64,000 nucleotides of DNA from Candidatus Nitrosopelagicus sp. (GTDB lineage: Archaea > Thermoproteota > Nitrososphaeria > Nitrososphaerales > Nitrosopumilaceae): contig JAOMEP010000002.1 of NCBI GenBank assembly GCA_028345965.1, positions 1 through 64,000 of the forward strand, read 5' to 3'. The notes below the pieces were generated by a model that ran no database searches, was not told where the DNA came from, and saw only the letters and a list, made by a program, of their open reading frames with translations. The position numbers and the translations under genes are program-made. Positions 1 to 64,000 of this stretch are shown here, piece by piece (positions within the stretch are counted from its first letter, which is position 1; every line of letters starts with the position of its first letter).

Positions 1-689
1 TTTTTGCGGTAGGTGTAGGTCCAGGTTCACCAAAATATGTCACAGACATAGTAAAAGAAGCAATATCACAATGTGATGTTGTAATTGGTTATGGATATAC
101 AATAAAAACAATTGAAGAATATGTCAAAGGTAAAAAAATACTTGAAGTAACAATGCAGAATCAAGAAGATGCATATCAAGAAATTGCTAAAGAAGATAAC
201 CATATAATATTAGTTCCATTTACAGGTGATGTTAATTTTTCAGAATCTGAAGTGGTTGATAGATTAATTGAGATTTATGATGAAGTTGAAATAATTCCAG
301 GGATCAGCTCAACACAGGTAGCAGCATCACGTGCAAAAGTTCCAACTGATAAATCTAAAGTAATCACTATGCACATTTCAACATCAATTGAAGAGAAAAA
401 ATTAGAATTACAAAAAGCATTGATTGATGGATACAGCGTTATCCTTGTTCCAAGACCATGGCCAAAAGTTCCAGAAAAACATTTCATGCAATCCGAAATT
501 GCAAAATATTTGAAAAAAAATGGATTTGATACATCGAAGATGAAAGTACATGTCTATGAATCAATAACTACAGAAAATGAGACTAGTTTTGAAGGGACAG
601 TTGATCAGTTAGAAGACAAAGAGTTCTCAGACCTCTCCGTAATGGTTTTCAATCAAGCAACACTTGAATCGTATATCAATTTTGAATAG
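1..689 (+). CDS. cbiE: Cobalt-precorrin C5-methyltransferase-like (CbiE family), 5' truncated by window edge
   Basis: Frame open from nt 3 (FAVGVGPGSPKYVTDIVKEAI...VIGYGYTIK), SAM-dependent tetrapyrrole methylase motif GVGPGSP; continues into ORF 153..689. Confidence 0.75.
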   Translation, partial: FAVGVGPGSPKYVTDIVKEAISQCDVVIGYGYTIKTIEEYVKGKKILEVTMQNQEDAYQEIAKEDNHIILVPFTGDVNFSESEVVDRLIEIYDEVEIIPGISSTQVAASRAKVPTDKSKVITMHISTSIEEKKLELQKALIDGYSVILVPRPWPKVPEKHFMQSEIAKYLKKNGFDTSKMKVHVYESITTENETSFEGTVDQLEDKEFSDLSVMVFNQATLESYINFE

Positions 690-691
690 TT

Positions 692-1120
692 ATGGGTAAA
701 AAAGCACCAATGTGGGCTCCATCAAAAAAAGAATTAGAGAAAATATTAGAAGTAGATAATGTACACGAATTATTTTTAGTCGGGCAAGTCTGTATCGAAA
801 GAATGTTAGAGAAAATATTAGAGAAGAAGTTCAATATTCCTATAGAAGCATTAGATGATCCAATGATTATGTGGACACAAAAATATTTGATACTTGAAAA
901 ATCCGGCCTTCTCAAAGGTAATGTAAAGAAAAATGTTCGCTTGATTAACAGTATAAGAAATAGATATGCACATAGATTGAAACCAGATGAAAAAGCGATT
1001 GGAAATAATATTAGAGAATTAGAGTATCTCGGCGTATCACATACAAGTCCAACCACAAAATTTGAAAAGTATAGAGTTTGTGTTATCAGTACTTTTACAG
1101 CATTAGAGAAAATGTTGTAA
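692..1120 (+). CDS. Small helical protein with HEPN-like Rx4H motif (RNRYAH), DUF4145-like
   Basis: ORF 142 aa, motif SIRNRYAHRL typical of HEPN superfamily. Confidence 0.55.
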   Translation: MGKKAPMWAPSKKELEKILEVDNVHELFLVGQVCIERMLEKILEKKFNIPIEALDDPMIMWTQKYLILEKSGLLKGNVKKNVRLINSIRNRYAHRLKPDEKAIGNNIRELEYLGVSHTSPTTKFEKYRVCVISTFTALEKML

Positions 1121-1150
1121 ATTTATTAGAGAAAAAACATATTTCATATT

Positions 1151-1372
1151 ATGAAGCCAGAAAAATGTGCATATTGTGGAGATATGGTAGATATTCCATT
1201 TGAATGCACATACTGCAAAGATCCATTTTGTGATGAACATAGACTCCCAGAAGATCATCGTTGTGTAAAATTAACGGTGATACGAGCAAAAAAGTTTGGG
1301 GAGAGAAAAGTGATTAGAGATGGTGGCCCTGGTTCCAGTAAATTTAAAAAGTTTTTTGGGAAATTTCGTTAG
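1151..1372 (+). CDS. AN1-type zinc finger protein
   Basis: CAYCGDMVDIPFECTYCKDPFCDEHRLPEDHRC matches AN1 Cys/His spacing. Confidence 0.85.
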   Translation: MKPEKCAYCGDMVDIPFECTYCKDPFCDEHRLPEDHRCVKLTVIRAKKFGERKVIRDGGPGSSKFKKFFGKFR

Positions 1373-1373
1373 A

Positions 1374-1688
1374 TCAATAATCTGCTTTAGTAGGATCAAG
1401 TTTTGAACGTCTAGCTTGGAAAAATAATGTAACAGCTAATGCAAGCATGACCAAAATTGACATCCATAATGGTTCAACATGAACATTGTTTTCTTGTGTA
1501 ACAATCATTGCAGGGAAAACAACATAGATTACAGATAAAATTATCATTGCAACTCCTTGTGTAGATAATTTTTTCCATGATGAAAGTTTGATTCCTCTAC
1601 TAATTAGTTCAATTACACCAAGAGCTATGAAAGGATAAATCGTAAAAGCTAAAAAATCAATTATATCAACTGAACCGGGATGAGACAT
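1374..1688 (-). CDS. Hypothetical membrane protein
   Basis: ORF 104 aa with three hydrophobic segments. Confidence 0.5.
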   Translation of the reverse strand: MSHPGSVDIIDFLAFTIYPFIALGVIELISRGIKLSSWKKLSTQGVAMIILSVIYVVFPAMIVTQENNVHVEPLWMSILVMLALAVTLFFQARRSKLDPTKADY

Positions 1689-1689
1689 G

Positions 1690-2247
1690 TTATTCTTCTA
1701 TTCTAATTTTTAATGCAATTCCATTTGAAATTAAAGCTTGCGCATTTTCGTTAGGAATTGTTGCTATATCTTCAGGTTTGAATGGGCCATATTTTTCTAA
1801 ATCAACTCCAACTATTTCATCAAATTCTTTCACAAATCTTACAGTTACAGGTTTTATTTTGTGTTTTGTGGAAGTAGTTTCTAAAAATTTTGATTTTCCA
1901 TTAATTATTCCAGAAATTATCATATCTTTACGCTCATTCATTTCATCGTTTGAATCAATAACAAATCTTTCTTCATCGCTTAGAATACTATAAGATGTTG
2001 TTGGAAATTTTGAGATTTTTTCAAGTCTTTTATTTATTAAAAGTTCAGTAAGATTTGTAGCAGTAGAAATAATCTCATTTTTTGTTTTCTTTTCAATTCC
2101 ATCATATTCTTCATTTTTTAATTTTCCAATAAAGTTTGATAAATTTCTGAAAAAATCTGTGCTAAGCTCCTGTATATCATCGGTTTGATATTCTTGCATG
2201 ACAATTACATGAAGATTTTTTAGATCTAGTGATTCGAGAGTTGACAT
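1690..2247 (-). CDS. Archaeal GINS complex subunit (Gins51/15-like)
   Basis: Helical N-terminal part plus C-terminal VRFVKEFDEIVGVDLEKYGPFKPEDIATIPNENAQALISNGIA, typical GINS B-domain. Confidence 0.75.
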   Translation of the reverse strand: MSTLESLDLKNLHVIVMQEYQTDDIQELSTDFFRNLSNFIGKLKNEEYDGIEKKTKNEIISTATNLTELLINKRLEKISKFPTTSYSILSDEERFVIDSNDEMNERKDMIISGIINGKSKFLETTSTKHKIKPVTVRFVKEFDEIVGVDLEKYGPFKPEDIATIPNENAQALISNGIALKIRIEE

Positions 2248-2305
2248 TTTAATACAAAGTTAATCTTAAATGGTACGTTTAATTCTTTTAGCTTGAAGTA
2301 GAAAA

Positions 2306-3766
2306 TTGCCGTACAAAGTAATAGGTGGTAAAGCCACACAAGTAAAATATTCATCTGACGAGGTATTCTCTAGAATAAAACATGAGGATATTAAGTTCAT
2401 AGATCTTCAATTTACCGGTTTAACAGGCAGATTTCATCATACTACGATCTCAGCAAATACATTTACTCCTGAACAAATGGAGGATGGACTACCAAAATTA
2501 GATGGTTCATCAATTGTAGGATTTACCGACATTGCAGATTCTGATTTAATATTAAAACCAGACCCAAGTACATTTGCAATAATTCCATGGGTTACAGAAA
2601 AAAAGACAGCTAGATTACTATGTGATGTATACTGGGGTGGAGGTAGAGGACGTCTTGAAAGCGATCCTCGAGGAATTTGCCAAAAAGCGGAAAAATATGT
2701 TAAGACACAAGGATTTGATTTTAGTAATTGGGGACCTGAAGTAGAATTTTTTGTATTTGATAAGGTACACTGGGATGTTTTAACACCATACAAAGGTCAA
2801 TCATATTCAATCGAATCATCTGAATCACCATGGAGTCAAGAAGGAACTGGATACCCTATGGGATTACAAGAAGGATATTACCCAAGCACACCGTCAGATA
2901 CTCTTGCAGAATTTAGAAATGAATGCGTAGATGTTTTGAATGACAATTTCGGCATTTTATGTGATAATCATCATCACGAAGTTGCAACAGCAGGACAATG
3001 TGAAATTGATATAAAATATGATTTAATGACTAATTCTGCTGATGGTGCACAATCGTACAAATATGTTGTAAGAAATGTTGCACAACAGTTTGGCAAAGTT
3101 GCAACAATGATGCCAAAACCAATATCAATGGATGCAGGTTCTGGAATGCACACAAATGTCAGTTTATGGAAAAAAGATGAAAATACATTTTATGACAAAG
3201 ATGAAGAATTAGAATTAAGTCAAACTGGACGTTATTTCTGCGGGGGAGTAATGGAACATGCAAAAGCACTAACTGCAATTACAAATCCTACAACAAACTC
3301 ATACCACAGATTAGTTCCAGGTTATGAAGCACCGGTTTACATTGCATGGAGTTCAAGTAATCGTTCTGCAACAATTAGAATTCCTGGTCATTTTAAGGGA
3401 GAAAAATATGCATATATGAAAAGAATGGAGTATCGTGTACCGGATCCAGCATCTAATCCATATCTTGTATTTTCAGCTGTGTTAGCTGCAGGACTAGACG
3501 GAATTAAAAAGAAAACAGAACCGGGTGATCCTGTAAAAGAAGATATTTACAAAATGACAAAATCAGAAAGGAAGAAACATGGAATTGACACGTTACCTGC
3601 AAACCTTGGAAGAGCTTTGGACGAATTAGAAAGTGATAGAAAATTTCTAACCCCAATTTTCTCAAATGAAGTTTTAGATAAAATTATTGAATTAGAAAGA
3701 AGAGATCACAGAGAAATTGCAATTAGACCACACCCACATGAGTTTTATCTTTACTTTGATGTTTAA
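2306..3766 (+). CDS. glnA: Glutamine synthetase
   Basis: 486 aa, TTG start; DGSSI, GSGMHTN and NPTTNSYHRLVPGYEAP motifs. Confidence 0.95.
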   Translation: MPYKVIGGKATQVKYSSDEVFSRIKHEDIKFIDLQFTGLTGRFHHTTISANTFTPEQMEDGLPKLDGSSIVGFTDIADSDLILKPDPSTFAIIPWVTEKKTARLLCDVYWGGGRGRLESDPRGICQKAEKYVKTQGFDFSNWGPEVEFFVFDKVHWDVLTPYKGQSYSIESSESPWSQEGTGYPMGLQEGYYPSTPSDTLAEFRNECVDVLNDNFGILCDNHHHEVATAGQCEIDIKYDLMTNSADGAQSYKYVVRNVAQQFGKVATMMPKPISMDAGSGMHTNVSLWKKDENTFYDKDEELELSQTGRYFCGGVMEHAKALTAITNPTTNSYHRLVPGYEAPVYIAWSSSNRSATIRIPGHFKGEKYAYMKRMEYRVPDPASNPYLVFSAVLAAGLDGIKKKTEPGDPVKEDIYKMTKSERKKHGIDTLPANLGRALDELESDRKFLTPIFSNEVLDKIIELERRDHREIAIRPHPHEFYLYFDV

Positions 3767-3767
3767 G

Positions 3768-4157
3768 TTAGTTAGTTAACGGATGATTAGTTGATTCATA
3801 AATTAGAATTAATGAGATAAACATCATTCCTAATCCAGCACAAACCATTATTTTTGTAAGTTTTTGATTTTTAATTCCTAGAAAAATAACTATTCCCCCT
3901 GCAAGACCTAAAAAGATTGAAAGCATTCCAAATATCACATCTTCAATTTCTATTTCCAAAGTTAATGGAGTGAATATTCCAGATAGCAAAGCAACTGCAG
4001 ATATAATGTAAGCATACTTCGTTCCTGACAGAAGAGTTGTTCTTAGATCAAAAGATGTTTTTTCTGATGGACTATTTTGTTCTTGTAGTTCTGCTTTTTC
4101 ATCATTTTGAATAGAATCATCCTGTGAGTTATCAGAAAATCTTCTATGTTTTGCCAT
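3768..4157 (-). CDS. Hypothetical membrane protein
   Basis: ORF 129 aa, charged N-terminus then three hydrophobic segments. Confidence 0.5.
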   Translation of the reverse strand: MAKHRRFSDNSQDDSIQNDEKAELQEQNSPSEKTSFDLRTTLLSGTKYAYIISAVALLSGIFTPLTLEIEIEDVIFGMLSIFLGLAGGIVIFLGIKNQKLTKIMVCAGLGMMFISLILIYESTNHPLTN

Positions 4158-4200
4158 GATAATTTAGACTGAAATTGTGTTGATTAAAATTTTTGCTAAT

Positions 4201-5895
4201 CTACATTCCCATTCCAGGTGGCATTCCCATGCCTCCCATACCTGGCATTCCACCCATTCCACCCATGTCAGGCATTCCACCTTCTGCTCCTGGTGGAGGT
4301 CCTGCAGATTTTGCAGTTGCGATGACATCATCAATTCTTAGAATCATACATGCTGCTTCTGTTGCGGCTGAAACAATTTGGTGTTTAACTGCTAATGGTT
4401 CAATAATATCAGTTGATTTCAAATTTCCAACTTTGCCTTTCATAACGTCAATTCCTGTCCATTTTTCACCTTTGATTTGTTTTGCACGTAAATGAGTAAG
4501 TGTGTCAATTGGATCCATACCTGCGTTTTCAGATAATGCTAAAGGAATTGATTCTAATGCTTCTGCAAATTTTTCTGCTGCTAATTGTTCACGACCTTGA
4601 AGTGATTTTGCCCAGCTTCTGATTTTTGTTGCTGCAAATGTTTCTGGTGCACCACCGCCTGCTACTATAGATGGTAATTCCATTACATCTCTTACAACCA
4701 TTAATGAATCATGGACTGAACGTTCTACTTCATCAACAACTCTTTGTGAACCAGCACGAAGTAGTAATGTAACAGATTTTGGATGTTTACATCCTTCAAC
4801 AAAGACCCATTTGTCTTCTTCAACTTTCTTTTCTTGAATTGATGATGCAGAACCTAAATCTCTTTCAAATAAATCATCCAAGTTAGTTACAATTCTTGCA
4901 CCTGTTGCTTTTGCAAGTTTTGATAAATCACTTTCTTTTACACGTCTTACTGCTAAGATACCTGCTTTTGACAAATAGTGTTGAGCCATATCATCAATTC
5001 CTTTTTGACATAAGACTACATTTGCACCAGAACCAATAACTTTGTCAACCATTGTTTTGAGCATTTTGTTTTCTTCATCTAAGAATGCTTTCATTTGTTG
5101 TGGATTTGAAATGTTAATTTTTGCATCAGTTTCAGTTTTGTTAATCTCTAATGCTGCGTTTAAGAGTGCAATTTTTCCTTCTGTAATTTTCTTTGGCATG
5201 CCAGAGTGAACAATTTCTTTATCCAAAACAATTCCTTGGATAATTTTAGAATCTTTGATAGAACCGCCGGCTTTCTTTTCTACTTTAATATCATCAATGT
5301 CAACGGTATATTTTTCACCGTTCTTTTCTGCAACAGCTTTTACTGCTTTGACAATCATATCTCCTAGTTGTTCAGAATCTTTTCTAACTAGTTTTGTTTG
5401 CATAGATGTTTTTGCAATTTTTAATAAAATTCCATTATCAGTTGGTTCAACCTTATCTGCAATTTGATCTAGGAACTCTTTTGCTTTTCTTCCTGCCTTT
5501 CTGTATCCATCAACAATAATTGTTGGATGAACATCTTGTAAAACAAGTTCTTCAGCGTGTTCTAATAATGCGCCAGCCAATACAACTGCAGATGTAGTTC
5601 CATCACCTACTTCATTATCAGTAGTTTTTGAAATCTCAACTAGCATTTTTGCTGCTGGATGTTGCACATCAATTTCTTTTAGAATTGTTGCACCGTCATT
5701 TGTAATTGTAACATCGCCTAAAGAGTCTACAAGCATTTTGTCCATTCCTTTTGGACCTAAACTAGTATGAACAATTTCGGCTATAATTTTGGCAGCTGCA
5801 ATATTGTTTTTTTGGGCTTCTCTTCCCTTTACCTGACTTGCGTCATCCTTGAGAACTACAACCGGCATGTTGCCTTTTGGAGTTTGTGCTGCCAT
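4201..5895 (-). CDS. Thermosome subunit (group II chaperonin)
   Basis: 564 aa; [39 protein letters not shown], Gly/Met-rich C-terminal tail. Confidence 0.97.
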
Positions 5896-5999
5896 AGATC
5901 AAAACGTCAATTTTCAAAATATATAGCTAGCTTCTTGTTTTTCTAGAAAATTAGAAGAAAGATCGCTGTTCTTAAATTAGGAAAATCAAGTTCAAAATC

Positions 6000-7319
6000 A
6001 TGGCTGATTCAAACAAAGATTCGTATGACAAGATTTTCACCAGTCTTGAAAAACACCATGAATGGTTTGAAAACTCTATTCCACTAATTGCTAGTGAGAA
6101 CATTCCTAGTCCAGCTGTCAGAGAGGCAGTAATGTCAGATTTTGGTAATAGATATGCCGAAGGTTGGCCAGGTGAGCGAGTCTATGCAGGATGTACCTAC
6201 ATCGATGAGGTTGAAATTCAATGTATGGAGTTGGCACAAAAATTATTCGATGCAGAGTTTGCAGATGTAAGAAGTGTTTCTGGTGTAGTGGCAAACTTGG
6301 CAATTTATTCTGCTTATTCAAATCCAGGTGATGTTATGATTGCATCATCAATTCCTGCAGGAGGTCACATTTCTCATGGTAAAAAAGAACATTCAGGAAC
6401 TGCAGGATTAGTACACGGATTAGATATCGAGTTCTTTGCATTTGATCCTGAAGAAATGACATTAGATGTTGATAAAACAAAAGCTAAAGTTGAAGATTTG
6501 AAATCACAAGGGAAATTGCCAAAGATTGCAATGTTTGGTGGTTCAGTATTTTTATTTCCACACCCAGTAAAAGAATTAGCTGAATTTCTAAAGGGTCATG
6601 GCATGCATATCAATTATGATGCAGCACACGTTGCAGGATTAATTGCAGGTGGAAAATTCCAAGACCCACTTAGAGAAGGAACAGATACAATGACAATGAG
6701 TACTCACAAAACTTTGTTCGGACCACAAGGAGGATTAGTTTTAGGATCTGAAGAGCATGCAGAACCAATCAAAAAAGCAATGTTCCCAGGATTAACAAGC
6801 AGTCATCATATTCATCACATGGGTGCAAAGGCAGTTGCATTTGCCGAAGCTTTAGAGTTTGGAAAAGATTATGCAGAACAAACAATCAAGAATGCAAAAG
6901 CATTAGCTTCAGAATTAAACAATGTAGGATTCAAAGTGTTAGGTGAAAAGAGAGGTTACACCGAATCACACCAAACAGTTGTGAATGTTTTAGATTATGG
7001 TGATGGTGGAACAATTGAAGCTGATTTAGAAAAAGCAAACATAATTGTTAATCGTCAACTAATTCCTGGAGATTTGAAAGCAGGTCGTCACTATATGCAT
7101 CCAGGTGGAATTCGTTTGGGAACATCTGAGATTACTCGTCTAGGTATGAAAGAATCTGAGATGAAAGAAATTGCATCTTTGTTGAAACAAGTTGTTGTTG
7201 ATAAGAAAGATGCAGGAGAAATTGCATCATATGTTAAAGAGTTCAAGACCGATTTCAAAAAGACACAATACTGTTTTGATAACAAACTTGGAGCCTACGA
7301 ATACGTAAAATTACGTTAA
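6000..7319 (+). CDS. glyA: Serine hydroxymethyltransferase
   Basis: 439 aa; ENIPSPAVREAV...NRYAEGWPGERVYAGC; PLP lysine region TMSTHKTLFGPQGG. Confidence 0.95.
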   Translation: MADSNKDSYDKIFTSLEKHHEWFENSIPLIASENIPSPAVREAVMSDFGNRYAEGWPGERVYAGCTYIDEVEIQCMELAQKLFDAEFADVRSVSGVVANLAIYSAYSNPGDVMIASSIPAGGHISHGKKEHSGTAGLVHGLDIEFFAFDPEEMTLDVDKTKAKVEDLKSQGKLPKIAMFGGSVFLFPHPVKELAEFLKGHGMHINYDAAHVAGLIAGGKFQDPLREGTDTMTMSTHKTLFGPQGGLVLGSEEHAEPIKKAMFPGLTSSHHIHHMGAKAVAFAEALEFGKDYAEQTIKNAKALASELNNVGFKVLGEKRGYTESHQTVVNVLDYGDGGTIEADLEKANIIVNRQLIPGDLKAGRHYMHPGGIRLGTSEITRLGMKESEMKEIASLLKQVVVDKKDAGEIASYVKEFKTDFKKTQYCFDNKLGAYEYVKLR

Positions 7320-10300
7320 TTTACAAAATCAGTTAGTAGTTGTTGTGAACCATCACCTTTTCCAAAGAGTAGTTCAATTTCATCAGACAAAGTCATGATT
7401 CTTCCTTTCAGATATGGATCCACATCATATTTTGTGACTAGTTTCTTTGCTAATGGCAAATATTTTTCAATTGAAGGTCGAGTAATTGTTTGTAATAGTT
7501 TGTGGCCACAAGTACATTTTTGAAGTAACGGCATTCGTCTATATTTTGCACCACATGCAGTACAACGGAATTTTTGTTTTGCATATGCGCGAATGTTTCC
7601 CATAATATCAGGAATTAGATGTGTTTGTATTAGATATGAAACAATGTCTCTTGTTTCAACTGCATTAATGATATCTGCATTTCTAATTTGCAAATCAAGC
7701 TTGTCAACCATTGATTCGAGTGTCGAGTATGCACTTCGTGATTTTGAAGTAGTTAGTGTTGTTGTATTATGAGTAAAGAAATGATCATAGAAGATATTTT
7801 CATCACCTGTATCTTTTCGCATAGCTAGAGTTTCAATATTTTTGATGTCACCTGATTTCTCATTATTTAATGATGATTCATAAAATTCGAGTGGAAATTC
7901 TTTTGCAACCTCAAAGTTGTGTGCCTGAGTTTGCGCCTCATGTGGCAAAACTATTGGTTGAATTAGTAATGGTGCATCCATTAGTCCACCAATTTTATCA
8001 GACAAGAACTGCCTTGAAAAGTTCAATAATGCATCTAGTAATAGCATGACAGAATCTGCATCACCATCTGCGTCTCTTCTTTTTGCAGAATGCCAAATTG
8101 GACTAGCAAAACAAACATGGGTTTTCGTATAACCAATTAACCTTCCTGTAATTCCTACGGAGGTATGTGGTGCAAGGCCAATAACTAAATGACCTAACAA
8201 ATCCTGTGTATCTTTTAGATTGTAAAATGGTTGTTTGCCAAAAAATTTCTGCAGTTCAAAATCAACATACTTTGAAACATTAACAAGATATTCAGCACTT
8301 TCAAGAGGAATAATTACATCTTGCATCTTTAATTCAATTAATTGTTCATCATTTGTGATTGGATTTCCATCAATATCATTTTCATATCCAAGTTTTGTGA
8401 TTTGCTCGACTGTTGTTCCTATCCAAGAGAGTTTGAAGTGTGTCAAAGGTGAATTTGTAGCATCAAATCGGACAGTGCCGTCTTTGAAGGCAGACAAACC
8501 AAACTTTTGTCTAATTAGTCCTTTTTCAAGAGGTTCTGGGATTTTTTCTTGATTGATTAATTTATCAACACCTTTGAATGGTGCTTTTGCGCGTATCCCA
8601 AGTTTTTCTTGCGCTGCCATCAAATTTTGTTTTAGCGGGAATTGTTTGTAAGAAAATCCATTTGCATCTCTTTTACATTTTTCACAGTGTGGTGTTTCTA
8701 ATTCATCTTTACAAATTCTGCAAATGTAAAATTTTGTAGTTTTATTTCCACATTTTGAACAAACAATCCCAATTGATGGAATATTACAATTTGTACAACG
8801 ACGATTATTCAGATTTGTGAAAAATGATTCTGATGCAACAGCAGCTTTCAAAATATCTCTAGTAATGCCACCTTTTTCTGCAACAGGAAATAGTACATGA
8901 ACTGGCGGTTTCATTAGACGTGGTGCAGCCTTTTCAGGTCTTCCAATTCTAACACCAATTGACTTTGAAAATTTATTCTTTATTTCAATTCCAGTGGTTT
9001 CTGTTAACAGTTCTAAAACAGATTTGGTAGTATCAAAATTCAAGGTAGCACCAAAAATAAGGTGATTTAAGATTTGAACATCTATTCCAGAAATAATGAT
9101 CTTATCATCTGCAACTTTATGTGGGATTCCTAAATTTTCAAGAATTTGTTTTGTCGAAATTTCATAATGAATTTCATTTTCTGATTTTAAGATTGGATTT
9201 GAAATTTTCTCAAGCTCTTTTGTTGTGATAAAATCCCAATAGTAGAGAAATTTTGGATGTAATGGAATTTTCAGTTCTTTTGAAAGTAAAATGGCATCAA
9301 CAAATGTTGGAGTCTTTGTTAGAAATTCGAGTCTTTCGTCATGTTTGGAAAGTTTTGCTTTAAGATGTTCAGTCCAAACCTCTTCTACCATTGGAGTTGG
9401 AATTAATTCTGCATTATTTTCCAAAAAGTCACCAAATGTTATTAGAATATCACCTAGATGCAGAATCTTTTCAATGTCGTTTTTAATCTGAATTCCGTGT
9501 TCTGTATCTTGAATTTTGACTACATCGCCTCCTTTTAGTCTGACAATAGGCGTCTCAAGTGAGTCAACAAAGGCCACAGTTGCTCCTTTGCTTGGTTTGT
9601 CAAGTTTGATTTGTGTTCCTACCGCAATAGTATGATCTAAGATTTCAGCAATCACTGGATGTAACCCAACGCTAGCAAAACCTGTATTGCATGCACGTCC
9701 ATATCTGAGTCGAAAACCTCCAATCTTATTTGGCATTGATAGCACGGAACGCCCAGTAATGACTTCTCTCATACGTTTTTCAGATGCATCATCACCAGAT
9801 TCACCTTTTTGAACAGCACCCTGGACGTCGTTTAGCCACTCCCAACCTTCCAAGTTATACTTTTCAATTCGCTTTAGGAGTTTTTTTGATCTTCCAATTA
9901 ATCCATCATTTAGTACACGTAATGCACCACCTCTTACTCGGTCTGTTTTAATTCGAGTCATGTTACGATGATTAACTACTTCATCGGGGTCTGTTCCTTC
10001 TCCTTCAAGTTCAACAGGTAAGTTTGAAATTACGGTTTTGATGTCATCATCAGATACATGAAATTGAAAACTTTGTTTTGCTTCACTTTCATAGATTCTT
10101 AACTCTTCGACAAATCTTCCAGTCTCATCATCAAAACAATCCGCTTGATATTTTTCGAGTCCAACTGCACGTCTCACATGATCAGCAATTAACATTGTAA
10201 CAGCAGATTCAGTTCCTCCTGCAGATCTCATTGGTCCTGCAATGGATACAGAAAGATACTGAGAGCCATCTTTGTTATTTTTAATTTTAATTTCACTAAT

Positions 10301-10693
10301 TCCTTGTAGGGGGGCAATTGTCACACCTTCTGTTACAATAGCTAATCCAACCCTGACTGCATGATCTAATCTATCTTCTAAACTTGCATCTGGAGATTGG
10401 TACTTTCCTAATGCAATTTCCTTTGACATTATCAAAGCAGCATTTTCTTTTCCGGTTTTATCTAATAATTCGCGAAGGGGCGTAGAAATGTCAATATCAT
10501 GCATTTTAGCTACTCGTTCCGCCAAATCAAATGCGATTTTCGGCTCTATTATTCCAGAAGAGTCTAAAAGCGTTGATTTTGCAACTGCTGCGGTCTCAAA
10601 TTCCTTGTAGACCTGTTGTGATAGTTCTTCATAGTAGTCAGAGTAATTTTGAGGAACCTTGATTTCTTTAAGATAATTTGCGGTAGTAGACAT
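7316..10693 (-). CDS. polC: DNA polymerase D (family D) large subunit DP2
   Basis: 1125 aa; AGPMRSAGGTESAV, RRDADGDADSVMLLLDALLNFSRQFL, C-terminal zinc motifs; no intein apparent. Confidence 0.95.
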   Translation of the reverse strand: MSTTANYLKEIKVPQNYSDYYEELSQQVYKEFETAAVAKSTLLDSSGIIEPKIAFDLAERVAKMHDIDISTPLRELLDKTGKENAALIMSKEIALGKYQSPDASLEDRLDHAVRVGLAIVTEGVTIAPLQGISEIKIKNNKDGSQYLSVSIAGPMRSAGGTESAVTMLIADHVRRAVGLEKYQADCFDDETGRFVEELRIYESEAKQSFQFHVSDDDIKTVISNLPVELEGEGTDPDEVVNHRNMTRIKTDRVRGGALRVLNDGLIGRSKKLLKRIEKYNLEGWEWLNDVQGAVQKGESGDDASEKRMREVITGRSVLSMPNKIGGFRLRYGRACNTGFASVGLHPVIAEILDHTIAVGTQIKLDKPSKGATVAFVDSLETPIVRLKGGDVVKIQDTEHGIQIKNDIEKILHLGDILITFGDFLENNAELIPTPMVEEVWTEHLKAKLSKHDERLEFLTKTPTFVDAILLSKELKIPLHPKFLYYWDFITTKELEKISNPILKSENEIHYEISTKQILENLGIPHKVADDKIIISGIDVQILNHLIFGATLNFDTTKSVLELLTETTGIEIKNKFSKSIGVRIGRPEKAAPRLMKPPVHVLFPVAEKGGITRDILKAAVASESFFTNLNNRRCTNCNIPSIGIVCSKCGNKTTKFYICRICKDELETPHCEKCKRDANGFSYKQFPLKQNLMAAQEKLGIRAKAPFKGVDKLINQEKIPEPLEKGLIRQKFGLSAFKDGTVRFDATNSPLTHFKLSWIGTTVEQITKLGYENDIDGNPITNDEQLIELKMQDVIIPLESAEYLVNVSKYVDFELQKFFGKQPFYNLKDTQDLLGHLVIGLAPHTSVGITGRLIGYTKTHVCFASPIWHSAKRRDADGDADSVMLLLDALLNFSRQFLSDKIGGLMDAPLLIQPIVLPHEAQTQAHNFEVAKEFPLEFYESSLNNEKSGDIKNIETLAMRKDTGDENIFYDHFFTHNTTTLTTSKSRSAYSTLESMVDKLDLQIRNADIINAVETRDIVSYLIQTHLIPDIMGNIRAYAKQKFRCTACGAKYRRMPLLQKCTCGHKLLQTITRPSIEKYLPLAKKLVTKYDVDPYLKGRIMTLSDEIELLFGKGDGSQQLLTDFVN

Positions 10694-10701
10694 GTAGAAG
10701 G

Positions 10702-11442
10702 TTAGTTTTTGATGGCTTTGGCTATTTCGGTTAGTTTTTCCAAGTTCTTACTATCCTCAAGAAGGGTTCCAATTACCAAAGCATCTGCTCCTGCATCAGT
10801 TAATGATTTTGCGGTTTGAGCATCACGAATGCCTCCACCTACGATTAAAAATCCTTGAAAGACCTTTCTTACAGTTGCAACCATTTCTGGAGTTACGTTG
10901 GTTTTTGCACCAGAACCTGCCTCCAAATAGACAAATCTCATACCAAGGAATTGGGCTGCTAAAGAGTATGCAGCTGCGATTTTCGGCTTATCAAATGGTA
11001 TCCCTCTAACATTACCTACAAACCAAGCAGATGTGCCTTCTCCAATCACCAAATAGGATGTTGGGAGAGGTTCTAAACCAAATTTGAGGACGTTTGGAGC
11101 ACCAAGGGCTTGTGCCTGTGTGATGTAATATGGATTCTCAGAGTTCATTAAGGAACTAAACAGTATGGCGTCTGCCTGAGGCACAACGCCGGTAATGTTG
11201 CCAGGAAATAGAATAATTGGAATATTTACTGCACTTTTGAGGTTTTTGACTACCTCGGCCATCTCCATCTGATCAGTTGCAGATGAACCACCTACCAGTA
11301 TTGATGTGGCACCTATTTCCTCAACATCTTTGGCTAGTTTTACAGCAGAATCTATCTGAGATACCTCTGAATCGATTAATACGAATAGTAATGGTGATTT
11401 TTTACGCTCAGAAATGAGTAATTCTTCTACTTTTCCAGTCAT
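10702..11442 (-). CDS. Geranylgeranylglyceryl phosphate synthase
   Basis: 246 aa TIM-barrel; YLEAGSGA, VGGGIRDAQTAKSLTDAGADALVIGT. Confidence 0.9.
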   Translation of the reverse strand: MTGKVEELLISERKKSPLLFVLIDSEVSQIDSAVKLAKDVEEIGATSILVGGSSATDQMEMAEVVKNLKSAVNIPIILFPGNITGVVPQADAILFSSLMNSENPYYITQAQALGAPNVLKFGLEPLPTSYLVIGEGTSAWFVGNVRGIPFDKPKIAAAYSLAAQFLGMRFVYLEAGSGAKTNVTPEMVATVRKVFQGFLIVGGGIRDAQTAKSLTDAGADALVIGTLLEDSKNLEKLTEIAKAIKN

Positions 11443-11506
11443 GCTTCACGTTTAATGATGACCCTTTAAGTTTTATTCAAGTATCGGTATACAGATTTGT
11501 ATAGCT

Positions 11507-11869
11507 ATGAGCGACCTTAGTAATTCTAATTTTTCTAATATTTTAAAGGAAATCATCAAAAAATCACTGTTTACAGAGAGACAAATTGAAATTATTCTAA
11601 AATCAAAGAATCTTTCTGATGTCGAATTTACTATGACTAAAGGCGCCTATTACAGGCAGGTTTCTCAGTCCAGGAATAAGCTTTCAGGCTTGTATTATTC
11701 ATTCATAGTTCTAGGCATACTAGGCGTGGTTTTGCCTGATGATATTGATGTAATATCACAACTTTCCGAACGAATGAGTGTGATAAAAGATGGTGATGTT
11801 TTCCCTGAGAAGGAACAAGAAATCATTAGTGTGATAGAGCGTGTAGTCAAACAGACTACAGCAATGTGA
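11507..11869 (+). CDS. Hypothetical protein
   Basis: ORF 120 aa, helical, intact frame with its own upstream region. Confidence 0.55.
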   Translation: MSDLSNSNFSNILKEIIKKSLFTERQIEIILKSKNLSDVEFTMTKGAYYRQVSQSRNKLSGLYYSFIVLGILGVVLPDDIDVISQLSERMSVIKDGDVFPEKEQEIISVIERVVKQTTAM

Positions 11870-11983
11870 TTTTGTGCCTATGAGGAATGTTTCTTGTGTA
11901 ATAGTGTGATGAGGTTTTGGTTACTCTAAGTGTGAAATAATGTTGTCCTATCACGATAAATCACAAATTCCTCATGATATGTC

Positions 11984-12577
11984 ATGTTAGTTGAGATTCC
12001 AGACCTAGACGTGATATTCGGTCTCATATTGGCCTTCATAGGCGGATTATTCACATTATTCGTTTATTCTAAATTAAAGGCAGTTTCAGCCTCTAACAAC
12101 CAAACAAAGGCAGATTCAGAGCGTTTAGAATTCTATGAAAGACAGTTAATTGATCTTAAAATCAAATTAGATGCTATTGACTTGGAAAATCTTAGCTTTT
12201 CTCAAGAAATACCACAAAATGTTGTAAGAAATGAGGAAAAAACAGTCCAAGTTGTAGAGAAACAGGTACAAATTGTGCCTGAGCAGGTCCCAGTTCAACC
12301 TAGAGTAGAGAGAACACCTAACATGAGCAGTGGTGATATTGTCGAGGCAGTATTGAGACTAATCACAGACAGGTCACGCACATCACGTGATATTCAAATC
12401 ACACTAGGTAAGAGTAGAGAGCATATTTCCAGGACGATGAAGAAAATGTCTGATGATGGATTGGTGGAGAGAAACACCAACGCAAAACCATACAGCTACT
12501 CAATTACTCAAACTGGCCTTTCCAGGTTGTCTGGAACAGGTACAACACCTCAGACTATAGCCCCACAGACCTCCTAG
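11984..12577 (+). CDS. Membrane-anchored winged-helix protein
   Basis: N-terminal TM, coiled coil, C-terminal wHTH (SSGDIVEAVLRLITDRSRTSRDIQITLGKSREHISRTMKKMSDDGLVERN). Confidence 0.7.
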   Translation: MLVEIPDLDVIFGLILAFIGGLFTLFVYSKLKAVSASNNQTKADSERLEFYERQLIDLKIKLDAIDLENLSFSQEIPQNVVRNEEKTVQVVEKQVQIVPEQVPVQPRVERTPNMSSGDIVEAVLRLITDRSRTSRDIQITLGKSREHISRTMKKMSDDGLVERNTNAKPYSYSITQTGLSRLSGTGTTPQTIAPQTS

Positions 12578-12740
12578 TTGGATAAAATCAAGGTAATTTT
12601 TATGATCTAAAAGGTTTTTTGACTTTATTGAATTGTGTTTGAGATGTTGATTTTTTGGGGCTTTACTCATATTTTCTATTGTAATTTATGATATAATTAT
12701 AAACATAATTAATTAATACTAGTTTATCATATATTATGAT

Positions 12741-12899
12741 ATGAGTGAGGTACCTGAAGAATTAGTAAAGATAACATCAGGTGGAACCATCTCCATACCT
12801 AAGCAATTTAGACGATATTTAGAGATGCAGAAGGGTGATTACCTCAAAATAGGCCTGGAAGGAGACCATTTAGTGGTCCGAAAAGTGCGTATTTCTTAG
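12741..12899 (+). CDS. AbrB/SpoVT-fold DNA-binding protein (52 aa)
   Basis: Own translation MSEVPEELVKITSGGTISIPKQFRRYLEMQKGDYLKIGLEGDHLVVRKVRIS*; not in ORF track; swapped-hairpin AbrB pattern. Confidence 0.8.
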   Translation: MSEVPEELVKITSGGTISIPKQFRRYLEMQKGDYLKIGLEGDHLVVRKVRIS

Positions 12900-13297
12900 T
12901 TTTCTGAAAGTTTTGGGGCGGTATTTGTGAGTTTTAGAGTGTGATAAGCCCATTCTCTGCCTTTTTTGGCTCTTTCAACCTTGTTTTTAGAGGTAAATCT
13001 GGCCAAATATGTCGAAATTACACTAAGTTTGATTGGTTGGTTGTACTCATCCTCATACTTCTCTAGTATGTCTGAAGAGGTGAATTTGCCGGTTGGGTAG
13101 TATTTGTCTACTATATGCCATATCTTACCCCCAACTGACTCTACCCCAGGGTTGTCTGCGGTTTCTTCAATATTCATCAAGTCTAGTAAATCGAAAATTT
13201 TGAGGACTTTATCACGATTGATGTTACCCTCCAAGTTGAACTTGTATTTGGCTCCATCCTTGTCCTCTAGATCTATTCTAATTCTTTTTCCTGCCAT
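12896..13297 (-). CDS. Hypothetical protein, possible winged-helix C-terminal region
   Basis: ORF 133 aa; conserved-looking helical C-terminal half. Confidence 0.55.
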   Translation of the reverse strand: MAGKRIRIDLEDKDGAKYKFNLEGNINRDKVLKIFDLLDLMNIEETADNPGVESVGGKIWHIVDKYYPTGKFTSSDILEKYEDEYNQPIKLSVISTYLARFTSKNKVERAKKGREWAYHTLKLTNTAPKLSEN

Positions 13298-13451
13298 TCA
13301 GATCAATTAGGATCCAACCTTAACTCATCAACTGATCTTCTGAGATTTGTTAACTAACAGGTTTGTTAACATTGACTGCCTAGCCCACGCCTGAGTGTTT
13401 TTTTGTTATTAACAAAATCATTCCTATACCCTCTAAAATTGGGGTGATTTT

Positions 13452-13484
13452 ACGCCTAGACTGGAAATAAAGGGGTGATTTTAC
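13452..13484 (+). repeat. ORB-like element 1: ACGCCTAGACTGGAAATAAAGGGGTGATTTTAC
   Basis: 18-bp exact repeat with 13513..13530 plus G-string; GGGGTGATTTTAC also at 13441..13453. Confidence 0.75.
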
Positions 13485-13512
13485 AATGTTAACAATGTTA
13501 ACAGCCATCTTC

Positions 13513-13537
13513 ACGCCTAGACTGGAAATATGGGGGT
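13513..13537 (+). repeat. ORB-like element 2: ACGCCTAGACTGGAAATATGGGGGT
   Basis: Exact ACGCCTAGACTGGAAATA copy followed by G-string. Confidence 0.75.
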
Positions 13538-13660
13538 AAAATGGGCTTCTTTTCACTTTCCTTAACACATCCTTAACAGTTGTTAACTACCTTCCAGGCC
13601 TTTTAGTTTTTTATAAAATTCCCTCACAAATTTCATTTTTTGTTTTTATTTTTTGATATC

Positions 13661-13687
13661 CCACACACCTATCTTTCCAGTGTTGCC
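13661..13687 (-). repeat. Inverted ORB-like element (revcomp GGCAACACTGGAAAGATAGGTGTGTGG)
   Basis: ACTGGAAA core plus G-rich flank in opposite orientation across the AT-rich stretch. Confidence 0.55.
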
Positions 13688-13769
13688 TTTTCTAATTTTT
13701 TTTAAATGAGAATTCATATTCATACTAATTTTATTTTATTTTATTATACAATCTAGTTTATCATTAGAA

Positions 13770-15125
13770 ATGAAGGTGTCTGGGAGCGATCCTATCGATC
13801 TGAGAAGAGTCAACAAGAACGATCAGTCTTGTGAAGTTTTTCAAAAAGATCAGTTGAACTGTTGTTTTGAAATACAATATGATCTCAACATGAGTACAAC
13901 CACCATCGATCCAATTGACCGTCTTTTAGATGCAGCCCAAAACGGCAAAACCCTAATCAAGAATAGAGACGTACTTCACTTCACATTTATGCCTAATCAG
14001 ATACTTCACAGGGACCCTGAGCAGGAAAAAATCACTCAATCTTTACTTCCAATTTTAATGGAATCAAGACCATCAAACTTACTGGTGTATGGCAAGCCTG
14101 GAACAGGCAAGACTCTGGTAATTAAGAAAGTACTCTCAAAAATCCAAAAAAGGGTTGAAGAGGGATCATTTCCAATTAAACTAGCATATACAAACGCAAA
14201 ACAAGAGACAACCCTATACGGACTATTGGTCTCCTTTGGAAGACAACTAGGCCTAGGAAGTCAAAAAACAAACGATGAAAAGATGTGGCTTCCAAGCACA
14301 GGCCTATCAATAAGTGAAGTATTCAACAGAATTCTCTATGTTTTAGACAAGAATGAAACAAACGCAGTATTCGTAATTGATGAAATTGATTACTTGGCAG
14401 AATTAATCCAAAAAACAGGTAAAGATGTTTTATACCAAATTACCAGAGCAAACGAGCGATTAACCACAGGCTCATTAACACTAATTGGTGTATCAAATGA
14501 CCTCACCTTCAAAGAAAGACTAGATCCACGCGTCATTAGCAGTTTGAGTGAAGAAGAAGTCATATTCACAAATTACAATCTACCTCAAATCAAAGAGATA
14601 TTGGATGCCCGAATCGAGGTGGCATTTGAACAAAACATAGTCTCAGATGCAGCATTAAACCTCTGTTCTGCTATGGCTGGAAGAGAATCAGGAGACGCTA
14701 GACGTGCATTGGACCTTCTTCGAGTAGCAGCCGAGATAGCAGAAAGAACCCAAATGCCAACCGTCTCAGAAGACCATATCAGAATGGCAGCAGAAAAGAT
14801 TGAGGAAAACAAAGAGGTTGTAGCACTTCGCTCCTACCCATTACATGAAAAGTTACTAATCTTAGCAATTATGAAATCATCAGAGATATCCACAGGAGAA
14901 GTATATTCAACCTACAAAAATCTCTGTAAAGATATTCGCCAAAAAGAACTCACTCAAAGAAGAGTTACTCAAATGCTCAGTGAGATAGAAATGTCAGGAA
15001 TTATTGCTGGCAGAATCGTCCACCAAGGCACGCATGGAAATACAAAGAAATTCAGAATTACGGTCTCACCAGATATGGTAAAAACTACCTTCAAAGATGA
15101 GATGCTACTACAAGATATCCTCTAA
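13770..15125 (+). CDS. Orc1/Cdc6 family replication initiator (alternative start 13890)
   Basis: AAA+ GKPGTGKT, FVIDEIDYLAE, sensor and C-terminal winged helix; MSTTTIDPIDRLL at 13890 may be the true start. Confidence 0.93.
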   Translation: MKVSGSDPIDLRRVNKNDQSCEVFQKDQLNCCFEIQYDLNMSTTTIDPIDRLLDAAQNGKTLIKNRDVLHFTFMPNQILHRDPEQEKITQSLLPILMESRPSNLLVYGKPGTGKTLVIKKVLSKIQKRVEEGSFPIKLAYTNAKQETTLYGLLVSFGRQLGLGSQKTNDEKMWLPSTGLSISEVFNRILYVLDKNETNAVFVIDEIDYLAELIQKTGKDVLYQITRANERLTTGSLTLIGVSNDLTFKERLDPRVISSLSEEEVIFTNYNLPQIKEILDARIEVAFEQNIVSDAALNLCSAMAGRESGDARRALDLLRVAAEIAERTQMPTVSEDHIRMAAEKIEENKEVVALRSYPLHEKLLILAIMKSSEISTGEVYSTYKNLCKDIRQKELTQRRVTQMLSEIEMSGIIAGRIVHQGTHGNTKKFRITVSPDMVKTTFKDEMLLQDIL

Positions 15126-16597
15126 CTGAGTTGTTGTGGCTCTGCATGTTTTGGTTCAATAAAGTCTGACTCTTGAACACGAAAATCCTTTTGGTAAACC
15201 TTCATTGTTTGTAGATTTACTATAATGGCCATTCCTGGGGTGGGTGTAATTCCTACACTTTCTTGGAAATCTGTCTGTCTTTGCCAAGCTCCTGAATTGA
15301 CTATCAAAACCCCTTTGTACATGTCTAGTCCCACAAAATGAACATGTCCTGAATGGAAGATGTCTGGAATATCATCAATTACCATCATATCTTCAGTTTC
15401 TGGTGCAATTGGGGTTCTACTTCCGTAAATCGGGCTCATATGTCTGGCTTTAAGAAAATGTCTCATTACAGCAGCTGGCTTGTCATAACTAACTCCAGGT
15501 GTGGTTCTGACCACATCATCTATTGATTGGCCATGATACATCAAAACCTTAACTCCGTTTAGTGAAACCATTGATGGATTTCCTAACATGAAGAAATTCT
15601 CCCTATCCCATAATTGAGAATTGTATATCTTTGGGATTGCAGGTTGTGGAAGAGCCTTTCTTCCTGCATCGTGGTTTCCAGATATGAGAAATACTTTGAT
15701 GTGCTTTGGTATCTTATCTAAAACCTCAAATGATTTTTTTAGTTGATCTTCTGTAGTGAATTGATTCAAAGTTTTTTCTTGGTTTGGGAAAACCCCAACT
15801 CCTTCTATCAAATCACCGCCTATTACAATAAATCTAATTTTTCTAGCTATTGGGTCTGCACTTGAAATCCAGTTGATAAATTCTGATAACTCCTCTTCCA
15901 TGAAGAACTTACTTCCAACATGCAAATCTGATAAAAATACAGCATAAGTCTCAGTTTTTGAGCGATTTGTGGTATGTTCTGGTATGTCTGGGAGAAGAAT
16001 TTCTTTTGCAAAAAATCCACCATTTTTGGCAGGAACTATCTTAAACATTGCAAATTGGTCCATGAGTAAAGTATCTGCGGTATCTTTCAAGTCTCCTTCA
16101 AAGACCACTATCTCCATTGAACTGGTAGGGTCTTCTAGAGTGATTTTTGTAATATTTCTATCCGACTTTCTATCTGAAACTAATCCCCACACGAATAATT
16201 CATCATCATTTTTTGTGGTTGATTTGACAGATTCAATATCTTTGATCTTTTTTGATTCTGGTCTATCAGACATTATTTGTTTTAATTTGTTAAATCTGCT
16301 AGCAAATAATTTGCCATATCCCTCCACACCTTCTGCTGAAGTAATCTTATCTGTAGGATCTGATAAAATCTCAAATTCCACCTGATGTTCTTCATCATCC
16401 TTTATTCCCAGATAAATCTCAAAATCTTCTTCATTTATCAAAAATTGCTTTTGTTTTGTCTTTTCTTTAACTACATCTTTGATAATCTGAGCCAATTCTT
16501 TAACGTTAATTTTATGTAAAATTTCTAGTGCATCTGGATGGATCTGAAATCCTTTATTTAATGCATAACTAACAGCTGAGGAAATTTCTTCATCCAT
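15122..16597 (-). CDS. polB: DNA polymerase D small subunit DP1
   Basis: 491 aa; phosphoesterase motifs LSDLHVG, GGDLIEG, SGNHDAGR, HSGHVH. Confidence 0.93.
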   Translation of the reverse strand: MDEEISSAVSYALNKGFQIHPDALEILHKINVKELAQIIKDVVKEKTKQKQFLINEEDFEIYLGIKDDEEHQVEFEILSDPTDKITSAEGVEGYGKLFASRFNKLKQIMSDRPESKKIKDIESVKSTTKNDDELFVWGLVSDRKSDRNITKITLEDPTSSMEIVVFEGDLKDTADTLLMDQFAMFKIVPAKNGGFFAKEILLPDIPEHTTNRSKTETYAVFLSDLHVGSKFFMEEELSEFINWISSADPIARKIRFIVIGGDLIEGVGVFPNQEKTLNQFTTEDQLKKSFEVLDKIPKHIKVFLISGNHDAGRKALPQPAIPKIYNSQLWDRENFFMLGNPSMVSLNGVKVLMYHGQSIDDVVRTTPGVSYDKPAAVMRHFLKARHMSPIYGSRTPIAPETEDMMVIDDIPDIFHSGHVHFVGLDMYKGVLIVNSGAWQRQTDFQESVGITPTPGMAIIVNLQTMKVYQKDFRVQESDFIEPKHAEPQQLS

Positions 16598-16673
16598 TCC
16601 AAATAGTGATTAGAGTTTTAATTAAATCTGTTTTACAACAAAACCTCAAATATAGATCGATTAAACGTGCACC

Positions 16674-17204
16674 ATGTTAACAATGAAACGAATAATCTTA
16701 TTCTTCATTTTTACAGCAATTTTCACAGTCGTATATGGTGGCTCTGCAGTAACAAGTGAGCCTACTGAAGAAGAAATTGAAGAAGTAATGAGTTTCTTTG
16801 AAGAAATTATTGATACTATAGATGGAATTGGCATCTTTGTACATAATACAACAATAGCATTACCGATGTTTATTCCAGGTTTTGGTGTAGCTTGGGGATT
16901 GTTTTCAGCTTATTCAACGGGATTTGCATATTCTGCCATAGCAGCTTCAAATGCTCAAGTAGCCCAACTAAACCCGCTGGCAGTACTTTTGACACCATTT
17001 GGATTGATGGAGATGGCGTCCTATTCACTTGCAATGTCACGCAGTACGTTACTTGCAAAAGATGTATTTCAAAAAAATTGGAATCAAATTAAAAGCGATA
17101 AACTGATCATTTTAATCGAAATTGGCATTGTTGTAACATTATTGTTGATTGGTGGTATTGTCGAAATGTGGATGATAGAAACTGCGCAAGGAATGAACGG
17201 ATAG
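16674..17204 (+). CDS. SpoIIM-like (DUF95) membrane protein
   Basis: 176 aa multi-TM; PGFGVAWGLFSAYSTGFAYSA...PFGLMEMASYSLAMSRS. Confidence 0.55.
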   Translation: MLTMKRIILFFIFTAIFTVVYGGSAVTSEPTEEEIEEVMSFFEEIIDTIDGIGIFVHNTTIALPMFIPGFGVAWGLFSAYSTGFAYSAIAASNAQVAQLNPLAVLLTPFGLMEMASYSLAMSRSTLLAKDVFQKNWNQIKSDKLIILIEIGIVVTLLLIGGIVEMWMIETAQGMNG

Positions 17205-17234
17205 CATAAAATACTCACAATATCGAGAATTTGT

Positions 17235-17375
17235 ATGGCAAGCATGAAATGTGTAACATGTGGAATTGGATTTTTCTCAGCAGATGGAGGAGACAAATGT
17301 TCCAAATGTAGACCAAGTGTATCTCAAGGTACTGAGACTCACAGTGGATGCGGTTGTGGCGGGCACGACTGCTAA
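17235..17375 (+). CDS. Small zinc-ribbon protein (46 aa)
   Basis: Own translation MASMKCVTCGIGFFSADGGDKCSKCRPSVSQGTETHSGCGCGGHDC*; not in ORF track. Confidence 0.65.
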   Translation: MASMKCVTCGIGFFSADGGDKCSKCRPSVSQGTETHSGCGCGGHDC

Positions 17376-17437
17376 CTCTTCTTTTTATCTAAATCACGTA
17401 ACATTTTTAGTCATAACGAATTTCATAAAATTCAGCT

Positions 17438-18178
17438 TTGATACAAGATAAAGTTGTAGTAATTACTGGCGCATCTAGTGGAATTGGGTATTCAACTGCT
17501 AAGGCACTTGCAAAAAAAGGTGCAAAAATAGTTGCTGGAGCAAGAAGATTAGATAGATTAGAAACTTTGAAAAAAGAAATTACTGGCGACGGTGGTGAAA
17601 TTATTATTTGTGAAACAGATGTTACCAAAAAATCTGATTGTGATAATTTAGTTAAACAAGCAATTGAAAAGTATGGAACAGTTGATGTTTTGATAAACAA
17701 TGCTGGATTAATGCCTCTTAGTTTTGTAAAATCTTTAAAAATTGATGAATGGGACAGAATGGTAGATGTAAACATCAAAGGTGTACTATATTGTACTGCA
17801 GCAGTAGTTCCTACAATGGTTGAGAAAAAATCAGGCCATATTGTAAATATTTCATCTGTAGCAGGAAGAGTTGTTTTCCCTGCTGGAAGTGTATACTGTG
17901 CTACAAAATTTGCAGTAGCTGCATTTACAGAAGGATTGAGACAAGAACTCTCTGTACGAAAAAACATTCGAGTTACCAGTATTGAACCTGGAGTTGTACA
18001 AACTGAATTAACCAACACAATTACTGAACAATCATTACAAGCATTTGTTGATAAACATAAAGAGATGGAAGGTTTGCAAGCTGAAGATATTTCAAATGCA
18101 ATTATTTTTGCACTAGAAGCACCAAATCACATGAACGTGAATGAAATTCTAATAAGACCAACTACTCAAGAAGTATAA
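17438..18178 (+). CDS. SDR-family oxidoreductase
   Basis: VVITGASSGIGYSTA, NNAG, YCATK. Confidence 0.92.
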   Translation: MIQDKVVVITGASSGIGYSTAKALAKKGAKIVAGARRLDRLETLKKEITGDGGEIIICETDVTKKSDCDNLVKQAIEKYGTVDVLINNAGLMPLSFVKSLKIDEWDRMVDVNIKGVLYCTAAVVPTMVEKKSGHIVNISSVAGRVVFPAGSVYCATKFAVAAFTEGLRQELSVRKNIRVTSIEPGVVQTELTNTITEQSLQAFVDKHKEMEGLQAEDISNAIIFALEAPNHMNVNEILIRPTTQEV

Positions 18179-18412
18179 TTATTCGGATTTAGTATCTTTT
18201 TCTCTATTCATATGTCCTAAGAGCGCTTTGATTTCTTTACCCATATTGTTAGGATCTTTTCCTAAATCCAATTTTTCGGTTATAGTATCTTTCAACTGTA
18301 AATTTTCTAATTCAATTCGTCTTTTTTCTACACAGTGTAAATGATCACTATCTGTTGCAGAAATTTTCTTGCAGATCGAACATGTTCCCATGCCTTCTTT
18401 TTGGTTCACCAC
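18179..18412 (-). CDS. Small Cys-containing hypothetical protein
   Basis: MVNQKEGMGTCSICKKISATDSDHLHC, possible metal site. Confidence 0.5.
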   Translation of the reverse strand: MVNQKEGMGTCSICKKISATDSDHLHCVEKRRIELENLQLKDTITEKLDLGKDPNNMGKEIKALLGHMNREKDTKSE

Positions 18413-18456
18413 GATTTAATTATTTCATGTATGAGAGGTAAAATCTATACTGATTT

Positions 18457-19824
18457 TTAGCCTATAGAATTAATTCTTTGACTCTTCCAAATATACCAAC
18501 ACGCAATACTGCGGTTTGGTTTCCATCTAGCTGAATATTTTTCCATAGTTTTTGGGTTAGGTAGTTCTTTTAATGAAAACAAATCTCTAATCCCTTTTTG
18601 TATTCCTAGATCTCCTACTGGGAAAACATCTTTTCTTTCCAAACAAAACATTAGATAGATTTGTGCCGTCCAATTCCCAATTCCTTTGATTTTTGTTAAT
18701 TCTTCAATTACTTGTTCATCTTTTAATTTTGAAATTTTTCTAAAATCAATTTCTTTTCGGATGATCTGTTTTGATAATCCTTTAATGTAATTGATTTTTG
18801 TGCCTGAAATTCCTGTATCTTTTAATTTTTCGTCACTTGTAATCATAACCTGTTCTGGAGTAGGAAATTTTTTGTAAAGTTTTAGAAATCTCTTTGTAAT
18901 TGCTGTGGCAGATGCTTCTGATAATTGTTGATAGATTATTGCCTCCACGAGTGTTTGGTATGAATTTTTTGTAACTCTCATTGTACATGGACCAATTTTT
19001 CTTATTAATGGTTCAAGTTTTTTATCTAAATACAAAGATGAAACCTCTTTTTCATATTTACCTGAAGTTTGTAATTTTAATCCAATAGTAATATTTTCAA
19101 AGTTTTTTGCTGTTGGATTTTTTTTGTATTCTCTAGTTAGATTAATTATCTTTAATTTTGTTGGTAACTTTATTTTTTTTTGAATAATTTTTGCCAATCC
19201 CGTTCCAATCAAAATTGCCTGCGTTGCACCTGTTACATTGGATGGCTTTCTATTAGTACTTGAACTCTCAAAATCAATAATTGTATTTTTATTTTTTCCA
19301 ACAATCACATGTTTGTCTATTGTACTTAATTCTCCATGATCTAATCCTATACTATCTAAAAGATAACATTCTCTCAAAATATTATTCAATACTAAACGAA
19401 TTTCTTCTAATTTTATTTCAGGCTTTTTTGCCCAATCAATAATTTTTTCACCTTCAATATACTCCATTATCAAAAAATTTTTTGAATTTTTGATAAACTT
19501 TGGGCCTACGTCAATTTTATTTGCAATCTTGAGTAATTTGGCTTCATTTGTCATATTTTTCCTTGGAGAATCAATTCTTCGAATTTTTAACGCTACAACA
19601 TTCTTGTCTTTTTTTGCAAGAACAACCATTCCCACATATCCCTTTCCAAGAATTTGACACTTTTCAATCTGTAATGGTCCGGTGAATGAAACATGAGTAA
19701 TTCCTAATTTTTTTAATTCTGTTAGTCGTTTTTTAATCTCAGTTTGTTTTCCCTCTGGAAATACTAGAATTTTTTTGTAAGGTTCTTTATTGAAAACGCT
19801 AATTGGTTGAAAATGCTGTGTCAT
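18457..19824 (-). CDS. Fusion: N-terminal Ser/Thr kinase-like domain + C-terminal DNA-3-methyladenine glycosylase (AlkA/HhH-GPD)
   Basis: GKGYVGMVVLAKKDKNVVALKIRR...LDHGELS...IIDFES kinase-like; YQTLVEAIIYQQLS...LTKIKGIGNWTAQIYLMFCLERKDVFPVGDLGIQKG AlkA-like. Confidence 0.85.
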   Translation of the reverse strand: MTQHFQPISVFNKEPYKKILVFPEGKQTEIKKRLTELKKLGITHVSFTGPLQIEKCQILGKGYVGMVVLAKKDKNVVALKIRRIDSPRKNMTNEAKLLKIANKIDVGPKFIKNSKNFLIMEYIEGEKIIDWAKKPEIKLEEIRLVLNNILRECYLLDSIGLDHGELSTIDKHVIVGKNKNTIIDFESSSTNRKPSNVTGATQAILIGTGLAKIIQKKIKLPTKLKIINLTREYKKNPTAKNFENITIGLKLQTSGKYEKEVSSLYLDKKLEPLIRKIGPCTMRVTKNSYQTLVEAIIYQQLSEASATAITKRFLKLYKKFPTPEQVMITSDEKLKDTGISGTKINYIKGLSKQIIRKEIDFRKISKLKDEQVIEELTKIKGIGNWTAQIYLMFCLERKDVFPVGDLGIQKGIRDLFSLKELPNPKTMEKYSARWKPNRSIACWYIWKSQRINSIG

Positions 19825-21139
19825 CAGTAGTTATCAGTTTTGAAATGCTCTTTTTAACAGATTTGCTTTGTTTGTCTTTTCCACTTGTAATTTTAAATCC
19901 CTTTTTGAAATCATTTCTTAATCCCTTTGGAATTCCTGATTGTCCGATATGATTTTTAATTAAATCATTAAGGTATGTTTTGGCATTTTCATATCTTCGA
20001 GTTTGTAATGATTGCAATTTCCCTTCCTTATCTGTCCACATTAATTTTGATTTTTTGGAATTAATATTGATAAATTTGGTTGCAAACTCACCAGAAAACA
20101 CATCCGGTCCTGTTCTTATTTCATTTTTTGATATGGTTAGTGATTCTAGTAAGAATAACAAACTAGCTTTTGTTTCGTCATATGCTATGGCATCATTTCT
20201 AAGAACATTAAATCCCTCATTAATCATTTGAGATTCAATTGAGCTAGACGCACGCTTAATCTGCCCATAAACAATGTCATCACTCCTTTTTTTGTATGTA
20301 AAATTCACAACTAGTAAATTTTTTGCAATTTCAGCAGGAATTTTAATTTTTGATTTTTCCTTAAAGTATGAAATTGAATTTTTCTTTAAGAAATTTCTAG
20401 CAATTAAAATGAAATTTGTAACATTTTGAATTGATATTGCGGCTCCAAGATTTCTATTCCTATCTATTGGATCAATTATTACTATTGAAGATTCGAATTT
20501 TCTTGGAGATTCTCCAATCATTTCATTATTTTGCACTTTTGCAATTCTCTTTAACACGTTTTCAAAGCTACCCAGATAGTAAACTAAAACTTCACAAACA
20601 TAACCACTAAATCCCTGCTTTGCAATCTCTGCTCCATACATTCCGTTAATTTTTAAAAAACATTTCAAAACTCTAATGTCATCTTTCATTGAACCCGTTA
20701 GTTTTTCGCTCATAAACTCTGTATGAAATGTTGATCTATCAGCTGCACTTTTCCATTCTCCTTTTTTAATATCATAACATGGTACAACATTAACTCCTAC
20801 TCCATCAATCTCTGCTTCAACAAATGGATGTTCAGAATATCTTACATACGGTTTGAATTTTTTTAGTGAATCAAATCCAATTTTTTTACCAATTATTTCA
20901 AAATTTTTTTCAGTTGTTGTTTTTTTAAATTTTACAAAAATGTCAATATCAATTTTTTCTGGAGTCCACGTTTCTTTTGCATATGAGCCCCCAAAATGTA
21001 CTGACACGATCGCTTTTTGTTTCTCAGCTTCTTTGTTTACAAGACTAAAGACCTGATTTGCAATTTTATCCACTTTTTTTCTTAGTATGTTGTTTGGAAT
21101 TGCTATTTGTTTTGATTTTTTTATGATATCACTTTTCAT
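19799..21139 (-). CDS. cca: Archaeal CCA-adding enzyme (tRNA nucleotidyltransferase)
   Basis: FGGSYAKETWTPEKIDIDIFVKF; size and domain order of archaeal CCA enzyme. Confidence 0.92.
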   Translation of the reverse strand: MKSDIIKKSKQIAIPNNILRKKVDKIANQVFSLVNKEAEKQKAIVSVHFGGSYAKETWTPEKIDIDIFVKFKKTTTEKNFEIIGKKIGFDSLKKFKPYVRYSEHPFVEAEIDGVGVNVVPCYDIKKGEWKSAADRSTFHTEFMSEKLTGSMKDDIRVLKCFLKINGMYGAEIAKQGFSGYVCEVLVYYLGSFENVLKRIAKVQNNEMIGESPRKFESSIVIIDPIDRNRNLGAAISIQNVTNFILIARNFLKKNSISYFKEKSKIKIPAEIAKNLLVVNFTYKKRSDDIVYGQIKRASSSIESQMINEGFNVLRNDAIAYDETKASLLFLLESLTISKNEIRTGPDVFSGEFATKFININSKKSKLMWTDKEGKLQSLQTRRYENAKTYLNDLIKNHIGQSGIPKGLRNDFKKGFKITSGKDKQSKSVKKSISKLITTDDTAFSTN

Positions 21140-21675
21140 TTTGCATTAACCTCCAGTAAATCTGAATATTCTGGCCCCTTTGGACTTAAAACACTTCTTT
21201 TTACTTTGATTTTTGATACAGTTTGTATACCAAATTCAATAGTCTGATAATCTTTCATCATGACTGAAATGTCGTTAATTTTCTTTTTTACTCTAAAAAT
21301 TGTCAAGTGAGGTTTGAATTTTTTATCATTTTCAAAACCCAATGATGTTAATTTTATTCCTATTTCATTTGCTATAGAGGTTAATTTCTCTACACCATTT
21401 TCATCAATTCCAATCCAGATTACTCGTGGATTTTTTAAATTTGGAAATCCTCCTACACCTTTCAACGATAAATCAAAAGAAGAAAATGATATTTTCTTAA
21501 TAGTATCTTTTACTTGTTCACATTTACTTTCATCAATTTCTCCTAAAAATTTCAACGTAAAATGAATCTGATCAATTTTTGTGGGTTTTGCATCAATCTG
21601 AACATTTTTTTGGAATGTTTCAATATTCTTCAAAATTTTGTCACTAGAAATTTCTACTGCTACAAAAACTCTCAT
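21136..21675 (-). CDS. thpR: RNA 2',3'-cyclic phosphodiesterase (2'-5' RNA ligase family)
   Basis: Two H-x-T/S motifs: IHFTLKFLGEI, PHLTIFRVK. Confidence 0.9.
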   Translation of the reverse strand: MRVFVAVEISSDKILKNIETFQKNVQIDAKPTKIDQIHFTLKFLGEIDESKCEQVKDTIKKISFSSFDLSLKGVGGFPNLKNPRVIWIGIDENGVEKLTSIANEIGIKLTSLGFENDKKFKPHLTIFRVKKKINDISVMMKDYQTIEFGIQTVSKIKVKRSVLSPKGPEYSDLLEVNAK

Positions 21676-21739
21676 GAAAAATAAAATATTAGTAATTATT
21701 TATCGCTACCTTCATAGACTAGTCATTCAAAAATAATCT

Positions 21740-22288
21740 GTGTCAAAACTAGTTGTTTGTTTAACTGGAATGCCTGGTGCAGGAAAATCAACTATTGTTT
21801 CAAAATTAAAAGAAGGCGGTTATGAAACATTCAGCCTTGGTGATGGTGTTAGAGCTGAGGCTAAAAGACTAGATTTGGAACCTACAGGTGAGAATCTTGG
21901 TAAACTTATGTTAAATTTACGTGAAAAAAATGGACCAGGTGCAATTGCAAAATTACTTAAAAATTCTATTGAAAACTCAACTCATGAAATTATAATTATT
22001 GATGGCATACGTTCAATACATGAAATTAATGTTCTAAAAGAAACTGGAAATGTAAAACTTTTAGCTGTAAACGCATCTGCTGATACAAGATTTAATTTTC
22101 TTCGTGAACGTAAAAGATCAGATGATCCGTTAACAAGAGAAAAATTTGAAGAACGTGATAATCGTGAAATTAGTGTTGGTTTAGAAGAAATTATTGGACT
22201 TGCTGATGAATCAATTGAAAATAACAATATAACAATTGAGGAAATGGTAAAATCTGCAATCAAAATCTTTCAAAAGTGGATTGAATAA
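21740..22288 (+). CDS. P-loop kinase-like protein (UPF0200 / dephospho-CoA kinase-like)
   Basis: TGMPGAGKSTIVSKLKEGGYETFSLGDGVRAEA. Confidence 0.85.
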   Translation: MSKLVVCLTGMPGAGKSTIVSKLKEGGYETFSLGDGVRAEAKRLDLEPTGENLGKLMLNLREKNGPGAIAKLLKNSIENSTHEIIIIDGIRSIHEINVLKETGNVKLLAVNASADTRFNFLRERKRSDDPLTREKFEERDNREISVGLEEIIGLADESIENNNITIEEMVKSAIKIFQKWIE

Positions 22289-22671
22289 TGAATCAAAAAA
22301 CAACAATTCAAATTTTCTGTCAAATCAATCCATCTGAAGATCCTGAAAAAGTAAAATCTGCAATAAATAACATTTTTCCTGAAATAGAATTAGAAATATC
22401 TGATGCAGAAATTAGTGGAAAAACAAATAATTTTTCAATTCTGTCACAAATTTCAAAATCAATTCATGAAAAAAACACCAGAAACACCTATCAACGTATT
22501 CTCAAAAAAAATAGTGACGGTGACTCCACTTGGTTTTATCTCAATAAACAGGCAGCATTTGTAAATACTGTCGCCTTATGCAGTGAAGCAAACGAATCAT
22601 CTTTAGGTCCAATTAAGATAATTTTACGCTCAAACGATATAGAACAAGTAATTGATTCTATCACAAATTAG
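22288..22671 (+). CDS. UPF0201/COG1325-like RNA-binding protein
   Basis: 127 aa, INPSEDPEKVKSAINNIFPEIELEI; start overlaps upstream stop. Confidence 0.65.
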   Translation: MNQKTTIQIFCQINPSEDPEKVKSAINNIFPEIELEISDAEISGKTNNFSILSQISKSIHEKNTRNTYQRILKKNSDGDSTWFYLNKQAAFVNTVALCSEANESSLGPIKIILRSNDIEQVIDSITN

Positions 22672-22748
22672 ACAACTAGCTATTTCTATCCATTTTGAGA
22701 GCTTTTTTTTAGCTCAGTTATGAAAAATCGATTTTTACAGCATTTGTT

Positions 22749-23036
22749 ATGAAAATACAATTAGCAATAATTGGCGCAGTATTGGTAGCTGGTGGAATTT
22801 TATTCTTACCTGAAACAATGAGTCAATTTCCTGCAGGTACATTAGTTCTTGATGCATTAGTTGCAGATGCCACTAACATTAAGGAATACAATCAGCATAC
22901 AAGCCAAGTCGGTGATACATTGTATGATGTTGGATTAAAGGCAGGAGATACAGTAGTAGATGTTGCAGGTCAAGTTGAAAACACTATTGATGAAACAGAA
23001 ATCCCTGAGATTGACTTTTTAAAATTTGATGAATAA
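22749..23036 (+). CDS. Hypothetical protein with N-terminal TM
   Basis: ORF 95 aa; N-terminal hydrophobic segment. Confidence 0.5.
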   Translation: MKIQLAIIGAVLVAGGILFLPETMSQFPAGTLVLDALVADATNIKEYNQHTSQVGDTLYDVGLKAGDTVVDVAGQVENTIDETEIPEIDFLKFDE

Positions 23037-23037
23037 T

Positions 23038-23934
23038 CTAAATTTCAATTTCAAGTAGATCTTTTGCAGCTATAACTGACTCGTGAATCTGTTTTGCTTC
23101 ATTTAGTAAAATTGATTCGTCATTATATCTTGCTGAAAAGTGTGTTAAAATGAGATTTTTTACATTTGCATTTTTTGCCAATTCTGCTGCTTCTTTTGCA
23201 GTTGAATGATTTGTTTCAATTGCTCTATCTTTTAGTTCATATGAAAATGTACAATCAAAGCTCATGTAGTCGCTATTTTTGAAAAACGCTTGTAATTTTT
23301 CAGTAGGACGTGTATCGCCTGAAATTCCAATTTTCTTACCTGGTCTTTTTTCACCTGTTACTTGTGATGAATTAATTTTCTTACCCTCTACTTCTACGGA
23401 ATTACCATTTTGTAACTCCTGCCATAATTTCCCTTCCGGAATTCCTAACTCTTTTGCTTTTTCTGGATAAAATACACCAGCTTTTTCATTTTCTATAAAA
23501 CAATATGAATACGCAGTAATTCCGTGTTGTGCCTCACAACAATTTATCTGATAATCTTTTTCGTTAACAACATTACCTTCATTTACAATTGTTATGAAAA
23601 CAGGAAATGGTAATCCAAAATTTAATACTTTGATATTTGCAGTAATGAATTCTTCAATTCCAGCTGGCCCATAAATCTCAACAGCTTCTGTTCTCTTTTG
23701 TAATGACATTGTTTGTAAAAGACCCAAGACACCTAAACAATGATCTCCATGTAAATGTGTGACAAATATTTTCATTTTTTTATTCCACGGTAAACCTGCT
23801 TTCAAATATGCAACTTGGGCTCCTTCTCCTGCATCAAACATCAAAACTTCATTTTCACGAACAAGACAAATGCATGTTAATGAACGATCAATGGTCGGTG
23901 CAGCAGCTGAAGTTCCAAGATAAACTATTTTCAT
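23038..23934 (-). CDS. rnz: Ribonuclease Z
   Basis: THLHGDHCLGVLGLLQTM, GISGDTRPTE, LTHFSARY. Confidence 0.93.
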   Translation of the reverse strand: MKIVYLGTSAAAPTIDRSLTCICLVRENEVLMFDAGEGAQVAYLKAGLPWNKKMKIFVTHLHGDHCLGVLGLLQTMSLQKRTEAVEIYGPAGIEEFITANIKVLNFGLPFPVFITIVNEGNVVNEKDYQINCCEAQHGITAYSYCFIENEKAGVFYPEKAKELGIPEGKLWQELQNGNSVEVEGKKINSSQVTGEKRPGKKIGISGDTRPTEKLQAFFKNSDYMSFDCTFSYELKDRAIETNHSTAKEAAELAKNANVKNLILTHFSARYNDESILLNEAKQIHESVIAAKDLLEIEI

Positions 23935-23944
23935 AATGTTATTT

Positions 23945-24820
23945 TCATCTCAATGCATCAGAAATAACTCTTGATACATCTACTTTTGCTGATTCACCAG
24001 GTATGGTGTTTGTACTAATAATTTGAGTAACACCTGCATTTTTGATCTTTTTTGTAGCGTCATTAACCAATAATGCATGCGTACATGCAACAAAAACACG
24101 TCTGCATTTTTGTTTCTTTAAAAATTGGGTTGCTTTAACAATACTTCCGCCAGTACTAACCATATCATCTACCAGAATTAAATCTCGATTTTTCACATCA
24201 ACTTTACCAGAAAGTATATTCACTTTTCCAGTTTTTCTGTCTCTATGTTTTTTCAACGCAATGAAATCTGTTTTCAAAAGATTAGAAAATTTTTCAGCTC
24301 TTTCTTTACCCCCTAAATCTGGGGATATAACCAATGGATCTTTCATTTTCATTTTCGTAAAATATTTGACTAGTACTTCCATTGCAGAAACATTTTCTGA
24401 TGAAATTTTTAATTCTTTTAATGCTAATTTGCTATGAATATCAACTGTGAGAACTTTCTTTACACCTGCTGCTTTGAGTAATTTTCCAACCACCCCGATA
24501 GTGATTATTTCCCCACCAAGAAATTCTCTATCTTGTCTTGCATATCCCATGTAAGGAATCACTGCATATACTTTTGAAGAAAATTTTTGTACCTTTGAAA
24601 CAATACTCAATAATTCTAAAAGATTTGAATCAACTGGGGGATTAGTTGATTGAACAACTACAACTATGCTTTTTTTTGGAATTTGGTTAATTGTTATTTT
24701 ACTTTCTCCATCAGGGAATATTTTCTTCTCGGTCTTGATATAGGGTGATTTTAATTTTCTAGCAATTCTTTTAGCTAAATCTGATGATGCATCTCCACCA
24801 ACAACTGTAAATTTTGCCAT
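23945..24820 (-). CDS. prs: Ribose-phosphate pyrophosphokinase
   Basis: PYMGYARQDREF; LILVDDMVSTGGSIVKA PRPP motif. Confidence 0.93.
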   Translation of the reverse strand: MAKFTVVGGDASSDLAKRIARKLKSPYIKTEKKIFPDGESKITINQIPKKSIVVVVQSTNPPVDSNLLELLSIVSKVQKFSSKVYAVIPYMGYARQDREFLGGEIITIGVVGKLLKAAGVKKVLTVDIHSKLALKELKISSENVSAMEVLVKYFTKMKMKDPLVISPDLGGKERAEKFSNLLKTDFIALKKHRDRKTGKVNILSGKVDVKNRDLILVDDMVSTGGSIVKATQFLKKQKCRRVFVACTHALLVNDATKKIKNAGVTQIISTNTIPGESAKVDVSRVISDALR

Positions 24821-24845
24821 TAAATCAACGAATCAAAACGGATTC

Positions 24846-25457
24846 TTAAGTTTTCGTAAGACTATTTTTTACATTAATCTCCTTTCTTTTGAAAAAATAG
24901 CTTGTAATTGCTACTATACTAACCCCAATAATCTGTATTCCAAGCCAATCTAATCCCTGTAATGGTACTGCTTCAAATGTAAATGGTGAAAACAATGGGA
25001 ATTTTGTGGCTGAATTAAGTAAAACATCTGCTAAGAAAACATCAAATGCAATGTGTGATAAGACTGCACCAAATGCAACAGCACAAATTCTGATATCTTT
25101 TCCTCGTAGAATTACAAAAAATACCATAGACACAATTACTGCAAATGGAATTGAATGACTCATTCTTGAAACTAACTCTATATCCAAAAATTGTAGTAAA
25201 TGATCCGAATCTAAGAAGATTGCAAAACTTCCACCTAGAATGATGTATCTAATACTTAATGTTCCCAACCCAATTACTGCGCCCCAAAAAATATGACCTA
25301 ACACATGTTCATACGTAATACTACTCACTACAAGCGGATTTCCAATCACAACTGTAAATTCACTTTCAGGAAAAGAGCCACCAATCATTGAAAATGCAAA
25401 TGAGACTATTGCAAAAATTATTGAATTTTTTAAAATGAACTTAATAATATCTTTCAA
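24846..25457 (-). CDS. Hypothetical multi-TM protein
   Basis: 203 aa, several TMs, conserved-looking His residues. Confidence 0.5.
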   Translation of the reverse strand: MKDIIKFILKNSIIFAIVSFAFSMIGGSFPESEFTVVIGNPLVVSSITYEHVLGHIFWGAVIGLGTLSIRYIILGGSFAIFLDSDHLLQFLDIELVSRMSHSIPFAVIVSMVFFVILRGKDIRICAVAFGAVLSHIAFDVFLADVLLNSATKFPLFSPFTFEAVPLQGLDWLGIQIIGVSIVAITSYFFKRKEINVKNSLTKT

Positions 25458-25494
25458 TATGTGTTTTGAATTTTTCCAAATAAATTAATCATTA

Positions 25495-27237
25495 CTATTC
25501 ATCTCCTGCTTCACCACGACCTAAATCACCTAATCCATACTCATCCATCACTTCATTACGCTTGGAATCTAGTTGATTAATTTCCTGTTCTTCACGTTTT
25601 TCATCACCTTGGTAAACTGTACGTATTGGCCATGGTATTCTAATATCGAATTTCTTGAACTCTTCGTACATAATCAGACGCATATCGCTTTTTGTCTTGA
25701 ATTGTGCGCCATAATCTCTTACGTAAACCCACATTGAAAAATCCAAAGAAGAATCATTGAACTTGTCAAATCGTACAACTGGCTGTGTTACATCCACATG
25801 AATATCCTTGTCACATCCACAACTAGGTTTGTTTTCTTCAAGATATGGACATCTATTTTGTCTTACAAGATGTCTTCCTCTTGCATCTGTAGCTTCAATC
25901 ATAGCACGTTTACCAACTTTGACTAAAATTGATGTAACTTGCCTTGGATTATTCAGATATGATACCCCAACATTTACTACTGCAGGAACAAGTTTGATTT
26001 CTTTTGTATAATTAATTATTTCTGCACTAACCAATTGTCGTGTAGGAATAATTGCAACTGATTCATTTAATCCATGACGAATGTATGTCACTCTTGGTGT
26101 AATTTTATGTACATATCCATTATATCCACTTTGTAATTGTATTCTGTCTCCTTCTTTGACAACCTTATCTTTTCTGATAAGAATATACGAAAAGTAATTC
26201 TCCAATGTTTCTTTTAATGCTAATCCAACACCAAATGCAAGTCCTCCTGTTGCAGTTGCTAGCACTATCAAATCTACTTCCCACCATGATACTACTCCAA
26301 CTAATACTCCAACAAAAATTAAAATTGGTAAAACCTGTTTTGCAGATTTTGGAACACCTTCTTTTTGTTTACGTGAGTGTCCCGGTGGTTTGTTTCCTGA
26401 AATTATTGATTCAAAACCTGAATTTCTTTTTTGTTCTCTCCAGATATCTATAGGATAAATCTCCTCAGGTAATACACCTGGAAATAATTTTCTTCCAGAT
26501 ACATTCTTTCCTGTTACACAAGCTTCAAAGTATAATTGATATTTTTTTCGTTCAGATTTTTTCCATTTTTCATAAGGTTCTTTAGAATTTTTTTCATAAC
26601 TTCCAATTGGGGCTCCCCTTGATGTCCGAAAGTTCTCTAAGTATTGTATTCCTTCATCGGTTTGCAAGTAACTATTGAATTCTTCTTCAGTTAGATCATC
26701 TGGTTTTTGTTTTGGTGGAATCCATTTGTATAATTTATGAAATAAATCGTCAGCATCATCTGGAAAACCTCTCATTTCTCTCCAGGCTTCAAAATCTTCA
26801 CGTTCAAGACGTGAACTATCACGTTTTGTTAATGCTATTGGAACTAACTGTGAAATTGTATATCCTATTACCAAAATATTCAATGTGTTTAGCATTTTTG
26901 CAAATACTTCACTAGGCGCTAGCTCTCCTTCTATTTGCATAACTGTTGACTCTTCATCAAATAATTCAAAAACTTGAATGTACATGTTTACAGATGAAAT
27001 TAAAGCAATTGCTAAAAATGGTAAAATTATTTTTCTTGCAAACCTTGCAACATGTGGTCTTGTATGGTTGAATTTTTGAGTTTTAATCCAAAATGAAAAT
27101 TTTCGATAAACTACACTAATCACAATAATTCCAATTATCAGTCCAATTACCGCTAATTGCAAAGATACTGATGATGCGATCAACTGTGATACTGTATCAA
27201 ATTGCCCAACTGAAATCTCACTAATTTCTTCTGCCAT
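25495..27237 (-). CDS. MscS-family mechanosensitive channel protein
   Basis: TATGGLAFGVGLALKETLENYFSYILIRKDKVVKEGDRIQLQSGYNGYVHKITPRVTYIR. Confidence 0.88.
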   Translation of the reverse strand: MAEEISEISVGQFDTVSQLIASSVSLQLAVIGLIIGIIVISVVYRKFSFWIKTQKFNHTRPHVARFARKIILPFLAIALISSVNMYIQVFELFDEESTVMQIEGELAPSEVFAKMLNTLNILVIGYTISQLVPIALTKRDSSRLEREDFEAWREMRGFPDDADDLFHKLYKWIPPKQKPDDLTEEEFNSYLQTDEGIQYLENFRTSRGAPIGSYEKNSKEPYEKWKKSERKKYQLYFEACVTGKNVSGRKLFPGVLPEEIYPIDIWREQKRNSGFESIISGNKPPGHSRKQKEGVPKSAKQVLPILIFVGVLVGVVSWWEVDLIVLATATGGLAFGVGLALKETLENYFSYILIRKDKVVKEGDRIQLQSGYNGYVHKITPRVTYIRHGLNESVAIIPTRQLVSAEIINYTKEIKLVPAVVNVGVSYLNNPRQVTSILVKVGKRAMIEATDARGRHLVRQNRCPYLEENKPSCGCDKDIHVDVTQPVVRFDKFNDSSLDFSMWVYVRDYGAQFKTKSDMRLIMYEEFKKFDIRIPWPIRTVYQGDEKREEQEINQLDSKRNEVMDEYGLGDLGRGEAGDE

Positions 27238-27395
27238 CTCTAATATTTTTTGAGAATCCTAAACTTAAGTTAGTAGATTTGTCGTCAAGTTTTAAAAAAA
27301 CTGTCAATTTTTTTCGAAAATATGCATTTTCAGGCATAATCTCTTCGTAAATGTCAGATCCTAAAGTTTAACAGAGGATTTATTGTAATTATGGA

Positions 27396-28772
27396 ATGGC
27401 TCAAACAAGTAATCAACAAGAATCGATCTGGACAATAGATTCTTCACCAAAGATCAAGTCATACACGCTTTCAAATCTAAGGAAAATTCCACAAATTGAA
27501 AATTTTACAGAAGAACAAATTTTTGAAATGGAGGTAGTTGGGCATGTTTTACCTTTCAAGGCAAATAATTACGTAATTGAGCAATTAATTGACTGGGATA
27601 ATGTACCCGGTGATTCAATGTTCAATCTAACATTTCCGCAAAAAGGTATGCTCAAACCAGAGCATTATGAAATGATGGCTTCAACTTTAAAAAATAATTC
27701 ATCTGGAAAGGAACTTCGAGACATGGCAAATAAAATCCGTTTACAATTAAACCCACATCCAGCTGGTCAAATGGAGCTAAATGTTCCAATGCTAAAAGAC
27801 GGAACTAAACTTTATGGAATGCAGCATAAATACAAAGAAACAACTCTCTTTTTCCCAAGTCAAGGACAAACTTGTCATGCATACTGCAGCTTTTGTTTTA
27901 GATGGCCACAGTTCGTTGGTATGGATGAAATGAAATTTGCCATGCAAGAAGGAGATGATTTAGCACAATATGTCAAAGAACATCCAGAAATTTCAGATAT
28001 TTTGTTTACTGGAGGAGATCCTATGATTATGCCGGCAAAAATATTCTCTACATATATTGATAAAATCTTAGATGCAGATTTACCAAATCTTAAAACAATT
28101 AGAATTGGAACAAAGGCCTTATCTTATTGGCCATACAAATTCATCTCTGATGATGATGCTGAAGAAACACTTGAAACATTTAGACGAGTAAACTCAAAAG
28201 GAATTCACCTTGCAATAATGGGGCATTTCAATCACTTGGCAGAATTAAAAACAGGTGCTGTAAAACTTGCAATCAAAAATGTTCGAGAGACAGGTGCTCA
28301 AATTAGAACTCAATCTCCACTTCTTACTAACATTAATGATGATGCAGATATGTGGGCTCAAATGTGGCAGAAACAAGTGGAGCTTGGTTGTATTCCATAT
28401 TACATGTTTGTTGTAAGAGATACTGGAGCACAACATTACTTTGGAATACCACTAGTCAAAGCACATCAAATCTTCCAACATGCAATTCAAAAAGTAAGTG
28501 GATTAGGAAGAACAGTTAGAGGTCCAAGTATGTCTGCTACTCCTGGTAAAGTTCAGATTGATGGTGTTTCTGAAATAAATGGAACCAAAGTTATTGTACT
28601 GAGAATGCTTCAGGGAAGAAATCCGGAGTGGGTAAACCGTCCATTCTTTGCAAAATATGATGAAAATGCAATATGGCTTGATGATCTAAAACCTGCTTTT
28701 GAAGATAAATTCTTCTTCGAAGACGAACTAAATGAAATTAAAGACCAGAAAATGAAAAACATGAATAGTTAA
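27396..28772 (+). CDS. Radical SAM protein, lysine 2,3-aminomutase (KamA) family
   Basis: Radical SAM CHAYCSFC; ILFTGGDPMIMP. Confidence 0.85.
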   Translation: MAQTSNQQESIWTIDSSPKIKSYTLSNLRKIPQIENFTEEQIFEMEVVGHVLPFKANNYVIEQLIDWDNVPGDSMFNLTFPQKGMLKPEHYEMMASTLKNNSSGKELRDMANKIRLQLNPHPAGQMELNVPMLKDGTKLYGMQHKYKETTLFFPSQGQTCHAYCSFCFRWPQFVGMDEMKFAMQEGDDLAQYVKEHPEISDILFTGGDPMIMPAKIFSTYIDKILDADLPNLKTIRIGTKALSYWPYKFISDDDAEETLETFRRVNSKGIHLAIMGHFNHLAELKTGAVKLAIKNVRETGAQIRTQSPLLTNINDDADMWAQMWQKQVELGCIPYYMFVVRDTGAQHYFGIPLVKAHQIFQHAIQKVSGLGRTVRGPSMSATPGKVQIDGVSEINGTKVIVLRMLQGRNPEWVNRPFFAKYDENAIWLDDLKPAFEDKFFFEDELNEIKDQKMKNMNS

Positions 28773-28798
28773 AATATGGATTTTTACAGGTAAATGAT

Positions 28799-29131
28799 AT
28801 GAGAAAAGAGTTTGTAGTTATGAGAATTGATGCAGCCCCGGACGGTGCTCCATATGTTCTAGTTACTCTTTCTTTAGCCAAGGATATGGCAGAAGGAAAT
28901 CAACCTCCAAACCCATCTACAACAAATGTTATGGGATTTTCTAACATGGATGACATGATGAAAAATCTAAATAAAATGATCTCTGGTGGTGGAATGCCAG
29001 GCATGATGGGCGGTGCAGCACCAGGAACAACATCAATCAAGCTAGATATGCACGAATACAAACAACTTGGTTTGTCTGTAGGCGATAAGGTCAATCTAGA
29101 CATCTCAAAATCTGAAACATTAGGCGTATAG
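28799..29131 (+). CDS. Hypothetical protein with Gly/Met-rich linker
   Basis: ORF 110 aa, MISGGGMPGMMGG linker. Confidence 0.6.
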   Translation: MRKEFVVMRIDAAPDGAPYVLVTLSLAKDMAEGNQPPNPSTTNVMGFSNMDDMMKNLNKMISGGGMPGMMGGAAPGTTSIKLDMHEYKQLGLSVGDKVNLDISKSETLGV

Positions 29132-29165
29132 ATCTCTTTAAAAATCTGAAATTTCTATAATTTTC

Positions 29166-29264
29166 ATGGGCGATAAATCTGACGAAATGGTTCAAAACCT
29201 CAAGATGGAACTTGATATTTACAAAGAAAAAATAAAATCCATTTTCTCCAAGAAAAAAAATTAG
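29166..29264 (+). CDS. Very small basic protein (32 aa)
   Basis: Own translation MGDKSDEMVQNLKMELDIYKEKIKSIFSKKKN*; in tight series with flanking genes. Confidence 0.4.
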   Translation: MGDKSDEMVQNLKMELDIYKEKIKSIFSKKKN

Positions 29265-29268
29265 AATT

Positions 29269-29808
29269 ATGAGTGCTAGTGAATTTCTACGAAATGAACA
29301 TCAAGATATTTTACGTCTTGAAAAAGTAATCACAAAATCCTACAAAGCATTGTACAATGGAGTAGATATCCCATTTTCTGATATTGATAAAATAAATTTT
29401 CTAATTGCAGAATTTTTAGATTCTGTACATTTTACAAGAGAAGAAGGATCTTATTTTCCCTGTGTTGCGTCTTATGATCATCTAAACAAGGAAATTCGTG
29501 AATTGTTAATTGAACATGAATTTAGCAGAAATATAGCAAGATCAATTTCAAAAAATCTCAAATTATGGAAAGAAGGTCAAGACAAACGTGAACCGGTTGC
29601 TAGATTTTTGAGTGTATATTCGACATTTCTGATAGAACACATGAAAAGAGAAGAAGCATTTTTTGAAAAAGCAGAAAAAGAAATTCTCTCAAGAGAGGAA
29701 GAACAAGAGATGTTTGAACAGTTCCAGTCTATATCTGCAATTGCAGAAAAGGTTACCTCTCTTTTAGAAGACATTGATTATCTAGAATCCCAAGATTGGG
29801 CAAAATAA
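29269..29808 (+). CDS. Hemerythrin-like HHE domain protein
   Basis: LRNEHQDILRLEKV, HFTREEGSYFPCV, LIEHEFSRNIARSI, IEHMKREEAFFEKAE. Confidence 0.75.
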   Translation: MSASEFLRNEHQDILRLEKVITKSYKALYNGVDIPFSDIDKINFLIAEFLDSVHFTREEGSYFPCVASYDHLNKEIRELLIEHEFSRNIARSISKNLKLWKEGQDKREPVARFLSVYSTFLIEHMKREEAFFEKAEKEILSREEEQEMFEQFQSISAIAEKVTSLLEDIDYLESQDWAK

Positions 29809-30353
29809 CATTCTTAAGCGGTAATTTCTCTGCCATTTACATGGCCTTTTGTTTATGGATGACCGGATTGCCTTGTTCAGGTAAAACCACCATAGTAAGA
29901 AAACTTGCTGAAACTATACCAAATCTAGCCATTTTAGATGGTGATGAACTAAGAGAATGGTTCTCACCAAAAGACTTTTCAAAAGAGGCAAGAGATGAGC
30001 ATAACAGAAGAGTTGCTCACTTGTCAAAATTACTTCTAAAACACAACGTTTCGATGGGCGTATCATTAATTAGCCCATACAAAGAGAATCGTGCAAACGC
30101 AAAAGAGATTATTGGTGATGACACCAAATTCTTTGAAGTTTATGTCAATGCTTCACTAGCACAATGTGAAGAGCGTGATGTCAAAGGAATGTATGCAAAA
30201 GCCCGTTCAGGAGAGATTAAGGGTTTTACCGGAATCGACGACCCATATGAAGCACCAGACAATGCTGATTTGGTACTAGATACTGAAAACAAATCTCTTG
30301 ATGAAAGTGCCGCAGAAGTACTGGAATTTTTGAAATCTAAGAATCTAATCTAG
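29796..30353 (+). CDS. cysC: Adenylylsulfate kinase (start possibly 29841)
   Basis: WMTGLPCSGKTTIVRKLAE...ILDGDELREWFS...ISPYKENRANAKEII. Confidence 0.9.
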   Translation: MGKITFLSGNFSAIYMAFCLWMTGLPCSGKTTIVRKLAETIPNLAILDGDELREWFSPKDFSKEARDEHNRRVAHLSKLLLKHNVSMGVSLISPYKENRANAKEIIGDDTKFFEVYVNASLAQCEERDVKGMYAKARSGEIKGFTGIDDPYEAPDNADLVLDTENKSLDESAAEVLEFLKSKNLI

Positions 30354-31155
30354 AAATAGCATCTAATGCATCTTGATGAATTAATCCATTAGTCACCAAT
30401 ATTCCATTTTCATGATTTACTATCTCTGTATTGTACACTAAATCATTACCAGACATATCTGTCATTTTCCCACCTGCCTCAGAAATAATACGGTTAGAGG
30501 CACAAGTATCCCATTGTTTCATCTTGTTTGTAGTTGTTAGATAAATTTCGGCGTCTCCGGACGCAATCTCTGTTACCTTCAGTGAGCTCCCAATACTTGT
30601 AACAACTGCAATCTCCATCTCATCTAACAATTTTTTTTCTTTTTCTGAAAGATGATGTCTGCTGACTAAGGCATGACAATTTTGTATTTCTGACATCATT
30701 GTAACCTCAATTTTCTCCCATTCTTCATCATGACAAAATGCTCCTTTTCCAGATTCAGCTAAATACATCTTCTTTTTGATGGGCCAATAAATCAAACCTA
30801 GAATCGATTTGTGTTTTTCAACCAATCCTACCATTATTGTAAACTCTCCTGTCCTGTTTACAAAATCGGTGGTTCCATCTAATGGATCAATTATCCAAAC
30901 CTTTTCTTCTGATAATCTTTTTTTATCATCCGTATCTTCTTCAGATAAAATAGTAATTCCAGTCTGCCCCAAAACCTCTTTTAGAATTTTGTTACTTTCA
31001 ATATCCGCTTGAGTTATTGGAGAGTCATCATCTTTTTTTTCAGTTGAAAAATCTGTTTCATAAACCTCGAGAACCTTTTCACCGGCTCTTACAACTCCAT
31101 CGATAATTTTTCCTAATTCAGGCAGATTTGATTTAAAAGGTAATTCGCTAATCAT
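30337..31155 (-). CDS. Inositol monophosphatase/CysQ family phosphatase
   Basis: WIIDPLDGTTDFVNR; WDTCASNRIISEAGG. Confidence 0.88.
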   Translation of the reverse strand: MISELPFKSNLPELGKIIDGVVRAGEKVLEVYETDFSTEKKDDDSPITQADIESNKILKEVLGQTGITILSEEDTDDKKRLSEEKVWIIDPLDGTTDFVNRTGEFTIMVGLVEKHKSILGLIYWPIKKKMYLAESGKGAFCHDEEWEKIEVTMMSEIQNCHALVSRHHLSEKEKKLLDEMEIAVVTSIGSSLKVTEIASGDAEIYLTTTNKMKQWDTCASNRIISEAGGKMTDMSGNDLVYNTEIVNHENGILVTNGLIHQDALDAISRLDS

Positions 31156-31375
31156 TCTTCAAATCTCTATTTGCTAATTCTGGCTTTAGAGTCCATGCTA
31201 TGGCTAGACCTACAAATGGAACCGATATCAATCCTGTCATTTGAACTATAATCAATAGTTGCTGTTGGGCTAAATCTGGTGTTGTTATCAACCATGGAAG
31301 TGGGAGTGATAAAATGAACCAAACTCCTACTAAAAGTCCAACTATCTCGATTCTCTGTTTTTTCCTAGCATTCAT
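31148..31375 (-). CDS. Hypothetical small membrane protein
   Basis: ORF 75 aa with two TMs. Confidence 0.5.
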   Translation of the reverse strand: MNARKKQRIEIVGLLVGVWFILSLPLPWLITTPDLAQQQLLIIVQMTGLISVPFVGLAIAWTLKPELANRDLKND

Positions 31376-31402
31376 GGTAAAATCACTCTGTTCTCATCAA
31401 AT

Positions 31403-31870
31403 TTAATTCTTGAACTTTATCCCAAAGGTAACTCTTCTATTTAGAATGTAATTTATGGCACTAGCGACTGCAATTCCTATTCCTGCTCCATACATGTGAT
31501 AAAATGCACTACTTTCAACCAGAGTGACCGTAATCCCTAATTGAATTGCCATTCCAATTGCGCTAACTACAATAAATTTCACATACATGACTGAATTTCT
31601 CTGATCTTTTACAAAACTACCAAAAGTCCAATATCTATTGAAAAAGAAATTTGTGGTAATTGAAACTGAGATTGCAATAATTTGAGATGCAACATACCAA
31701 AATCCACCAATATCTGTTAGAAGGTATAAAATTCCTAAATTTACTAAAACGCCTGTTGCACCAACTATGTAAAATTGAACTGCGTGTTTTGCAAATAACG
31801 ATAATCCGCCTTTCTTCTTTTCGTCTTCTATCGTCATGTCCCTGATTATTTGACCTTCTATAATTAACAA
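31403..31870 (-). CDS. GtrA-family membrane protein
   Basis: FYIVGATGVLVNLGILYLLTD...NFFFNRYWTFG...NYILNRRVTFG. Confidence 0.85.
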   Translation of the reverse strand: MLIIEGQIIRDMTIEDEKKKGGLSLFAKHAVQFYIVGATGVLVNLGILYLLTDIGGFWYVASQIIAISVSITTNFFFNRYWTFGSFVKDQRNSVMYVKFIVVSAIGMAIQLGITVTLVESSAFYHMYGAGIGIAVASAINYILNRRVTFGIKFKN

Positions 31871-31963
31871 TAGATTGAATCAATTATAATTTTCAAAAAA
31901 CACTAGTTTTTTTTGTAATAATTTGTCAAATCTCTTAAATATGATAATAACGTATAGTGATTA

Positions 31964-32096
31964 ATGCGGAAGGATGTAAATCCTATCGATTAGACTTGCG
32001 TGGTCCTGCAGAGCAGAAAATAGAGTTAATGCACATTGATGCTGACAAGTGAGGGAATCTCACATTGCTTTGCCGAAGGGCCACGCCCCCATTTAA
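31964..32096 (+). ncRNA. Candidate structured non-coding RNA, family not identified
   Basis: No ORF; GC-richer than surroundings; AGGAT-GTAA-ATCCT hairpin, CTGC-AGA-GCAG hairpin, GTGAG-GGAAT-CTCAC hairpin, long-range GCGTGGTCC/GGGCCACGC pairing; upstream CTTAAATATG TATA-like box. Confidence 0.6.
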
Positions 32097-32101
32097 TCAG
32101 T

Positions 32102-32578
32102 CTAGATACTTCTATCTATTGCAATCAATGAAATGCTAACTGAGCCTTTCAAATTTCCAAATCGCTGAATATTCAAATCATAATTACACACATTTTGATT
32201 CTTACATTGCATACCAGAGATTTCAAAATACTTGTTTCCTGAATAATCCCAAGTATAGTATTTTGAGATTCCAGTATCTACTAATTCTCTTTCTAAGATG
32301 AAGGTTTCTGAGTATGGCCCAAGTTGAATTGATACCCGTTCTGGGGAATCACCCATAGGCACAAATTCAAATTTGTATGGAATATTTTGTTCCAGAGATA
32401 TAGCTGTAAATTGATGTGAATTCACATCATGAAATTCTGGTCCAGAAAAGCGAAAACTCCAAATCTCTGAATCGGCACGTTTTTGCTCATTTCCACCTGG
32501 ATTCATTGCTGCACCATATGCCATTGAAACCACAATGGCAACAGCAACTATTCCACCAGCAATCAACGTTTTATTCAT
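32102..32578 (-). CDS. Hypothetical secreted or anchored protein
   Basis: 158 aa with N-terminal signal/TM. Confidence 0.55.
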   Translation of the reverse strand: MNKTLIAGGIVAVAIVVSMAYGAAMNPGGNEQKRADSEIWSFRFSGPEFHDVNSHQFTAISLEQNIPYKFEFVPMGDSPERVSIQLGPYSETFILERELVDTGISKYYTWDYSGNKYFEISGMQCKNQNVCNYDLNIQRFGNLKGSVSISLIAIDRSI

Positions 32579-32696
32579 AATCTAGGCATGAATTTCCCAG
32601 ATTATAGTCATTTTGTTAATTCTAGTCATACAATTTCTATAATTTGTGAACCATTATTCACACCGGAAATTAATAACATATTTCAAAACAGTACGC

Positions 32697-33356
32697 ATGG
32701 CAAGTTTCCAAGACAAATGGGCAGCTCCTCAGAAGCAAAGCTTCATGGACAAACTTGGTGATACTCTCAAACCAAAAGGATCACTAAAACCAAGAGTCGA
32801 AATGGCTGTAAAACGATTACAGGCTCAAATCGGAAAACTTGATGGCATGTGCCAAAAACTCCAAGAAAGAGACCAGAAAATTTTTCAAAAAATCGTAGCT
32901 GCTCAACAAGCACACGATACCTATTCAAGTAAAGTATTATCAAATGAACTAGTAGAAGTTCGTAAAGTTAACAAAATAATGTCTAATGCCAAAATGGGAT
33001 TAGAGAGAATTGAATTAAGATTAACAACCTTCCACGACTTGGGAGATACAGTCACCACATTGATGCCAACAATCGGCCTCATGAATGGACTCAAATCATC
33101 ACTTGTCAAATTCATGCCAGGTGCAGACCAAGAGATTGGTAGAATGACTGAGATGTTAGGTGGACTAATGACTGAAACCTTCAGCAGCAGCGGATCATCC
33201 TTCGGAGTTGAAGAATCAACAAACGCCGAATCTGATAGCATCCTTGCAGAAGCAGCAGCAGTCGCAGAATCACAATCAGGAGAACAGTTCCCTTCAGTAC
33301 CATCAACTGGATTAGAGCAATTTAACGTTCCAACTTCTGAATCAAAATTTATGTAG
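32697..33356 (+). CDS. CdvB/ESCRT-III-like (Snf7 family) protein
   Basis: LKPRVEMAVKRLQAQIGKLDGMCQKLQERDQKIFQKIVAAQQAHD... basic helical ESCRT-III-like core; ORF opens at 32646. Confidence 0.8.
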   Translation: MASFQDKWAAPQKQSFMDKLGDTLKPKGSLKPRVEMAVKRLQAQIGKLDGMCQKLQERDQKIFQKIVAAQQAHDTYSSKVLSNELVEVRKVNKIMSNAKMGLERIELRLTTFHDLGDTVTTLMPTIGLMNGLKSSLVKFMPGADQEIGRMTEMLGGLMTETFSSSGSSFGVEESTNAESDSILAEAAAVAESQSGEQFPSVPSTGLEQFNVPTSESKFM

Positions 33357-33361
33357 ATTTT

Positions 33362-33841
33362 CTAGAAACTGGAAGATTTATCTCGTGACTCTTTGAAACT
33401 AGTAATTCTCTTTCCTTCGTCATCGATGATTTTGTCTATACCTGATAATTTCTCTCTCATTGATGAGATTAACGTACCAACTTCATCTGCCTCATTTTCA
33501 ACCGTATTTCTTTTCTGAGTAAGATGTTCTATTCCACGTGTTTCTTCATCGATATAATCACTAACTTTCATTAATTTTTCTTTCAAATTTTTAATGTCTA
33601 CTGATTCTTCTTCAATCTCTTTTTCAAGATTAGTTCTCTTTTCTTTGAGGTTTGCAATCAAGCCTCCAACATAATCAATAGCCTCTTCTAATTTTGCCCG
33701 CTTGTTCATCAATGATGAAATTCCAATATCCGAGTCTGATTGACTCATTTCTTGAGGTGGTTCAGGCATAGATTCAGCTGGTCTTTCTTCCATCATTTCA
33801 CCACCTTCGTCTTCTTTGGAAGAACCTAATAATCCAGTCAC
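33362..33841 (-). CDS. Coiled-coil protein
   Basis: 159 aa heptad-rich; acidic N-terminus. Confidence 0.6.
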   Translation of the reverse strand: MTGLLGSSKEDEGGEMMEERPAESMPEPPQEMSQSDSDIGISSLMNKRAKLEEAIDYVGGLIANLKEKRTNLEKEIEEESVDIKNLKEKLMKVSDYIDEETRGIEHLTQKRNTVENEADEVGTLISSMREKLSGIDKIIDDEGKRITSFKESRDKSSSF

Positions 33842-34047
33842 GAATTAACTTCATTTTCCTCAAATAAAAAGATGAACGGACGAATTTTACGCACATTTTA
33901 CACATACGAAAAAATACAATTTTCCACAACTTTCATCAAAATTGCCATTTTTAGTCGATTTTTAGGCGTTTCAAACCCGTTCCGCTATGCGTTCCGCTGT
34001 GAGATTTCAAAATGTTCCTCATAAAGCTCTTGATCTTAAACTAGACC

Positions 34048-34335
34048 ATGTCAAAACAACAATACAGATCCGAAATGGGAATAATGGGAGACATCTTAGA
34101 TGTTACCATGAATGGAGGCCAGCAGGGCGTCATTGTGTCTGCAATCTCCAGAAGAGCAAACCTATCTCACTATGCCGTTCTTGATAAATGTGAAAAATTG
34201 ATCAATGCAGGTTTAGTCGAAACAAGACGTGATGATAGAAATCGCAAATTCATGATAACTGAAAAAGGTCTAAAATTCTTTGATGAATTCAAGAACTTCC
34301 AAAACCTCCTAAATTCGATGAATCTGAGGTATTAG
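34048..34335 (+). CDS. Winged-helix transcriptional regulator (HTH_45-like)
   Basis: GVIVSAISRRANLSHYAVLDKCEKLINAGLVETRRDDRNRKFMITEKGLKFF. Confidence 0.75.
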   Translation: MSKQQYRSEMGIMGDILDVTMNGGQQGVIVSAISRRANLSHYAVLDKCEKLINAGLVETRRDDRNRKFMITEKGLKFFDEFKNFQNLLNSMNLRY

Positions 34336-34337
34336 AA

Positions 34338-35360
34338 TTGAACCAAGAGTCAGCTTGCTGTGGTTGGTTGGAAGATTCCAAGAATGATGGAATGCTTTTA
34401 AGCCCAACCGAAGCCCTGATTTTGATGGCTCGCGTACCCCTAGCAGTTTTTGTCCTAATTCTGCTTGCTATGTCGGTACCGCTACAGCACTCTTTTGGCT
34501 CAACTCGAACCCTCGATTTCTTCCTTTTTCCTGATGGGTCTACACATGTCACTTATTCTTTAGAATCTGATCCATTACTTCCTGATACTGAAGTTTCACT
34601 TTATGGTGATTCAGTAGAAAATCTTGTTGCAGAAGATGAAAATGGATTTCCTTTAACTACAGAATCTAACAAAAATATCTTACAAGTAGAGACGCTGGGG
34701 TCTTCAAATATTCTGATTAATTATGATACGTATTCACTAATTTCAAAAGATGGAAAAATTTGGTCATTTGAGATAAATTCTCCAGTCGAATTCAATGTGG
34801 TAATGCCAGAAAACTCTGTCATTGTGGGAATGTCAACATTTCCTATTGACATGAATGTAGATTCTGACAGAACAAAAATTCTTCTTCCTAGTGGAATGGC
34901 TGAAATTACATATTTCTTAACAGTCGCAGAATCATCCCAGGTCTTACCAACTGAAGAAACTCTTGCATCAGAAGGTGATAATTCTATGATGTATGTTGCA
35001 GGTGGAGCTGCTGTAGTAATTGCAGCAATAGCAGCGATTGCACTAAAGATGAAAAATAAACCAAAACAAATTGTTTCAACTTCTCAAACCACAGTTTTAG
35101 AAAAGAATGAGCCTTTCAATATTGAAAAAGTTCTAGAAATGCCAGATCTCAGAGAAGATGATAAAGAGATAATCAAATTTATTCATGAAAATGGTGGCAG
35201 TGCATTAGAAAGTGATCTTAGAAAAAAATTCCTTTTACCTAGAACAACAATGTGGAGAGCAGTAAAAAGATTAGAAAGATATGAATTAATTGAAATCACT
35301 AAAAAAGACCAACAAAACCTCATAAAATTAACAAACGTAGGAGATAACAAGAATGAATAA
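34338..35360 (+). CDS. Membrane-anchored regulator: signal, extracellular domain, TM, cytosolic winged helix
   Basis: TM MMYVAGGAAVVIAAIAAIALKMK; wHTH DKEIIKFIHENGGSALESDLRKKFLLPRTTMWRAVKRLERYELIEI. Confidence 0.75.
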   Translation: MNQESACCGWLEDSKNDGMLLSPTEALILMARVPLAVFVLILLAMSVPLQHSFGSTRTLDFFLFPDGSTHVTYSLESDPLLPDTEVSLYGDSVENLVAEDENGFPLTTESNKNILQVETLGSSNILINYDTYSLISKDGKIWSFEINSPVEFNVVMPENSVIVGMSTFPIDMNVDSDRTKILLPSGMAEITYFLTVAESSQVLPTEETLASEGDNSMMYVAGGAAVVIAAIAAIALKMKNKPKQIVSTSQTTVLEKNEPFNIEKVLEMPDLREDDKEIIKFIHENGGSALESDLRKKFLLPRTTMWRAVKRLERYELIEITKKDQQNLIKLTNVGDNKNE

Positions 35361-36435
35361 AATTTATGGTATAATTGCAATCTTTGCCTTTGCTGGTCTT
35401 TTGTTACCGACATCAGCTATGCAAGTTGAAGCTGAATCAGATTTAGATTACATGTTGAATATTGCTGAAAAAGCAAAGCGTTACATTAAACACAATATTG
35501 ATGAGATGGAAAATTCAAACACTCAAGACTGGAAAAACAGACAAGCTGTACTAGAGATTTACAACAAAAGTACTTATGAAATTGATCAATTATCAACTGC
35601 AATCGAAAATGGAGATGTAAAATCTGCAAGAGAACATTTCATATCATCTATGAGTAAAATCAAACAAATCAGCCAAATGCTAAACCAAATTGCTGAAAAT
35701 AAAGCACAAGATGCAGCATTACCAGATCATTCTCAGATTATCAAAAGATATGAAATGAATTATCAAAGACTTCAACAAATATCTGATAAAATTGGAGCGG
35801 ATGTTGACTTTTCAGAAATGAAAGGTCTCATATCTCTTGCAAAACAAAATAATGAACAAGGTGAAAGTGACAAAGCAAAACAAACAATTGATCAGATTGC
35901 TTTGAAAGGACTTGAAATCTATAAATCACTTCAATCAATTAATGAGAAAAATAAGATAATTCGCGCACAAGCATTAGCTGAAAAATATGTAGACAAAATC
36001 AATGTACTAATTGTACAAGCCAAAACCTCTGGTTTACTAGATTATGTTAAACAATTAGAGAATACAAAAACTCAACTTGTTTCCTCCAATTCTACATCTC
36101 AAATCACAAAACATATCAGAATAGTTATTACAATAAATAGTGATATACAAGAAATCAACAGAAACAATCTACAACAAATTGATGTTGATCAAATACAATT
36201 ATCTCAAAAACAAAAAATCACATCTGAACTCTCTCAGTTAGAGACTAAAGCCAAGTTACTTCATTCTGAAGCAAAAGAAAGCAATGCGGCATTATATTAT
36301 GTGGAAAAAGCAATTACCATTATTAACGATTTGAGAAACAATCTAGATGATTCTGAACGAAAAATTAATTCAAAACTACAATTAATAGATCAACTCCTAA
36401 CAAAAGCAGAGAAAATAGTGCAAGAGTCAACATAA
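35353..36435 (+). CDS. Secreted/anchored long helical protein
   Basis: Signal peptide then repetitive helices; overlaps upstream stop. Confidence 0.6.
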   Translation: MNKIYGIIAIFAFAGLLLPTSAMQVEAESDLDYMLNIAEKAKRYIKHNIDEMENSNTQDWKNRQAVLEIYNKSTYEIDQLSTAIENGDVKSAREHFISSMSKIKQISQMLNQIAENKAQDAALPDHSQIIKRYEMNYQRLQQISDKIGADVDFSEMKGLISLAKQNNEQGESDKAKQTIDQIALKGLEIYKSLQSINEKNKIIRAQALAEKYVDKINVLIVQAKTSGLLDYVKQLENTKTQLVSSNSTSQITKHIRIVITINSDIQEINRNNLQQIDVDQIQLSQKQKITSELSQLETKAKLLHSEAKESNAALYYVEKAITIINDLRNNLDDSERKINSKLQLIDQLLTKAEKIVQEST

Positions 36436-36467
36436 ACTTCATATAGATTTCAATCCCGTTTTTCATT

Positions 36468-36665
36468 ATGACTTCAAAAGCAATCATTTTTGGTGTTGGG
36501 CTACCAATGGTAATTTTTGGAGCATTCATAGCACTAGCCATAGCTCCACTTGCTGAAGGAGTAGTATCGACAATTGAATTTGTTGGATCTTTGATTGGAA
36601 TATTAGGTGTTGTCTTTATGATCTCAGGCATGTTCTACAAAAAGGAAATAATTATTCAAGAATAA
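36468..36665 (+). CDS. Small two-TM hypothetical protein
   Basis: ORF 65 aa, hydrophobic. Confidence 0.5.
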   Translation: MTSKAIIFGVGLPMVIFGAFIALAIAPLAEGVVSTIEFVGSLIGILGVVFMISGMFYKKEIIIQE

Positions 36666-36721
36666 CTGTGCCTAAGAAATTCACATCCTTTAAAATAACC
36701 TTTGAAATCAATTAAGATCAC

Positions 36722-37261
36722 ATGGATAAAGAACGTGTAAAAAAACTCGTACGTGAATTAATCATTGAAATCGGCGAGGATCCTACTAGAGAAGGTCTAA
36801 AGGACACTCCTAGAAGAATCGCAGACGCATATACTGAAATCTTTTCCGGATATGACTCTGATTCTGAATTATCTGTTCAATTTTCAGAAGACTCTGAGAT
36901 GGTAGTTGCGAAAAATATTCAATTCTATTCAATGTGTGAACATCACATGTTACCATTTTACGGAACAATACAAATTGCATATATTCCAAACGGTCGTGTC
37001 TTTGGAATATCTAAACTAGTTAGAGTTGTAGAAAAATTCTCAAAGAGATTACAAATTCAAGAAAGAATTACAAAAAACGTTGCAGATGAGATTTATGCTC
37101 AGGGTGTTAAAGGAGTAGCAGTAATGGCAGAAGGCGAACATCTCTGTATGAAAATGAGAGGTGTCAAAAATGATGCTCAAATGACATCTTCAGCATTTCG
37201 AGGGGTATTTGAGGATCAAAAAACCAAAGAAGAGCTACTCAAAGCCATTCAAAACAAGTAA
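36722..37261 (+). CDS. folE: GTP cyclohydrolase I (FolE type)
   Basis: GEDPTREGLKDTPRRIADAY; SMCEHHMLPFYG; GVAVMAEGEHLCMKMRG. Confidence 0.95.
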   Translation: MDKERVKKLVRELIIEIGEDPTREGLKDTPRRIADAYTEIFSGYDSDSELSVQFSEDSEMVVAKNIQFYSMCEHHMLPFYGTIQIAYIPNGRVFGISKLVRVVEKFSKRLQIQERITKNVADEIYAQGVKGVAVMAEGEHLCMKMRGVKNDAQMTSSAFRGVFEDQKTKEELLKAIQNK

Positions 37262-37304
37262 GATCCTATCAAAAATTAAATAATCCCCTAATTAGAAATT
37301 CATC

Positions 37305-37619
37305 ATGCCTGCAAGAAATAACATACACGTTCCAGGTGAATCATGGCCATTTTTCTCCTGGTCTATTATTGAATTTGCAATAGTAATTGCAATTGCAATA
37401 GTTATTTCATGGCAAGTCAACCCATTCTTTGAAGATTCTGTAATGTCTTATGGATGGGAATGTGAACAAACATCACAAATAACCGACTGTAGTATGGCAG
37501 ATGAAGAAACTGTTAATCAGGGCTCACTTAATTGGATATTTTGGGGAATAGTGGGTGCAATCTTTGCTGGATGGTATATGGGCGCTCGTAGATTTGTTTT
37601 AAAAAGAAAAATACTCTAA
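37305..37619 (+). CDS. Hypothetical membrane protein
   Basis: 104 aa, two TMs, two Cys in the loop. Confidence 0.5.
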   Translation: MPARNNIHVPGESWPFFSWSIIEFAIVIAIAIVISWQVNPFFEDSVMSYGWECEQTSQITDCSMADEETVNQGSLNWIFWGIVGAIFAGWYMGARRFVLKRKIL

Positions 37620-37621
37620 TT

Positions 37622-38296
37622 TTATTTCAAATATTTTGTCTTATCTGTAATCTTTGCTTTCTCAAATGCGATTTTTCTATTATTACAGGATTCACATTTT
37701 CCACATTGCATTTTACCACTTAGATAACAGCTCCATGTTTTGAAAATTTCATTTCCTAAAACCTTGTAGCCTTTTTTTATTAAATCACTTTTTGAAATAT
37801 TTTCTGAATATGGAGACCAAATTTTAATTTCCTTTCTAATTTTATTTTTAATTCCATCATATTCGCCTTGATTTAATGCAGATTGTATTTTTCTTGTAAA
37901 TTCTGGTCTACAATCTGGATATTGTGTATCTCCTTTCTGTGCTCCATATGCAACTAATTCTGCGTTTAGAGTAAATGCCCATGCTGTAGCAATTGAGAGA
38001 AATATTGCATTTCTGATTGGAACCACAATTGAATATTCAAAAGAACTAGGCATCTTTTTCTTTGTATTAGTTAGAACGTTGCTATCTCCGTACAGCTCCT
38101 TCATGAAGCCAATGTCGAGAATTTTATGCTCTTTTAACTTGAGTAATTTTCCAATACGTTTTGCAGCCTTTATCTCCTCAGATGCTCTTTGACCATATGC
38201 AAATGTAATTCCATACAACTGGTATCCTTTTTTCAAATATGACATCATGCATGCTGAATCTAAACCTCCACTTAGAATGATAACTGCTCTTTTCAT
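37622..38296 (-). CDS. queC: 7-cyano-7-deazaguanine synthase
   Basis: ILSGGLDSACMMSYLKK; C-terminal CYLSGKMQCGKCESCNNRK zinc site. Confidence 0.92.
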   Translation of the reverse strand: MKRAVIILSGGLDSACMMSYLKKGYQLYGITFAYGQRASEEIKAAKRIGKLLKLKEHKILDIGFMKELYGDSNVLTNTKKKMPSSFEYSIVVPIRNAIFLSIATAWAFTLNAELVAYGAQKGDTQYPDCRPEFTRKIQSALNQGEYDGIKNKIRKEIKIWSPYSENISKSDLIKKGYKVLGNEIFKTWSCYLSGKMQCGKCESCNNRKIAFEKAKITDKTKYLK

Positions 38297-39219
38297 TTTC
38301 TTTTTATGATTTTAGGACCTTTACTTGGTTTACAAACAAAAATTTTAGATTCTTTTTTTGCAGCCTTAAATCCCCGTTTCATTGCATTAGAAATTTTCTT
38401 TGAATCATGTTTTTTATCTGTAAATGCAATCACTGATGGTCCTGCACCACTGATTGTAACTCCATATGCACCTGCAGCTAGTGCATTTTTTTTCACTTTA
38501 TCGAATCCAGGAATCATATGTTTTCTTGCTGGTTCAACAATAACATCTTGCACTGATTTTCCAATTAATTCTGAATCTCTCTCTGAAAAACCTGCAACTA
38601 ATGCTGATGCATTTGAGATATTTTTTACCATGTCTAATAATGAAACTTTTTTTGGGATAGCTCCTCTCGAAACCTTGGTTTTTTTTGCAGGAACCTTCAA
38701 TTCTGGTACTGCTACACACAAAACTAAGTCATTTGGAGGTTGCATCTTTACAACTTGTAATGGTTTTGTCTTGACTATCACAAATCCACCTAATGCTGAT
38801 GCTGCAACATTATCATAATGTATTGTACCTGCACTAGCTTTCTCACCAATTCCAGCAAATTCAACTAGTTCTGCATCAGTTAATTTCAAATTGTATAACT
38901 TGTTAATACCTACTGCACATGCAGAAGCTGATGCTGCACTACTTCCCATTCCATATCCTGCAGGTATATTTTTTTTAATTTTAATTTCGATGCCATCTTT
39001 TATCTTAAATTTTTTTTCCATTGCAGATACAACTAATCCAGCAGTATTTTTTGATGGATTCAATGGAATATCATCTGAACTAACTATGACAATTCCTTTT
39101 CCTTTCTTTGTTAGAACAACATTATCATATAGTGCGTCAAGTGCCATACCAAACACGTCAAATCCTGGTCCCAAATTTGCAGTAGAGCAAGGAGCACGTA
39201 CAGTTACTGATTTTACCAT
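38293..39219 (-). CDS. thrB: Homoserine kinase
   Basis: GHMP kinase IPAGYGMGSSAASASACAVGINKL; APCSTANLGPGFDVFGMALD. Confidence 0.92.
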   Translation of the reverse strand: MVKSVTVRAPCSTANLGPGFDVFGMALDALYDNVVLTKKGKGIVIVSSDDIPLNPSKNTAGLVVSAMEKKFKIKDGIEIKIKKNIPAGYGMGSSAASASACAVGINKLYNLKLTDAELVEFAGIGEKASAGTIHYDNVAASALGGFVIVKTKPLQVVKMQPPNDLVLCVAVPELKVPAKKTKVSRGAIPKKVSLLDMVKNISNASALVAGFSERDSELIGKSVQDVIVEPARKHMIPGFDKVKKNALAAGAYGVTISGAGPSVIAFTDKKHDSKKISNAMKRGFKAAKKESKIFVCKPSKGPKIIKRK

Positions 39220-39977
39220 TAATCTTCTATTTCTTCGCCCAAGTTAATAGTTCTGCTTAATGCACTTTGCAGATTTACCATTCCATCTCCTGTTGCATTA
39301 GAAACTGGAATCAAATCTTGTTGGAAATCATGTCTGTTTAAGCTTGTTAACATATCTGATACTAGAGAAAATGTATCTCCATTGACCTCTCCTGCTAAAT
39401 CTGCCTCTAACTGTGAATCTGTTCCTGACCAGCTTAACACTTTTTCTAATTTTTCTTGTATCAAGTCTGTTTTGGTAATTACATTAACTGTTGGCAATCC
39501 TAGTCGTAATCTTATTGATGTTGACAATAATGTTAGTGATACAAAATTATTTGGAGTTGAAACCATTGTTCCATCAAACAAAAACAGGTTCATTTTTTCT
39601 TCTGCAATAAACTCATTTACAAAAAATGGCCCGCTCTGTCTGTATGCAAATAATTCAATTTGCCCTGGTGTATCAACTATAAGATAATCTGGATTAATTG
39701 TATCTGCTTCTTTTTGTATATCATCAATTTTTGTGGCAATCAAATCATTTGCCATTATCAAAGAGCCATTTGATCCTAACTCGTATTGTTCCATCAATGA
39801 ATTAAGATCAATGTAATCTCTAACATCAATATCTGGTGAATATGGTAAACTTGCTACTCCCGGATCTAGATTCAACGTAATTGGAAATGTGGCATTTTTT
39901 GCATAATATTCCTTGAGTTTTGAAGTCAGTAACGACTTTCCTGCCCCTGCTGTGCCTGTAACAAAAATAACTTTCAA
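39219..39977 (-). CDS. GPN-loop-type GTPase
   Basis: VTGTAGAGKSLLTSKL; DVRDYI; DYLIVDTPGQIELFAYRQSG; GSN in place of GPN. Confidence 0.85.
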   Translation of the reverse strand: MKVIFVTGTAGAGKSLLTSKLKEYYAKNATFPITLNLDPGVASLPYSPDIDVRDYIDLNSLMEQYELGSNGSLIMANDLIATKIDDIQKEADTINPDYLIVDTPGQIELFAYRQSGPFFVNEFIAEEKMNLFLFDGTMVSTPNNFVSLTLLSTSIRLRLGLPTVNVITKTDLIQEKLEKVLSWSGTDSQLEADLAGEVNGDTFSLVSDMLTSLNRHDFQQDLIPVSNATGDGMVNLQSALSRTINLGEEIED

Positions 39978-40035
39978 TGGTTCGACAAAAATTCTTTTTT
40001 ATTCGCTTATATTTGAATCTCTTAAAAATTGAGCA

Positions 40036-41052
40036 ATGAACTGGCGACTAGCAGTAATTCCTGTTACCCTCATACCTATCATCATAATTGCTGTCCAATT
40101 TGACATTGAAGCAGAAGATATTTTTGCAATAGGGGCTATACCTTTCGCATTAGCCGTTTTAGCAATAATGACGAAATTGGGATTACAGGGATTAAAGCTT
40201 GCGTACATTGCACGAACTTTTCTTGGTCCATTTGATTCGATAAAACGTCTAACTGCAATGCGTGTTGGTAGTGAGTTTATCAAATTTACAACTCCAATGT
40301 TTGTTGGAGCAGAGTTTGCAGTCATCTATTACATGACAAAAAAAGGAATACCAACATCAAAAGCTTCATGGGTTGCATTATTAGATATTGTAACTGAAGT
40401 GTTTGCAGCAGGCGTACTTTCAATTCTAGCAGGAATTCTTGCATTAATGTACGGTGCATATGTTGTTGGAGCCGTAGTTTTAGGAACCGCAGTTCCAATT
40501 ACAGGATTATGGATTGTTTTATTTTTCATGTCATCAAAACGTACATTCACACTTCCTAGGGTGATTTCATACATTGCCACTACACTAGGAAAAGAACGTG
40601 GAGAAAAATATGTCAAACAAACCAATGGTTGGATTGAAGATGTTTGTGTGATGAGTAGAGAAAATCTTCATTCTAGTAAATCAAAAAAAGTGTTCATTGT
40701 AGGATTTTTTGTATCAATTGTATCTTGGATATGTTATGGAGTATCATTTTTAATAATTGCCGATGGTGTTGGTTTCGCAGTAGAGTTCTTTGATTCAATT
40801 ATGGCAGTAATGGGCGCAAATGCAATTGCTAATCTTCCAATTACAGTTGGTGGTTCAGGATTAGCAGAATTTGGGATAATTGCTTATCTAAATAATTTGG
40901 ATCCTTTTAATTTATCTGCAGATGTTGATCCACTTCAATGGAACGCTGTAATTGGATGGAGAATTGCAACATACTACGTACCAATTGCTGTAACGTGGAT
41001 TTTATTAGTAAAATTAGCATTAAGTAAAATCAGTAAACCAAATTCTGCATGA
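40036..41052 (+). CDS. Flippase-like/LPG synthase TM domain protein (UPF0104)
   Basis: 338 aa multi-TM; NAIANLPITVGGSGLAEFGIIAYL. Confidence 0.8.
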   Translation: MNWRLAVIPVTLIPIIIIAVQFDIEAEDIFAIGAIPFALAVLAIMTKLGLQGLKLAYIARTFLGPFDSIKRLTAMRVGSEFIKFTTPMFVGAEFAVIYYMTKKGIPTSKASWVALLDIVTEVFAAGVLSILAGILALMYGAYVVGAVVLGTAVPITGLWIVLFFMSSKRTFTLPRVISYIATTLGKERGEKYVKQTNGWIEDVCVMSRENLHSSKSKKVFIVGFFVSIVSWICYGVSFLIIADGVGFAVEFFDSIMAVMGANAIANLPITVGGSGLAEFGIIAYLNNLDPFNLSADVDPLQWNAVIGWRIATYYVPIAVTWILLVKLALSKISKPNSA

Positions 41053-41055
41053 ACA

Positions 41056-41850
41056 ATGAATTTTAAAAATAAGGTTGTAGTAATTACTGGTGCATCTAGT
41101 GGAATTGGTGAAGCAGCGGCTGAACAATTTGCTAAAAAAGGAGCAAATATCGTGCTTGTTGCAAGAAGAAAAGAAAAGCTAGAGCAAGTTGAGAAAAAAC
41201 TTTCTAAATATTCAATTCAAACTTTGATACAAGTTTGTGATGTATCTGATAAAAAACAAGTAAAGAAAATGTCTGAAAAAGTAATTGAAATATTTTCTAA
41301 AATTGATGTACTAGTAAATAACGCAGGATTTGTAATTTATGGCAAAATAGAGGAATTATCTATTGAAGATATTGAATCTCAAATGCAAACCAACTATTTT
41401 GGTATGATAAATTGCACCAAATATTTTCTTCCACATTTTCTGAAACAAAATTCTGGCCATATGGTAAATGTAGCATCAGTTGGAGGAAGCTTTGGGGTAC
41501 CTGGTATTGCATCATATTGTGCAACAAAATTTGCAATGTTGGGATTTTCTGAAGGTCTACACCACGAACTTCATGAAACTAATGTTGGAGTGACTGTTGT
41601 AAGTCCAATAATGGTTAGAACTAGCTTATTTGATCATCCATCATTCAAAAATTTTACAAAATTTGCAACAGGAATTTCTTTAAGTTCTGAAACTGTTGCA
41701 AAAGCAATCATCAAGGCATCAGATTCATCTAGATTAGAAATTGTTGTTCCATCATTTGTACGAATTGGAATCTGGTTCAAACAAACATTTCCATTTTTAA
41801 TTAATCCTATAATTGGAAATCGATTTAGAAAGCAGCTTGCTAAAAGATAA
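41056..41850 (+). CDS. SDR-family oxidoreductase
   Basis: VVITGASSGIGEAAAEQ; NNAGF; YCATKFAM. Confidence 0.92.
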   Translation: MNFKNKVVVITGASSGIGEAAAEQFAKKGANIVLVARRKEKLEQVEKKLSKYSIQTLIQVCDVSDKKQVKKMSEKVIEIFSKIDVLVNNAGFVIYGKIEELSIEDIESQMQTNYFGMINCTKYFLPHFLKQNSGHMVNVASVGGSFGVPGIASYCATKFAMLGFSEGLHHELHETNVGVTVVSPIMVRTSLFDHPSFKNFTKFATGISLSSETVAKAIIKASDSSRLEIVVPSFVRIGIWFKQTFPFLINPIIGNRFRKQLAKR

Positions 41851-41855
41851 TCATA

Positions 41856-43454
41856 CTACACAACAATAATGCCAATCTTTATCAAAAATTCAATCCCTGT
41901 TGCAAATGTTTTATCATTAATCTGTCCATCTGCCCACCATCCTGCATTAGTTTTAATCCATTCAGGAACACTTGATTCAACACTTGATTCACCTTCCATA
42001 ACTGGAACAACAATAATCTCTTGTTTTATCAAAAACGTAATTCCGTCAATGAATGCAGAGTCTGGTATCTGTCCATCTGCCCACCATCCTGCATTATTTT
42101 TTACCCAATTAGGTATCTGATAATCCGTTTTTACAGCAGATTTTCTATCTATAATCAATGGAAATTCCACGTTTGCAACTTTACTGCCATCTAATTTTTC
42201 AAATTTTAAAATAATTACTCCAGACACATCTGATGGAATATTCCATTCAAAGTCATTCTTATTTGATGGCCTACTTTCAGTTGATTTTCTATCAGAGCTT
42301 ACATTACTTTTTGAGAAAATTTTCTCATCATCATGGAATATTTTCAATTCGTAAGGTACTGCAATTGGTTTATCTTTCAAAAATGTATCTAAAATATCAT
42401 AACGTATTACCGTGTATTCTCCAGATCTTAATTCTTTAGTCCACCATAAATTAACTTTAAACTGACCATTTTCTGTTACACCTGATAATGGTAAATCCCT
42501 TTCTGGTTTTACAACAATTGTAATTAAATCATCATCAAATTCATTATTTGAAAAAATTTCCTGTAATTCTTTTTGACTTACAACAATATGTACAATTCTA
42601 TCGTCAGATGAAAAATCATCAATATTTATCATCGATTCAGGTAAATTAATTCCATTTAATGTTGCAACATATTTTGAAACAAGAAGATCACCAAATGTTT
42701 TTGGTACTAAAACTTCTTCGTGAATTACAGTTGTTTGATCAATAGTTTCTTGATTCCATTCAAATGGAAATGAAAATGAAATTTCTTTAGTTTCTACATT
42801 ATAATTAAAATCTGTTATCTGATCAAAAAATGTAACAATTCCTAACTCTTGTTTGCCATAGTTAATATCATTAATTTCATACCGTGTAGTTTCTTCTATA
42901 GAAATTCCTAGCTCATAATTTACAGGATTATTTAAAACATTATCGTAATTATTAATTGTAATCACTGAAATTTCAAATTCATACAGTCCACCATTTTCAA
43001 AAATTTTTCCTTCAAAATTATACTGTTCACTTGCTAATCCAAAAAAAGATGCAAACGTTTCACGTTCCATGACTTGTATTTGCTCATTATTTGATGGTGT
43101 AAGATTCATTATCAAAATTCCATCTTCTCTTTGAAATGTTTCCTTGATTAGAACATCTCCTGCTTTGATTAACTTAACTTGAAATGTTACGTTATCAATT
43201 GATTGTACTTGGTTTGAATCAATATTTGTAAAAGTTTCAAAAAAGTTAATTGAAATTTGTCTAATTCCTTTTTCTTCTCCATCTATATCTGTGTAAATTG
43301 TTGATGAGTTTACTTCTAATGTAGCTTCTATATCCCCAACCATTACTGGTGGCATTGTTTCAGAGCCAAGTCCATGACCAAATGAATCTGAAATTTGTCC
43401 TGCAAATAATACTCCTAGAAGAAATATCGGAATTATGAGGAATTTTGAACTCAT
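41856..43454 (-). CDS. Secreted protein with two C-terminal NAGWWADGQI repeats
   Basis: IPNWVKNNAGWWADGQIPDSAFIDGITFLIKQEIIVVP and VPEWIKTNAGWWADGQINDKTFATGIEFLIKIGIIVV. Confidence 0.75.
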   Translation of the reverse strand: MSSKFLIIPIFLLGVLFAGQISDSFGHGLGSETMPPVMVGDIEATLEVNSSTIYTDIDGEEKGIRQISINFFETFTNIDSNQVQSIDNVTFQVKLIKAGDVLIKETFQREDGILIMNLTPSNNEQIQVMERETFASFFGLASEQYNFEGKIFENGGLYEFEISVITINNYDNVLNNPVNYELGISIEETTRYEINDINYGKQELGIVTFFDQITDFNYNVETKEISFSFPFEWNQETIDQTTVIHEEVLVPKTFGDLLVSKYVATLNGINLPESMINIDDFSSDDRIVHIVVSQKELQEIFSNNEFDDDLITIVVKPERDLPLSGVTENGQFKVNLWWTKELRSGEYTVIRYDILDTFLKDKPIAVPYELKIFHDDEKIFSKSNVSSDRKSTESRPSNKNDFEWNIPSDVSGVIILKFEKLDGSKVANVEFPLIIDRKSAVKTDYQIPNWVKNNAGWWADGQIPDSAFIDGITFLIKQEIIVVPVMEGESSVESSVPEWIKTNAGWWADGQINDKTFATGIEFLIKIGIIVV

Positions 43455-43568
43455 ACCATTATTTCGTTCATTTCTATAATTAACTGATATTACATATTCT
43501 TCTTAGGCTCAATTTAGGCACAACCAAACAATTAGGATTATAAACCAATTCTGCAATGGGTATACATT

Positions 43569-44480
43569 ATGGTTAATCAAGGCGCCTCAAAAGATGCTTG
43601 TCCACGTTGTGTCAAAGGCAAAATGGTCACAGATAATGAATCTGGCGAAATGTTTTGCTCCAAGTGTGGTTTTGTAATGTCAGAAAAACTACAAGAATCT
43701 GGTCCTGAATGGCGTTCCTTTACACAAGATGAACATGGTGACAGAGCAAGAGCTGGTGCACCTACATCATTAACAATGCATGATATGGGTCTTGCAACTG
43801 TAATTAATCCTGTAAACAAAGATGCATCTGGTAAACCACTTACTGCATCAATGAAAAATACAATTGAAAGATTAAGAACATGGGACAGTAGAAGTCAAGT
43901 TCATGAACCAGTTGATAGAAACTTTAGACAAGCATTCAGTGAACTAAATAGATTAAAAGACAAACTCGCAATTTCAGAATCTGTTGTTGAAAAAGCAGCT
44001 TACATTTATCGTAAAGCACTAGACAAAGGTCTTGTAAGAGGACGTTCAATTTCTGCATTAATGGCATCTGCACTATATGCTGCATGTCGTGATACAGAGA
44101 CTCCAAGAAATCTTAAAGACGTTGAAATTGCCGCAAACATCAAAAGAAAAGATATTGCACGTTGTTATCGTTTACTTGTAAAAGAATTAGATCTAAAAAT
44201 GCCTGTTACTGATTCAGTACAGTGTGTTGCAAGAATTGCAAGTAAAATTGGTATTGCAGAAAAAACAAAACGTTATGCAATCAAGGTCTTAAAAATTGCA
44301 CAAGATAATGAAGCATCTGCTGGAAAAGATCCAATGGGATTAGCAGCAGCAGCATTGTACCTATCATGTGTCAAAAATGGTGAAGATAAAACACAACGTG
44401 ACATTGCAGAAGCTGCAAATGTTACCGAAGTTACAATCCGAAACCGCTACAAAGGCTTAAAAGAATCTATAGACGTATAA
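43569..44480 (+). CDS. tfb: Transcription initiation factor IIB (TFB)
   Basis: CPRCVKGKMVTDNESGEMFCSKCG zinc ribbon; cyclin repeats. Confidence 0.95.
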   Translation: MVNQGASKDACPRCVKGKMVTDNESGEMFCSKCGFVMSEKLQESGPEWRSFTQDEHGDRARAGAPTSLTMHDMGLATVINPVNKDASGKPLTASMKNTIERLRTWDSRSQVHEPVDRNFRQAFSELNRLKDKLAISESVVEKAAYIYRKALDKGLVRGRSISALMASALYAACRDTETPRNLKDVEIAANIKRKDIARCYRLLVKELDLKMPVTDSVQCVARIASKIGIAEKTKRYAIKVLKIAQDNEASAGKDPMGLAAAALYLSCVKNGEDKTQRDIAEAANVTEVTIRNRYKGLKESIDV

Positions 44481-44485
44481 AGCAA

Positions 44486-45949
44486 TTATTTATCTTTTGT
44501 TTCTGTAACAAAACCACCTGAACCTTCTGGTGGTGGAATTTTCTTTGCTCCGCCTAATCCAATTGTTGTAATTATTACAGATGTTAGTATAATGAAAAAT
44601 ATTATCTGCGGATAAGCTTCACCGTTCTGCAATCCCATTGTAAGCGGTATTGTAGCGAGTACCGCAGCAGCTAATCCTCTTGGAATCATTACAGATGTAA
44701 CTTTCTTGTCTAATCTAGAAAATCCACGTACAAGCGCTGTATGCGTGATAATGATTCTTCCAACATAAATCGCCACCGCCGCTATTACTCCGAATATGAC
44801 ATATTCAATTTGACCAAAGCTTGCTAACAGTCCTACGAAGACGAAGAAGAATGCTCTAACAATGAATGTAACTTGACTGTGAAGTGAGTTATCTATGGTA
44901 TGTTCTGGTAGTTTGATTCGTAATTTCTTGAGCAGATATTTTTTGTTTCCAAGCATTAATCCAAATACTAGTGCTGTTAGTGCTCCAGATTCTCCAAACG
45001 AGTTTGCCAAAAAGAATAGCAAGAACAAAACACCTAATGTGAGCATGTAGTTGTGCTGTGCATTACTTAACTTGGAAATTATAAACATCCATGGAATTCC
45101 TACTCCGAATCCGAGTATCAAGCCAACAGCAATTGCTCTTCCAAGCGTTTCTCCCAGAAGATCGATACTAAATGAACCTGATAATACCGCCTCAAACAAA
45201 ATGAATGCAACAATCGTTGATAAAATATCAGTTAACGCAGATTCAAAACTTAACATTGATTTTGCTTTGTCTGAAATTCTCAGTTTTCTTACCAAACCGA
45301 AAACAATAATCGAGCTACTTCCACCTACTATAGTTCCAAGCAATATGCTGTCAAGCCACTCCCATCCTAAACCATAATGAGCAAACGTTCCAACAGTTCC
45401 AACAGCTGCTGCAAATCCCAAAACTACAAGAATAACTGAAAAGTGTGCAGTCTTTAGAATTTGTCCAATCTTTAGATTGTATCCACCATCAAACATGATG
45501 ATGATTAATGCAAGTGCTGCAAAGTATGGAACAATTTCTATAACTGCAGCTGGTTGTACGATTCCAATTACCGGTCCAATCATAACTCCTAGTATCATCA
45601 AAAACGCAATGTCTGGAATTCCAGTCTTTTTGAAAAATGCCTCACCTAAAACACCTAAAATAATTACAACACTTGCTGCAAGTAACAAAATTGGAGCAGA
45701 CGCAATGAGCGAACCTTCTCCCATTGAAATCTCCCCTATGAAACTTTGAATGTTTGCTAATCCATTCAGTATTATCTCCATGCCTGGATAATCGGCATCA
45801 ACTTCCGGAAGTGGATTTCTCTCAAAATATGATCTGACTAAATCTCGAGCATTAGACTCTGCTAGCGCATCAGTATCGATTTTTGACAAAAACCCATCTT
45901 TGAACAGGTTTTGAAACTCCTCGAAAATACTCAGAAAAATCAAATTCAT
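44486..45949 (-). CDS. Cation:proton antiporter
   Basis: 487 aa multi-TM; LLAASVVIILGVLGEAFFKKTGIPDIAFLMILGVMIGPV. Confidence 0.85.
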   Translation of the reverse strand: MNLIFLSIFEEFQNLFKDGFLSKIDTDALAESNARDLVRSYFERNPLPEVDADYPGMEIILNGLANIQSFIGEISMGEGSLIASAPILLLAASVVIILGVLGEAFFKKTGIPDIAFLMILGVMIGPVIGIVQPAAVIEIVPYFAALALIIIMFDGGYNLKIGQILKTAHFSVILVVLGFAAAVGTVGTFAHYGLGWEWLDSILLGTIVGGSSSIIVFGLVRKLRISDKAKSMLSFESALTDILSTIVAFILFEAVLSGSFSIDLLGETLGRAIAVGLILGFGVGIPWMFIISKLSNAQHNYMLTLGVLFLLFFLANSFGESGALTALVFGLMLGNKKYLLKKLRIKLPEHTIDNSLHSQVTFIVRAFFFVFVGLLASFGQIEYVIFGVIAAVAIYVGRIIITHTALVRGFSRLDKKVTSVMIPRGLAAAVLATIPLTMGLQNGEAYPQIIFFIILTSVIITTIGLGGAKKIPPPEGSGGFVTETKDK

Positions 45950-45994
45950 GATATTTCAGCCTCATTAATGCTAATTTAAGATTGCATTATAGAA

Positions 45995-46651
45995 TTATCG
46001 GGAAATCTGAGCACGTAACTTTTCATATGCTCTTGGAGCATCCTCTTCTTTGAGGACGATAACCAAACCATCTTGGGTGAATAAGGCATCTGCCATATCG
46101 ATTCCATTGTAATGCAAGATTTCAGTAACAAATGCCATGACATCAGAGCGACTATGATTTTCTGGAACCGCCACCTTGATTTTTGCCAATCCGGAATTGA
46201 ACTGATTTTCTCTTGGCAAGGACTGAAAATGTCGTCTAACTCTGTCGCTATCTTCAGCTAAAATTCTAAACGAATCTCCAAATCTGAAAAACTCAGAATC
46301 TGTAAACTCTTTATGAAACTCGTTGAGCATTTTTGCCATCTCATCTCCTGCATCAGTCATATTCCATGATAGGCCCATGATTCCGTCAGTCAGGGTTAAT
46401 CTGGCATCTTTGAGAACAGGATCGTCTATCATCTCATCTGTGGTCTCAAAAGAGTCAGCGTATCGCTTTATGGCTACTACTATGGTATTGAGGTTTACAG
46501 GGCCTCCCATTGTTTTTTCAACATCAGCCTGAATTTTGACTGCCAATGCTGTAAAGTTAATCACATCCATCTTCATGCAGTCGTAAATTGAGCGGTTTCT
46601 AGTAATGATTTCACGTACTACTTCAGGCATAGAAACACCGCTAGTTCTCAT
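45995..46651 (-). CDS. Hypothetical protein (HTH-like N-terminus, possible ACT-like C-terminus)
   Basis: 218 aa; FTALAVKIQADVEKTMGGPVNLNTIVVAIKRYADSF. Confidence 0.55.
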   Translation of the reverse strand: MRTSGVSMPEVVREIITRNRSIYDCMKMDVINFTALAVKIQADVEKTMGGPVNLNTIVVAIKRYADSFETTDEMIDDPVLKDARLTLTDGIMGLSWNMTDAGDEMAKMLNEFHKEFTDSEFFRFGDSFRILAEDSDRVRRHFQSLPRENQFNSGLAKIKVAVPENHSRSDVMAFVTEILHYNGIDMADALFTQDGLVIVLKEEDAPRAYEKLRAQISR

Positions 46652-46738
46652 AGAGTGTAATATATGAACAGATATAATAACATTATGTAATTTTAGATCG
46701 CTATTGTAAGTATATTCATGAATAGAAAATAAAACTTA

Positions 46739-46764
46739 TATAATGTCATACCTATTACATTATA
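46739..46764. promoter_or_regulatory. Perfect 8-bp inverted repeat TATAATGT-N10-ACATTATA in the hsp20 promoter
   Basis: Directly read; overlaps the TATA-like region and ends 9 bp before the ATG of 46774. Confidence 0.6.
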
Positions 46765-46773
46765 GAGGTAAAT

Positions 46774-47307
46774 ATGACAACGTTTAACAACGAAATCAAC
46801 AGAATCTTCAAAGAAATGTCACGCTCCTTTGGAAGTGTAGATGACATCTTTGAGGCTCTACAAAACACTAACGGGGCTTCTGGTCCAGTCTACTACGGTT
46901 ATACCATGACCGTTGGACCTGATGGAAGACCCGTTATCCAAGAGTACGGAAATGTCAAGCCAGACACTTTACCTACTACAGACGCTTGTGGATGTGACAA
47001 CCAACCACCAGCAGCTACTGCCGAGAAAAGAGAACCTCTGATAGACACCTTGGTTGACGACAAAGACCAAACTCTCAAGATTGTTGCCGAGATGCCAGGT
47101 GTTGAAAAGACCGATGTGAAAGTCTTTGTGGATGAAGATATTGTCCACATTGATGCCAAGCATGGCGAAAAAGACTACCATGTTAATGTCCCAATTCCTC
47201 ACAAGGTCGATTCAGATTCTCCAAAAGCTACCTATACGAACGGCATCCTTGAACTAACCTTCAATTTGGATACCAAACCAAGCGGTAGATCTGTAGACGT
47301 ACTCTAA
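46774..47307 (+). CDS. Hsp20/alpha-crystallin small heat shock protein
   Basis: LKIVAEMPGVEKTDVKVFVDEDIVHIDA...ATYTNGILELTFN. Confidence 0.9.
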   Translation: MTTFNNEINRIFKEMSRSFGSVDDIFEALQNTNGASGPVYYGYTMTVGPDGRPVIQEYGNVKPDTLPTTDACGCDNQPPAATAEKREPLIDTLVDDKDQTLKIVAEMPGVEKTDVKVFVDEDIVHIDAKHGEKDYHVNVPIPHKVDSDSPKATYTNGILELTFNLDTKPSGRSVDVL

Positions 47308-47348
47308 TTCCTTTTTTTCTAATTTTTGTGCCTAGAATAGGCTATTTT

Positions 47349-47540
47349 CTATCCAGAATTGATGAAAACTTTAGAATTTGATACTGATATCATCTCAATC
47401 ATCTTAATTGGAATACTTTCTCTTTCTGATGCTTCCTTCATCTCATCATGATGCATATCATTCAGATGTTTTAGAAACTCTTCTTCTTTGATATCGTTTT
47501 TCTTAAAATCACAAGATGGGTAAACACAGTTGAAATTCAA
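47349..47540 (-). CDS. Small C2H2-type zinc finger-like protein
   Basis: FNCVYPSCDFKKNDIKEEEFLKHLNDMHHDEM. Confidence 0.6.
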   Translation of the reverse strand: MNFNCVYPSCDFKKNDIKEEEFLKHLNDMHHDEMKEASERESIPIKMIEMISVSNSKVFINSG

Positions 47541-47573
47541 TAATTTTTTAGTAGATTATTTGTATAAAAATGA

Positions 47574-47996
47574 CTAATATCTTCCGCGTCCACGGTCGTC
47601 TCTTGCTGGTTTGTGATCTTGGAAACAATCGTTACAATAAACTGGTTTGTCACCGCTTGGTTTGAATGGAACTTGACATTCTTTACCGCAATCTCCACAT
47701 GTTGCGTCATGCATTTCTCTTGGAGGTCTGTCTCTTCCAAATCTTCCACCACCACGACTATTTCTACCATATCCGCCTGCTCCGCGTCCACGGTCGTCTC
47801 TACCTCTACCATATCCACCACCACCGCGTCCGCCGAATCGGCCTCCACGGTCGTCTCTTGCTGGTTTGTGATCTTGGAAACAATCGTTACAATAAACTGG
47901 TTTATCTTGTCTTGGTTCAAATGGAACTTGACATTCTTTACCGCAATCTCCACATGTTGCATCGTGCATTTCTCGTGGTGGTCTATCGTAACCCAT
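47574..47996 (-). CDS. Tandem CxxC-CxxC zinc-ribbon protein with RGG-rich linker
   Basis: Two near-identical DRPPREMHDATCGDCGKECQVPF..DKPVYCNDCFQDHKPARDDRG modules around RGG/GYGR linker. Confidence 0.85.
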   Translation of the reverse strand: MGYDRPPREMHDATCGDCGKECQVPFEPRQDKPVYCNDCFQDHKPARDDRGGRFGGRGGGGYGRGRDDRGRGAGGYGRNSRGGGRFGRDRPPREMHDATCGDCGKECQVPFKPSGDKPVYCNDCFQDHKPARDDRGRGRY

Positions 47997-48072
47997 AATC
48001 TTTCTGAACTTCCACTACATTTCCCCTAATTATACTAAGGGATCAATTTCAAATTAGACTTAAACATACAAA

Positions 48073-48381
48073 ATGCCTTCATCTGACATGCGATTTTTTG
48101 GTAAATCAAAAGAGGAGAAGATGGCTGAAGCGCAGGCAAAGCAAGCGCTAAAAAACGGCAAGTCTCTAAAACAGGTTCTTACTGCTCTAAAAGAAAATCG
48201 CGACCAAATTGAACACAGTACAGGTAGGAGACCCGACATTGATGACACAACAAAACTCTTCATGCAGAAGGTTCTCAATGTCTGGATATCTGAAGGTCGT
48301 GACATTGATGATGAAAAGTTCTGGGAAGCAGTTGATTACAACAAGCAGTTTGATTTTCCGGTTGAATACTATGAAAGATGA
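48073..48381 (+). CDS. Hypothetical protein
   Basis: ORF 102 aa. Confidence 0.55.
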   Translation: MPSSDMRFFGKSKEEKMAEAQAKQALKNGKSLKQVLTALKENRDQIEHSTGRRPDIDDTTKLFMQKVLNVWISEGRDIDDEKFWEAVDYNKQFDFPVEYYER

Positions 48382-48423
48382 TATTCTAGAAAATTTTAAC
48401 TAAATCCTGCATATCTACAATAT

Positions 48424-48618
48424 GTGGTAAACACTGATTCTAAAAAACTGAATATTCTAGAAGTTCTCAAAGAAACTCCGATGTCATATTCTGACCTTAA
48501 ATCCAAATGCGGTTATCGAAAGGAAAATTCTAGAGAATTTGTTAATTTAGTAAAACTAGGATTGAGGTTGAATCTTATTCGTTTAGAACGTGAATCTAGA
48601 ATTTACTGGTTATCTTGA
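48424..48618 (+). CDS. Small winged-helix-like protein
   Basis: LNILEVLKETPMSYSDLKSKCGYRKENSREFVNLVKLGLRLNLIRLE. Confidence 0.55.
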   Translation: MVNTDSKKLNILEVLKETPMSYSDLKSKCGYRKENSREFVNLVKLGLRLNLIRLERESRIYWLS

Positions 48619-48708
48619 ACTGATTAATCTAATTCCTTACTAACATGTCGGATAAGACAATTTCACTAATTTTTCAAAAGAATCATTCAGTTAAGATATT
48701 CTAGAAAA

Positions 48709-48870
48709 TTAACAATTTGGACAACTAGGACCTGTGTCCTTTTTGGCTTTACCATGAGCCTTTACCATATGTCTCATCAATCTATCTGTTGCAGCAAAAT
48801 TCATTCCACAAATTCTGCACAATGTGCCAGTAATGACCACTTCTTTTCCTTTGTTTCCAAATAGACCCAT
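48709..48870 (-). CDS. C2H2 zinc finger microprotein (53 aa)
   Basis: Own translation MGLFGNKGKEVVITGTLCRICGMNFAATDRLMRHMVKAHGKAKKDTGPSCPNC*; not in ORF track. Confidence 0.75.
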   Translation of the reverse strand: MGLFGNKGKEVVITGTLCRICGMNFAATDRLMRHMVKAHGKAKKDTGPSCPNC

Positions 48871-48932
48871 AGTCAAATCTCGATAAAATTAGTTAAAAAA
48901 TGTTTTTTTGAAAACAAAAAGAGATAGTGGGT

Positions 48933-49292
48933 CTATGGTTCCACTACTGCTAGCTTTTCATAGATTCTGTCGTAGTATCCGTTTTTGTCGCTAGCTGGTG
49001 CGTAAAATTCTGCGGAAATTACATCACCAACGCTTGCTGAACAATCACTAACTACGACTGAGTTACCCATCTGGGATTCACCAACACATCCGTAGTCGGT
49101 CACTGCAATCACAGTAATTTGTTCTGCGTATTCTGTTGGCATCCAGTTCCACGGAGCAAGCAATAGTGTTAGGATTACGGCTATTCCTGCTACAGCCAGT
49201 CCTACCATTGCTATCCGCGATATACTTTCGCTTTTGAGTGATGTTTGTTGCATTTTCCTCACTATACTTAGGCGTTCAGAAGATATAACCAA
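48933..49292 (-). CDS. Hypothetical membrane-anchored protein
   Basis: 119 aa, one TM, extracytoplasmic Cys pair. Confidence 0.5.
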   Translation of the reverse strand: MVISSERLSIVRKMQQTSLKSESISRIAMVGLAVAGIAVILTLLLAPWNWMPTEYAEQITVIAVTDYGCVGESQMGNSVVVSDCSASVGDVISAEFYAPASDKNGYYDRIYEKLAVVEP

Positions 49293-49319
49293 GTGCTAAA
49301 AATAAGAACTAGTGGTAAT

Positions 49320-49967
49320 TTAATTAACTAATGCCATTGCTCTAACAGGTGAGCCTGTAGCATTTTTGAGTTTTAGAGGTGCTACAATTAGATGAAATTT
49401 TTCTGAACTAATTTTATCAAGATTTGTCAAATTCTCTACAATCAAAATATTGTTTTTTGCTAAAACATGATGAACAGAAAATTTTCCATCTTTTCCCAAA
49501 TCTATACTTGGAGAATCAATTCCAACTAGATTGATTTTTTTTGATGCTAGATATTTTGCAGCAGATACCCCCAATCCTGGATTTTTCATAAAGTAAGACT
49601 TCTTGTTTAGATTTTTCTGCCAGCCTGTGTGAAATATGATAGTTGAACCATCATCTATTTTTCCATATTTCTTCTCAAATTTTTGTATGTCCGTTTTTGT
49701 AATTGCTTGATCCGAACCTTTTCTAATTTTTATCAAAACGGCCTCTATGACTAGTCTTTTAGTCATGATCTGGTCAATTTTCTGACCTTTTTTGACAAAA
49801 TGATATGGTGCATCAATATGAGTTCCTGTATGAGTACTAAGAAATAGCAATTCTAGATTATATCCCTCTTTTTCAATACTCTCCCAATTTATGAAGTTAG
49901 GTTGAGGCGAGCCTGGAAATGTTGGAATATTTTCTGAAATTGTTAATGTTAAATCAATTACTTTCAT
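49320..49967 (-). CDS. Cyclase/kynurenine formamidase-like hydrolase
   Basis: HTGTHIDAPYHF metal-binding motif. Confidence 0.85.
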   Translation of the reverse strand: MKVIDLTLTISENIPTFPGSPQPNFINWESIEKEGYNLELLFLSTHTGTHIDAPYHFVKKGQKIDQIMTKRLVIEAVLIKIRKGSDQAITKTDIQKFEKKYGKIDDGSTIIFHTGWQKNLNKKSYFMKNPGLGVSAAKYLASKKINLVGIDSPSIDLGKDGKFSVHHVLAKNNILIVENLTNLDKISSEKFHLIVAPLKLKNATGSPVRAMALVN

Positions 49968-50014
49968 ATTTACTGGTACATCTATGAAAAGTTAAATATT
50001 GTATTTGAGGCTTT

Positions 50015-50281
50015 TTGGTATTGCCTATTTCTTATGTATTGATCAACTCAAATCTAGGAACAGATGTTCAGATCATTAAAGAAGTAAAAGGAATGTTAGC
50101 AGACCAAAATGACGTTAAACTCGAAATTCAAGGAGTGTACGGTGTTTATGACATACTTGTCAAACTATCGTCTGATAATAGTGAAAAATTGAAATCAATC
50201 GTAACAAATGATATTAGAAAAATTGAAAATGTTCAATCTACCCTAACAATGTTGGTAATTGAGCAACAAGAAAAATCATAA
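50015..50281 (+). CDS. Stand-alone Lrp/AsnC ligand-binding (RAM) domain
   Basis: 88 aa; VQIIKEVKGMLADQNDVKLEIQGVYGVYDILVKL. Confidence 0.75.
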   Translation: MVLPISYVLINSNLGTDVQIIKEVKGMLADQNDVKLEIQGVYGVYDILVKLSSDNSEKLKSIVTNDIRKIENVQSTLTMLVIEQQEKS

Positions 50282-51421
50282 TTTCTTTAATTCTTCTACT
50301 AGCCCTAGAATCTCATCTTTTGTGTTGTATACGTGAGGAGAAATTCTTAATACTGGTTTTTCATAAATTTCTCTTTTCGCAATGATTATTCCTTTTTGAG
50401 CCATTGTGGATACGATTTTTTCAGGGTCATGTTTTCCAATCTCAAATGAAACTATGCTTGTTCTCTCAACCTCATTTTCAGGACCAAAAACTTTGGATTC
50501 TGGAATCTTTCCAATTTCATCTATGAATAAATTTGATAAATTTATGATATGTTTTCTGATATTATCCCATCCTAATTTTTGTAAAAATGTAACTGAGGAT
50601 TCCATTCCTGCTAATCCAACGTAATTTCTAAATCCCGTTTGAAATCTGTCAGGTAATTCTTTGTATCTTATACCATCCGTTTCATTTGAATCTGCAGATT
50701 CTCCTCCAATGTTGAGAGGTTCTAGCAAATCACTAGATTCCTGCTTACAATAAAACACTCCAGTGCCCATTGGTCCACACAACCATTTTGAACCATTAAA
50801 TGACATAAAATCACATCCTGTATCTGCAAAGTCAAAATCACCAATACATCCAACAGTTTGGGCTGTATCCAAAAAATAAGGGATGTTTTCTTTTCGTAAT
50901 TCTTTACCAATTTCTTTTACTGGTAAAATTAAACCTGAATTGTATAATCCATGACTTAGTGCTACCAATTTTGTTTTTTTATCTACCAATTTCTTTAAAT
51001 CTGAATCTCTAAAACCGCCATTTTCATCAACTGGCAAACTTCGCACATCAATCTTTTTTCCAAGTTTTAACCAGGGAAAATAATTTGCATGATGTTCATG
51101 TTCTCCACCTCTAATTACAATATTGGAATCATTTTCAAACTTTATTCCATTTGCAACATTGTTTATCCCATCAGTAACGCTTTGTGTAATTATGATTTCA
51201 TCTGGTTGACATTTTACTACTTTTGCAACTGCCTTTCTTGTTTTCCCCCATAACTCTTTCATGAAAATTTCAGATTCTAGAGAATCCGGCCCCATCTCTG
51301 AATAATCTATAAGGAATTGTTTCATTGCTTCTATGCTGATTTTAGGCATTACTGAAACTGATGCATTGTTTAGATAGATCTTATCAATTTGAAATTCTTC
51401 AGAAATTGAATCAAAATTCAT
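50276..51421 (-). CDS. Class V aminotransferase (cysteine desulfurase-like)
   Basis: YLNNASVS; SFNGSKWLCGPMGTGVFY PLP lysine region. Confidence 0.85.
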   Translation of the reverse strand: MNFDSISEEFQIDKIYLNNASVSVMPKISIEAMKQFLIDYSEMGPDSLESEIFMKELWGKTRKAVAKVVKCQPDEIIITQSVTDGINNVANGIKFENDSNIVIRGGEHEHHANYFPWLKLGKKIDVRSLPVDENGGFRDSDLKKLVDKKTKLVALSHGLYNSGLILPVKEIGKELRKENIPYFLDTAQTVGCIGDFDFADTGCDFMSFNGSKWLCGPMGTGVFYCKQESSDLLEPLNIGGESADSNETDGIRYKELPDRFQTGFRNYVGLAGMESSVTFLQKLGWDNIRKHIINLSNLFIDEIGKIPESKVFGPENEVERTSIVSFEIGKHDPEKIVSTMAQKGIIIAKREIYEKPVLRISPHVYNTKDEILGLVEELKKL

Positions 51422-51449
51422 TATATATCCGATTCAAAAATCATTACTG

Positions 51450-51998
51450 TTGGATAAAAACCATACAACATTTGAAAATTTTCAATTATTAGAAGAACAT
51501 CTAACCTCTTCTAGTTCAAACCTACTTTTTTATGAAAATGCATTTTCCAAAATCAAACTAATTCGAGAAATCATATCGAAACAAAGTCTTCCAGTCTTAT
51601 ACATTGATCTTGATTTTCTTTTCTCTGGGTATGTTAAATCAAAACTTCTCGAAATCCCTAATCTTACATTATTCACTACATTAGATTCAGGAATAAATGA
51701 TCTTCTTCCTAAAATTTTTGTAAAACTCTCAGAAGAACCTCATTTGGTAATATTTGATTCAATTAATGGACTATACAACACACTATCTAACGATGCAGAT
51801 TCTGGAAGACTTGCAAATTCAATCTTAATGCTTCTTGCAAGAAACGTTTCGTTTTCAGACTCAATTTTGGTGATTTTAGCATTGGCCGGAAAAAAAGAAA
51901 AAGATTGGATTCTTCCAAACGGTCGACAAATTCTTGAAAATAACGAAATCAAAAAGTTTACAATTTCTGATCGATCCAAAATTATATTTGAAAATTAA
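51450..51998 (+). CDS. Hypothetical protein, possible degenerate RecA/KaiC-like fold
   Basis: Walker-B-like PHLVIFDSINGLYN, no clear P-loop. Confidence 0.4.
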   Translation: MDKNHTTFENFQLLEEHLTSSSSNLLFYENAFSKIKLIREIISKQSLPVLYIDLDFLFSGYVKSKLLEIPNLTLFTTLDSGINDLLPKIFVKLSEEPHLVIFDSINGLYNTLSNDADSGRLANSILMLLARNVSFSDSILVILALAGKKEKDWILPNGRQILENNEIKKFTISDRSKIIFEN

Positions 51999-52002
51999 TT
52001 TT

Positions 52003-52040
52003 TTCAAACGGTGTTATAAAAAATTCAAACGGCGTTATAA
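52003..52040 (+). promoter_or_regulatory. Tandem operator-like repeat TTCAAACGG(T/C)GTTATAA x2
   Basis: 17-bp units at 52003 and 52024 (21-bp period), upstream of TATA-like sequence and ferredoxin gene. Confidence 0.55.
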
Positions 52041-52090
52041 TTCGCGATTTTGAGGTAAGTTATATTAAGATCAATTTAGCATAATTTTTC

Positions 52091-52390
52091 ATGCCAGTAG
52101 CAATACTTCCAGACATTGGAGAACAAATGTGCATTGGATGCGCTTTATGTGTTGAAATTTGTACCTCTTTAGGACCTGATGTATTAAGAGTAAAACCAGT
52201 CGAAGGCTGGAAAAGAGGAAAAGCATTTGTCTTTTATCCTGAAAGATGTATCACCGACGGTGCATGCATCGGAGTTTGCCCAACAAAAGCAATCTTTTGG
52301 ATGAGACCAATGGACTTTACAGTAGGACAACCTGTCCCACTATACAGAAACTCTGTCTTCGTCAAAGGTTGGACTGAATTAGTAGATTAA
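52091..52390 (+). CDS. 2x[4Fe-4S] ferredoxin-like protein
   Basis: CIGCALCVEIC; CITDGACIGVCP. Confidence 0.88.
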   Translation: MPVAILPDIGEQMCIGCALCVEICTSLGPDVLRVKPVEGWKRGKAFVFYPERCITDGACIGVCPTKAIFWMRPMDFTVGQPVPLYRNSVFVKGWTELVD

Positions 52391-52453
52391 GTCCAACAAA
52401 AATTTCTTTTTATTATCTTTTATCTTATATTATGATATCATATTGCATGTATT

Positions 52454-52948
52454 ATGACCAAAATTGGAGATGCTAAGCGAAAACTTCATGGAAAACTTAC
52501 TGGACGACCAGATAATTTTTCCTGGTTAATTGATGGTAAACTTGCAGGAAGTGCAATTCCTACATCAAAAAAAGAAATTGAATGGATGCAAGAAGAAGGC
52601 GTTAAAACAATTGTAACAATTAGAGAAGAACCATTAGATGAAAATTGGGTAAACGAGATGAATTATCTACACGTTTTATCCGATGATATGGGCGTTCCAA
52701 GTTTTGATGATCTAAAAAATTCAGTAGATTATGTTCATCAAAAAATTGAAAATAAAGAACCTGTAATGGTACACTGTTTAGCAGGTTTAGGACGCACCGG
52801 AACAATTCTTGCTTGTTATTTGATAAAATATGAAAAAATGTCAGCCGAAGATGCAATTCAGCATGTCAGAGAACAAAGACATGGTTCAATCCAGTCATTT
52901 GTACAAGAAGAAATGATTTTCCAGTATGCAAAAACTCTAAATGACTAA
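52454..52948 (+). CDS. Dual-specificity/tyrosine protein phosphatase family
   Basis: VHCLAGLGRTGTILACYL (HCx5R). Confidence 0.9.
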   Translation: MTKIGDAKRKLHGKLTGRPDNFSWLIDGKLAGSAIPTSKKEIEWMQEEGVKTIVTIREEPLDENWVNEMNYLHVLSDDMGVPSFDDLKNSVDYVHQKIENKEPVMVHCLAGLGRTGTILACYLIKYEKMSAEDAIQHVREQRHGSIQSFVQEEMIFQYAKTLND

Positions 52949-52949
52949 T

Positions 52950-53102
52950 CTACTCTGGAATTGATTCAGAAACTAATTTTCCATCAACGATTTTAATTTT
53001 TAATCGTATATCGTCTTTGAAAACTAAAGTCAAACCACCTTCAGCATCAGGATCTTGGACTTCAATAATATCTTGCATTCTTATTCCATCAAATTTTGCC
53101 AT
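52950..53102 (-). CDS. Microprotein, paralog of the next gene (50 aa)
   Basis: Own translation MAKFDGIRMQDIIEVQDPDAEGGLTLVFKDDIRLKIKIVDGKLVSESIPE*; not in ORF track. Confidence 0.7.
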   Translation of the reverse strand: MAKFDGIRMQDIIEVQDPDAEGGLTLVFKDDIRLKIKIVDGKLVSESIPE

Positions 53103-53108
53103 TTTAAA

Positions 53109-53261
53109 TCACTCCGGAATTGAGACGGTTTCAATTTTACCGTCTACTGCTTTAATGAACATAAATCTATTATCCTTGAGAATTATTGTAATTCCGCCTT
53201 CTTTATCTGGTTCTTCAACTTCTAAAACTGGCTGTCCAAGTAATCCATCGTATTTTGCCAT
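53109..53261 (-). CDS. Microprotein, paralog of the preceding gene (50 aa)
   Basis: Own translation MAKYDGLLGQPVLEVEEPDKEGGITIILKDNRFMFIKAVDGKIETVSIPE*. Confidence 0.7.
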   Translation of the reverse strand: MAKYDGLLGQPVLEVEEPDKEGGITIILKDNRFMFIKAVDGKIETVSIPE

Positions 53262-53280
53262 ACTATAACACCAAATTCAA

Positions 53281-53826
53281 CTAATTAATACTTATTTCAA
53301 TCTCACCTGATTGATTCTTGGCATCGCCTTTCTTGATGTAAGGATGTGTTTCCCATGAAGCAAATGCTTCTGCAGAAATTTTATGATTACCTGTTCCTAA
53401 CTCTGATGCATTAAATGTGAATTTTTCCTCAAAATCAAAAAATTCTTTTTGTACATCTTCTTCAGTTAATGCAATAAATGGCTCAAAATTCTTTGCTACT
53501 TGAACCCATATTCTTCTATCTTTCATGGGATTTACCAACTTTGGATTTCTGGTCCAAAAAATTGATGCCTTTCTGTATGTGTCTACAGGCTTGCCCAATT
53601 CATGTTTTCTAATACCACCTTTTGCTAATTTTATGCCATACTTTAGTTTGATAGTATTATCATTTTCATCATATGCTTGTGTCCAATTTTTTTCATTAAA
53701 TGCATCTCTTAATCCACCTGTTAATGAAAATCTGGCAGTAATGGTGATTTTTTCATCACTAGCAAATTCATCTTTTTCTTTACCAAGAGTTATTGCTGAA
53801 ATCTGAGTTTCGGACATAATTGACAT
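53281..53826 (-). CDS. Hypothetical protein
   Basis: 181 aa, beta-rich. Confidence 0.5.
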   Translation of the reverse strand: MSIMSETQISAITLGKEKDEFASDEKITITARFSLTGGLRDAFNEKNWTQAYDENDNTIKLKYGIKLAKGGIRKHELGKPVDTYRKASIFWTRNPKLVNPMKDRRIWVQVAKNFEPFIALTEEDVQKEFFDFEEKFTFNASELGTGNHKISAEAFASWETHPYIKKGDAKNQSGEIEISIN

Positions 53827-53861
53827 TGATTTATATCCACAATAAGTTCTTTTTTGATCAA

Positions 53862-54134
53862 TTGAACATTCAATTAATTAATTCAGATAAAAAAGAAGCC
53901 AGCTTGGCAATTAAAGACGCTGATATAGGCGCTCTCTACATTATTCAACACGAACTTCTAAAAGACAAAAATACAGATTTTGCAGGTGTTATAATCAAAC
54001 ATCCATTAACCAATGAAATATGGATGAGAGTTAACTCAAAATCTAACCCAATGACTCAGATTTCTGCAGCAGCAGATACTGCAATCGCTGAAGTTGCAAG
54101 TTTACAAAAACTCATCAACTCAAAAATAAAGTGA
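53862..54134 (+). CDS. rpoL: RNA polymerase subunit Rpo11 (RpoL); start likely internal to ORF 53820
   Basis: LYIIQHELLKDKNTDFAGVIIKHPLTNEIWMRV. Confidence 0.8.
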   Translation: MNIQLINSDKKEASLAIKDADIGALYIIQHELLKDKNTDFAGVIIKHPLTNEIWMRVNSKSNPMTQISAAADTAIAEVASLQKLINSKIK

Positions 54135-54143
54135 TTTTCACAG

Positions 54144-54467
54144 ATGAAATTCTGTCCTACCTGTGATGTCAGGCTCAAAAAAGATTCTAATACTTTAGTT
54201 CTAACATGTCCAAAATGTAATTATACTGAAGGCGGCTCAAAAACAGAAAAACAATCAATTTCACAAGAATCTGAATCTGACTTTCTTGTATTGGAAGAAA
54301 ATGAAGGAAAAGATGTTTTACCAACAATGGAAATTGATTGTGAAAATAAAGATTGTGATAACAGAGAGGCTGTATGGTGGATGCTTCAAACAAGAAGTGC
54401 TGATGAACCCACAACACAATTCTTTAGATGCACAAAATGTAAACACACTTGGCGAAATTACGCATAA
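54144..54467 (+). CDS. Transcription elongation factor TFS
   Basis: CPTCDVRLK...CPKCNY; WWMLQTRSADEPTTQFFRCTKCKHTWR. Confidence 0.92.
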   Translation: MKFCPTCDVRLKKDSNTLVLTCPKCNYTEGGSKTEKQSISQESESDFLVLEENEGKDVLPTMEIDCENKDCDNREAVWWMLQTRSADEPTTQFFRCTKCKHTWRNYA

Positions 54468-54501
54468 GGTTTAACTTTACCATTCACGACAAAATAATGA
54501 T

Positions 54502-55248
54502 TTGGTTTTTTCAGCTAAGACAAATGGGGCAGAAGAATGGAAGGCAATCATCTCTGCAATTTCTACACTTGTAGAAGAGGCGACATTTGAAGCAACTGTG
54601 GAGGGAATATCTTTTAGAGGAATGGATCCTTCCCATGTAGCATTAATTGATATTAACTGGCCAAATTCTGCATTTGAAAAATACAATTGTGATAGTGATA
54701 TAAAATTTGGAGTTCGTATTGATGAGTTTTCAAAATTAATAAAAAGATCCGATAAAAGTAATTCAATTGAAATTAACATATCTGATGATAACATGCTTCT
54801 TGTTACAATAGGTAAGAATAAAAAATACAAAATGCGATTAATTGAAAGTTCGGCATCTGATACGCCACTACCAAAAATTCCCTATGATACAAAAATATCA
54901 TTAACATCATCGGCATTAGATAAAATACTTGGAGACGTTCAAGTGGTCTCTGATTATCTAACCATCACTTCTAGTGAATCATCTACTACATTTTCTGGTA
55001 AAGGTGACTCTGGAGAAGTTGATATTTCATTAGAAAGCAGTCAAGATGAAATTCAGGAATTATCAGTAAAACAAGAAAGTACTGGCACATACAGCCTAGA
55101 ATATCTAAATCCTATAATCAAGGCTGTTGGTAGTAGTGTTGATGTTGTTACGTGTGAGTATTCTACAGCAAAACCTCTAAGAGTTGAATTCAAGGTTTCA
55201 AATTTAGGTCAAATTCATTTCTATTTAGCTCCTCGTGTTGAGAGTTAG
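54502..55248 (+). CDS. pcn: PCNA sliding clamp
   Basis: 248 aa; MDPSHVALIDINW; AKPLRVEFKV...YLAPRVES. Confidence 0.92.
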   Translation: MVFSAKTNGAEEWKAIISAISTLVEEATFEATVEGISFRGMDPSHVALIDINWPNSAFEKYNCDSDIKFGVRIDEFSKLIKRSDKSNSIEINISDDNMLLVTIGKNKKYKMRLIESSASDTPLPKIPYDTKISLTSSALDKILGDVQVVSDYLTITSSESSTTFSGKGDSGEVDISLESSQDEIQELSVKQESTGTYSLEYLNPIIKAVGSSVDVVTCEYSTAKPLRVEFKVSNLGQIHFYLAPRVES

Positions 55249-55281
55249 AATTTTAAGACCAATTGTTCAAGTGAAACAGAT

Positions 55282-56682
55282 TTGAAATTAGTAGTAAAGT
55301 TTGGTGGAACGTCATTGGCAACTGTGAAGGATATCATAAACGTAGCAAAAACTGTGAATAAAATTGCAAAAAAGAACAAAACAGTAGTTGTATGCTCTGC
55401 AGTAGATGGTGTCACTGATGAATTAATTCAAATATCATCGTTAATAGAAAAAGGAAATAAAAAAGACGCAAATAGAATGCTTGCAAAAATATCTCAAAAA
55501 CACAAACAGTTTGCTGCACATCTAGTTGTAAATCCTAAAATTTTAAAATCACTTTCAAATAAATTGAATTCTGATTTATCAGAATTAGAAGAATTAGTTC
55601 GTGGATTAATTTTACTAGGAGAAGTTACACCACGTTCATATGATTATCTAATTTCTTTTGGTGAACGACTATCGATTGATTTGGTATCGTTTTCATTACA
55701 AGAATTAAAAAATAAATCCGTACCATTGAGTGGTAAAGAAGCAGGAATAGTTACTGATTCTAACTTTGGTGATTCACGACCTCTAATGGATACTACAAGA
55801 ATCCGTCTTTCAAAAACAATTAACGAACATTTAACAAAAAATACTATTCCTGTTGTAGCTGGATTTGCAGGTGCAGATCAACATGATCATACCACTACAT
55901 TTGGTCGTGGTGGTTCTGATTATACTGCAACAATAATTGCATCATGCATTGACGCAAATGAAATCTGGTTGATGAGTGATGTTGAAGGAATGATGACTGC
56001 AGATCCAAAGTTGATAAAAAATGCAAAACTTCTCAAACAAGTTTCATATGCAGAAGCAATTGAGATGGCTAGATTTGGTGCAAAACAGATCCATCCGCGA
56101 ACATTTGAACCATTATTGTCTAAAAAAATCCCAATGCGAATTAGAAGTAGTTTTGATGTTAATAATCAAGGAACTCTTGTCACATTACCAAATTCTAAAT
56201 CCCAGAATTCTGTAAAGTGTGTGTCTGCAATTAGAAAAGTAGGATTACTTGATTTAACCGGCGGTATATTGTTTGCAGGACCTGGTGCTGCAGCAAAAAT
56301 CTTTTCAGTTCTTGCTAAAAATGACATTAATGCAATGATGGTATCGTCAAATCCATCAGAATCAAGCATAACCATTGTTGTAAAAAAAGAAGATCTTCCA
56401 AAAGCAGAAAATGAATTAGAAATTAATCTACTTGGAACAACTCTTAAAAAAATTGAAACAATTCCAAATGTTGCGATAATTGCCGTAATTGGTTCTGGAA
56501 TGAGAGGTAAAGTTGGAATAGCATCTAGAGTATTTCTTGCAGCACAAAAATCAAACTCTAATGTTATGATGATTGCACAAGGCTCCTCAGAACTAAACTT
56601 GGCATTTGTTGTAAAAGATAATGATTGTAAGGCAGTAGTTCAATCACTACATAATGAGTTCAAATTGAACAGCATAAAGTAA
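55282..56682 (+). CDS. lysC: Aspartate kinase with ACT domains
   Basis: VVKFGGTSLATV; TTFGRGGSDYTATI. Confidence 0.93.
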   Translation: MKLVVKFGGTSLATVKDIINVAKTVNKIAKKNKTVVVCSAVDGVTDELIQISSLIEKGNKKDANRMLAKISQKHKQFAAHLVVNPKILKSLSNKLNSDLSELEELVRGLILLGEVTPRSYDYLISFGERLSIDLVSFSLQELKNKSVPLSGKEAGIVTDSNFGDSRPLMDTTRIRLSKTINEHLTKNTIPVVAGFAGADQHDHTTTFGRGGSDYTATIIASCIDANEIWLMSDVEGMMTADPKLIKNAKLLKQVSYAEAIEMARFGAKQIHPRTFEPLLSKKIPMRIRSSFDVNNQGTLVTLPNSKSQNSVKCVSAIRKVGLLDLTGGILFAGPGAAAKIFSVLAKNDINAMMVSSNPSESSITIVVKKEDLPKAENELEINLLGTTLKKIETIPNVAIIAVIGSGMRGKVGIASRVFLAAQKSNSNVMMIAQGSSELNLAFVVKDNDCKAVVQSLHNEFKLNSIK

Positions 56683-56719
56683 GATAAGGGATAAATTATT
56701 CAAACAATCTTCAATTTTC

Positions 56720-57505
56720 ATGGAAGGTAAACTGTACATTGTTGGAGTTGGTCCAGGTAATAACGATCATATGACATTTCGAGCAAAACAAGTTATTGAA
56801 GAAAGTGATACTATAGTTGGTTACACAACTTATGTCGATTTAGTTCAAGATTTGATTCAAGGAAAAGAAATTCATAGTTATGCAATGACTCAAGAAGTAG
56901 AACGTGCACATCAATGTATTGATTTAGCTAAAGAAGGAAAAATTGTATCACTTGTTTCAAGTGGTGATCCTGGAATTTATGGAATGGCTGGATTAATTTT
57001 TGAAGTACTTGCAGAATCTGGTTGGGATCCAAAAAGTGGTTTACATGTTGAATTAATTCCTGGAGTCTCTGCATTGAACTCTTGTGCAAGTATAATTGGT
57101 TCTCCATTAATGACAGACTTTGCGGTTTGTAGTATGAGTGATCTGATGGTTCCGTGGGAAATTATAGTAAAAAGAGTAGAGGCGGCTGCACAAGGAGACT
57201 TTGTTTTAGTAATTTATAATCCTGCAAGTAAGAAAAGAATTCATCAGTTGCAAGATACTCGAAAGATATTACTAAAACATAGAAAACCAACAACACCTGT
57301 TGCAATAATTAAAGGAGCATACAGAGAATCTGAAACTGTAATTATGACTGATTTAGAACACATGGAAAATTATGAAGAGCAATTAGGAATGACTAGTACT
57401 GTAATTGTTGGTAATTCTTCAACATACAACTTTAAGGATTTAATGATTAACCCACGTGGTTACAAATCAAAGTATAATCTTGAAGAACCAGAAATGAAAA
57501 ACTAG
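56720..57505 (+). CDS. cobJ: Precorrin-3B C17-methyltransferase (CobJ/CbiH)
   Basis: YIVGVGPGNNDHMTFRAKQVIEESDTIVGYTTYVDL. Confidence 0.9.
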   Translation: MEGKLYIVGVGPGNNDHMTFRAKQVIEESDTIVGYTTYVDLVQDLIQGKEIHSYAMTQEVERAHQCIDLAKEGKIVSLVSSGDPGIYGMAGLIFEVLAESGWDPKSGLHVELIPGVSALNSCASIIGSPLMTDFAVCSMSDLMVPWEIIVKRVEAAAQGDFVLVIYNPASKKRIHQLQDTRKILLKHRKPTTPVAIIKGAYRESETVIMTDLEHMENYEEQLGMTSTVIVGNSSTYNFKDLMINPRGYKSKYNLEEPEMKN

Positions 57506-58548
57506 TGACTATTTTTAATTAATTCAAACAATTCATTACTTAATGAAATTTTATCTCTAATAGGAGCAATAATTTTAACCATGTATTCTCCTACTGTATT
57601 TTTCAAATCACCTGGATGTAACTTCTTATGAGCAAAATCTGCTTCTAACTCTTCATACGAATTGTATGTTATGTTTCCTCCAAATTTTTCGGGTCTTTCT
57701 ATTGATATTGCATCATATTCGTGAAATACAATTTGTCTTGCAAGTTCCAAGACTGGATTATTTTCTGTTAATCCTTCTTCACACCAACCCTTTCTAATCT
57801 TCTTTGTAATCTCATCATCAGAATTGTGTATAAAAATTCCAGAATTTGGATCTGATTTACTCATTTTTCCTGGTTCTGTTGTGGCATCACCTTTTGGTTG
57901 TGTTAATCCTGGTAACAATGAATGATGTACGGCAACAGGAACCTTCCATTTCATTTTTGGAAAAATTTCTCTTACTAGCATGTGAATTTTTCGTTGGTCC
58001 ATTCCTGCGTGAACAATGTCTAAATCTAAAGAGTGAATGTCTGCTGCCTGCATTGGTGGATATAGTAATTTTGCTAAATCAATTTTATCTTCATTTTCTG
58101 ATCTCCCCATAATTGTTAGTGTACGCATTGTTCTTGCAAGTGTCATATGTTTTGTAAATTTCACAAGTTCTGCCCAATACTCTTTTTTTGAATCATAAAG
58201 TTCTGTACCCATTACAATGTTTACACCTGGACAAACTAATCGAAATGCATCTGCATAATATTTTGAAACCTTAGAAATTGTCTCTAAATTTCCACCAAGT
58301 TTATCATTAATCAAAGTGTGCCAGTCTGCTAAAAATACAGTACAATCAATTCCTGCTTTCATGAAATCATTAATTTTAAAACCTGTGCTGATTAAACTTC
58401 CAAGATGTAAAAATCCAGAGATCTCTAATCCAATGTAGTGCTTTGGTTTTGAGTTTGTGTTTAAAAGTTCAATCAACTCTGCTTCATCTTTTACTATTTC
58501 TTTTGTAGGTGGTCTTTTGATTAATTCTACTTTTTCCGCAACATCCAT
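57502..58548 (-). CDS. tyrS: Tyrosyl-tRNA synthetase
   Basis: 348 aa; LHLGS and GKMSKSDP signatures. Confidence 0.92.
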   Translation of the reverse strand: MDVAEKVELIKRPPTKEIVKDEAELIELLNTNSKPKHYIGLEISGFLHLGSLISTGFKINDFMKAGIDCTVFLADWHTLINDKLGGNLETISKVSKYYADAFRLVCPGVNIVMGTELYDSKKEYWAELVKFTKHMTLARTMRTLTIMGRSENEDKIDLAKLLYPPMQAADIHSLDLDIVHAGMDQRKIHMLVREIFPKMKWKVPVAVHHSLLPGLTQPKGDATTEPGKMSKSDPNSGIFIHNSDDEITKKIRKGWCEEGLTENNPVLELARQIVFHEYDAISIERPEKFGGNITYNSYEELEADFAHKKLHPGDLKNTVGEYMVKIIAPIRDKISLSNELFELIKNSH

Positions 58549-58642
58549 TTTAACAGATTTTTCTTTTGTTTATCTATAAAGTATTGTATTAATTTTTATA
58601 ATTATATGATAAAATTTGTCGATGTCTATTTTCTATTACACA

Positions 58643-59137
58643 CTAAAAATCTAACATTTCTATTGTATTGTTTGTAATTTTATCAATTGTTTCTGGATAA
58701 TATTCATTCAATATTCCTTCTATCTGTTCAGGATTTCTTAATGAATACTTGTTTGAAGGTATATCGTATTGTTTTTGAATAATCTTTTCTTTGAATAATT
58801 CATTTAGATTAACAGATACCACTGAAGGTGATTTTTTGATAAAATCTCTAATTTCAAGTGATGTAGCGGTTCCTTTCTTAAGTAAAAATAAAATTAATTT
58901 TCTTTGGCTTGGTTTTGTCATATATTTACAAATTTTAGCTTCTTGAGCTGATATTCCTGCAGGATATAGGCGTGTCACTCTTGGTGTTCTTTCCAGTTCT
59001 ATTCTTTTTTCATCTTCTAATTTTTTTACATAATGGCTTAGTGTACCGTTTCTAATGTTTGAAACCCTCATTATTTCATTAAACCTGATTCCTGGATTTT
59101 TATTTACAATTTCTAAAACAGTTTTTCTTCTATCCAA
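58643..59137 (-). CDS. Winged-helix transcriptional regulator (double wHTH)
   Basis: RKTVLEIVNKNPGIRFNEIMRVSNIRNGTLSHYVKKLEDEKRIELER. Confidence 0.8.
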   Translation of the reverse strand: MDRRKTVLEIVNKNPGIRFNEIMRVSNIRNGTLSHYVKKLEDEKRIELERTPRVTRLYPAGISAQEAKICKYMTKPSQRKLILFLLKKGTATSLEIRDFIKKSPSVVSVNLNELFKEKIIQKQYDIPSNKYSLRNPEQIEGILNEYYPETIDKITNNTIEMLDF

Positions 59138-59233
59138 TTACTTCTCTATTCTCTTTCTCATTTCTGAGAATATAAATCCATTTTTCTATTTTTTTTATAA
59201 ATTTCTAAAAATATTAAATGTATATTATTAGAT

Positions 59234-59638
59234 TCATCGTTTGTAAAAAACACCGACCGCGAATAATGCTGTCATAATTAATATCGAAATATCTAAAATT
59301 TCCCCCCCGCTAAACATATCTTTCTCAGGATGTGGTTGTAAAATTTCTGAATACATGTAAGCTGCTTGTCCAAATGCTAAAACTCCAAATGCAAATGCAG
59401 AAAATAACATTCTAGAAATTTTGGTTTTCATGTACGCAATTCCTGCCATTATTGACAAAAATACTGCTAGAACAAAACCAATCTCATGAATTGCAACATG
59501 AAGTAAATGTTCACCTTCTAAAACCTGATTCAAAATCAATGGTATTGATAAGATTGCAATTGAACCAACTATTGCAATAAGAAATATTGAATATTTTTTT
59601 TCATTGATTAAGTATGTCATAAAAGAATACTCATTCAT
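59234..59638 (-). CDS. Hypothetical four-TM membrane protein
   Basis: 134 aa hydrophobic. Confidence 0.5.
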   Translation of the reverse strand: MNEYSFMTYLINEKKYSIFLIAIVGSIAILSIPLILNQVLEGEHLLHVAIHEIGFVLAVFLSIMAGIAYMKTKISRMLFSAFAFGVLAFGQAAYMYSEILQPHPEKDMFSGGEILDISILIMTALFAVGVFYKR

Positions 59639-59673
59639 GAATATTTAATCGAAATGAAATTTTTATTACTAAA

Positions 59674-60249
59674 TTACTCTTCAGGCAATAATTCTTCTTT
59701 TGATTTTCTAGGTCTTGTACTCAAATAGAATGCATGTGCACTAATCAAAAATCCTACAGACCAAATTTTTGTTGCAAATATCAAATTCCATGGTCTATCT
59801 GGATCTGGATAGTGTACTGCTAGTTTGTCTATGTCTGGTGTTGTTCCATCAATTACCATTTGTGATGTAATTTCTGCATTTAGTACTGTAAAACTCCATA
59901 AAACTTCGTACAAACAAATTACTGCAAAACCTAACAACATTAGTTGAAGTAAGGCCATTCTGTATGATTGTAATCCAACTGTTCTCTTCCAACCAATTCT
60001 TGAAACACAATACCATGAAATTATACATGCAAATGATAACCATGTAGTAAGGTTTGCAAAGTTTTCAAATGGAACATGTGTGTTTACTAAAACTTCTCCC
60101 ATTACATAATATCCAGTTTCCTGCCATTCGCCAATCATCATGACCATGCCGTATATCATGATAGTTACCATCATTGCAGAAGCAGCATAAAATATGTACA
60201 GAAAAACTCTGTATTGCTTGTCACTTTCTTGTAGATGACGAACTTTCAT
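59674..60249 (-). CDS. Hypothetical membrane protein
   Basis: 191 aa, four or five TMs. Confidence 0.55.
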   Translation of the reverse strand: MKVRHLQESDKQYRVFLYIFYAASAMMVTIMIYGMVMMIGEWQETGYYVMGEVLVNTHVPFENFANLTTWLSFACIISWYCVSRIGWKRTVGLQSYRMALLQLMLLGFAVICLYEVLWSFTVLNAEITSQMVIDGTTPDIDKLAVHYPDPDRPWNLIFATKIWSVGFLISAHAFYLSTRPRKSKEELLPEE

Positions 60250-60307
60250 TTCATCGGTTTTTAATAGACCTACTATAAAGTCATTTCAATCATATTATAC
60301 GATGAAA

Positions 60308-60640
60308 CTAGTAACCATCTTTCTGTCGTTGCCTGTTAATCTCATTTTTTCTCTCATATTCTTTCAAGATATCGTCAGGTGTGAGGTTTAGCTCAAGTGA
60401 TGCTTGAACAACAAAGTGCCAAATGTCTATCAGCTCTTCTCTTGCTTCTGCTTTATCAAATTCAGTTGGTGTCTTCCACCACTTCCAATTTGTAGTACGT
60501 TGTAGTTCTACTGCTTCATGCATTATTGCAGTACACAATGCAGATACTTTACCTTCAGTATCTTCTGGATATCTGTCAAGATTCATCATCTCTGACAAAC
60601 CTTTTTGCATAGAAAAAATTGAATCCAGTCTATCTTCCAT
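60308..60640 (-). CDS. MazG/dUTPase-like NTP pyrophosphohydrolase
   Basis: EAREELIDIWHFVVQASLELNLTPDDILKEYERKNEINRQRQ. Confidence 0.75.
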   Translation of the reverse strand: MEDRLDSIFSMQKGLSEMMNLDRYPEDTEGKVSALCTAIMHEAVELQRTTNWKWWKTPTEFDKAEAREELIDIWHFVVQASLELNLTPDDILKEYERKNEINRQRQKDGY

Positions 60641-60672
60641 AATTTATAAAAAAAAATCTTATCTATAACTCT

Positions 60673-61605
60673 TCAAAAAGTAACCATTTTCTCATACTGT
60701 CTTATTCTTTTTGAAATATCTGATTTCTTTAATGATGTTAGTCCTGCCAATCCATATTTTTCAACAGCAAATGATCCCATTACATTTCCATAAATAATTG
60801 ATTTTTTAATTTCAGAAAAACCGGTCTTATTTTTTGCAGCCAAGTGTCCAATCATTGCACCTGCAAAAGAATCTCCTGCACCGGTTGGATCTACAACAGA
60901 TTCTAATGAAAATCCAACTGATGGAAAAATCACATCTTCATGAAATAGCAATGCACCGTGTTCTCCTTTTTTAATTACAACATAGTTGGCTCCCCAACTC
61001 ATCATTTTTTTTGCACATTTGATCAAATTGTCTTCTTTTGTGAGTAATTTTGCCTCTTCATCATTAATCACTACCGCGTCAACTGATTTTATCATTTTAA
61101 TTACAGCATTACGTTTTGTTGCAATCCAATATTCTATTGTATCACACATTGAAAATTTTACATTATCAAATTCTTTTATTATTTTTGCATTTTGTTCTGG
61201 ATCATTATTTGCTAGATAAACAAATTCTGATTTTTTGTATACATCCGGTACTTTTGGTTTAAAATCTGCTAGTACATTTAGTTCTGTTTTGAGTGTTTCA
61301 CGCACACTCATCGTTGCATCATACTTGCCATCATATCTGAATGTCTTACCATTTAGAACTGTTAGTCCTTTTAGATCAAGATGGTTTTTCAATACTGTGT
61401 GATATTTCTTAGGAAAATCACTACCAACAACCGCAATTAATCCTGGTTTTGTGAAAAAACTTGCTGAAACTGCTGCAAATGTTGCTGCTCCTCCTAGTAC
61501 ATTTTTCAAAGTTTTTTTTGGAGTTCTGATTGTATCTAATGCAGTTGAACCAAAAACCGTTAACATGTATTTTTTAGTAGAAATTATGTATAAATCCCTT
61601 GTCAA
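60673..61605 (-). CDS. PfkB-family carbohydrate kinase (start possibly 61567)
   Basis: VVDPTGAGDSFAGAMIG; VVINDEEAKLLT. Confidence 0.88.
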   Translation of the reverse strand: MTRDLYIISTKKYMLTVFGSTALDTIRTPKKTLKNVLGGAATFAAVSASFFTKPGLIAVVGSDFPKKYHTVLKNHLDLKGLTVLNGKTFRYDGKYDATMSVRETLKTELNVLADFKPKVPDVYKKSEFVYLANNDPEQNAKIIKEFDNVKFSMCDTIEYWIATKRNAVIKMIKSVDAVVINDEEAKLLTKEDNLIKCAKKMMSWGANYVVIKKGEHGALLFHEDVIFPSVGFSLESVVDPTGAGDSFAGAMIGHLAAKNKTGFSEIKKSIIYGNVMGSFAVEKYGLAGLTSLKKSDISKRIRQYEKMVTF

Positions 61606-61685
61606 AAAAATTACTTGTTAATGATTTGTGTATATCTTTTGATTATTTCTCTAAGCTACTTTGAGCTAGTAAAATAAATCAATAT

Positions 61686-62129
61686 TTGCTTAGATTAGAT
61701 ATGGCAAAAATACGAATCAAACAAGGTCCTAATGAAATCGAGATTGATTCTAGAGACTTTTATGTTGATAATGATTCTGTAGCCGAAGTAGTTGAATCAC
61801 TAAAACAATTACTCAATGAAAGATCGCAACCTGATGTAATGAGTTCATTAGAAGATGCTGAATTCCATGAGCCTGAATTTTCATCTCCATCTACAATTGC
61901 AGTTGATGATATTAGACATAAGTTAAGAATTTTAGAAAAAGACTCTTTCTTTGATCAACCAAAAACTGTTGGAGAAACAGTTGCACAAATGTCTGAATAT
62001 GGTTGGACCGCAAGTCCATTTGATGTATCAGTTGCATTAACAAAGATGGCATTCAACAAAGAATTTCTAAAAAATACTGTAGATGATAGAAATCAATATG
62101 TTTCAAAAGAAGCACTACTAACAAATTAA
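61686..62129 (+). CDS. Hypothetical protein (MAKIRIKQG start at 61701 likely)
   Basis: ORF 147 aa. Confidence 0.6.
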   Translation: MLRLDMAKIRIKQGPNEIEIDSRDFYVDNDSVAEVVESLKQLLNERSQPDVMSSLEDAEFHEPEFSSPSTIAVDDIRHKLRILEKDSFFDQPKTVGETVAQMSEYGWTASPFDVSVALTKMAFNKEFLKNTVDDRNQYVSKEALLTN

Positions 62130-62177
62130 AAATAAATTTTAGATAATCTATACATACTTTGAAAGTTATATCATACT

Positions 62178-62333
62178 ATGGATGAAAAACAAGAAATTCC
62201 AAAAGAAATTGATGATCATTACAAACTATTTGGAAAAGAAGCATGGGAAGTAGAATATGGTGACAAATGTCCCTTATGTAATTCTAGATTTGATGAATTT
62301 GAAGGATGTGCTTGTGATTCAAAAGGCGACTAG
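62178..62333 (+). CDS. Small CxxC zinc-binding-like protein (51 aa)
   Basis: Own translation MDEKQEIPKEIDDHYKLFGKEAWEVEYGDKCPLCNSRFDEFEGCACDSKGD*; not in ORF track. Confidence 0.55.
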   Translation: MDEKQEIPKEIDDHYKLFGKEAWEVEYGDKCPLCNSRFDEFEGCACDSKGD

Positions 62334-63565
62334 TTTTTCTTTAGTTTAAAAATAACTCCGCTAATAATTCCTACAATAATTAGTCCTACAATAATTCCTA
62401 CAATAGTCATACTATTATCAGAATTCTGCGTTTGGCTTTTTTCCAATTCATCTGCGAATGATAATTCATTCACTTTCTCTTGATTTGTTTGACTGTATTG
62501 TGCTGCTAACTCTGAAGCTGCTTGAGTTCCAGGTATTGGAAGTGCAACTCCTTTTTCTTCATCTACTTTTGGTAAAGATTTTACTTCTCTTGATTTTATA
62601 TTTTCAATTTGTTCTAATCTTTTTTGATGTTCTTCTGGTGTGGCTCCAATAATGGAAACAATTCCTTCCCCAATTGTTCTAAATGATATACTTACATGAG
62701 TTTCATTTTGAGAAAATTCTGTTTTTCTAATTTTATCTACTTGGTCTAAACTTGTATCATCTTTTTCTGTAAAGTATACTTCATATGGATTTAAAAAATT
62801 TTCTAAGGGAATTTTTAGTATATACAATTGATCATTACCCTTAACATCAAAATTTAGTAATTGTGTTCCTCCTTCTATGAATTCTATTTCAAAAATTTCT
62901 TCATTTGATAATAATTCTATTTCAAACTTACCTTGACTAGATGAAATTTCTTTTGTAGATATTTTTTCATCATGGAGATATTCTAGCATTACCCCACATC
63001 CTATACAATTAATTCCTTTTGCGTCAGAAACATCTACCGGTCTGGAGTTTACAAAAATAAATTCTATATCTTCATCAAACATTATCGTTATGTCAAATGA
63101 TGATTGAATATTTTTTTTCCATAATCCATCTTCTAGTTCCATGAAATTATCTAAATCATATTCAGCAATCAAATCATAATTACCTGCTTTTTGATTTAAA
63201 ATGATAAATTTTGATTCTTCAAATGTTGTTTTTTCATATGAAGAATTTAGTTTATCTCCGTCTTCATCTGCAACTATCAAATTTGAGTGTGGACCTGGGA
63301 ATATTTCTATAAATCTAGGTCTGTCAGCACCCCATGCCCCTGTCTCTATTACATGTCTAACATGAATATCTGAATTTTTTCCAACTTCAAAAATTATTGT
63401 CTGCTGCTCGATTAATACGCCGTTTTTTTGTTCAAGTAATTCATCTAAAGTCTCTTCGGCAAAAATTTGTGGTGAAATTGAAACTAAAACAACTGAAATT
63501 ATTATGAATAAAAATTTCTTTTCCAAGGTTTTACTCTGATATGGAAACTTTGAGCATTTTTGCAT
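62330..63565 (-). CDS. Secreted protein with C-terminal TM anchor
   Basis: 411 aa; N-terminal signal, C-terminal TM NSMTIVGIIVGLIIVGIISGVIFKLKKN. Confidence 0.6.
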   Translation of the reverse strand: MQKCSKFPYQSKTLEKKFLFIIISVVLVSISPQIFAEETLDELLEQKNGVLIEQQTIIFEVGKNSDIHVRHVIETGAWGADRPRFIEIFPGPHSNLIVADEDGDKLNSSYEKTTFEESKFIILNQKAGNYDLIAEYDLDNFMELEDGLWKKNIQSSFDITIMFDEDIEFIFVNSRPVDVSDAKGINCIGCGVMLEYLHDEKISTKEISSSQGKFEIELLSNEEIFEIEFIEGGTQLLNFDVKGNDQLYILKIPLENFLNPYEVYFTEKDDTSLDQVDKIRKTEFSQNETHVSISFRTIGEGIVSIIGATPEEHQKRLEQIENIKSREVKSLPKVDEEKGVALPIPGTQAASELAAQYSQTNQEKVNELSFADELEKSQTQNSDNSMTIVGIIVGLIIVGIISGVIFKLKKN

Positions 63566-64000
63566 CTTCTAGAGGACAGTCATTTCCATCCCTATCAAGA
63601 CTTACTATTTTATCTGCAACATCCATTCCTTCTGTTACCTCTCCAAATACTGTGTATTCTCTATCTAGGAATGTGCTGTCTTTTGTTACTATGAAAAATT
63701 GTGAACCTGCACTATCAGGATCTGTTGCTCTTGCCATTGAAACAATTCCTCGTAAATGTGATCTTGAACTAAATTCTCCTTTAACGTTGAATCCTGGTCC
63801 GCCCATTCCCCACTGACTTTTCATGTTTGGATCTTTAGTATTTGGGTCTCCTCCTTGAATCATGAATCCCGGAATAACTCTATGGAATAATGTACCATCA
63901 TAAAATCCATCATTTGCTAATTTTACAAAACTCCTTACAGTTTCTGGTGCTAACTCTGGCAACAAATTAAATGAAATATTTCCGTGATTGGTTTCTATGT
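63531..64000 (-). CDS. Cyclophilin-type peptidyl-prolyl isomerase, 5' truncated by window edge
   Basis: FYDGTLFHRVIPGFMIQGGDP; ATDPDSAGSQFFI; frame continues upstream as IETNHGNISFNL. Confidence 0.92.
   Translation of the reverse strand, partial: IETNHGNISFNLLPELAPETVRSFVKLANDGFYDGTLFHRVIPGFMIQGGDPNTKDPNMKSQWGMGGPGFNVKGEFSSRSHLRGIVSMARATDPDSAGSQFFIVTKDSTFLDREYTVFGEVTEGMDVADKIVSLDRDGNDCPLEDAKMLKVSISE

Follow-up and report, generated by a model that had tools for sequence, protein, structure and literature searches.

Does the intergenic DNA beside orc1/cdc6 in Candidatus Nitrosopelagicus hold the chromosomal replication origin, and how might its firing be controlled? Ammonia-oxidizing Nitrosopumilaceae rank with the most abundant ocean cells, but the means by which they restrict replication to one round per cycle are unknown. 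We analyzed a 64-kb window, the whole stretch of DNA studied here, which is contig C12 of a 1.0-Mb draft genome that is 72% complete. An initial annotation, made from the sequence alone, had inferred a chromosomal oriC at this locus. Our analysis supports that inference: the sole orc1/cdc6 gene adjoins the site, the origin recognition boxes (ORBs) and their G-strings lie near the DoriC consensus, and elements and spacing are kept across about 20 genera. We conclude that positions 13298-13889 are very probably the chromosomal replication origin of this Ca. Nitrosopelagicus species (Table 1), an assignment we regard as well supported.

Table 1. Features of the candidate origin and its flanking genes (window coordinates).
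Feature	Position	Strand	Description and basis
Conserved divergent gene, 133 aa	12896..13297	-	C-terminal winged helix-turn-helix; weak fold matches
Whole candidate chromosomal origin	13298..13889		Winged-helix start codon to predicted true orc1 start codon; intergenic in relatives
Left arm (winged-helix leader)	13297..13382	-	GATC at 13301, 13311, 13334; two GTTAACAAA repeats
ORB-A	13449..13476	+	Long class TTCACGCCTRGASTGGAAATAAAGGGGT; 165 +/- about 10 bp from winged-helix start codon across the family
TGTTAACA pair, between ORB-A and ORB-B	13487..13503		Sequence; similar pair in relatives
ORB-B	13510..13537	+	Long class TTCACGCCTRGASTGGAAATAAAGGGGT; 61 bp from ORB-A
ORB-C	13660..13681	-	Short class ACTGGAAAGATAGGTGTGTGGG
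Likely duplex unwinding element	13688..13756		Between ORB-C and ORB-D; least stable, most AT-rich
ORB-D	13766..13784	+	Short class AGAAATGAAGGTGTCTGGG; inverted relative to ORB-C; absent from the initial annotation
Spurious N-terminal extension of longest Orc1 ORF	13770..13889	+	Noncoding; holds ORB-D and right arm
Right arm (orc1 leader)	13785..13889	+	GATC at 13788, 13797, 13821, 13848, 13881; inverted copy of left arm
orc1/cdc6, 411 aa	13890..15125	+	Only copy found in genome; profile and homology

The initiator gene and its surroundings

The gene on the right-hand side of the site encodes an initiator protein that scores well above the TIGR02928 cut-off (344 bits against 181). Its best solved structures are 2qby_A (1e-79) and 2v1u (9e-74), which we take to be S. 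solfataricus Cdc6-1 and A. pernix Cdc6/Orc1, and it is up to 100% identical in the nearest named relatives of the source genome, Ca. Nitrosopelagicus single-cell genomes and MAGs. The longest open reading frame begins at 13770, and the corresponding frame contains stop codons in relatives (e.g. L017 and L018); translated from the ATG at 13890 (MSTTTIDPIDRLLDAA...), the protein aligns with its relatives throughout. Judged from these comparisons, the true orc1 start is predicted to be this ATG, and the 120 bp upstream of it to be origin DNA. The stop codons in relatives and the alignment from 13890 are thus our grounds for extending the origin to 13889.

On the left-hand side, the winged-helix protein has no Pfam match and no informative sequence match. 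Its AF2 model has a mean pLDDT of 74, and fold matches to wHTH repressors are weak. The gene adjoins orc1 throughout the Nitrosopumilaceae and in most sampled families of the order. In one lineage, L112 (G048:C15:1018-2278), it is co-oriented with orc1 and an ORB lies upstream of the winged-helix gene, a layout which suggests that the origin there tracks the winged-helix gene rather than orc1. The wider surroundings are also rich in replication genes: the two subunits of DNA polymerase D are encoded on either side of the origin (DP2 at 7316-10693, DP1 at 15122-16597), and this neighborhood (7316-16597) is mostly retained in relatives. A 52-aa AbrB/MazE-like protein is encoded at 12741-12899, between the winged-helix gene and an HTH gene, in a position conserved in most of the family.

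The anchored elements of 13298-13889 are kept in relatives, in 77 Nitrosopumilaceae origins and about 20 genera, and conservation in relatives, a check proposed by the initial annotation, was therefore passed strongly. The skew inflection also proposed there did not materialize. Sampling 20 stretches per relative (20 x 20 kb for the complete genome G025), we observed negative GC skew on either side of orc1 in G025, with a cumulative minimum near 480 kb and a maximum near 1.0 Mb, and no inflection at orc1. The 20 stretches sampled from the relative G033 gave no clear skew and no inflection at orc1 either, and GC and GGGT skew were dropped as origin markers. The failed test counts against the assignment, but in archaea GC skew is an unreliable marker, an inflection at the origin being frequent but not defining.

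Because the source genome is only a 72%-complete draft, a second orc1 or origin could be absent from the assembly and have been overlooked; the complete relative G025 has one orc1 too. For Nitrosopumilus maritimus, a member of the same family, marker-frequency mapping gave a single origin (Pelve et al. 2013, via PMC4010727 and PMC5333045), and ORB repeats adjoining cdc6 are cited as its landmark (PMC5797428). The ORB-plus-orc1 layout is also found in sampled Nitrosopumilus-like relatives.

Two ORB classes and a likely unwinding element

Re-reading of the sequence bore out the repeats on which the initial annotation relied: ACGCCTAGACTGGAAATA occurs exactly at 13452 and 13513, GGGGTGATTTTAC at 13441 and 13472, and ACTGGAAAGATAGG in the opposite orientation on the minus strand at 13668-13681. 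Relatives do not conserve the second copy of GGGGTGATTTTAC. The ACGCCTAGACTGGAAATA copies sit within a 28-bp direct repeat, ORB-A and ORB-B, whose copies are 89% identical. A 32-column matrix built from 136 sites of relatives, some of them near-identical, gave only two matches of at least 2 bits in 64 kb, at 48.2 and 47.5 bits, over a background with a mean of -84.5 and a standard deviation of 16.2. The ORB-A/B repeat is more than chance. Its core, TGGAAANNNNGGGGT, occurs exactly twice in the source genome, both times at the origin, and exactly twice per genome, always at the origin, in six of the seven genomes tested; the seventh, from another family, has a single match, which lies elsewhere. 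The spacing between ORB-A and ORB-B is 61-62 bp in all 20 lineages in which both were recognized. A loose scan for ACTGGAAA-N5-GGGGT with 3 mismatches was uninformative, showing no enrichment (13 found against 10.7 expected), and a scan for TGTTAACA with 1 mismatch showed none over the whole window, despite which GTTAAC-like sites recur at the origin.

With their TGGAAA core and G-string, the repeated ORBs come close to known archaeal elements. ORB-A differs from the common ORB of DoriC, TCCA[CG]T[TG]GAAA[TC][GA]AAGGGGT, at two left-half letters only. The site resembles Sulfolobus oriC1, Pyrococcus and haloarchaeal oriC1 in its TGGAAA-type ORBs with G-strings, in the inverted ORBs around an AT-rich element and in the adjacent orc1/cdc6. 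Unlike canonical archaeal ORB origins, it has two distinct ORB classes (A/B and C/D) and a 5' extension, CACGCC, and the TCCA left half has drifted: the canonical TCCACTGGAAA, which certain other families of the order still have (L031, for instance), is replaced in Nitrosopumilaceae by TAGA/TGGA. A divergent Nitrosopelagicus clade (L021-L025, about 61% Orc1 identity) usually carries an extra ORB-like TGGAAA-N4-GGGGT element 38 bp before ORB-A, and ORB-B is not recognized there at its usual position.

In 8 of 10 genomes the short-class RGAAANNNNGGTGTSTGNG has exactly two copies, one in each orientation, and all of these lie at the origin. The three ORBs listed initially stand, but there are four in total; the fourth, ORB-D, was overlooked because the Orc1 reading frame had been begun too early. 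The AT-rich stretch at 13600-13660 that the initial annotation singled out is real, but the interval between ORB-C and ORB-D is more AT-rich, with 60-bp windows reaching 90% A+T. Since ORB-C and ORB-D are inverted around the least stable 60 bp, which fall in this interval in 17 of 21 lineages, we consider it the likelier unwinding element.

We observed directly that the elements are present, unique and conserved, with their spacing and orientation, and that the sole orc1 adjoins them. Orc1 would occupy the long, directly repeated ORB-A and ORB-B and the short, inverted ORB-C and ORB-D, would melt the roughly 85-bp AT-rich unwinding element that the latter pair brackets, and would then load MCM. 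Orc1 binding, unwinding and the existence of a single active origin are inferred, and there are no replication data for the Ca. Nitrosopelagicus organism.

Leader arms at the edges of the origin

In Nitrosopelagicus and several other genera, orc1 and the winged-helix gene have an inverted leader of about 85 bp in common. Model R1 matches the left arm in the source genome with 71.3 bits (E 5e-20) and the right arm at 13805-13888. Anchored at the start codons and compared without gaps, the two leaders are 50% identical over 90 bp in the window and up to 58% identical in relatives; the null comparisons averaged 27% and reached at most about 42%. When a model was trained on winged-helix leaders alone, it recovered the copy on the orc1 side in other genera (E values of 7.5e-6, 1.8e-4, 2.2e-4 and 1.8e-3) and did not find it in the window itself. 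Within single genomes, gapped local alignment of the arms mostly gives weak scores (z 2.8 in the window), so the case for homology rests on the anchored comparison and the winged-helix-only model. A joint leader model, which demonstrates uniqueness and not homology because it was trained on both sides, has strong matches only at the origin in 12 of 13 genomes, with one copy in Nitrosopumilus-like genomes and two in Nitrosopelagicus and several other genera. In sampled Nitrosopumilus-like relatives (e.g. G033 and G081) orc1 begins right after ORB-D without a GATC-rich right arm, whereas the Nitrosopelagicus site has an orc1 leader of about 105 bp. We rejected the idea of a genome-wide leader regulon, strong copies lying only at the origin in those 12 of 13 genomes and the residual weak matches looking like chance.

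Homologous leaders before both divergent genes, with ORB-D and the right arm immediately upstream of orc1, also speak for the alternative that the elements are only an operator or promoter for Orc1 autoregulation of orc1 and the winged-helix genes, with replication starting elsewhere; the lack of a skew inversion at the site fits this as well. We nevertheless consider such an arrangement very improbable. Autoregulation would not need as many as four ORBs of two classes at fixed distances, nor an inverted pair on either side of the least stable DNA; the ORBs are found nowhere else in the genomes; and the single mapped origin of the relative N. maritimus is placed by ORB repeats and cdc6. The arms might instead act as RNA, as structured 5' leaders in a shared untranslated-region regulation, given that the conserved block lies in sense orientation before both start codons. 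Here RNAalifold, applied to 30 aligned leaders, returned no consensus pair, and we give this explanation hardly any credence. We retain the interpretation of the locus as the chromosomal origin.

GATC sites, a Dam-family methylase and possible control of replication

The two arms are the only places in the window with at least three GATC sites within 45 bp, and the origin thus contains the GATC clusters looked for in a Dam/SeqA-type origin. Across 22 family lineages, taking one origin each, 100 GATC sites were observed against 26.0 expected from dinucleotide shuffles. The corresponding z of 15.4 is the highest of 16 palindromes, followed by TTAA and CTAG, which are parts of other origin elements; as the sequences are related, this z exaggerates the significance. 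AGCT is underrepresented at the origins (4 against 15 expected). Outside the family, GATC is not enriched in 11 origins (18 against 14.6 expected). GATC density is 42.6 per kb in the left arm versus 0.36 per kb in the adjacent middle of the origin. At the -40 site GATC is invariant in 17/17, with near-random immediate flanks (0.2-0.8 bits), and is followed by a conserved TTSAA at a fixed distance. Where the arms are GATC-rich, both leaders show the recurrent offsets -9 and -42 relative to the start codons, and the register of the start-proximal GATC shifts between genera. The origin of L106 (genome G111) has three GATCs in its left arm.

Of 120 family genomes, nearly all of them at least 90% complete, 112 have a match above the cut-off of the Dam model TIGR00571, with matches in all 20 genera; elsewhere in the order only 3 of 18 sampled genomes do. 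The source-genome dam (G000:C34:39320-40138) reaches 291 bits against a cut-off of 115, and among solved structures its product is closest to the DpnII methylase (2dpm, 1.9e-66), then to E. coli Dam (3.4e-31). Aligned with the latter, the methylase is identical at K9, L122, R124, P134 and Y138 (E. coli numbering), positions which presumably contact GATC (2g1p work), and its GATC specificity is inferred. In a relative, Ca. Nitrosoarchaeum BD3 from Lake Biwa, SMRT sequencing found 98.2% of 9,618 GATC sites methylated as m6A, and the GATC methylase EMGBD3_01960 was not assigned to an RM system (PMC6329791). The source-genome dam and this methylated relative together point to a GATC-specific adenine methylase.

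A search limited to DpnII-type enzymes found no DpnII-family restriction endonuclease in 13 of 14 genomes. In G036, the remaining genome, a weak DpnII-like match lies next to Dam, and the origin is without GATC. The methylase is thus solitary with respect to this enzyme family, and amoA, not a restriction endonuclease, adjoins dam. In most of the Nitrosopumilaceae loci examined, amoA has a Dam-family gene directly next to it, an odd conserved neighbor for ammonia monooxygenase genes; examples downstream of amoC-amoX-amoA are L196:2299-3162, L197:2282-3145 and L199:2281-3141. A second methylase of about 260 aa, N6_N4_Mtase (PF01555; e.g. G025:C1:875922-876581), is matched strongly in 12 of the 13 family genomes that were searched for it, and may be the enzyme behind the published AGCT m4C mark.

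Because the family has a solitary Dam-type GATC methylase, the origin arms are probably methylated. Methylation-dependent control of the origin or of orc1 is a strong hypothesis, and it is untested. In its specific form, Nitrosopumilaceae would control replication through the solitary Dam acting on the GATC arrays in the orc1 and winged-helix leaders, with hemimethylation delaying re-initiation or orc1 expression; we advance this tentatively, judging it somewhat more apt to be wrong than right. The arms would make both leaders methylation-sensitive, and the hemimethylated state that follows replication could lower orc1 expression or restrain origin firing. The winged-helix protein is only a candidate for a binder of hemimethylated GATC that sequesters the origin; to our knowledge, no reader protein for the hemimethylated arms and no SeqA counterpart is known. 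Against such control, the right arm is absent in Nitrosopumilus-like genomes, and some Dam-bearing lineages (L027, L028, L100 and L105) lack the arms. These lineages also fit a GATC that is only the core of a transcription-factor operator (GGATCNRTTSAAGTG) to which Dam is unrelated, a reading that disputes the methylation proposal and not the origin. The TTSAA at its fixed distance and the offsets recurring in both leaders favor this operator, whereas a GATC invariant at -40 between poorly conserved flanks, the steep fall in GATC density from left arm to mid-origin, the change of register between genera and the lack of enrichment outside the family, where Dam is rare, count against it. We give the operator slightly less than an even chance.

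Like the E. coli oriC/Dam/SeqA system, the origin described here combines a solitary GATC adenine methylase with clusters of GATC both at the origin and upstream of the gene for the initiator. It differs in using Orc1 and ORBs, not DnaA and DnaA boxes, and in confining GATC to the edge arms, and hemimethylation control is undemonstrated here. GATC m6A in S. acidocaldarius (PMC5809426) and CTAG/GATC near oriC2 in H. volcanii (PMC5867850) had earlier suggested that methylation touches archaeal replication. Those cases concern regional densities, whereas Nitrosopumilaceae have discrete conserved GATC arrays at the origin edges and a near-universal Dam. We found no description of the two-class ORB layout, the inverted leader arms or the GATC/Dam association in the literature searched, which excluded subscription papers, including Pelve 2013 and Ahlgren 2017.

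For the family, the analysis yields a conserved origin map: two classes of ORB with four members in all, a likely unwinding element, and an orc1 gene whose start has been corrected. The GATC arms and the near-universal solitary Dam make methylation-timed replication in archaea testable on existing SMRT or nanopore reads. Such control in Nitrosopumilaceae, if true, would be an archaeal counterpart of Dam/SeqA, independently evolved around an Orc1/ORB origin.
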